Notes under the pieces: generated by a model
The model's input: only the letters and a program-made list of their open reading frames with translations
Databases searched by the model: none
What the model was told of the DNA's origin: nothing
Translations under genes and position numbers: made by a program
NCBI RefSeq assembly: GCF_900162825.1
Contig: NZ_FUGE01000086.1
Span: forward strand, 1 to 32,114
Length of the DNA stretch: 32,114 nucleotides
Reading direction: 5' to 3'
Origin: Psychrobacter piechaudii
Lineage (GTDB): Bacteria; Pseudomonadota; Gammaproteobacteria; Pseudomonadales; Moraxellaceae
Shown here: positions 1 to 32,114 of the stretch, one piece after another
Numbering within the stretch: position 1 is the first letter of the stretch
Layout of the letters: each line of letters starts with the position of its first letter

Positions 1-4
1 GTAG

Positions 5-145
5 CTTGAGGGTAGAGCAGGCTTGCGAATAAGAGGATGGGCTTGTGCTGAGTGTGGCACATGGCATGATAGAGATATCAATGCTGCTAAGAACATCCTT
101 GCGGTCGGGCTTGACCGTCTAGCTGTAGGAATCCCCTCGGTTTAG
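5..145 (+). pseudogene. tnpB: TnpB C-terminal fragment (RNA-guided nuclease of IS200/IS605 elements), frame closed upstream
   Basis: The frame reads through a zinc-finger half (C-A-E-C) and the motif [10 protein letters not shown] to a TAG stop at 143-145, ending LAVGIPSV. HDRDxNAA is the third RuvC motif of TnpB, and the preceding CxxC is the second half of its zinc ribbon; both are hallmarks of the family's C terminus. Only 46 codons are visible because the window begins here. The frame is closed at 2-4 by TAG. The preceding bases would continue a TnpB-like serine-rich stretch in another frame, so a point nonsense change or a one-base deletion is possible. Whether the rest is intact upstream cannot be seen. 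Confidence 0.65.
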
Positions 146-152
146 CGAGGGG
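133..152 (+). repeat. IS right-end hairpin
   Basis: CCCCTCG at 133-139 pairs perfectly with CGAGGGG at 146-152 around the loop GTTTAG, which contains the tnpB stop codon. In this family such a hairpin is bound by TnpA and also forms the 3' end of the omega-RNA scaffold. Confidence 0.75.
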
Positions 153-162
153 AGGAGGTCAA

Positions 163-934
163 TATTTGTAGTGGTTTGGCTCAGGGCGTGGATGCTCAAG
201 CACATTTGGGGGCGTTGTCTCAGCCTGCTGAATATGCAGGGCGTAGTGTGGGCGTGATGGGCACCGGTATTGATGTGTGCTATCCCAAACAGCATCAGGC
301 CTTATTTGAGCGGATGATTAGAGAGGGTGGGTGTATTATCAGTGAGCTTTTTCCTGGAACGCCGCCCCACAAGCATACTTTTCCTAGGCGCAATAGAGTT
401 GTGGCTGGGCTCTGTTTGGGTACCGTTGTGACCGAAGCGGCATTACAGAGTGGGTCATTAATTACCGCACGGCTAACCTCAGAGCAAGGCAAACAGGTTT
501 TTGTGCTGCCTAGTGACATCGATAATATCAATGCTCAAGGTTGCCATCATTTGATTCGTGAAGGCGCGACCTTGGTCTATCATCCCGATCAAATCATGAG
601 TGATTTATGCCATCAGTTGCTTGCCCCTGTAGCGATATCAGAGGCCAAACATGATTCAAGCGGTTATAACAAGCACTCAAGTCCTAACTCTTCTTTCTCC
701 GATAGCACCACTACACCTAATAATAACGAGAATCCTATTCTAAAACCGCAGAAGTCTGTTACTATTTCTGAACACCTACAGCCTTTGTGGGTCCATATTC
801 AATTTGAGTTGCAGGATTTAGATGCATTAATTGCCAAAACTAAATTAGATACCGCCACCTTATTAAGTCAGCTGATGGAGCTTGAGTTAGGCGGTGCTAT
901 TTGTGAAGTGGGCGGTCGTTATCAGCGTCTTTAA
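163..934 (+). pseudogene. dprA: DprA (Smf), DNA-processing protein A, 5' part lost to IS insertion
   Basis: DprA loads RecA onto incoming single-stranded DNA during natural transformation in the cytoplasm. The frame begins inside the Rossmann-like SMF domain: ICSGLAQGVDAQAH at the IS junction is the conserved SGLAxGID stretch. It is followed by GTGIDVCYP, FPRRNRVVAGL and the SGSLITARL segment, all typical of the second half of that fold. Residues near the end (about LQPLWVHIQFELQDLDALI onward) form the usual C-terminal winged helix. About 255 codons remain; full-length homologues have roughly 370-390, so the N-terminal SAM-like domain and first part of the Rossmann fold are missing. A TTG at 176 could in principle start a short product, but it would lack half the core. 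tsaC follows after 87 bases, a conserved arrangement in Pseudomonas relatives. Confidence 0.85.
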
Positions 935-974
935 ATGTTCTTTCCTGTTTTGATTTTTTTTATTAATCTTTTTA

Positions 975-1000
975 AATAGACCGTTTATAAACCGTCTATT
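975..1000. repeat. 26-bp near-perfect palindrome upstream of tsaC
   Basis: Arms AATAGAC (975-981) and GTCTATT (994-1000) enclose a perfect inner palindrome GTTTATAAAC (983-992). Only the C/C pair at 982 and 993 breaks the symmetry. It ends 21 bases before the tsaC start codon. No U-tract follows, so it looks more like an operator or a leader structure than a terminator. Function is unknown. Confidence 0.55.
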
Positions 1001-1021
1001 GTGTCAACGAAGTTCTAAATT

Positions 1022-1696
1022 ATGAATTCTAATATCGAGCCAAATGGCGCTATTACCACAAGTCCTGAGCAAGCTGCAAACTGGTTAAAGCAAGGTCAGC
1101 TTCTGGCTTATCCTACCGAAAGCGTTTGGGGTATTGGCTGTGATGCTTACAACCAAAGTGCCGTTGAGCAGGTATTGGCCATAAAAAACAGGCCAAGCGA
1201 GAAGGGGATGATAGTAGTAACTGATAGTATTGAGCGCATTCAGCCGTTATTACAACAGTTACCACAACAGCGTCAGCAGCAAATCATAGCCAGTTGGTCG
1301 CAGCAGGCGAGTAATGAAGTTGGCGTCAATAGTAGACAAGCACACACTTGGTTGTTACCACTAAAAGAAGCGCAATTTAAGGATCAAAGTAAGCCCGATA
1401 ATCAGCTTCAAGCCAAAGTCCCTTATTGGATTACCGGCAAACATGACTCGATTGCTATTCGGGTTATTGCTCATCCGTTAATCGCTCAGCTGTGCGAGCA
1501 AATGGTGAGTAGCACCAATCCTTATGGGCTTATTGTCTCAACCAGTTGTAACCCCTCCGGAGAGACGCCGGCCAAGAGTTTTGAGCAGGCGTATGCTTAC
1601 TTTGGACAAGATATAGCTTATCTACCAGGGGAAACCTTGGGGTATATTTTACCGAGTCAAATCAGTGATGCGTTAAGCGGACAAGTGATTCGCTGA
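1022..1696 (+). CDS. tsaC: Threonylcarbamoyl-AMP synthase TsaC (YrdC/Sua5 domain)
   Basis: This cytoplasmic enzyme makes threonylcarbamoyl-AMP from threonine, bicarbonate and ATP, the first step in N6-threonylcarbamoyladenosine (t6A) formation at position 37 of ANN-decoding tRNAs. The 224-residue protein is a single YrdC domain. Visible motifs are AYPTESVWGIGCDA (about residues 30-43), the AIKNRPSEKG loop (about 53-62) and STNPYGLIVSTSCNPSGE near residue 165, matching the basic substrate pocket of the family. Length fits stand-alone TsaC (about 190-225) rather than the longer Sua5. Homologues sit next to dprA in related genomes, supporting the call. The ribosome binding site is weak (AACGAAG about 10 bases upstream). 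Confidence 0.92.
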   Translation: MNSNIEPNGAITTSPEQAANWLKQGQLLAYPTESVWGIGCDAYNQSAVEQVLAIKNRPSEKGMIVVTDSIERIQPLLQQLPQQRQQQIIASWSQQASNEVGVNSRQAHTWLLPLKEAQFKDQSKPDNQLQAKVPYWITGKHDSIAIRVIAHPLIAQLCEQMVSSTNPYGLIVSTSCNPSGETPAKSFEQAYAYFGQDIAYLPGETLGYILPSQISDALSGQVIR

Positions 1697-1800
1697 TTTT
1701 AGCGGTTAATTTTCCCGCCCAGCTTGAATTAAACAGCGCCAGAACTTTACCACTGTCACAGAATTCCATTGCCGTTTATTTGATAACACAAGGATGAGAT

Positions 1801-2745
1801 ATGAATATTTTAATTAGTGGCGGTTCCGGCTTCATTGGTCAGGCCTTAAGCCAATATTTACAAGGTGACCGAAACACTTCAAACCACTCAAGTACTCAAA
1901 ACACTAGTGCCAATATAACTTGGCTGACTCGAGACATCAATCAAGCACATCCTGACTCAGTAAGCTTAATGAGCTATGAGCAGCTAAAAACCACCGAAGC
2001 CACTTTTGATGTGATTATCAATCTAGCGGGAGCAGGGATAGCGGACAAGCGTTGGAGTGATGAGCGTAAACAGTTACTCATGCAAAGTCGGCTAAAACCC
2101 ACCCAGGCTTTATTAGACTATATTGAGCGCATTGCAAATAAACCTAAGCTGTTATTAAGTGGCTCAGCGGTAGGGTGGTATGGGGCTCAAGGGGATAAGG
2201 TGTTGGATGAAACCAGTGGTTTTGTCGATGATTTTGCCCATCAGATTTGTGACAGTTGGGAGGAGCAAGCCAGTCTTGCTACGCAGTTTGGCGTCCCTGT
2301 TGCCTTAGTGCGTACTGGTATTGTGATCCATCCTAAAGGGGGAATGATAGCCAAGTTGTTGACTCCTTTTAAAATGGGTGTGGGAGGTCAATTGGGCAGT
2401 GGCCAGCAAATAATGAGCTGGATCAGCTTACAAGATTGGGTACGCGCAGCCATTCTCGTTATTGATGAGCAATTAAACCAAACTCCTAAGGCGGTGGACA
2501 ATATGAAAATATATAATTTCACCTCTACAACGCCAGTTTCTAATAGACAGTTTACTAAGCAGCTAGGTGATTGGTTAAATAGACCAACCCTGATGACTTT
2601 ACCCGAGTGGCTATTAAAACTAATGTTTGGGGAGATGGCAACCTTGCTTATTGACGGACAAAAAGTCTTGCCGACTGCTTTATTGGATTTAGGCTTTGAG
2701 TTTAAGCATCAGACCATACAGCAAGCGTTACATCAGCAAATCTAG
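1801..2745 (+). CDS. TIGR01777-type NAD(P)-binding SDR protein (YfcH-like epimerase family)
   Basis: This is an extended short-chain dehydrogenase/reductase-type protein of 314 residues. The N-terminal dinucleotide-binding motif GGSGFIG is at residues 7-13. NLAGAGIADKRWS and the SGSAVGWYG segment are characteristic of the YfcH/TIGR01777 group. The C terminus (about 265-310, LPTALLDLGFEFKH) matches the small DUF1731 tail of these proteins. Substrate and physiological role are not established for the family; names such as cell-division inhibitor SulA-like are historical. A good ribosome binding site AAGGATGAG precedes the ATG. The gene ends in the convergent gap that holds the parS-like pair. 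Confidence 0.85.
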   Translation: MNILISGGSGFIGQALSQYLQGDRNTSNHSSTQNTSANITWLTRDINQAHPDSVSLMSYEQLKTTEATFDVIINLAGAGIADKRWSDERKQLLMQSRLKPTQALLDYIERIANKPKLLLSGSAVGWYGAQGDKVLDETSGFVDDFAHQICDSWEEQASLATQFGVPVALVRTGIVIHPKGGMIAKLLTPFKMGVGGQLGSGQQIMSWISLQDWVRAAILVIDEQLNQTPKAVDNMKIYNFTSTTPVSNRQFTKQLGDWLNRPTLMTLPEWLLKLMFGEMATLLIDGQKVLPTALLDLGFEFKHQTIQQALHQQI

Positions 2746-2759
2746 GTAAGAATATTTAA

Positions 2760-2775
2760 AGTTTCACGTGGAACA
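2760..2775. promoter_or_regulatory. parS-like centromere site 1
   Basis: The 16-mer AGTTTCACGTGGAACA differs from the widespread chromosomal parS consensus TGTTTCACGTGAAACA at the first base and at one position where family variants carry G. Such sites are bound by ParB and load the ParB-CTP clamp and SMC/MukB partners near the origin. It lies in a convergent intergenic region. Confidence 0.6.
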
Positions 2776-2794
2776 ATCCATGGATATGGTTTTT

Positions 2795-2810
2795 CGTTCC
2801 ACGTGAAACA
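2795..2810. promoter_or_regulatory. parS-like centromere site 2, inverted relative to site 1
   Basis: The 16-mer CGTTCCACGTGAAACA contains the CACGTG core flanked by GTTC and AAAC and matches the parS consensus at all but the first base and one C/T position. Together with site 1 it forms a perfect 14-bp inverted repeat (2761-2774 and 2796-2809) whose spacer includes a 10-bp palindrome ATCCATGGAT. A terminator-like hairpin role is an alternative, but no U-tract follows on either side. Confidence 0.6.
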
Positions 2811-2860
2811 TAAGTGACAATTTTTACTTAAATTGGCGTTTAGGTTAGGAAAGCGATCAG

Positions 2861-3334
2861 TTAGTAACGAGTTAAGTTGTTTTTTCTTAGCTCGACACGA
2901 ACAGCAAAAATAACCGCAGTAAGCGCGGCTACTAATAGTGATAAAATCGCCCCAGTAAAAATAGTATTAAGTAAGGCAAAGAAGAAAGGATAGTGATTCT
3001 GACTGATGCCTAGACGATCATCGGTGATGCCTACTGAAATAATACCTGCCCACAGCTCAGGTGCAATTGGCCACCCAAATATCAAAAATATATGCAAGAA
3101 CTGCATACCGGCTTTAATGAACACACTACGACGTAGGGCATTGTGCAATTCGGCGTAGCCCCGCTTAAGTAAGTAAGCATCGAGCGAGCCATATATCAGA
3201 ATAAATATTGCAATACCCAGCAGCATACCAGCAAAAGCTGACGGAATCGGCTTCACTAGCAAACTGCCCCAAGTAAAGCTGGCTAAGGCACTCACTAATA
3301 CCCAAAACCCCCAAAATAACCAATGATTCTTCAT
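2861..3334 (-). CDS. Small inner-membrane protein with four predicted helices, unknown function
   Basis: The 157-residue protein is strongly hydrophobic. Likely transmembrane helices are at about residues 5-24, 33-55, 71-100 and 115-145, separated by a short basic loop (LLKRGYAELHNALRRS) and ending in a charged cytoplasmic tail (RVELRKNNLTRY). I recognise no family. It starts 56 bases downstream of the HlyD-like lipoprotein gene on the same strand with no obvious terminator between them, so the two are probably co-transcribed. It ends close to the parS-like pair. Confidence 0.7.
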   Translation of the reverse strand: MKNHWLFWGFWVLVSALASFTWGSLLVKPIPSAFAGMLLGIAIFILIYGSLDAYLLKRGYAELHNALRRSVFIKAGMQFLHIFLIFGWPIAPELWAGIISVGITDDRLGISQNHYPFFFALLNTIFTGAILSLLVAALTAVIFAVRVELRKNNLTRY

Positions 3335-3390
3335 TCAGCGCTCCAGTCCTTGATCAATAACGTCCTCCACAATGATGTACCCATATACTA

Positions 3391-4587
3391 TTAATGTACT
3401 GAAAGGATTTTACCGTCTGAGTCTTTAGGCAAGTCTGCTAGGCATACTATGCTTTCATTACTAATACCACTGACCAAGAACTGATCTGAATCGGCAAAAT
3501 ATTGCACTACTTCTATAGGCGTATACACTAGCTTTTGTGCCTGATCTACAACCCAGACATAGCCTTTGATAGGGCTATTTGGACGGGGTCTTTTTTTGGT
3601 CAATTCTTCAACGTTGGCTTCATGAATGGCACTTCTAGGCAAACGAACCCCAAGCTCAATTTGACCATATTCAATACTCATTGACGCTTGCATTCCTGGT
3701 TTTAATAAGGCCTTACTGTTCTCTCCTGCCACTAGGGGCGCATAGACCAGCAAAGTATCCGATTTAGGGTCTGGGGAAATATTACTGATTTGACCGGTAA
3801 ACTCTTTTTGTAACTCATGAACGGTAAAATAAACGGGTTTACCAACGGAAAGCTGGGACTGAGTCGATAGCGGCAGCTTACCTATAAGCTGTAGCTTTTG
3901 TGGGTTGGCCACGGTAATCACTGGAGAGGACGAGTGGCCTTCCTCTGAGTCGAGCTTGCGTGCCTCTTCATTCTTATTGTTGCCATTACTGTCTTCGGCA
4001 TCTTTTTTTACAGAGCGATCTTCATTAGTTTCATTGGCCATAGAGACTTTGGTAATGCTGCCACTAATGGGTGATTTTAAAACCAAAGTTACCGGCACTA
4101 GCTTCTCTTCTTGTTTAGAAGGGGCATTGGATGTCGAGGAAGGAGCATTTTTGGTACCATTAATTTGCACCCCATCAACATAAACTTCTAAAAACTTGTT
4201 GCTAATAAAAGGCAGCTTGCTTTCACTAATCTCACTTTCGATTTTGGCTAAAACCTGACCTTGTTCGACTTTATCGCCTTCTTTGACTTCAATAGAGGCA
4301 GATAACACAGGATAGGAAGTTGTCACGTCGACGTTATTAAAAGGAATTAAAGCCCCCTCTAAATTATAGCTAGGCTGATAACGCTCAGGCGTACTGGTTT
4401 GTACCAGTGAGTTATCAACTTTTACCTCATTTTCAAATACTTGGACCAGTGCCTCAGGATTAGAGGCAGAGTTTGAGTCACATCCGACTACGGCCAAGGT
4501 CGTTGCCATAGCAAAAATCATTGCTTTTAAATAACGGTTAGAAGACAAAGATTTATTATTGGCGTTATGAATCAAAGGCGATGACAT
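3391..4587 (-). CDS. HlyD-like periplasmic adaptor lipoprotein (membrane-fusion type)
   Basis: The 398-residue protein has a basic N terminus, a hydrophobic stretch and a lipobox (AVVGC, Cys36), so it is predicted to be a lipid-anchored periplasmic protein. Residues about 70-115 form the first half of a biotinyl-lipoyl barrel sandwich (SIEVKEGDKVEQGQVLAKI). VTLVLKSPISGSITKV near 165-180 is the second half, followed by a beta-barrel region with KPGMQASMSIEYG. The long alpha-helical hairpin of efflux adaptors is replaced by about 50 residues, and an acidic low-complexity insert occurs at about 185-220. No RND or ABC permease is adjacent; only the four-helix protein follows. The transport role is therefore an inference from fold. 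Confidence 0.75.
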   Translation of the reverse strand: MSSPLIHNANNKSLSSNRYLKAMIFAMATTLAVVGCDSNSASNPEALVQVFENEVKVDNSLVQTSTPERYQPSYNLEGALIPFNNVDVTTSYPVLSASIEVKEGDKVEQGQVLAKIESEISESKLPFISNKFLEVYVDGVQINGTKNAPSSTSNAPSKQEEKLVPVTLVLKSPISGSITKVSMANETNEDRSVKKDAEDSNGNNKNEEARKLDSEEGHSSSPVITVANPQKLQLIGKLPLSTQSQLSVGKPVYFTVHELQKEFTGQISNISPDPKSDTLLVYAPLVAGENSKALLKPGMQASMSIEYGQIELGVRLPRSAIHEANVEELTKKRPRPNSPIKGYVWVVDQAQKLVYTPIEVVQYFADSDQFLVSGISNESIVCLADLPKDSDGKILSVH

Positions 4588-4981
4588 GACTGAGGTCCTA
4601 TAGTGGTCGAGAGATTAGTGATCGAGGTCTAAAATAGCTACTGGGCTACGAAGCGAGTAAAAGTAATAAAAAATAATGATAAAAAAGCAAGTATATAGTG
4701 CATTTTAAGGCATCAACCCCATAAAGTTGTTAGTGGATTGTTTTAAGTTTGTGCTTAGGGCTTGAAATTTATCCCTATAACCTTTATCAACCACTAAGAA
4801 TATAAAAAAGTTCCTTAAAAAATACAAAATAACGGCTTACCTATAAGTCACTTAGTTAACCCCTATAATCTAACTTAGATAAGCAGTTTAATAATTTATA
4901 AAATTCACAGCTGAAATAAAGCTTTTATAACTCGAAATATAGGGCTTTATGTCAAGCTACTTAAGCTACCAAGGAGATACC
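4588..4981. other. Divergent intergenic region between the adaptor gene and grpE
   Basis: About 390 AT-rich bases hold the promoters of both divergent genes. Visible are a sigma32-like element at 4761-4787, a perfect TATAAT at 4864-4869 without a convincing -35 box, and the grpE ribosome binding site AAGGAG at 4971-4976. No additional gene is evident. Confidence 0.6.
4761..4787 (+). promoter_or_regulatory. Candidate sigma32 (heat-shock) promoter of grpE
   Basis: A perfect CTTGAA (4761-4766) is followed after 13 bases by ACCTTTAT, a partial match to CCCCATnT. The wider word GGCTTGAAA recurs exactly upstream of dnaK, which supports function. The implied leader is about 185 bases. A TATAAT at 4864-4869 could be a second, vegetative start. 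Confidence 0.35.
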
Positions 4982-5608
4982 ATGAGTAATAATGAAGAGA
5001 ATAAGGCAGCCCCAGATCTTGAGCGTGATGCTGAGAGTTCAAATGTGGCTCATGACAATATTGACCGTTCAGAGACTGTTTTAGAACAAACTATGAATGA
5101 GTTTAATCCAGAAGTGAATGGCGATGAAACCATTGCTAATAATATTGATGTCGGTGTTTACGAAGAGCGCATTGCTCAACTAGAAGGTGAGGTTAAAGCG
5201 GCCAAAGAAGGTCAGGCCCGTGCCAATGCGGATGCTTATAATGCCCAAAAACGCATGGAACAAGAAACTGAAAAGAGCCGTAAATTTGCGCTTCAAAAGT
5301 TTGCTAAAGAGCTTTTAGAAGTGGTAGATAACTTAGAGCGCGCTATTGTTAGTGTGCAAGCAGACGATGATGCCGATGATGCTATCTTAGAGGGAGTAAA
5401 ACTAACCCACAAATCATTCTTAACGGTGCTAAATAAGCATGGCGTTGAAGTGGTTGATCCGCAGCAAGAAGCTTTCAACCCTGAATTACACGAAGCGGTA
5501 GGTATCGATCCTAACGTTGCAGCGGATACCGTGGGTGAAGTGCTACAAAAAGGGTATACCTTGAATGGCCGTTTACTGCGTCCAGCCATGGTAAAAGTAG
5601 GTCAGTAA
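4982..5608 (+). CDS. grpE: GrpE, nucleotide exchange factor of DnaK
   Basis: GrpE releases ADP from DnaK and so resets the chaperone cycle in the cytoplasm. I chose the ATG at 4982 because AAGGAG lies five bases before it and the product then begins MSNNEENK; the upstream ATG at 4949 would add eleven atypical residues without a ribosome binding site. The resulting 208-residue protein has an acidic disordered N terminus, a long helical dimerisation region (about 48-110, EERIAQLEGEVKAAKEG) and the C-terminal beta domain with NPELHEAVG and GRLLRPAMVKVGQ, as expected. dnaK follows after 236 bases. Confidence 0.95.
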   Translation: MSNNEENKAAPDLERDAESSNVAHDNIDRSETVLEQTMNEFNPEVNGDETIANNIDVGVYEERIAQLEGEVKAAKEGQARANADAYNAQKRMEQETEKSRKFALQKFAKELLEVVDNLERAIVSVQADDDADDAILEGVKLTHKSFLTVLNKHGVEVVDPQQEAFNPELHEAVGIDPNVAADTVGEVLQKGYTLNGRLLRPAMVKVGQ

Positions 5609-5706
5609 CCTCTGGTTAGTCGGTCTGAAATTTTAGTGAAACGCGGTATTAATCGAGCCAAAGACACAAAAAAAGACAAAAAGTTATTAATTTTGCTTGA
5701 TTTTGG

Positions 5707-5735
5707 CTTGAAAAATAGTAGCACTAAACCGATAT
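5707..5735 (+). promoter_or_regulatory. Candidate heat-shock promoter of dnaK in the grpE-dnaK gap
   Basis: A perfect CTTGAA (5707-5712) is spaced 15 bases from ACCGATAT (5728-5735), a partial fit to the sigma32 -10 CCCCATnT. The same bases can be read as a sigma70 promoter, TTGAAA-17-GATATA. The nine-mer GGCTTGAAA is shared with the grpE upstream region. Confidence 0.45.
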
Positions 5736-5844
5736 ATAGAGACAAGAAGCAAGGCTTACTTAGTGAAACCTTTAATAATAGACAGTAAGCCAAATGCTAA
5801 CATTGAAATAAACACAAACAATAAATGATTTGGAGTTTTGTATT

Positions 5845-7776
5845 ATGGCTAAGACAATTGGTATTGATTTAGGTACAACCAACTCTTGTGTGGCAGTGAT
5901 GGAAGGTGACAAAGTTAAAGTCATCGAAAACGCTGAAGGTACACGTACAACGCCTTCAATTATCGCTTATAAAGATGGCGAAATTCTAGTAGGTCAGTCT
6001 GCAAAACGTCAGGCAGTAACCAACCCAAACAACACTTTATATGCTATTAAGCGTCTTATCGGTCGCCGCTTTGATGATAAAGTAGTACAAAAAGACATCG
6101 GTATGGTGCCTTACAAAATCGTTAAAGCAGACAACGGTGATGCTTGGGTAGAAGTAAATGACAAAAAAATGGCGCCACCACAGATTTCTGCTGAAATCCT
6201 ACAAAAAATGAAGAAAACAGCAGAAGACTACTTAGGTGAAAAAGTAACAGACGCGGTAGTAACCGTACCAGCTTACTTCAACGACTCTCAGCGCCAAGCT
6301 ACTAAAGACGCAGGTAAAATCGCTGGTCTAAACGTTAAGCGTATTATTAACGAACCAACCGCTGCTGCATTGGCTTACGGTATGGATAAGAAAAAAGGCG
6401 ATAGTACTGTTGCTGTCTATGACTTAGGTGGTGGTACTTTTGACGTATCAATCATTGAAATTGCCGACGTTGATGGCGAGCAGCAATTCGAAGTTCTATC
6501 TACCAACGGTGACACATTCCTTGGTGGTGAAGACTTTGACTTAGCGTTAATCGACTTCTTAGTTGAAGAGTTCAAAAAAGAGCAAGACTTCAACCTAAAA
6601 GGTGATCCATTAGCGATGCAGCGTCTAAAAGAAGCTGCTGAAAAAGCTAAGATTGAGTTATCAAGTGCTCAAAGCACTGAAGTGAACTTACCTTACATCA
6701 CAGCTGATGCAACAGGTCCTAAGCACTTAGTGGTAACTATCAGCCGCTCTAAGTTAGAAGCACTGACTGAAGACTTAGTAAAACGCACTATCGATCCTTG
6801 TAAAGTAGCTCTAGAAGACGCAGGTCTAAAAGCCAGCGACATCGATGACGTTATCTTGGTAGGTGGTCAGACTCGTATGCCACTGGTACAAAAAACTGTG
6901 GAAGAGTTCTTCGGTAAAGAGCCACGTAAAGATGTGAACCCTGATGAAGCAGTAGCTGTTGGTGCAGCGATTCAAGGTGCGGTATTGTCAGGTGACAAAA
7001 CTGACGTACTACTACTTGACGTAACCCCACTAACCCTAGGTATCGAAACCATGGGCGGTGTTATGACCGGTATTATTGAGAAAAACACCATGATTCCTAC
7101 TAAGAAATCACAAGTGTTCTCAACGGCTGAAGACAACCAGCCTGCAGTAACCATTAAAGTATTCCAAGGTGAGCGTAAAGTAGCTGCCCAAAACAAACTA
7201 TTGGGCGAGTTTAACTTAACTGAAATTCCACCAGCACCACGTGGTATGCCGCAAATTGAAGTAACCTTTGACATCAACGCTGACGGTATCATGAATATCT
7301 CAGCGAAAGACAAAGGTACTGGTAAAGAGCAAAGCATCCAGATTAAAGCGGACTCTGGTCTGTCGGATGAAGAAATCGAGCAAATGGTACGTGACGCTGA
7401 AGCAAACGCTGCAGAAGACGAGAAATTCGCAGCTCTAGCTCAAGTACGTAACGAAGCAGATGGTCGTATCCACGCTATCCAAAAAGCTCTAAAAGATGCT
7501 GAAGACAAAGTGACTGAAGAAGAAAAAACTTCAGTTGAAACGGCCATTAGCGACTTAGAGTTAGCAGCTAAAGAAGATGACCATGATGACATCAAAGCCA
7601 AGCTTGAAGCACTAGATAACGCATTCTTACCAATTAGCCAGAAGATTTACGCAGCTGGTCAAGGTGCTGAAGGTGTAGATCCAACTCAAGCAGAAGGCGC
7701 ACAAGCTGAAAACGCTGCCGACGATGATGTGGTTGACGCTGAGTTCACAGAAGTGAATGAAGACGACAAGAAATAA
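5845..7776 (+). CDS. dnaK: DnaK, Hsp70 chaperone
   Basis: DnaK binds exposed hydrophobic segments in an ATP-dependent cycle with DnaJ and GrpE. The ATG at 5845 is preferred: TGGAG is nine bases upstream and the product begins [15 protein letters not shown], the classical start of the family. The 643-residue protein has the ATPase domain (phosphate-1 GIDLGTTNS, phosphate-2 [13 protein letters not shown], adenosine motif [10 protein letters not shown]), the linker [14 protein letters not shown], the substrate-binding domain and an acidic tail with [15 protein letters not shown]. Codon use is strongly biased, as in highly expressed genes. dnaJ does not follow; the next gene is convergent bioF. 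Confidence 0.99.
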
Positions 7777-7821
7777 TAAGTAACTATAATAATTAAACGG
7801 TTTATAGTTTAGTTATTGCCG

Positions 7822-7855
7822 AAAAGACCGTGCTCAAGAGCACGGTCTTTTTTTT
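7822..7855 (+). terminator. Rho-independent terminator of dnaK
   Basis: GACCGTGCTC (7826-7835) pairs with GAGCACGGTC (7838-7847), extended by A/T pairs and followed by a run of eight T. The A-run on the left lets it act for bioF from the other side as well. Confidence 0.9.
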
Positions 7856-7894
7856 ATGGCTTCAAAAGTGAAAATAAGCTAAAAGGGGAAAATC

Positions 7895-9121
7895 TTATAA
7901 TTGCTCAATAAGACGGTCACAGTCCTCTGTGCTAAGCTTAGCATTCATCACCAGTCGAATCCGTGCCGTACCTACCGGCACAGTAGGTGGTCGAATGGGT
8001 AAGGCGTAGAAGCCGGCTTGTTGTAATGCCTGAGCTTTTTGTACCGCACTGGCATTATCGCCTAAGATATAAGGAATAATAGGCGACTGATAGCTCACCT
8101 CTGAATCTGTGTTGATAGCCTGAGACACCCTAAGCGATACCTCTGCCAAATGAGTACGTAAATTAGATAGTGACGGCATCTTGGCTAACACAAAGCGAGT
8201 CCAGCAATGAGTAATTGGCGGTAGGGCAGTACTGAAAATAAAAGAGCGCATTTGATTGATTAACCACTCTCGAATGGAGGCATCACAAATTACATAAGCC
8301 CCCATGGAGGCGAACGCTTTGCCAAAGGTACCCACTATATAGTCTATATCCTCAAGAGTTTGAGTTTCCTCAGCAAGTCCCAGTCCATTATGTCCCAGTA
8401 CCCCAACGGCATGAGCCTCATCGACATAGAGTTCAATACGAGGATCACTCGCTTTAAGTTTCACCAAAGCCTGTAGGTCAGCGCGATCCCCATCCATACT
8501 AAAGACACTTTCAGTGACCACAATAATGCGTTCAATTTCATCGCTGGCCTGCTCAATTAAAGCAGTCAAGTGCTCCATCTCATTATGTCGATAGCGTTGA
8601 TACCTACAATGCGTGTGCTTACTGCCGATAAGACGCACCCCATCTATAAGGCTGGCATGAATTAAAGTGTCGGTCAAAATTAGGGTTTTAACAGGCAACT
8701 TGGCCAGTGCCGGCAAAATACCAATATTGGCATGATAGCCACTGTTCACTACCAACACAGCTTTATTACACGTTGAACGCTGCTTTTCAGGTAAAGCAAG
8801 GTGATACCAATCCAGTAATTCTGCTTCTAATAAGGGCAGCTGGCTGTGGTTGCCGGTCAATAATCGCGAAGAGGTGGATCCCATTTTGGGCAATACCGAG
8901 TCGGGCATCTGCTGTAAGTAGCTCAAAAACTGCGATTGCAGCTGGGTCTCATTGCCCAGTCCCAAATAATCATTACTAGAGATATTAAGTAAGCGCCGTT
9001 CATTGCAGATAATCCATTGATCCTGATGGGTAACTGACGGCAGTTGTCGATATTGCTCTTTTGATTTTAGGGTGTCTAGTTGTTGAGCAACATTTAAACG
9101 GGTGGGTTCGGTCATAAACAT
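7895..9121 (-). CDS. bioF: 8-amino-7-oxononanoate synthase (BioF), biotin synthesis
   Basis: This PLP enzyme condenses pimeloyl-ACP (or CoA) with L-alanine to give 8-amino-7-oxononanoate, the first step of biotin ring assembly. The 408-residue protein is a fold-type I aminotransferase-like enzyme. SSNDYLGLG is at about 48-56, GSTSSRLLTGNHSQ at about 81-94, DEAHAVGVLG at 234-243, and the PLP lysine in GTFGKAFASMG is Lys268. AON synthases are normally about 385-400 residues, so the N terminus may be slightly long; an ATG two codons in (9115) has better spacing from AAGGA. No other bio gene is adjacent. An attenuator-like hairpin lies just upstream. Confidence 0.9.
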   Translation of the reverse strand: MFMTEPTRLNVAQQLDTLKSKEQYRQLPSVTHQDQWIICNERRLLNISSNDYLGLGNETQLQSQFLSYLQQMPDSVLPKMGSTSSRLLTGNHSQLPLLEAELLDWYHLALPEKQRSTCNKAVLVVNSGYHANIGILPALAKLPVKTLILTDTLIHASLIDGVRLIGSKHTHCRYQRYRHNEMEHLTALIEQASDEIERIIVVTESVFSMDGDRADLQALVKLKASDPRIELYVDEAHAVGVLGHNGLGLAEETQTLEDIDYIVGTFGKAFASMGAYVICDASIREWLINQMRSFIFSTALPPITHCWTRFVLAKMPSLSNLRTHLAEVSLRVSQAINTDSEVSYQSPIIPYILGDNASAVQKAQALQQAGFYALPIRPPTVPVGTARIRLVMNAKLSTEDCDRLIEQL

Positions 9122-9482
9122 CTATCCTTGAAGCCTTAATTTAATAAAAAAAGCTGTTTTTACTGTAAATACAGCCAAAATCTTCCTGATATAAGGGTAA
9201 AGAGAGCCAATCAAAGTTAGTAATATATCGCTTTTATTGCAGAAAAAGCCACATGTAACAAATGTTTTCAAAAATAGGCGTTTGTAACTATATGCATAAA
9301 AAACAAGGGTAAAAAATAACTTCCGACCTATTAAACACCGACAGAGTATTAAAGCAACCTTGGTTATTATGGATACATCGATAACAAGCAAGATGATTTA
9401 AGAAAATTAGGCAACAACCCTGTTTCTATTTATATTCTTATTAATAAGCTTGCATCGTTACCCATCCAATAGGAGAACAACA
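9122..9482. other. Divergent intergenic region between bioF and the first OMP gene
   Basis: About 360 bases carry the bioF leader hairpin (9146-9175), a degenerate version of the inverted repeat found before the other two OMP genes (AATAAC 9315-9320, GTTATT 9363-9368) and the OMP ribosome binding site AGGAGA at 9471. An open frame on the minus strand across 9122-9391 has no protein-like features and I do not call it. Confidence 0.55.
9146..9175 (-). terminator. Terminator or attenuator hairpin in the bioF leader
   Basis: Positions 9153-9175 form a 23-bp near-palindrome (GCTGT and TTTAC against GTAAA and ACAGC, three mismatches). On the minus strand it is followed directly by seven T (9152-9146), then 24 bases to the bioF ATG. 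It either ends transcription arriving from the right or attenuates bioF. Confidence 0.5.
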
Positions 9483-10043
9483 ATGAAAACATTACAAAAA
9501 ACTCTACTTGCTTTAGCTGCTGGTTCATTAATGACTGCAGGCGCACAAGCGGCTGTTAACTATGGCAACATGGCAGCACAACCTTACATTGGTGCTAAAG
9601 TAGGTCAATATGATCTTGATGGCGCTAAAGATAAAGGTACTTCATACGGTGTGTACGGTGGTGCTAAATTCACTCCTAACTTCGGTGTTGAAGCTGAATA
9701 CCTAACCACTAGTGATGAAGACTTAAATGACGTACAAGAGTATTCTGCAGATACCTATGGTCTGTATGCAACCGCTGACTATGCTTTCCCTAACACTGGC
9801 GGTCTATACGGTAAAGGTCGTTTAGGTGTGGCTAAAAACGAAGTTGATGTAAAAGGTAAAGTGACTGGTAGAGAAACATCAGGCTCTGAAACCGGTGTTG
9901 CTGGTGGTCTAGGTCTAGGTTTTAACGTAGCACCAAATGCTTCAATTGAAGCCATGTATAACTGGTATCCTTCAATTGAAAATAACGTTGGTGAAGATTT
10001 AGATGCTTCAGGTGTAACGCTAGGTGCTCATCTTAAGTTCTAA
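9483..10043 (+). CDS. Outer-membrane beta-barrel protein, OMP paralogue 1 of 3
   Basis: The ATG at 9483 is preceded by AGGAGA with seven bases spacing and gives a clean Sec signal peptide (MKTLQKTLLALAAG...GAQA, cleavage after about residue 23). An upstream ATG in the same frame adds eleven residues before the signal and is rejected. The mature part of about 163 residues is rich in alternating aromatic/Gly strands (YIGAKVGQYDLDG, SYGVYGGAKFTPNFGVEAEY, GLYGKGRLGVAKNEVDV) and ends in LKF, the terminal-Phe signal read by the BAM complex. This fits a small eight-strand barrel of the OmpA-like/opacity type; ligand unknown. It is the first of a tandem triplet and has its own terminator. Confidence 0.85.
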   Translation: MKTLQKTLLALAAGSLMTAGAQAAVNYGNMAAQPYIGAKVGQYDLDGAKDKGTSYGVYGGAKFTPNFGVEAEYLTTSDEDLNDVQEYSADTYGLYATADYAFPNTGGLYGKGRLGVAKNEVDVKGKVTGRETSGSETGVAGGLGLGFNVAPNASIEAMYNWYPSIENNVGEDLDASGVTLGAHLKF

Positions 10044-10086
10044 TATTGCTTAAGTTAAAATTAGAGTAAACCTCTGATAAGACTAT

Positions 10087-10117
10087 AAAAACGATCGCTA
10101 CGGCGGTCGTTTTTTTA
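10087..10117 (+). terminator. Terminator of OMP 1
   Basis: AACGATCGC (10090-10098) pairs with GCGGTCGTT (10103-10111) around TACG, with a run of seven T after the stem. The sequence is nearly the same as the terminators of OMP 2 and 3. Confidence 0.88.
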
Positions 10118-10352
10118 TGCCCAAATTAAACCAAAGCTAACCTATCCTATTAACTCAATTGCTCAAAGACCGTAAAGCCTAATCGGTTGTTTCTATTAAT
10201 AATAATTCATTGCATAAAGTAACAAGCGACCTATCAAACACCCACATATTAAATGAAATATTTTGTTACTATTAGAACATGGATAACGAAGAAGAGGTTT
10301 ACACCCATATTTTTTCTTTTGTTATTACTTTAAAATCAATAGGAGAACAACA
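10118..10352. other. Upstream region of OMP 2
   Basis: The AT-rich leader contains inverted repeat arms AGTAACAA (10218-10225) and TTGTTACT (10263-10270), 37 bases apart, and the word ACATGGATA downstream. The ribosome binding site AGGAGAACAACAATG is identical to those of OMP 1 and 3. I could not fix a promoter. Confidence 0.5.
10218..10270 (+). promoter_or_regulatory. Conserved inverted repeat before OMP 2
   Basis: The eight-base arms AGTAACAA and TTGTTACT are separated by exactly 37 bases, as before OMP 3. The conserved arms amid divergent spacer sequence suggest a regulator site or a promoter element shared by the paralogues. Confidence 0.45.
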
Positions 10353-10892
10353 ATGAAAACATTACAAAAAACTCTACTTGCTCTAGCTGCTGGCTCAATG
10401 ATGACGGTTGGTGCTCAAGCTGCTGTAAACTATGGTATGACTGCACAACCATATATCGGTGCTAAAATTGGTCAATATGATCTTGATAGTGCAGACGATG
10501 CCACTTCTTATGGTGTTTATGGTGGTGCTAAGTTCACACCAAACTTCGGTATTGAAGCTGAATACATGACTACTAGTGATGCAGATTTTAGCTCAAATAG
10601 AGAATATTCTGCGGACGTATATGGTTTATATGGTACTTATGACTATACCTTCCCAGGCTCAGACATGTATGCTAAAGGCCGCTTAGGTGTGTCAAAAAAC
10701 AAAGTAGATGTTGATCGTAGTGGCAGCAGATCTGATACTGGTATTGCTGGTGGTTTAGGTCTAGGTTATAACCTTGCATCTAATGCAGCAGTAGAGCTGG
10801 CCTATGATTGGTATCCAACTGTAGACAATGTAGCGGATAAAGGTGACTTAGACGCTTCAGGTATCACCTTAGGTGCCAACTTTAAATTCTAA
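10353..10892 (+). CDS. Outer-membrane beta-barrel protein, OMP paralogue 2 of 3
   Basis: The 179-residue product has a signal peptide nearly identical to those of its neighbours (cleavage after GAQA, residue 23) and a mature barrel of about 156 residues. Strand-like segments such as YIGAKIGQYDLD, SYGVYGGAKFTPNFGIEAEYMTTSD and DVYGLYGTYDYTFPG align with paralogues 1 and 3 throughout. Differences concentrate in short segments between strands (for example DRSGSRSD), which are likely surface loops. It ends ANFKF. No ligand or porin function can be read from sequence. The predicted location is the outer membrane, inserted by BAM. Confidence 0.85.
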   Translation: MKTLQKTLLALAAGSMMTVGAQAAVNYGMTAQPYIGAKIGQYDLDSADDATSYGVYGGAKFTPNFGIEAEYMTTSDADFSSNREYSADVYGLYGTYDYTFPGSDMYAKGRLGVSKNKVDVDRSGSRSDTGIAGGLGLGYNLASNAAVELAYDWYPTVDNVADKGDLDASGITLGANFKF

Positions 10893-10938
10893 TTTATTAA
10901 ATAGAATTTAAAAATAAAAGTCTCAATGTAATTATAAA

Positions 10939-10964
10939 AACGATCGCCTTGGCGGTCGTTTTTT
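10939..10964 (+). terminator. Terminator of OMP 2
   Basis: AACGATCGCC (10939-10948) pairs with GGCGGTCGTT (10951-10960), followed by TTTT. It matches the OMP 1 terminator outside the loop. Confidence 0.85.
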
Positions 10965-11223
10965 AGTTGATTTTTTAGTAATCAGGTCTCATCCAATCTA
11001 TTTTTAGACCATAGATTTTATTTTCGATCAGCTTTTATAAAAACTCTAAGTATTTGTTTCCAATGGAAATATAATGTTTCAAAAAGTAACAAGTTGGCTA
11101 TGATATTACTACACATAGCTTGAAATATTTTGTTACTATTAATACATGGATAGCAATGGAGGGTTTAAGGGTTTCTTAACCCACCACTCCTTTGACCTTA
11201 CTTATATTACTAGGAGAACAACA
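10965..11223. other. Upstream region of OMP 3
   Basis: It holds the same inverted repeat pair as before OMP 2 and the ribosome binding site AGGAG at 11212-11216. An in-frame upstream ATG at 11146 lies between the repeat and the signal-peptide ATG and is not a likely start. No other gene is seen. Confidence 0.5.
11085..11137 (+). promoter_or_regulatory. Conserved inverted repeat before OMP 3
   Basis: AGTAACAA (11085-11092) and TTGTTACT (11130-11137) are again 37 bases apart. GAAATATTTTGTTACTATTA around the right arm is shared with the OMP 2 leader. Confidence 0.45.
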
Positions 11224-11772
11224 ATGAAAACATTACAAAAAACTCTACTTGCTTTAGCTGCTGGTTCATTAATGACTGCAGGCGCACAAGCGGCTGTATA
11301 TAACGCTGCACAGCCCTATATCGGTGCTAAAATCGGTCAGTATGACTTAGATGGTGCTAAAGATGATGCTACTTCATACGGTATCTATGGTGGTGCTAAA
11401 TTCACTCCAAACTTCGGTATGGAAGCTGAGTACATGACCACTAGTGATGAAGATTATACTAACTTAACTGAGTATAATGCTGACGTATATGGCCTATACG
11501 GTACTTATGACTACACGTTCCCAGGATCACAAATGTATGCCAAAGGTCGTTTAGGTGTGGCTAAGAACAAAGTTGATTTTGAAAGAAAATATGTTAACGG
11601 CTTTGACGATAGCTCATCTAAAACTTCAGTAGCAGGTGGTCTAGGTTTAGGTTTAAACCTTGCTCCTAACGCTGCAGTAGAACTGGCTTATGACTGGTAT
11701 CCAGAAGTTAAAGTGGGTAATGACAAGAAAGATGCTAATGGTATCACTTTAGGTGCTAACTTTAAGTTCTAA
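11224..11772 (+). CDS. Outer-membrane beta-barrel protein, OMP paralogue 3 of 3
   Basis: The ATG at 11224, seven bases after AGGAG, begins the signal peptide; an upstream ATG would add 26 residues before it and is rejected. The 182-residue precursor gives a mature barrel of about 159 residues ending ANFKF. From the ribosome binding site through the signal peptide codons (11212-11297) the DNA is identical to that of OMP 1 (9471-9556), although the mature parts differ clearly. Its closest mature similarity by eye is to OMP 2 (GLYGTYDYTFPG, MYAKGRLGV). The pattern indicates tandem duplication with either gene conversion or strong constraint at the 5' end. A specific terminator follows. Confidence 0.85.
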   Translation: MKTLQKTLLALAAGSLMTAGAQAAVYNAAQPYIGAKIGQYDLDGAKDDATSYGIYGGAKFTPNFGMEAEYMTTSDEDYTNLTEYNADVYGLYGTYDYTFPGSQMYAKGRLGVAKNKVDFERKYVNGFDDSSSKTSVAGGLGLGLNLAPNAAVELAYDWYPEVKVGNDKKDANGITLGANFKF

Positions 11773-11816
11773 TTGAACCTAAGTGAAAGTCTTAGTCCAA
11801 CTAAGATAGCCTTAAG

Positions 11817-11846
11817 AAAACGACCGCTTCGGCGGTCGTTTTTTTT
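11817..11846 (+). terminator. Terminator of OMP 3 with UUCG tetraloop
   Basis: CGACCGC (11821-11827) and GCGGTCG (11832-11838) close a TTCG loop and are extended by A/T pairs; eight T follow from 11839. Confidence 0.9.
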
Positions 11847-11950
11847 GTGTGTATAAAAGGTAATGCCGGCCTTGGCAGGGTTATATCTCTACTTATATGG
11901 CTTAAAAGTGCTAAGATAAATAACGATAAAAAATAATTAAGGATGAGATT

Positions 11951-12427
11951 ATGTTTGTATTTGAGCCGTGGCATTGGCTAGTCCTTGGAGGGCTACTGAT
12001 TATTTCAGAGATGTTTTTAACCACCTTTGCGACCCTATGGTTCGGTATCGCAGCAGTGATTATTGCGTTATTGAGCTGGTTATTTCCCTTATCCCAATTC
12101 TTTCAAATCATAATGTGGTTGATACTTTCCATAGCTATGGCAGTTATATGGTTTAAATTCGTGCAGCCTTTATCTGTTGATCGTACTAAAGCGGGATTAG
12201 GCGGCAGTGTCATCATAGGTGAAAAAGGAATGATAACCGTTGCACCAACACTCGACAGAGTGGGTACTGTACGCTTTAGTGTGCCCATTGTTGGCGCTAC
12301 GGAATGGAAGTGTCGCACCCGAGGTGAAGTGCTTGAGGTAGGGCAGAGAGTGGTGGTGGTAGATGTGATTGGCAATGAGTTAATCGTTGTGCCCGCCCAG
12401 ACTATGGCCCACATTAATTATAGATAA
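11951..12427 (+). CDS. NfeD-like membrane protein (partner of SPFH protein)
   Basis: The 158-residue protein has a short N terminus, hydrophobic helices at about 8-28, 30-47 and 50-70, and a C-terminal OB-fold-like domain (about 82-152, GGSVIIGEKGMITVAPTLD then GEVLEVGQRVVVVDVIGNELIVV). This is the architecture of the short NfeD/YbbK class that works with QmcA-type SPFH proteins in membrane-microdomain or membrane-quality functions; the biochemical role is not settled. The ribosome binding site AAGGATGAG precedes the ATG. The SPFH gene follows after about 110 bases on the same strand, so an operon is likely. Confidence 0.85.
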   Translation: MFVFEPWHWLVLGGLLIISEMFLTTFATLWFGIAAVIIALLSWLFPLSQFFQIIMWLILSIAMAVIWFKFVQPLSVDRTKAGLGGSVIIGEKGMITVAPTLDRVGTVRFSVPIVGATEWKCRTRGEVLEVGQRVVVVDVIGNELIVVPAQTMAHINYR

Positions 12428-12541
12428 CTGAAACTGTAGATAAGCCATAACAACCAAAACTATAAACAAAAATTTTAAGTAAATTGCCCCCAATAGTATT
12501 AACAAGATAAAGTAGGGGTAATGAAAATAGGGAGTAATAAA

Positions 12542-13402
12542 ATGGGAAGTTTTAGTATAGTCATGCTAGTGATGGTGGCGCTGGTAGTGTTCACCGTATT
12601 TAAAGGGGTGCGAATAGTCCCTCAAGGTTATAAATGGATTGTGCAGCGTTTAGGGAAATACCATCAGACCTTAGAGCCTGGTCTGAATCTCATTATTCCC
12701 TATGTGGATGATGTGGCTTATAAACTAACTACCAAAGACATCGTGTTGGATATTCCTTCCCAAGAAGTCATCACCCGCGATAACGTGGTGATTATTGCCA
12801 ACGCTGTGGCCTATATCAGTATCGTGCAGCCTGAAAAAGCCGTCTATGGTATTGAAGATTATGAGCATGGTATTCGTAACTTGGTGCAGACTTCATTACG
12901 ATCGATCATCGGTGAAATGGATTTAGATAGTGCTTTATCGAGCCGTGACCATATTAAAGCGTTACTTAAGCAGGCCATTTCAGAAGACATTGCAGACTGG
13001 GGAATCACCTTAAAAACCGTTGAAATTCAAGATATTAATCCTTCAGACACTATGCAAACTGCGATGGAAGAGCAAGCGGCTGCCGAACGTCAGCGCCGTG
13101 CAACCGTGACCCGTGCTGATGGTCAAAAGCAGGCAGCTATCTTAGAAGCTGACGGCCGTTTAGAGGCCTCTCGCCGTGATGCTGAGGCCCAAGTTGTGTT
13201 AGCAAAAGGCTCTGAAGAGTCTATTCGCTTGATTACTCAAGCCATGGGAGAGGAGGAGATGCCGGTGGTTTACTTGCTGGGTGAGCAATATATTAAAGCG
13301 ATGCAAGAGTTGGCAGAGTCTGACAATGCCAAGACGGTGGTGTTACCTGCAGATATTTTAGGAACGGTAAAAGGATTAATGGGCAGTAAACTTAAGCCTT
13401 AA
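12542..13402 (+). CDS. qmcA: QmcA-like SPFH/band 7 (stomatin-family) membrane protein
   Basis: The protein has one N-terminal transmembrane helix (about 3-22), then the SPFH domain (about 23-185, VRIVPQGYKWIVQRLGKYHQT, TLEPGLNLIIPYVD, DIPSQEVITRDNV) and a helical region rich in Ala, Glu and Arg (EEQAAAERQRRATV, KQAAILEADGRLEA) that drives oligomerisation. I prefer the ATG at 12542, seven bases after AGGGAG (12529-12534), giving 286 residues; the ATG at 12521 adds seven residues but has poor spacing. The product resembles E. coli QmcA, a multimeric inner-membrane protein linked to FtsH-type quality control. The NfeD gene upstream is its usual partner. Confidence 0.9.
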   Translation: MGSFSIVMLVMVALVVFTVFKGVRIVPQGYKWIVQRLGKYHQTLEPGLNLIIPYVDDVAYKLTTKDIVLDIPSQEVITRDNVVIIANAVAYISIVQPEKAVYGIEDYEHGIRNLVQTSLRSIIGEMDLDSALSSRDHIKALLKQAISEDIADWGITLKTVEIQDINPSDTMQTAMEEQAAAERQRRATVTRADGQKQAAILEADGRLEASRRDAEAQVVLAKGSEESIRLITQAMGEEEMPVVYLLGEQYIKAMQELAESDNAKTVVLPADILGTVKGLMGSKLKP

Positions 13403-13500
13403 TTTATCCTCTTTAACTGGTTTCTCTTTCTTGTGCTCTTAGCTTGAGCTTGGGTTATAACCTAGCAAAAACTTTACTAACTTAACCTTTTAGTTACTTA

Positions 13501-13554
13501 TAGCCTCTTAGTGCTCCTTATTAATAAGGTTGGTTACTAAGGGGCTATTTTTTT
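13501..13554 (+). terminator. Terminator after the NfeD-SPFH pair
   Basis: TAGCCTCTTAGT (13501-13512) pairs with ACTAAGGGGCTA (13536-13547) with one wobble, followed by seven T. The loop contains a perfect 14-bp palindrome CCTTATTAATAAGG (13516-13529) that can form its own inner hairpin. Confidence 0.85.
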
Positions 13555-13670
13555 AAGCCGTGATTTGACCCAAAATAGAGGTATCAATAAAACTGTACAG
13601 AGCAAGTTAGACAGCTTCACAGACAGAATGAATAAACCGCAAATTATAATAAATAGTAGTAGGAACCACT

Positions 13671-15068
13671 ATGCAAAATCGTGTTGATAATAATATGGAA
13701 AATAAAGACCAAGTAAATTCGCCATTAAACCCCATTGTTCAAGGCAGCGCTTTGCCTTATGACATCCTAAATGAACAATACCAAAATGCTGCTTATCCCG
13801 AGACTAAGTTACAAATTCGCGGCGGTGGTTTTGGTTCCGATGCGGCTGCTCACCCGAGTAATCCCAATCAGTTTTATGCCCTAACCGATCGAGGCCCAAA
13901 CTCAGACTTTAAAGGCAGCTTGGGGGAGGGAAAGCAGTTTTTGGTTCCCAATTACAGCCCCAAAATAGGGCTTTTTGAGGTCGAGGCAGACGGTCAGATT
14001 CGCAAGGTTAAAGAGATTGTTTTAAAAGACAAAAATGGGGTGCCCGTCAGTGGTTTGCCCAATCCAAAGGCCTTTGGCGGTACTAACGAGATTCCATATG
14101 ATGTCTCAGGAGAACCGATGACGGTGAATCCTAACCAGCCTTATGATCCCGAAACCAATCCGGTGAAGACCGATCTTAATGGTTTAGACCCTGAAGGATT
14201 GGCTGCCCTAGATGATGGCAGTTTTTGGATTAGTGATGAGTATGGCCCGCACTTGGTTCATTATGATGCTCAAGGGGTAGAGATTGGACGGATTAATCCT
14301 TTTGCTGAAGACAGTCGTAATAGCCTCATTATTAATGGTCAGCGATTATTATTACCGCAAGAGTTTGCTAAAAGACGTGCTAACCGTGGTATGGAATCCT
14401 TAACCATTACTCCAGATCAAAGCACCTTGGTGGGTATATTAGAATCCTCTATGGACAATCCAGATAAGTCAGGTCGATTATCAACTTTGACGCGGATGGT
14501 AATGATTAATTTGAAAAATGGGGTAATTAAACAATACCTGTGTCGTTTGGACGAAAAAGAGCATGTTAACTCTGCTATTGCTGCGTTAAGTGAGCATGAA
14601 TTCTATGTCGCAGAGCATGACCGTGAATTTCCTTTACAGCAACCGACCGCCAAGAAATTTATCTACAAACTTGATATATCGCAAGCCACAGATATCAATA
14701 ATATTGAGGCTTTATTAGAGCACTCAGATGACCAGCGACTCCGTTATGATAGTGAGTTAGGTTTATTAATTGATGAGCAGACGTTGGAGCAGTGGATCGC
14801 ACAAGACGAGCGTCACTGGGATACCTTAGAGGAGTTAGGCATTCATCCGGTCCAAAAAACTTTGGCCGTCGACATTCTGCAAGCCATTGAATACCCACAT
14901 GATAAACTTGAAGGAATTTGGTTACGTCAAGATGGCTCTATTGGGTTATTGAACGATGATGATTTCGCGATGAATGATTCTGATAAAGGGGTGGAGCATA
15001 AGTATTTGGATGCGCAAAAAACCATAATAGATGGCAATCGACTTTATGTGGTTCAGCCCAAGGTTTAG
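13671..15068 (+). CDS. Phytase-like esterase-domain protein (PF13449-type beta-propeller)
   Basis: The 465-residue protein has the signatures of the esterase-like activity of phytase family: FGSDAAAHPSNPNQFYALTDRG near residue 50, LDPEGLAALDDGSFWISDEYGPH near 168-190, NRGMESLTITPDQ near 240, and KLEGIWLRQDGSIGLLNDDDF near the end. Acidic and Asn-rich loops suggest Ca2+ binding as in phytase propellers. Substrates are not established. No signal peptide is seen: the N terminus is MQNRVDNNMENKDQ, whereas many relatives are exported. An internal Met at residue 9 does not change this. AGGA is seven bases before the start. The gene stands alone and converges on hemN. Confidence 0.8.
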   Translation: MQNRVDNNMENKDQVNSPLNPIVQGSALPYDILNEQYQNAAYPETKLQIRGGGFGSDAAAHPSNPNQFYALTDRGPNSDFKGSLGEGKQFLVPNYSPKIGLFEVEADGQIRKVKEIVLKDKNGVPVSGLPNPKAFGGTNEIPYDVSGEPMTVNPNQPYDPETNPVKTDLNGLDPEGLAALDDGSFWISDEYGPHLVHYDAQGVEIGRINPFAEDSRNSLIINGQRLLLPQEFAKRRANRGMESLTITPDQSTLVGILESSMDNPDKSGRLSTLTRMVMINLKNGVIKQYLCRLDEKEHVNSAIAALSEHEFYVAEHDREFPLQQPTAKKFIYKLDISQATDINNIEALLEHSDDQRLRYDSELGLLIDEQTLEQWIAQDERHWDTLEELGIHPVQKTLAVDILQAIEYPHDKLEGIWLRQDGSIGLLNDDDFAMNDSDKGVEHKYLDAQKTIIDGNRLYVVQPKV

Positions 15069-15159
15069 ACAAGTAGATAGCTCTTTTATCTGGCCATGAC
15101 TAAAAGAACAGCGAAGAAGAGTTGGTCTCCTTTCAATAACTTTCTCTATTCCCACAAAG

Positions 15160-15193
15160 AAACCGACTCTACTTTAAGCAGAGTCGGTTTTTT
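15160..15193. terminator. Bidirectional terminator between the phytase-like gene and hemN
   Basis: AAACCGACTCT (15160-15170) pairs with AGAGTCGGTTT (15180-15190). T6 follows on the plus side and the arm is A-rich on the other, so both convergent genes can use it. Confidence 0.88.
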
Positions 15194-15214
15194 GAGTTAA
15201 TAAGGTTTAAAGCG

Positions 15215-16783
15215 TTAAATCACTTTAGAAAAACGGCCTTTTTCTTTACTGGCCAAATAAGTATCAAAAACCATGGCTACGTTGCGGGCAAGCAAACGTC
15301 CTTTAGGTAAGATACGAATACCAGCAGCATCCATATCTACCAATCTGTCTTGCTGCATCTCGCCAAGCTGCTGAATTTCATCGATAAAATAAGTAATGGC
15401 ATCAATACCAAACTTTTGATTTAAGTCTTTAAAATCTATGTAATCATGGCACAGTAAGTTTGAAATGATATAGCCACGCAGACGGTCTTCAATGTTAGTT
15501 TTAATGTGTCGCACCGCAGGTAGCTTGCCGGCATCTACCAGGATTTCATACTCTTTAAGATCGGTATGGTTTTGTAGAATATGAGTGGCAGAGTTGCCCT
15601 TATTGGCATAAAGCGTGCTGTTAATTTGGCTGATAGAAGACACGCCAAAGCCTAATAAATCACAGTCACCTAAGATGGTATAGCCTTGGAAGTTACGATG
15701 TAAGATGCCGTCACGTTGAGCCACGGCCATGCTGTCATCAGGCTTGGCAAAGTGGTCAATGCCAATATATTGGTAGCCGGCTTCATTTAAAGCGGTGATG
15801 GTATCGCTGAACATCTCAAGCTTCTCAGCAGGTGTCGGTAAGTCCTCTTCCTTAATCTGGCGCTGCGACTTAAAGCGATTGGGCAAGTGGGCATAGTTAA
15901 AGATGGACAATCTATCGGGTGAGATATCAATAATAGTCTCTACGGTCTTAGCAAACGTTTGTGGGGTTTGATGAGGAAGACCATAAATTAAATCAATATT
16001 GGTAGATTTAAAGCCCAATCGACGCGTCTCTTGCATCACACCGCGGATCAATTCTTCAGACTGCACTCGGTTAACGGCAATTTGTACTTTATGATCTAAA
16101 TCTTGTACCCCAAAACTCACTCGGTTAAAGCCTAAGTTACGTAGAACAGTTAAAGTAGTATCTCGGATTTCTCTAGGATCGATTTCAACTGAATAGTCTC
16201 CGACTTCTGGGTGCTCATCAGTGGTCTTGTCTTGTGAAGTTGGGGCAAATTCAAATTGAGTCTGCAAAAACTCCCAAAGCTCAGTAAGCTCTTCATCACT
16301 AAAGAAAGTTGGGGTACCACCGCCTAAATGTAATTGTTTCACGTAGGGTTTACCGCCAGAAGCCGGACGCTCCAATAGGGCTCTTTTTTGTTTTACTTCC
16401 GCTTTTAGGTACTCTAGATAGTCGCCGGCATCACTGTTCTTCTTAGTGATGATCTTATTACAGGCACAGTAATAGCAAAGATGGCGACAAAAAGGGATAT
16501 GGAAGTAGAGCGATAGCGGGGTGTTGGGATCACGACGGGTCAAAATGTCTAATTCAGCCCCAGCTTCAATCGGTTTAAACTCAAGAGCGGTAGGGTACGA
16601 AGTGTAACGTGGTCCTGAACGATTGTATTTATGAACCAAAGCCTCATCGTATTCTAACTGCGGCATATCAGAGGTCGCTGCATCAAACTGTTTTTTGGCG
16701 TAAGGATTGGCAGGAGAGAAATATGGACGCTCAGTAGAAGGAGGAAGATGGGCTTGGTCTGTAAAAATGGCAGAATTAGTCAT
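15215..16783 (-). CDS. hemN: Oxygen-independent coproporphyrinogen III dehydrogenase (HemN)
   Basis: HemN is a radical-SAM enzyme that oxidatively decarboxylates coproporphyrinogen III to protoporphyrinogen IX without oxygen. The iron-sulfur motif CRHLCYYCAC is at Cys99, Cys103, Cys106 with Cys108 following, as in the E. coli enzyme (CxxxCxxCxC). The match continues through LHLGGGTPTFF, VEIDPREI, STNIDLIYGLPHQTP, FNYAHLP and LHRNFQGYT to the C-terminal FSKVI. Length is 522 residues against about 457 in E. coli: an N-terminal extension of about 40 residues precedes LVHKYNRSGPRYTSYPTALEF, with small insertions later. The minus strand upstream contains three TATAAT-like boxes (within 16831-16862) and a hairpin next to the ribosome binding site; no FNR/Anr box was found. 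Confidence 0.96.
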   Translation of the reverse strand: MTNSAIFTDQAHLPPSTERPYFSPANPYAKKQFDAATSDMPQLEYDEALVHKYNRSGPRYTSYPTALEFKPIEAGAELDILTRRDPNTPLSLYFHIPFCRHLCYYCACNKIITKKNSDAGDYLEYLKAEVKQKRALLERPASGGKPYVKQLHLGGGTPTFFSDEELTELWEFLQTQFEFAPTSQDKTTDEHPEVGDYSVEIDPREIRDTTLTVLRNLGFNRVSFGVQDLDHKVQIAVNRVQSEELIRGVMQETRRLGFKSTNIDLIYGLPHQTPQTFAKTVETIIDISPDRLSIFNYAHLPNRFKSQRQIKEEDLPTPAEKLEMFSDTITALNEAGYQYIGIDHFAKPDDSMAVAQRDGILHRNFQGYTILGDCDLLGFGVSSISQINSTLYANKGNSATHILQNHTDLKEYEILVDAGKLPAVRHIKTNIEDRLRGYIISNLLCHDYIDFKDLNQKFGIDAITYFIDEIQQLGEMQQDRLVDMDAAGIRILPKGRLLARNVAMVFDTYLASKEKGRFSKVI

Positions 16784-16791
16784 AAGATTGG

Positions 16792-16811
16792 CCTTATCGG
16801 AGAGCCGATAA
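16792..16811 (-). promoter_or_regulatory. Hairpin overlapping the hemN ribosome binding site
   Basis: TTATCGG (16794-16800) and CCGATAA (16805-16811) form a perfect 7-bp stem with loop AGAG. On the minus strand its 3' arm runs into AAGG (16795-16792), the only ribosome-binding-like sequence, eight bases from the ATG, so folding would partly hide it. Confidence 0.4.
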
Positions 16812-16957
16812 ATAGAAGCGATGAGATAAAATTATATAGTGAGTTAATTATAACAAATTATAGAAAAATAACCTGAAACGACTGGTTTTACTATAACCCG
16901 AAAGGATAGTAAGGCCATTGAGCCTGATAGGGTTTTAATCTTGATTTGGTCGGTTCT

Positions 16958-17872
16958 TTATTGGTCATTGGCCGGCTTTCTTATGCCGCCCCAAGTAACC
17001 AATCCCACCCCAATAGCGATTAGTAAAGCCCCCAAAGCTAGCCCTTGTGGGGGAGCTTCCGCTTGCAAAAATATGGCAATAGGCACGGCAAAGACAGCCG
17101 CCGTTGAGCCTAGCAAACTAAGTAGCACCGGTCCGCCTGCCTTTTGTAGCACAAACAACAGTTGGAACTGAGCAGCAAAAATAAAGGCCTGCACCCCAAT
17201 GAGGGCTATCGATACCGAAAAATTAAAGGAATCTACACCGGGTAGGGCGAGTGAGAAGTTAGGCAATAAACTAAGCGCTCCCAATTGCAGGGAAGCCGCG
17301 ACTAGCATACCGGGGGCTAAAGCGCTTGGTGAGGCGCCGGTAGGCCAACGTAAAGTGCGATAAAGATTGCCTATCGCCAACAACACTGGCCCACAAAGGG
17401 CAATCAAAACCCAAAACACACTGGCATCAGGAGCGGTCAGTTTATTGCCCGCTAATACTCCAGCTCCTGCCAATGCAGACAGCACTCCCAAAGCCCGTAT
17501 TGAATCAAAGCGTTCCATTTTTAGCAGTAGAGCCCCAACATAAGTTAATAAGGGGGGAAGGGTCATCACCAAAGCCACAAAGCTGGCCCCGACTTGAGGA
17601 ATGGCCGAAAAAAAGATTAGGTTGGAGCCGGCCACGCTGACCAAAGCGGCAACTAAATAGTATTCGATACTGGACTTAGTGATAGGCGGCAGTTGGCGCC
17701 GAAAGGTGGCCATTACCAATAGTAGCAGCGCTGCCCCTGTAATGGACCAAAATACAAAAGCCAAAGGGGTCAATCCTACTGTGCCGGCATATTTTGCTAT
17801 ATTGGTAGAAACCCCCAATAACGCTCCGCCAGCTATCAGGCAAGTTAAAGCGACCACCGTCTGTTTATTCAC
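16958..17872 (-). CDS. EamA/DMT-superfamily transporter
   Basis: The 304-residue inner-membrane protein has about ten hydrophobic helices in two homologous halves, the EamA repeat architecture. The first half begins VVALTCLIAGGALLGVSTNIAKYAG and contains PLAFVFWSITGAALLLLV; the second repeats the pattern with GNLYRTLRWPTGASPSALAPGM and ends in GLALGALLIAIGVGLVTWGG followed by a basic tail. DMT transporters export metabolites or amino acids; the substrate is not readable here. It is on the same strand as hemN and ends 174 bases before it; a shared transcript is possible but not supported by spacing. It is divergent from comM. Confidence 0.85.
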   Translation of the reverse strand: MNKQTVVALTCLIAGGALLGVSTNIAKYAGTVGLTPLAFVFWSITGAALLLLVMATFRRQLPPITKSSIEYYLVAALVSVAGSNLIFFSAIPQVGASFVALVMTLPPLLTYVGALLLKMERFDSIRALGVLSALAGAGVLAGNKLTAPDASVFWVLIALCGPVLLAIGNLYRTLRWPTGASPSALAPGMLVAASLQLGALSLLPNFSLALPGVDSFNFSVSIALIGVQAFIFAAQFQLLFVLQKAGGPVLLSLLGSTAAVFAVPIAIFLQAEAPPQGLALGALLIAIGVGLVTWGGIRKPANDQ

Positions 17873-18073
17873 TCATGCCTTCCTTTTTATTTTGGGTTTA
17901 CCATGGTTTAGTTAAACCCTTATCTTTACTTTGAGAAGAGTACCAAGTTTAGCATTATTACTCTGATTGTTTTGTTATTGTCCTAACAACATTCAACATG
18001 GCGGGGGCTGAAAGCTTATTCAGAACCTACGTTTATTTGGGCATCTAGATGTAGATTAAATTAGCAGTTACCT

Positions 18074-18102
18074 TTGCTAACTATGAATAAATAATTTATT
18101 AT
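18074..18102 (+). promoter_or_regulatory. Candidate sigma70 promoter of comM
   Basis: TTGCTA (18074-18079), a 17-base spacer and TATTAT (18097-18102) lie in the divergent gap upstream of comM. The region down to the start is almost entirely A and T. Confidence 0.45.
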
Positions 18103-18146
18103 CAATGAATTAATTATAATAAATAAAATTCATAATAAGGTTGATG

Positions 18147-19730
18147 ATGTCTTTTGCTCAAGTACATACCCGATCAGTGGTCGGTCTGCATGCTCCCAAA
18201 GTTATGGTAGAAGTTCATTTATCACAGGGGCTTCCCGCTTTGACCATCGTGGGGTTACCTGAGGCGGCGGTTCGAGAGAGCAAAGATAGAGTTCGCTCTG
18301 CTTTAATTAATTCAAATTTTCAATTTCCCAATAGGCGGTTAACGATTAATTTGGCTCCTGCTGACTTGCCCAAAGAAGGGGCTCGTTTAGACCTGCCTAT
18401 TGCAATGGGCATCTTGGCGGCCAGCGGTCAGATAGAACCGCAATGGTTGGAAGATTATGAGTTTATCGGAGAGTTGGCATTAAATGGTGACCTACGCTGC
18501 ATCGCAGGCGGGCTTGCGGTAGCCAGAGCCATAAAAGCGGATAGCAATGAGCATCAAAAACAGGACAATAATTCCTCTAAGACTGTCTATAAAACCCGTA
18601 AACTTATGGTACCAGCAGGCAATGGCGTAGAGTCCAGCCGAGTCAAAGGGATAGAGGTATATGCTGCTAACAACCTCATCGAGGTTTGTGAGCATTTGCA
18701 GGTGGAAAACAGAGTAAGTACCCAGAGCAAAGCGACAAATTTGGCTGAGATGCCCCAAGGAATACTGACAGCGGTGGTGTCAAAGTTACCCGTTTTAAAT
18801 GCCAGTTATAAAGTGGACTTAGCCGATGTCAAAGGTCAGCATCATGCCAGGCGGGCGTTGGAGATAGCCGCGGCAGGCGGTCATTCCTTATTATTTACCG
18901 GCCCACCAGGCTCAGGCAAAACTTTGATGGCTGCCCGGCTATCAACCATATTACCTGACTTAAATGATGAAGAGGCTTTAGAGGTGGCCAGTACTTATTC
19001 GGTTGCCAATACCGAGTATCAGTATGGCAGCAGACCTTTCAGAGAAATTCACCACACGATTTCTGCGGTGGCATTAGTAGGCGGCGGTTCGCGCCCCAAA
19101 CCTGGTGAGATTACGTTGGCCAATAAAGGAGTGTTGTTTCTGGACGAGATGCCGGAGTTTGATCGTAAGGTATTGGAGGTGCTACGCCAGCCCTTAGAGT
19201 CAAAGCAAATTACCATCAGCCCTGCCAATCAACAGGCCACATTCCCCGCTAACTTTCAATTGGTGGCTGCGATGAATCCTTGCCCTTGTGGTTATCATAG
19301 GGACCCCTCCAATCGTTGCCATTGTCGACCCGAGCAAATTCAGCGTTATCAAGATAGAATCTCTGGACCTTTACTGGATCGAATAGATTTACAGGTTACT
19401 GTTCCCGCTTTGCCAATTAGTGACCTTCAAAATAATCAGCCGGGAGAGTGCTCCAAGGCAGTACGAGCACGAGTAACCAAAGCTTATCAAAGTCAACAAG
19501 TCAGACAAGGTAAGCCCAACTGCGAATTAAGCCCCAGTGAGCTAGATGAGCACATTATGCTAGGAGACAATGAAAAGCAGTTACTAGCTATGGCACAAAT
19601 TAAGCTTAATTTATCTGCTCGAGGCTACCACCGGCTATTACGAGTGGCGCGCACCATTGCTGATTTGGCAAACAGTGTGGATATAAAAACACCTCATCTA
19701 AGTGAGGCGCTCAGTTATCGAGGTGGCTAG
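18147..19730 (+). CDS. comM: ComM, Mg-chelatase-like AAA+ helicase of natural transformation (YifB family)
   Basis: ComM is a hexameric helicase that promotes branch migration so that transformed DNA can be integrated over heterologous stretches. The ATG at 18147 is preferred because AAGG lies six bases upstream, giving 527 residues beginning MSFAQVHTRS; TTG and ATG codons just upstream are less well spaced. Domains are an N-terminal ChlI-like fold (about 1-170, LTIVGLPEAAVRESKDRVRSA, LAPADLPKEGARLDLPIA), the AAA+ core with Walker A GPPGSGKT (252-259) and Walker B GVLFLDEMPEF (328-338), the Cys-rich MNPCPCGYHRDP segment, and the C-terminal Mg_chelatase_C region (LSARGYHRLLRVARTIADL). It appears intact. 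Confidence 0.95.
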   Translation: MSFAQVHTRSVVGLHAPKVMVEVHLSQGLPALTIVGLPEAAVRESKDRVRSALINSNFQFPNRRLTINLAPADLPKEGARLDLPIAMGILAASGQIEPQWLEDYEFIGELALNGDLRCIAGGLAVARAIKADSNEHQKQDNNSSKTVYKTRKLMVPAGNGVESSRVKGIEVYAANNLIEVCEHLQVENRVSTQSKATNLAEMPQGILTAVVSKLPVLNASYKVDLADVKGQHHARRALEIAAAGGHSLLFTGPPGSGKTLMAARLSTILPDLNDEEALEVASTYSVANTEYQYGSRPFREIHHTISAVALVGGGSRPKPGEITLANKGVLFLDEMPEFDRKVLEVLRQPLESKQITISPANQQATFPANFQLVAAMNPCPCGYHRDPSNRCHCRPEQIQRYQDRISGPLLDRIDLQVTVPALPISDLQNNQPGECSKAVRARVTKAYQSQQVRQGKPNCELSPSELDEHIMLGDNEKQLLAMAQIKLNLSARGYHRLLRVARTIADLANSVDIKTPHLSEALSYRGG

Positions 19731-19732
19731 AG

Positions 19733-20302
19733 TCAATCGATAAGTTTGCTTCTCATAAAGATGCCCGGCTCTGTAAGACAAGCATGGTCTTCTGGGTTAC
19801 GCACAGACTCAGATACCCCACTTTCTGGATTATCAAACTGTAGGTGATAAAACAGATACTCTTCTTTTACTGAACCGCCGGTCTTTATGGTCTCTCCGAA
19901 TTTTACCCGTGTGCCATCTAAGCTAAGAGCTTGCTCATCTTGTAGCAAAGAGACCTTGTAAGTAGGATCAAACAACGGGGTCAGAAGACGGGTTTTATTA
20001 TTATGAACCTGCTCAAATCTCAAACAGTTGTCTTGCACCACATAGCGGCCTGTAACTACAGGATATATACGCTGCATCAAAAGTGTGGGGGTAAAATAAT
20101 AAATCAATAAAGAGGAGGAAGCAGCAGCGGGCACGGGGTTAGTCTCATCTTTATCAATAATTGTTTGTTCTACAGCGTTTGTATTGGATCCAGTCACCGA
20201 TTTTGTATTTTCAGTGACTGATGTAGTTTGACAGCCCATAACCATAAAGACCGCAGTTAAGCCGGCACTTAATTTCAAGCCATTATAAATTCTACTTTTC
20301 AT
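19733..20302 (-). CDS. Predicted lipoprotein of unknown function
   Basis: The 189-residue protein has a signal peptide with lipobox VMGC (Cys24), a Ser/Thr/Asn-rich linker to about residue 60, and a compact remaining domain with VVTGRYVVQDNCLRFEQVHN, TRLLTPLFDPTYKVSLLQDE and LSLDGTRVKFGETIKTGG, a pattern resembling small lipid-anchored META/META-like or MliC-like beta domains. I cannot assign a family. Two cysteines (in DNCLRF and DHACL) may form a disulfide. It converges tail to tail with comM, two bases apart, so no terminator separates them. Confidence 0.7.
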   Translation of the reverse strand: MKSRIYNGLKLSAGLTAVFMVMGCQTTSVTENTKSVTGSNTNAVEQTIIDKDETNPVPAAASSSLLIYYFTPTLLMQRIYPVVTGRYVVQDNCLRFEQVHNNKTRLLTPLFDPTYKVSLLQDEQALSLDGTRVKFGETIKTGGSVKEEYLFYHLQFDNPESGVSESVRNPEDHACLTEPGIFMRSKLID

Positions 20303-20614
20303 TAAAACTCAGCCTATTATCAGCGTATTAAAAGTTAAACCATTGAGGATTATTAACTTACCTTAGACGCGAGGAGGTGTCGTTCTGATTCTCTTTAATT
20401 ATAAAAATAAAAGGAAGGGTTGCTGTAAATTTTTTATACTGCAGAATTGAATCGCTGCAACTGACCCTAATTTTAAATAAAAAAAGCTTGCTCTTAACTG
20501 GGTTAAAAGCAAGCAAGTAAAGTCAAATCAATAACGTATCATGGAAATCAGCTGATAGAATACCAAGTAGTTCAATTACTTAGTAAAAATATTAAAAAAC
20601 TTACTAGCAGAAGC
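20303..20614. other. Gene-free stretch between the lipoprotein and the cytochrome lipoprotein
   Basis: It contains the terminator of the cytochrome operon (20479-20514) and, further left, the AT-rich region where the promoter of the lipoprotein gene should lie. No coding frame is convincing. Confidence 0.55.
20479..20514 (-). terminator. Terminator of the cytochrome-flavoprotein operon
   Basis: On the minus strand GCTTGCTTTTAAC pairs with GTTAAGAGCAAGC (one wobble), loop three bases, followed by seven T. It lies about 100 bases after the stop of the monohaem cytochrome gene. Confidence 0.8.
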
Positions 20615-21262
20615 TTATAAGGCTGGGTCCACACCAGGCGGCGTAATTGGGCGTAGCTGTGCCACATCCTCTGCTGTCACTTCTTCATCAAAGCCGTTCA
20701 GATCCTTCACCACATACTCAGTAACTGCAGCAATCTGCTCATCATTCATCATATGTCTAAACGAGGGCATACCACGTAAACCATTGATTAAGATGTCAAT
20801 AATATAGTATTTAGACTGCATTTTGCTGTTGTCGGCTAGAGGGGGGTAATAGCCTGCGCCATAAGCGCCTTCCCCTTCATGCATATGACAGCCTGCGCAA
20901 GAGTCGTGATATAGCTTTTTACCATCGGTAGAAACGTAAGCGTTCTCGTAGCCGAACTTCTCATTCCACTTGTCTAAACTTGGGTCTTGATCAAATGCTG
21001 GCACTGCATCAATATCGACAATATGTCGATTAGTTTCTGTAAGTTCAGATTCGGTCATATAGACGCCACCCCAAGCACCACCATTTCGGCTGGCATAGGG
21101 GTCGACTTCTTGCTGTGCTGGTGCTCCTGTGAAGGTATCAGAAGTCTGCGCCAACGTTACCGTATCCTCAGATTGAGATGAGCACCCAGTCAGTAGCCCT
21201 AAAGTTGACCCAATAATTACCATGCTCAGCGGGGTCAAGGAGGGAGCTTTAAAATATTTCAT
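20615..21262 (-). CDS. Monohaem cytochrome c lipoprotein, probable electron acceptor of the flavoprotein
   Basis: The 215-residue precursor carries a lipobox LLTGC (Cys27), so it is predicted to be lipid-anchored in the periplasm. The single haem c motif CAGCH is at 122-126, and a likely axial Met is Met165 in GLRGMPSF, giving a class I cytochrome c domain (about 112-188). The N-terminal 85 residues after the lipid anchor have no recognised domain (GGAWGGVYMTESELTETNRH). The gene starts 45 bases after the flavoprotein stop on the same strand. The arrangement suggests it accepts electrons from the FAD protein, or relays them to the tri-haem cytochrome or a terminal oxidase. Confidence 0.88.
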   Translation of the reverse strand: MKYFKAPSLTPLSMVIIGSTLGLLTGCSSQSEDTVTLAQTSDTFTGAPAQQEVDPYASRNGGAWGGVYMTESELTETNRHIVDIDAVPAFDQDPSLDKWNEKFGYENAYVSTDGKKLYHDSCAGCHMHEGEGAYGAGYYPPLADNSKMQSKYYIIDILINGLRGMPSFRHMMNDEQIAAVTEYVVKDLNGFDEEVTAEDVAQLRPITPPGVDPAL

Positions 21263-21307
21263 ATTAGCCTCTTTATGCTTTATGCCATGTCAGACAATCG
21301 TTTCGTG

Positions 21308-22909
21308 TTATACAGATAGTGCATGCTGGTGTAGGCGTTTTGCTGAATCCAAGCCAGACAAAATTGAGCCCTCCTGCCAAGCAGGAATGTGTGAGCAATG
21401 CTCACCCGCCAGAACGATACGATTATCAATGCTACACAATGTCTTATAGTGCTGATCTCGAGTTTCTTGGGTCCATACTCCATAACACCCTAAAGTCCAA
21501 GGCATACGGTGCCATACCATTGAAGTACCAGAGCGGAACTCTTTTAGATACTGAGGATGAATGTGTTTACCGTAAGCCAAAGCTACTTCGATACGCTCTT
21601 CTGGGGTAAGGGTGTTGAACTTATAAGAGGTTGGCCCATAGCCATAGCCACCTAAAAGTACCCCGCTACCTTGCTTAAACATATCTTGTGAGGGGTAAGA
21701 GATCTGTTGGATTGGCATATCGGTATAAGTTACCCCACCATAAATCCATTCATCTTCTTCCCAGAAGCGGCGTTTAAATTCTAGACCCACTTTAAAAGAG
21801 GTTTCATAAGGAACCGCCGCCATAGCGTCAGCCATTGGCTTAGAGACGTTTATTGGGATTTGGGTCAATACCGACAACGGAATGGTACAAATACAGTAAT
21901 CAGCACGAGCTGTCTGAGTGGAGCCTGATTCGTTATTACTGTCCACATAGGAGACGGTAACGCCACTATCATCTTGACGAATCTCGGTTACTTTCGCATT
22001 TAGCCTAATTAAGTCCTGGCATTCACGAGTGAAAGCATCGCCAATTTTACCCATACCGCCCACAGGCTGGAACATAGTCGGGCTATGACTATACGTGGTG
22101 TGCTGTGCATAGATATCCTGCCACACCCCAGATTTTAATAGGTCATCTAGAGGCAGAGGGGTAGAGGCCTGCTCATTGGGCATAAGTCCGCCGCCAGGAT
22201 ACACTGAGTAACCCCGATACTTACTGGTAGTGAGACTGCGCTTATAAGTATAGTCGTTGCTAAGCGCACCCCAGCCTTTTAGGTTCTCAAGGAGCATCTC
22301 TTTGTCTTCACGAGTTACTTCTTTGTCTAAGCCCCCGGTATTAACCGCTTTGGAAAGCAGTTCAGACACATGACCACGGATATCGTGCTGCACATCGCCT
22401 AGACGTTGTGGGACCCCGCCGAAATGATTGGTACGGTGTAGATAAGCTCGGTTGTTGGTCTGGATGAAAGGCTCTAATGCCACGCCAAATTTTTTGCAGT
22501 AATGAAGCACAGCATAGTGGTGGCTAGGAATACGCCAAGGGCCTGGGTTAAAGTAATTGCCTTCTTCGAAGTCACAGGTCACGACTCCTCCACCAAGCTC
22601 AGTAAACTTATCACCACCTTTAAGATGAATACTGCGACCACCGCCTCGGTTTTGATATTCTAAAACCGTGACTTTATAGCCCGCTTTTCTCAATTCATAA
22701 GCGGCAGCCAGTCCAGCTAGACCGGCCCCTAAGACGATAATACTTACCCCAGCTGGTGCGCCTGTCAGTTCCATCTGGCCATTGAAAGAGGATTCTGAAG
22801 CGAAGCCTAATGTGGTCATCGCTTGGTACATAGCCGCGCCACCAGCGGTCTTACCAATCATGGCTAGTAGCTGCCGGCGTGTCGGTGATTTAAGGTTATC
22901 AATCATCAT
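21308..22909 (-). CDS. Tat-exported FAD-dependent amine oxidase-like protein
   Basis: The 533-residue protein begins with a twin-arginine signal (SPTRRQLLAMIG, Arg11-Arg12, then a hydrophobic stretch), so it is exported folded with FAD. The dinucleotide-binding motif VLGAGLAGLAAAYELRKAG is at 59-77, with acidic Glu84 ending the second strand and RGGGRS at 88-93. The C-terminal GEHCSHIPAWQEGSILSG is the flavin-pocket motif of the monoamine oxidase/L-amino-acid oxidase superfamily. The substrate cannot be told; aromatic or alkyl amines, polyamines or amino acids are possible. Flanking cytochromes c argue for a dehydrogenase with cytochrome c as acceptor, as known for NicA2-type nicotine oxidoreductase, rather than an H2O2-forming oxidase (inference). 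Confidence 0.85.
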   Translation of the reverse strand: MMIDNLKSPTRRQLLAMIGKTAGGAAMYQAMTTLGFASESSFNGQMELTGAPAGVSIIVLGAGLAGLAAAYELRKAGYKVTVLEYQNRGGGRSIHLKGGDKFTELGGGVVTCDFEEGNYFNPGPWRIPSHHYAVLHYCKKFGVALEPFIQTNNRAYLHRTNHFGGVPQRLGDVQHDIRGHVSELLSKAVNTGGLDKEVTREDKEMLLENLKGWGALSNDYTYKRSLTTSKYRGYSVYPGGGLMPNEQASTPLPLDDLLKSGVWQDIYAQHTTYSHSPTMFQPVGGMGKIGDAFTRECQDLIRLNAKVTEIRQDDSGVTVSYVDSNNESGSTQTARADYCICTIPLSVLTQIPINVSKPMADAMAAVPYETSFKVGLEFKRRFWEEDEWIYGGVTYTDMPIQQISYPSQDMFKQGSGVLLGGYGYGPTSYKFNTLTPEERIEVALAYGKHIHPQYLKEFRSGTSMVWHRMPWTLGCYGVWTQETRDQHYKTLCSIDNRIVLAGEHCSHIPAWQEGSILSGLDSAKRLHQHALSV

Positions 22910-23133
22910 CTTATCCTTGTTACTTTATTCGCTTGGTGTCCCCTGCATAAAGGGTCTACCAAGCGACTTATAGTAAGTTTTTTATTAGTGTCATGTCTGT
23001 TCAACGGCGCTTTAGGTTGCCTATCATTAATTTGTTATATGGCTAAAAATGCGCCTTGTTGATCACCACCTAGATTACTTGTTGATCGCCTCCTAGATTA
23101 ATAGTCACCTAGGTTGACAATCACAGTGTTTGT

Positions 23134-24600
23134 TTAACGACGGCGAATGAACCAACGAATTAATAGAGCTAATACCACTAGGCCTGCAATAATACCTAAG
23201 GCAGCTAACCACCCTGCATTCTTAACGATAAAAGGGGCTTGGGGCCCTGCCTTTACCTGATTGGCCACATCGTCTGCGGTCACCTTACTTTCAGTTAAAC
23301 CGCCAAAAGTTGTACGAACATAGTTAACGATCTCTGCCATTTCCTCAACGGTTAAGTCATCTTTAAAACCAGGCATTTGCGGGCGGGTGTTCACGACTTG
23401 ATGAATACCATTGGCCACCACACTAATAACGGGGGCTGGGTTGTCGCGTCTTAAGCTGGTTAAGCCCACAATTGAGGCATAACCTGCATCAGGCTGGCCA
23501 TAACCGTTGATACCATGACAGCTTGCACATTCAGCAAGGTATAAGGATTCGGAATTAGAAGAAGCTTTGGCTTTGGCCTCTTTGAGGACATCCATCTGAT
23601 CCAGTAAGTTGATGGCGATGTCATCGCTATGCTTTTTAGGTAAAGCGGCCACATTCACTGGCTGTACGGTGTCGGCTGTTGTGACGACTGGCACGGCTTT
23701 TAGGTAGCTGGCGATGGCCTTTAAATCTTTATCATTTAAGTAGCGAGTACTGTTCATGACCACTTCGCTCATGGGCCCAGCCGCTAAAGCTTTTTGATGC
23801 ACACCGCCCTCGCGGAGATAAGTTACAATCTCTTCTTCGCTCCAGCTACCAATACCGCTGGCTTTATCAGGGGTAATGTTGGGAGCATGCCAAGTGCCCA
23901 ACATGGCCCCTGATAAGTAGTTTTTCATGTCATAACCCATGGTCGCATTACGCGGAGTATGACAGGTACCACAGTGAGCTAGGTTGTCGACCAAATATTG
24001 TCCATGCTTCTGGGTTTCATCTAAGCCTTCACGGGCTTTCCAGTCGGGCATATTGACCAAGTTCCAGCCTAGCATTAAGGCACGGATATTGAAGGGGAAC
24101 GGTAGGTCGGTTTTATAAGCCGGCGGCTCGTCAATGGCAGGTACAGTTTGAAAATAGGCAAACAAGGCAGAGATATCTTCATCCGTCATGCCCTTATAGT
24201 CGGGGTAGGGCATAGCAGGATAAAGCCTATGGTTTGGCGCTTTACCTTTGGTCAAAGCATTTTTAAAATCTTGTTCAGTATATTTACCGATACCATAGCG
24301 TACCGAGGGAGTAATGTTGGTACCATAAATGGTGCCCATGGGGGCCTCTACAGCGATGCCCCCTGAGTAATCCTCTTTATGACACCCCATGCAGTCTGCT
24401 TGTCTGGCAACATACGCCCCACGATTTACCAGTTCACTATTGGCATCGCTATGAGTGGGCATGGCGACAGGAGCCGCACTGGCTGAGCTTAAAGATAAGC
24501 CCAATAAAGAGGCCGTCAGTGCTGTACTGGCGAATGATAGGGCCACTGGGCCTTGGAGGGCCGATTTATATAATGATGATAAAGCAGATATAGGCTTCAT
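23134..24600 (-). CDS. Tri-haem membrane-anchored cytochrome c (alcohol/gluconate dehydrogenase cytochrome subunit type)
   Basis: The 488-residue precursor has a Sec signal ending near ASA (about residue 42). Three haem c motifs follow: CMGCH (70-74), CGTCH (210-214) and CASCH (358-362). Likely axial methionines are Met130 (YPAMPYPDY), Met277 (AGPMSEV) and Met409 (RPQMPGF). A C-terminal membrane helix (about 464-484) precedes WFIRRR. This is the layout of the cytochrome subunits that take electrons from periplasmic PQQ or FAD dehydrogenases and pass them to ubiquinone or terminal oxidases. It is the first gene of the minus-strand group; the flavoprotein starts 224 bases after its stop with no strong terminator between. 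Confidence 0.92.
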   Translation of the reverse strand: MKPISALSSLYKSALQGPVALSFASTALTASLLGLSLSSASAAPVAMPTHSDANSELVNRGAYVARQADCMGCHKEDYSGGIAVEAPMGTIYGTNITPSVRYGIGKYTEQDFKNALTKGKAPNHRLYPAMPYPDYKGMTDEDISALFAYFQTVPAIDEPPAYKTDLPFPFNIRALMLGWNLVNMPDWKAREGLDETQKHGQYLVDNLAHCGTCHTPRNATMGYDMKNYLSGAMLGTWHAPNITPDKASGIGSWSEEEIVTYLREGGVHQKALAAGPMSEVVMNSTRYLNDKDLKAIASYLKAVPVVTTADTVQPVNVAALPKKHSDDIAINLLDQMDVLKEAKAKASSNSESLYLAECASCHGINGYGQPDAGYASIVGLTSLRRDNPAPVISVVANGIHQVVNTRPQMPGFKDDLTVEEMAEIVNYVRTTFGGLTESKVTADDVANQVKAGPQAPFIVKNAGWLAALGIIAGLVVLALLIRWFIRRR

Positions 24601-24849
24601 AACTTCCTCATTTGGCTAGCAGAATACGCTGGCGTAATGGTTGGATAAAACAACAATACAGCACAATAAATAGCTAAGTAAGCGATTAGGGATAAAAATA
24701 AAGAGGCAGGAATAATACTAGGGAGACGCAGGTGAAGTAGGACAGCGACTCTTTAATCCCTTAAATCTCTAAATTCCCTGTAGACCTATTATCAGATAGT
24801 GATTAATAAATCTAAGCCACTTTATTTTGGGCTGTAACAGCTGATGTAG

Positions 24850-24870
24850 GATTCAATCAAAATTTGAATC
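24850..24870. repeat. Inverted repeat GATTCAA-N7-TTGAATC, candidate operator
   Basis: Seven-base perfect arms are separated by seven bases, about 250 bases upstream of the tri-haem cytochrome start. The geometry suits a dimeric regulator, but no regulator gene is in the window. Confidence 0.35.
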
Positions 24871-24970
24871 GAAATAGTAATCTTGCTAGTAAGTTAAACG
24901 GATTGTTAATGTTATGGATTAACCTAACTAGCACACTCAATTTTTCACTTAAAAGATCTTTATCTAAAGA

Positions 24971-24990
24971 ATTTGGTTAAATTTGGTTAA
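24971..24990. repeat. Two tandem copies of ATTTGGTTAA
   Basis: Two exact adjacent 10-base units, one helical turn apart, lie upstream of the cytochrome operon. Such phased repeats can be activator sites; function is unknown. Confidence 0.35.
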
Positions 24991-25290
24991 ATGTTGCTGA
25001 TTGAGCACAGATAATTAAAAACAAACCGAACAATGGGTGGGCTATACAATAAGGTATTCCCTATAATTAAAGGCGTCTAAGGTAAGGGTTGAATATCTTT
25101 AGACGTTTAAAATCTTTTTATCAAAAAATGTCCGGTACTTTGTTATCTGTAACCTTACTCAAGTTTATCTGCAATGTAAAACTTAACTACAGCGGATTAA
25201 CAATTCATAAACGAATTTACTCGAGACGCCCTACACAAACCGCAGTTAGAGTTTGCTAATAATAATCGTTTTTAGAAGGCCGTTTAAGGC

Positions 25291-25325
25291 AAAAAAAAAG
25301 AGCACTGAATTTCAGTGCTCTTTTT
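25291..25325. terminator. Terminator of fhs
   Basis: GAGCACTGA (25300-25308) pairs with TCAGTGCTC (25312-25320). On the minus strand nine T follow; on the plus strand five T, so it may act both ways. Confidence 0.88.
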
Positions 25326-25377
25326 AAAATTATGGTCTGTTTAAAGCTATAGAATATATCTTATAGAGCAGGGCTGG

Positions 25378-27099
25378 TTAAAATAAGCCGACAATATTAC
25401 CCTCATCATCGACATCAATGCGTTCAGCAGACGGAACTTTAGGTAGGCCCGGCATTCTCATGATGGGACCACAAATCACCACGATAAATCCGGCACCGTT
25501 GGAGAGGCTAATATCACGTACCTGAACATTAAAGCCAGTAGGACGGCCTAGAAGAGAAGCGTTATCACTCAAAGAATATTGAGTTTTAGCGATACAAATA
25601 GGCAGTTTGTCTAGTTGTAGAGATTCTAGACGTTTAATTTTTGCTCTGGCGGTACTGCTAATATCAATATCATTGGCACCATATACTCGCTGAGCCACGG
25701 TACGAATTTTATCTTCGATCCTCATTTGGGTATCATAAGCAAACTTAAATTCGCCATGCTTAGCTTTAGGGTCATTGTCTGCTGCATCGAGTAAATCGAT
25801 TAAAGCTTTGGCCAGATCCTCACCTCCTGCGCCCCCTTTTTCCCAAACCTGAGTTAGCGCTACATCAACTTTCAGACGCTTACACGCTTTACGCACCATC
25901 TCAATTTCAGCCTCAGTATCGCTTTCAAAGTTATTGATGGCCACGATCACACGTAAGCCAAAGATTTCTTGCAAGTTCTCGATATGCTTGGTTAGGTTGG
26001 GTAGGCCTTGATCCAGGGCCGCTAAATCTTCTTGTTTTAAGTTGTCTTTGCTGGCACCGCCATTATATTTTAGGGCGCGAATGGTAGCTACGACCACAGC
26101 AGCATCAGGGGTTAAACCTGATAGACGACACTTAATATCACAGAATTTCTCAGCGCCTAAGTCGGCACCGAAGCCGGCTTCAGTTAAGGTATAGTCAGCC
26201 AAATGTAGGGCAGTGCGAGTGGCTATAACTGAGTTACAGCCATGGGCGATATTGGCAAAAGGGCCCCCGTGTAAAATAGCAGGGTTGCCTTCAATGGTTT
26301 GAACCAAGTTGGGCTTTATGGCTTCTTTTAATAAGGCAGTCATTGCGCCATGAGCCTTTAAGTCTTTGGCATAGATGGGCTTTTTATCTTTGCTATAAGC
26401 CACCAAGATATCGCCCAAACGCTGTTTTAAATCGGCCAAATCTGTGGCCAGACAGAAGATAGCCATCACCTCTGATGCCACAGTAATATCGAATCCGCCT
26501 TCACGCATCACCCCATCTGAGGTATTGCCTAGACCGCTCACAATGTTACGCAGTTGGCGGTCATTCATATCCATGGCTCGGCGCCAAAGGATTTGTTTGG
26601 GATCGATATTTAGAGCATTGCCTTGATAAATGTGATTATCAATCAAAGCGGCCAATAGGTTATTGGCCGCCCCTATGGCATGCAAGTCACCGGTGAAGTG
26701 GAGGTTGATATCTTCCATAGGCAGTACTTGAGCGTAACCGCCCCCTGCAGCACCTCCTTTAATACCAAACACTGGACCTACTGATGGCTCTCGTAGTGCA
26801 ACAATGGTACGTTTACCATCTTGGTTCTGCTTGTGCACTCGGTTTAGGGCATCGGTTAGACCAATAGTTACTGTGGTTTTGCCCTCACCGGCAGGGGTAG
26901 GGTTGATGGCTGTAACTAATACCAATTTACTGTTTTTTGATTTTGGCGGTTTGGCAAATACGTCATTGGGATTGATTTTGGCTTTATAGTGGCCATAAGG
27001 CTCAATCTTATCTGCGGCTAAGCCCAGTTGTTCAGCAATTTCTACAATCGGTTTCAGGGTTGCTTTTTGGGCAATCTCAATGTCGCTTGGTACGCTCAT
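25378..27099 (-). CDS. fhs: Formate--tetrahydrofolate ligase (10-formyl-THF synthetase)
   Basis: This cytoplasmic enzyme makes 10-formyltetrahydrofolate from formate, THF and ATP, feeding one-carbon units to purines and initiator tRNA formylation. I use the ATG at 27099 because GAGAG lies just upstream and the product starts [18 protein letters not shown], the usual N terminus; the longer start at 27126 adds nine residues. The 573-residue protein shows the ATP loop [14 protein letters not shown] (about 68-81), [23 protein letters not shown] and [16 protein letters not shown], then the C-terminal [20 protein letters not shown]. The RND permease stop is 52 bases upstream with no terminator, so co-transcription is likely. 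Confidence 0.97.
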
Positions 27100-27151
27100 A
27101 GTTAACTCTCGGTTCGTTTGTAACATAAAAAACTAGTTAAAGGGTTAGTGA

Positions 27152-30100
27152 TTACTCGGTTTTACCATGCGGACGTAGCCATTTAGCAAACCAGTTAGAA
27201 ATATCATCCATAAAAGTATAAACCATAGGGATGACAATTAAACTTAAGAAGGTTGAGGTGAACAGCCCTCCTAATACCGCAGCTGCCATAGGACGGCGAA
27301 AAGTAGAGTCGACATCTCCGAGACCAAAGATTAAAGGCAACATTCCTGCAGCCATGGCAATGGTGGTCATGATAATAGGTCGAGCCCGCTTACGACAAGA
27401 ATCTAGAAGAGCGTCGAAACGATTCAACCCGTGTTCTTTTTCGGCCAAAATGGCATAATCCACCAACAAAATAGAGTTTTTGGTGGCAATGCCCATCAGC
27501 ATGATAAAGCCAATCATTGAGGGCATGGATAAGCTACTTTTGGTCAATACCAAACCCACAAAAGCCCCGCCAATAGATAAAGGTAATGCCATCAAAATAG
27601 TGAAAGGCTGAAGCACCTTACCGAATAGTAAAATAAGCACCCCAAAGATACAGATAATACCGACAGAGATAGCAATCACAAAGCCACCAAATAATTCAGA
27701 CATACTCTCAGCCTGGCCTTGGTCAATGATTGAAATACCTTCGGGAATATTACCTTCTTGCAGTGATGGAATCGATTTCACTGCTTCTACTAGGCCCCCT
27801 AACTCACCGCCTGCGACTTGAACGTTAATGGTAATAGACCGTTCTCTATCAAAACGTAGGATTTCAGAAGGTCCTGTACCAAATGATAGGTCAGCAACTT
27901 CACCCACTCGAGCGCCTGTGGTTCCTGAGGTGGGGACATATAAATCTGCTAACTGACTGACATTGTTTTTTGCTTCTTGTGGCAAGCGCACCACGATAGG
28001 GACCTGACGCGTATCTAAGTTAAGCTTAGATAATCGTTGTTCATAATCGCCTAAAGTCGCCACACGTAAGGTATCAGCGACACCTTGTGTGGTGGCTCCT
28101 TGATCGGCCATGGCAGTGCGATTGGGAACAATGGACAACTCTTGGCGTGGCAAGCTACGGTTACTGGTAACACTGCCGGCTTCAGGTAAAGAGCGAATCT
28201 CATTCATCACCTGCTGCGCCATTTGCTCTAATAGCTCAGAGTTGGTACTGGTCAGCGCAAAACTATAGCCAGATTCACCGCCACTAGATAAGCCGATGTC
28301 AAATCTTGCACTTGGAACCGTGGATAAAGCGTCGGTGATCTGGCGCTCAATCTCTATTTTACTAGGGCGGGTTCCGCGTGGCTCAAGCACAATATCCACA
28401 CTAGCCGCATTAGAAACACTACCCGAGCTAGAGGAGGAATCTAAGCTGGCTTGTTGTGGATCGCCCACCACGCTTAAGATACTTTTCACCCCTTCAATTT
28501 GAGATATCCGATCTTCAACCATTTTAGTAATACGGCCGGTATCTTGTAAGCTGGCATCTGGGGTTAGCTCGATACCGACTCGAGTTTGATCAATATCGTT
28601 TTCTGGGATAAAAGTGGTCGGTAAAAACTTCACTAAAGTCAACGACGCTACGAACAGTAGTAAAGTAGTGCCCAAGGTAATCCATCGGTGATGTAGGGTC
28701 CAGCCGACGGTTTTTAAATAAATCTCCATGATGCGCCCAGTCTTTTCGACATGCCCCTTTTCAGGACGTAGCACATAAGCGGCCATCATAGGGGTGATTA
28801 AACGGGCTACCATTAGCGAGACAAAAATAGAGATGGCTGCTGTCCACCCAAACTGGCGGAAGAATTGTCCAACGATACCGCTCATAAAGGCGGTGGGCAA
28901 AAACACCGCAATTAAAGTAAAGGTTGTGGCGACTACCGCCAAGCCAATCTCATCCGCGGCTTCCATTGCGGCCTGGTAGGGGGTCTTACCCATGCGCAAG
29001 TGACGGATGATGTTTTCTACCTCTACAATGGCATCATCGACCAACACTCCCACTACTAAGGACAGCGCTAATAAACTAATGAGGTTTAAACTAAAGTCGA
29101 ACAGATACATACCTAAGAAGGTAGGGATAACAGATAGGGGTAGAGCAACTGCCGCCACAATAGTGGCACGCACGTTACGTAAGAATAGGAATACCACTAC
29201 TACGGCTAACAATCCGCCTTCAATCAACATTCTAAGCGAGGCTTTATAGTCCTCTTTAACTGGGGTGGCCCGATCGAATACTTTGGTGATGGTATAGTTG
29301 GGCATATCTTGTTGTAGCTTAGCCAACTCTTCGTCCACCAGTTTTACGATTTCCACTTCACTGGCGCCGCGGGATCGAGTCACGTTAAAAGCAACCACGG
29401 TTTCCCCATCTAATTTGGCAATAGAGCTGGGATCAGCTGTGCCATCGGTAATGGTTGCTATCTCACCTAGACGCTGAGTGCCCCCTGTGGGTAAGGCAAT
29501 TTGTAAATCATTAAGCTCTCGAGCACTCTTAACCGCCCCCAAAACACGAATGTTTTGTTTGCTGCTGCCCACCTCAGATTCTCCGCCTGAGCTGTCTTGC
29601 TGAATACCAGTGATTTGTTCTGATAGCTGGGTAATAGGCAGTTGTAGAGCATTAAGACTTATGGGATCTACTTCAACACTGATTTCACGTTCCAGCCCTC
29701 CCACGCGGCTTACGGTACTCACGCCTTTAATATCAGACAGACGCTTATTAATGGTGTCATCGACAAACCAAGATAAGTCCTCAGGGCTAACCCCATTGGC
29801 GGCAACAGTATAGGTAACAGCAGGCAGACCGGCAGTGGTGACCTTGGTTACGATAGGGTCATTGGCTGCGGCAGGCAAGTCCCCTTGGACTTCCCCTACC
29901 GCTGAGCGCACATCGTCTACGGCTTCTTGAATGTCCTTTTCTAACACGAATTCAGTGGTCACTGTAGCCGCCCCAGTCTGGAGCGTGGTATTCATGTGCT
30001 TCACACCCTCGATACTGGCAATCTTGTTTTCGATCTTTTTAGCCACATCATTTTCCAGCTGGCTGGGGGCAGCACCCGGCAGGGTCACAGTAACTACCAC

Positions 30101-30238
30101 AGCGGGCAGGTCAATATCTGGGAACTGTTGGACCTTCATTTGCATAAATCCATAGATACCACCGAGGGTCAGTAGTATGAATAGAAGAATGGCAACCAGA
30201 GGGTTTCGAATGGAGTATGCTGAGACATTAAGGCTCAT
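27152..30238 (-). CDS. RND-family efflux permease (AcrB/MexB-like)
   Basis: This inner-membrane proton-driven pump subunit is about 1028 residues when started at the ATG at 30238, which has AGGA at eight bases; the ATG at 30247 is too close to that site. Helix 1 is at about 10-31 (IRNPLVAILLFILLTLGG), followed by QFPDIDLPAVVVTVTLPGAAPSQLE and two large periplasmic loops. The proton-relay aspartates are Asp401-Asp402 (VLVDDAIVEVENI), and the second half ends with IGFIMLMGIATKNSILLVDYA and a basic tail. The subgroup is closer to the generic HAE1 type than to metal pumps; the substrate is unknown. No TolC-like gene is present in the window. It follows its adaptor after 176 bases. Confidence 0.92.
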   Translation of the reverse strand: MSLNVSAYSIRNPLVAILLFILLTLGGIYGFMQMKVQQFPDIDLPAVVVTVTLPGAAPSQLENDVAKKIENKIASIEGVKHMNTTLQTGAATVTTEFVLEKDIQEAVDDVRSAVGEVQGDLPAAANDPIVTKVTTAGLPAVTYTVAANGVSPEDLSWFVDDTINKRLSDIKGVSTVSRVGGLEREISVEVDPISLNALQLPITQLSEQITGIQQDSSGGESEVGSSKQNIRVLGAVKSARELNDLQIALPTGGTQRLGEIATITDGTADPSSIAKLDGETVVAFNVTRSRGASEVEIVKLVDEELAKLQQDMPNYTITKVFDRATPVKEDYKASLRMLIEGGLLAVVVVFLFLRNVRATIVAAVALPLSVIPTFLGMYLFDFSLNLISLLALSLVVGVLVDDAIVEVENIIRHLRMGKTPYQAAMEAADEIGLAVVATTFTLIAVFLPTAFMSGIVGQFFRQFGWTAAISIFVSLMVARLITPMMAAYVLRPEKGHVEKTGRIMEIYLKTVGWTLHHRWITLGTTLLLFVASLTLVKFLPTTFIPENDIDQTRVGIELTPDASLQDTGRITKMVEDRISQIEGVKSILSVVGDPQQASLDSSSSSGSVSNAASVDIVLEPRGTRPSKIEIERQITDALSTVPSARFDIGLSSGGESGYSFALTSTNSELLEQMAQQVMNEIRSLPEAGSVTSNRSLPRQELSIVPNRTAMADQGATTQGVADTLRVATLGDYEQRLSKLNLDTRQVPIVVRLPQEAKNNVSQLADLYVPTSGTTGARVGEVADLSFGTGPSEILRFDRERSITINVQVAGGELGGLVEAVKSIPSLQEGNIPEGISIIDQGQAESMSELFGGFVIAISVGIICIFGVLILLFGKVLQPFTILMALPLSIGGAFVGLVLTKSSLSMPSMIGFIMLMGIATKNSILLVDYAILAEKEHGLNRFDALLDSCRKRARPIIMTTIAMAAGMLPLIFGLGDVDSTFRRPMAAAVLGGLFTSTFLSLIVIPMVYTFMDDISNWFAKWLRPHGKTE

Positions 30239-30414
30239 AAAGGGCATCCTGCTTGGAGAAATAAATCAAAGTAAGAAAGGTACGGCGAAGCAAGAGTAGG
30301 CGAGAGGGCGGGGTTATCTATTAACAAACAGGCCATTAACAAACAAGCTTTAATTTTTTAACAGATTCCCTGCCAGATCTCACCTTCCTAAACTCAGTTA
30401 AACTATAACAATAC

Positions 30415-31755
30415 TTATTCAGCTTTAGCCGATTCAGGGTTGGCGATGGTCACAACGTCACCGTCACTTAAGAAGCTGCCACCTTGGCGTACGATATTGG
30501 CTTCTCCCTGAAGGGGCTCTAGCAGTACCACACGGTCCCCTTGACGCTCACCAAGTTTAACTTTAACTCGGCTCACGCGATAAATAGTTTCACGATTCTC
30601 ATCTTTCACGGCTTTAACTTGCATCACATAATCGTAACCATCTTGAGTAACCACTGCACTGACTGGAATGGTCGATTTTGCATCGCTACCCAGCTTGAAG
30701 GTACCGCGTTGATACATACCTGCTCTGGCGTTAGGGTGTCTGGCCAAAGAGGCATAAATGGTAATCTGACGGCTGCCATCTTCTGCTGTAGGTGAAATAC
30801 GGCTAACTTTACCCATAACGCTTTTATTGTTTGGTAAGCTGACTTCAACCGGGGTGCCCACATTGATTTCACCCACTTTATTGGGATCCACTTGGGCTTG
30901 CCACTCAAGCTTACCTTCTTCAATGATGGTAAATAGAGGCTCTGGGCCAGGCACACTGCCCACGTTAGCCGATTTTTCACTAATAACCCCACTGACAGGA
31001 GCGGTTACCTTGGCGTTTTGCATATTAAGGTTTTGATTGTTTAATCGAGCCCTTGACGCAGCTACCGAAGCGGCGGCTTGGTTAGCAGTGGCCACGTAGC
31101 GATCGGCCTCTTGTTGGCTGATAGCATTGATATTTAACAAAGGAAGAACTCGATCAGCATCCCGTTTTGCCAATTCATAGCTAGACTCGGCTTCTGCCAA
31201 TTCTGCTTTTGCTTGAATCAGTTGCTGCTGCATCGCGTCAGTATCAAATATAGCCAATACTTGACCTTTTTTGACTTGATCGCCTTCTCTGACCAAGACT
31301 CTATCAATGGCGACTCCGCTCACTTTACCGCTTACAGTCGAGGTAGTCTCAGGACTAATGGTACCATCGGCAGTTAAATCGTTAGTCACACTAGACTGAG
31401 AGGGCGTAACTGTCTCAACAGTCAATACGGGCTTTTGACTCACTTCCTTTTCAATCTCGGTGACCCCTGTGGCGGTGCCCATCTGCGGAGAAACGGACCT
31501 TTCAGCATCAAGGCCATTGTCTTCAGTTTGTTTCTCGCCCCACATTCTGCCTGCGAACAAGCCAATGGCCAACGCAACCAAAATTAGAGGTAAGACCCAA
31601 AGCCAATTCGGCTTCGACTTAACCGCTTCTGCACTATAGGGCGTATAAGCCGAATCTGTATTGGCTGCAGAAGTTTCTGGATTTGGCGAGGTATCCTTAG
31701 CAGTGCTAGGAATCTCACTGGGTGTTTTGTTATTAGGATCAGAGTTATTCGTCAT
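30415..31755 (-). CDS. RND efflux periplasmic adaptor (membrane-fusion protein)
   Basis: The 446-residue protein has a 49-residue Ser/Thr/Pro/Asn-rich cytoplasmic segment, one membrane helix (about 50-69, NWLWVLPLILVALAIGLFAG), and the adaptor fold. The barrel-sandwich halves are VSGVAIDRVLVREGDQVKKGQVLAIFD and NAKVTAPVSGVISEKSANVGSVPG, separated by a helical hairpin (about 172-245, QQQLIQAKAELAEAESSYELA). Then come the beta-barrel (VGTPVEVSLPNNKSVMGKV) and membrane-proximal domains. Unlike lipid-anchored MexA/AcrA types it is anchored by a true transmembrane helix. It is first in the apparent order adaptor, permease, fhs. Confidence 0.92.
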   Translation of the reverse strand: MTNNSDPNNKTPSEIPSTAKDTSPNPETSAANTDSAYTPYSAEAVKSKPNWLWVLPLILVALAIGLFAGRMWGEKQTEDNGLDAERSVSPQMGTATGVTEIEKEVSQKPVLTVETVTPSQSSVTNDLTADGTISPETTSTVSGKVSGVAIDRVLVREGDQVKKGQVLAIFDTDAMQQQLIQAKAELAEAESSYELAKRDADRVLPLLNINAISQQEADRYVATANQAAASVAASRARLNNQNLNMQNAKVTAPVSGVISEKSANVGSVPGPEPLFTIIEEGKLEWQAQVDPNKVGEINVGTPVEVSLPNNKSVMGKVSRISPTAEDGSRQITIYASLARHPNARAGMYQRGTFKLGSDAKSTIPVSAVVTQDGYDYVMQVKAVKDENRETIYRVSRVKVKLGERQGDRVVLLEPLQGEANIVRQGGSFLSDGDVVTIANPESAKAE

Positions 31756-31803
31756 ATCAGTCTCGCAAACACATTGGTTTGGATAAATAAAAAAATAATT
31801 TAA

Positions 31804-31833
31804 ATTATACGTTAAATAAACACTTTTTGTTTA
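31804..31833 (-). promoter_or_regulatory. Candidate sigma70 promoter of the efflux operon
   Basis: On the minus strand TAAACA (31833-31828), an 18-base spacer and a perfect TATAAT (31809-31804) would start transcription about 40 bases upstream of the adaptor ATG. Confidence 0.4.
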
Positions 31834-31948
31834 GAGTGATATCGTACTAAATTATTTACTTTCATTATAAATAAAATCTTAATTAAATCGTGACTCATTT
31901 GGAGTTTGATTAGTAATTTTTTACTTATATATTTGAGTGTCAAATTAA

Positions 31949-31971
31949 GCTAATAGATTTTGTGTATTAGC
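31949..31971. repeat. Inverted repeat GCTAATA-N9-TATTAGC
   Basis: Perfect seven-base arms lie with a nine-base spacer about 200 bases upstream of the adaptor gene. It could be an operator, but it is remote from the promoter candidate. Confidence 0.3.
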
Positions 31972-32114
31972 CACAAGCTATGACTTATAGGGGCTTATAA
32001 AAAGAGGTCTGGTTTTTAAAATGTGAAACCGATTAACAACAGTTATGCAAAGAACTAGGGTAGGCATATACAACTTAAAAGAACAACTTTACAAATCCAT
32101 TATCAAAATATCTT

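What the first reader, a model, noticed from the sequence alone, without database searches (positions are those of the whole stretch)
133..182. An IS605-type TnpB element sits in dprA, and its guide RNA would be templated on dprA itself
Seen: a TnpB C terminus, the right-end hairpin and GTCAA are directly followed by the dprA SGLA stretch. Known: in TnpB systems the omega-RNA spans the tnpB 3' end plus the right end, and its guide is the roughly 16-20 bases just beyond. Inference: the guide would be about 163-182, i.e. dprA sequence, so TnpB activity would cut an uninterrupted dprA on a sister chromosome or on incoming transforming DNA. This could fix the competence-disrupting insertion.
Basis: partly seen in the sequence, partly recalled or inferred. 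Interest (0 to 1): 0.7.

Follow-up and report, generated by a model that had tools for sequence, protein, structure and literature searches.

The report
Jumping gene inside dprA, guide inferred
A common TnpB-carrying insertion sequence sits at its usual target motif inside the DNA-uptake gene dprA of a Psychrobacter-like bacterium; the guide RNA it would make points at dprA, which is expected of such elements, and this copy's own nuclease gene looks broken.

Summary
Bases 1-162 are the right end of an IS200/IS605-family tnpB element with dozens of copies in this genome; dprA starts at 163. The two closest relatives carry the uninterrupted site, TTTAT|TATTTGTAG, and TTTAT precedes 31 of 34 left ends read, so the right junction is that of a canonical insertion and the guide position holds dprA bases. 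Every TnpB element is built this way; nothing new is needed. (1) The window's copy belongs to a frameshifted class (14 of 36 right ends in this genome, 0 of 45 in P. pasteurii) lacking the second zinc-finger pair and the RuvC-III aspartate, so only TnpB from another copy could use its guide. (2) comEC is also broken, so transformation is probably already lost. (3) TTTAT plus at most 2 mismatches in 16 occurs in 2 of 78 dprA genes, both of close relatives. The dprA 5' half and the left end were not found, but 18 of 33 contigs sampled read only N, so simple insertion and insertion plus deletion both stay open. A function at dprA is unproven. Verdict: ordinary insertion, new member of a known kind.

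The parts
1..32 (+). 3' part of tnpB in the upstream reading frame; in this frameshifted class the protein would end at TAA 30-32
   Evidence: sequence; other copies give the upstream frame; the string at 1-21 is the 21-nt class; truncated proteins of two sister copies
5..145 (+). ancestral tnpB C-terminal frame, now out of frame: second CxxC, Ruv[13 protein letters not shown], ...GIPSV, stop 143-145; also part of the presumed omega-RNA scaffold
   Evidence: intact relatives L040, L066, L076, L081, L087 carry a near-identical C terminus in frame
102..117 (+). scaffold stem-loop 1 (CGGTC...GACCG)
   Evidence: alignment of 27 right ends: 99.3% of cells paired, one of 5 pairs with changes on both sides in 4 sequences
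133..152 (+). right-end hairpin CCCCTCG-GTTTAG-CGAGGGG
   Evidence: 89.4% of cells paired in this helix as aligned
158..162 (+). GTCAA, right end of the element
   Evidence: right ends; dprA alignment to relatives starts at 163
163..182 (+). guide position of the presumed omega RNA: dprA bases TATTTGTAGTGGTTTGGCTC (16-20 nt)
   Evidence: position by analogy with ISDra2 reRNA (PMC8612924, passages read); match to intact alleles; no RNA data
163..934 (+). 3' part of dprA (from ICSGLAQGVD to the stop), still open

Best explanation
A copy of a tnpB element of the IS200/IS605 family (the seven full-length copies read are 1234-1237 bp, tnpB-only, with ends TTTAT|CACC... and ...GTCAA|flank) inserted 3' of TTTAT in the Phe-Ile-Ile codons of dprA and broke the gene (right junction shown, left side not seen). 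As in other such elements the right end is expected to be read as the scaffold of an omega RNA whose guide is whatever follows, here dprA (inferred). A working TnpB would use it to cut copies of the site that lack the element, so that repair from the filled copy restores it (proposed for ISDra2, inferred here). The tnpB of this copy is very probably dead by frameshift, so any such effect needs TnpB from intact copies elsewhere in the genome. The loss of dprA is best seen as one insertion-sequence hit in an insertion-rich lineage whose comEC is also broken, not as a system aimed at competence. The question of deletion on the left side (first rival) is left open by this statement, so the odds given do not add to 1.
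For: Right end shared with many copies. dprA continuity from exactly 163. Empty site TTTAT|TATTTGTAGTGG in both closest relatives. TTTAT at 31 of 34 left ends, the others GTTAT (2) and TTTAG (1). Seven distinct full-length copies (one in this genome, five in P. pasteurii, one in G022) with room for tnpB only, plus one shortened to 858 bp. TnpB identity: NCBIfam guided_TnpB E 5e-75, Pfam OrfB_IS605 and Cas12f1-like_TNB, PDB TnpB chains. Two right-end stems kept in 27 right ends. Frameshifted class 14 of 36 exact-pattern matches in G000, 0 of 45 in G005. comEC split and with a stop. G000's Y1 transposase matches lie at three loci: one with stops, one broken, one cut by a contig end. The close relative G023 has no match to the left end and an intact dprA. 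Reference mechanism: PMC8612924 (passages), PMC11870625 (abstract).
Against: The element's left end and the dprA 5' half next to it were not seen, so a two-sided insertion is not shown. Only 162 bp of this copy are in the contig, so its frameshift and its lack of tnpA rest on the string at 1-21 and on sister copies. No RNA or cleavage data. Covariation support is modest: 3 of 12 pairs change on both sides against 1.6 on average in shuffles, reached by 39 of 500, and the stems also serve TnpA as DNA (general knowledge).
Confidence: 0.8

Rival explanations
1. Insertion followed by loss of the dprA 5' half, for example by recombination between two copies of the element on either side of it; the window's element is then a hybrid. 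(A refinement of the best explanation, not its opposite.)
For: DprA residues 1-166 find nothing real in G000 (best E 0.11) but ring in 5 of 5 relatives; G023 DNA upstream of the junction also finds nothing. The contig that carries thrC, the upstream neighbour in G005, ends 484 bases after the thrC match, inside an IS630-type element.
Against: A piece of roughly 600 bases between two repeats would sit on a short contig, and 18 of the 33 contigs sampled read only N, so absence is not shown. Nothing visible requires a deletion.
Confidence: 0.4
2. The insertion works as a TnpB gene drive on dprA: TnpB supplied by intact copies, with the dprA guide, cuts uninterrupted dprA in sister chromosomes or in partly diploid cells and fixes the broken allele.
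For: Correct TAM and guide geometry; at least one intact TnpB in the genome (G000:C247); drive reported for IS200/605 elements in plasmids (PMC11870625, abstract only).
Against: This copy's tnpB is frameshifted; RuvC was essential for omega-RNA processing by the TnpB tested in PMC10278001 (passages). Use in trans is untested. A recipient without DprA and ComEC is not expected to take up alleles. P. pasteurii carries many copies of the element and an intact dprA with TTTAT, so the element family as such does not force this insertion. No expression data.
Confidence: 0.12
3. The frameshifted class is a nuclease-dead TnpB used as an RNA-guided DNA binder (TldR-like).
For: The class reached 14 copies in G000; of the two truncated proteins looked at, both keep the alternative Glu and the longer one also RuvC-I.
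Against: It loses half the zinc finger and the C terminus; its guides are just the flanks of scattered copies; transposition in trans explains the copy number. TldR is known to me from the listing and from recall.
Confidence: 0.03

Closest known systems
ISDra2 / TnpB-reRNA (IS200/IS605, Deinococcus; PMC8612924, passages read)
   Same: TnpB with C-terminal zinc finger, right-end RNA with guide from the flank, insertion 3' of a fixed pentanucleotide that equals the TAM (TTGAT there, TTTAT here)
   Different: No tnpA in the full-length copies read; RuvC-II Glu in the alternative place; the copy at dprA is of a frameshifted class; no RNA or cleavage shown
IS1341-type (tnpB-only) elements (PMC9956272, abstract and outline read)
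   Same: tnpB as sole gene (tnpB-only as definition is recalled)
   Different: Dozens of copies in one genome; related elements with a divergent tnpA exist in the genus (L018, L041)
TnpBs with rearranged RuvC-II, Ealt (PMC10711439, passages)
   Same: ExxxxxxCxxC present in 6 of 6 proteins; Gly aligns with the Glu of ISDra2 TnpB (that this Glu is the catalytic one is recalled)
   Different: DLG, not DPG, at RuvC-I, so not a pro-Fanzor; IS200/IS605-type ends
Mobile elements in competence genes (PMC4774983, passages; PMC12955456, abstract and outline)
   Same: A mobile element breaks a competence gene; comEC breaks are described in both
   Different: The passages read name comYC, comFA, comK, comM, radC and comEC, not dprA, as hit; no targeting integrase here

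Membership tests
IS200/IS605 family (tnpB-only, IS1341-like group) | TnpB with RuvC D-E-D and zinc finger | tested here: met
   Met for four intact sister proteins looked at, with Glu in the alternative place; the window copy itself is cut by the contig and of the frameshifted class
IS200/IS605 family (tnpB-only, IS1341-like group) | subterminal hairpins at both ends | tested here: met
   left ends (hairpin seen in the printed sequence, not folded); right ends; for the window copy the right end only
IS200/IS605 family (tnpB-only, IS1341-like group) | insertion 3' of a fixed short motif, no target duplication | tested here: inconclusive
   motif TTTAT in 31 of 34 left flanks and at the empty dprA site; the left flank of this copy was not seen, so absence of a duplication is not tested
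IS605 proper (tnpA + tnpB) | Y1 tnpA inside the element | tested here: not met
   seven full-length sister copies have room for tnpB only; the window copy could not be read to its left end; elements with tnpA occur elsewhere in the genus
TnpB-omega RNA guide system | guide next to the right end with the TAM 5' of the matching target | tested here: met
   TTTAT plus 1 or 2 mismatches in 16 in P. phenylpyruvicus and P. pasteurii, 2 of 78 dprA genes
TnpB-omega RNA guide system | RNA expressed and processed; cleavage | not testable with these tools
   no reads or assays on hand
TnpB-omega RNA guide system | catalytically complete TnpB in the copy at dprA | tested here: not met
   frameshifted class; two sister proteins of the class lose the second CxxC and RuvC-III Asp; inferred for the window copy from bases 1-32

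The most novel reading that the evidence does not exclude
TnpB from intact copies, loaded with the RNA of a dead copy, drives a competence-null dprA allele through the population: a nuclease-dead element kept and spread by its siblings' nuclease in a gene whose loss also stops curing by transformation.
Probability: 0.08. Interest if true: 0.7.

Novelty: new member of a known kind. Interest (0 to 1): 0.3.

Why it matters
It gives a natural case in which a TnpB guide position holds a competence gene, and a genome where intact and frameshifted copies of one element coexist, so use of guides in trans can be tested. For dprA itself the meaning is modest: an insertion-rich genome has probably lost two transformation genes.

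Tried and rejected
Tried: finding the dprA 5' half by DNA and protein searches of the window's own genome. Nothing was found; inconclusive, because 25 of the 40 pieces fetched, from 18 of 33 contigs, read only N. Rejected: an accidental chimera at the junction, because it falls at the shared right end of many copies and at the family's target motif. Rejected: a described Rfam RNA at gathering level (none of the matches listed reaches it). Tried: the same-site insertion G000:C197 / G005:C38 as the origin of the frameshift. The two differ at 18 of 325 aligned positions, more than C197 differs from the four other frameshifted G000 copies of similar length (11-16), so no origin could be named. An IS4-family label for the repeat in the hairpins was an idea of mine (it stands in a note); Pfam gave no hit and NCBIfam only a weak FlhF match far below its cut-off, so it is left unnamed. 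No structure prediction was run.

Full report
What is there. Bases 1-162 are the right end of an insertion sequence present in many copies in the same genome (40 of 102 candidates were scored and all 40, the window included, matched; 94-99% identity outside the window). Right ends found by a pattern that includes GTCAA are followed by different flanks (23; 42 after dropping one chance match; the window is counted in both). From base 163 the window is dprA: the alignment to two intact loci starts exactly there, 87% identical to G023 and 79% to G005, and Pfam recognises DNA_processg_A from profile position 74 and DprA_WH.

Why it is an insertion. Both relatives read TTTAT directly followed by TATTTGTAGTGG, the sequence that follows the element here. 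TTTAT precedes the left end in 31 of 34 distinct left ends that I could read; the others have GTTAT (2) or TTTAG (1). These come mostly from the 30 loci returned, which listed 80 matches in two genomes (40 each, capped), so not all copies were read. G023 has no match to the left end. Seven distinct full-length copies are 1234-1237 bp and hold one open frame of 373-374 codons stop to stop, tnpB; an eighth is shortened to 858 bp. One of the seven lies in the window's genome, five in P. pasteurii and one in G022. The protein is a TnpB (NCBIfam guided_TnpB E 5e-75; TnpB chains in the PDB). RuvC-I reads GIDLG in 5 of 6 proteins looked at (the sixth is too short); a Glu six residues before the first CxxC is present in 6 of 6, the alternative arrangement described in PMC10711439 (passages), and Gly aligns with the Glu of ISDra2 TnpB (that this Glu is catalytic is recalled). 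Elements with a divergent tnpA occur elsewhere in the genus.

The guide. In ISDra2 the RNA covers the tnpB 3' end and right end, and its last 16 or so bases come from the flank (PMC8612924, passages). By position the guide here is 163-178 or 163-182. Of 80 dprA loci from named genomes (the best 80 of 110 found), 78 could be read at this site: TTTAT is present in 4 of 78, and two match the guide with at most 2 mismatches in 16, P. phenylpyruvicus (1) and P. pasteurii (2). So the guide would act within the species and perhaps on the nearest relatives. Two stems of the right end are kept in an alignment of 27 right ends (27 of the 33 distinct sequences): 93.5% of cells paired against 88.8% in shuffles, 12 cells changed on both sides against 2.9, but only 3 of 12 pairs changed on both sides, reached by 39 of 500 shuffles. 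This is modest, and the hairpins also serve TnpA as DNA (general knowledge). The RNA of 30-182 folds somewhat better than shuffles (z -2.4, 4 of 200 shuffles as good).

The copy at dprA is probably dead. An exact-pattern search found two length classes near the tnpB 3' end: in G000 14 of 36 are one base shorter, the window among them; in G005 0 of 45. The shorter class ends TnpB soon after the first CxxC, without the second CxxC and the RuvC-III DRDxN (two proteins, one long enough to show RuvC-I). In the window the stop would be TAA at 30-32 (frame taken from sister copies). An intact TnpB exists at G000:C247. RuvC was needed for omega-RNA processing by the TnpB tested in PMC10278001 (passages). 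G000's four Y1 transposase matches lie at three loci: one interrupted by stops, one broken, one cut by a contig end, so an intact one cannot be excluded.

The left side. In P. pasteurii thrC (a partial protein, below the NCBIfam cut-off) lies just upstream of dprA. In G000 the contig with thrC ends in an IS630-type element: HTH_23 over its Pfam cut-off, a sub-cut-off NCBIfam IS630 match. Neither G023 DNA upstream of the junction, nor whole DprA, nor its first 166 residues (5 of 5 relatives ring) finds the 5' half. This does not prove a deletion: a piece of some 600 bases between two repeats would be a short contig, and 18 of 33 contigs sampled read only N. PF02481 finds one dprA in the genome, the window's, with the same reservation.

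Competence. comEC is split over two contigs by IS630-type ends, between residues 434 and 441 of the P. phenylpyruvicus protein, and its 5' part has an in-frame stop. With both genes broken, cutting of incoming transforming DNA has little to act on. Other competence genes were not checked. Mobile elements in competence genes, comEC among them, are known (PMC4774983, passages; PMC12955456, abstract). My search of the open library for TnpB, natural transformation, competence and IS200 (32 papers with at least 3 terms, titles and abstract starts of 15 seen) showed none on a TnpB guide directed at a competence gene; that is not proof of absence.

Verdict. The sighting is right and the geometry canonical; the special meaning for competence is an unproven and not very likely extension. 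Interest 0.3.

Noticed in passing
window 101-175; L087 428-564; L269 1376-1548: Rfam HgcC (RF00062), called functionally unresolved in PMC5732400 (passages), matches this right end over its full model, below its gathering score of 50: window 21.4 bits, E 0.0066; L040 22.1 bits; L041, L076, L087, L221 but not L039 or L066. In a Saccharolobus plasmid it overlaps sot0042 at the 3' end of a tnpB gene next to tnpA (41.3 bits, E 2e-7, also below gathering). HgcC looks like a TnpB omega-RNA family; the original HgcC loci were not examined.
   Followed up: partly
G000:C55 and G000:C265 (L239, L240): comEC is split by an IS630-type element and carries an in-frame stop in its 5' part.
   Followed up: yes
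L091, L093, L095, L098 (G000), L048 1-305 (P. pasteurii): Another repeat (end CATAGGTATCTACACAAA, no Pfam match) sits inside terminal hairpins of the tnpB element: left ends in four G000 loci, a right end in P. pasteurii, as if it targeted those palindromes.
   Followed up: partly
G000:C197 and G005:C38 (L050, L040): Same insertion site in two species, but the G000 copy is of the frameshifted class and the P. pasteurii copy is not; 18 of 325 positions differ. Conversion between copies is possible.
   Followed up: partly
G000 genome: The frameshifted tnpB class has reached 14 of 36 exact-pattern copies in one genome and 0 of 45 in P. pasteurii, presumably moved in trans.
   Followed up: partly
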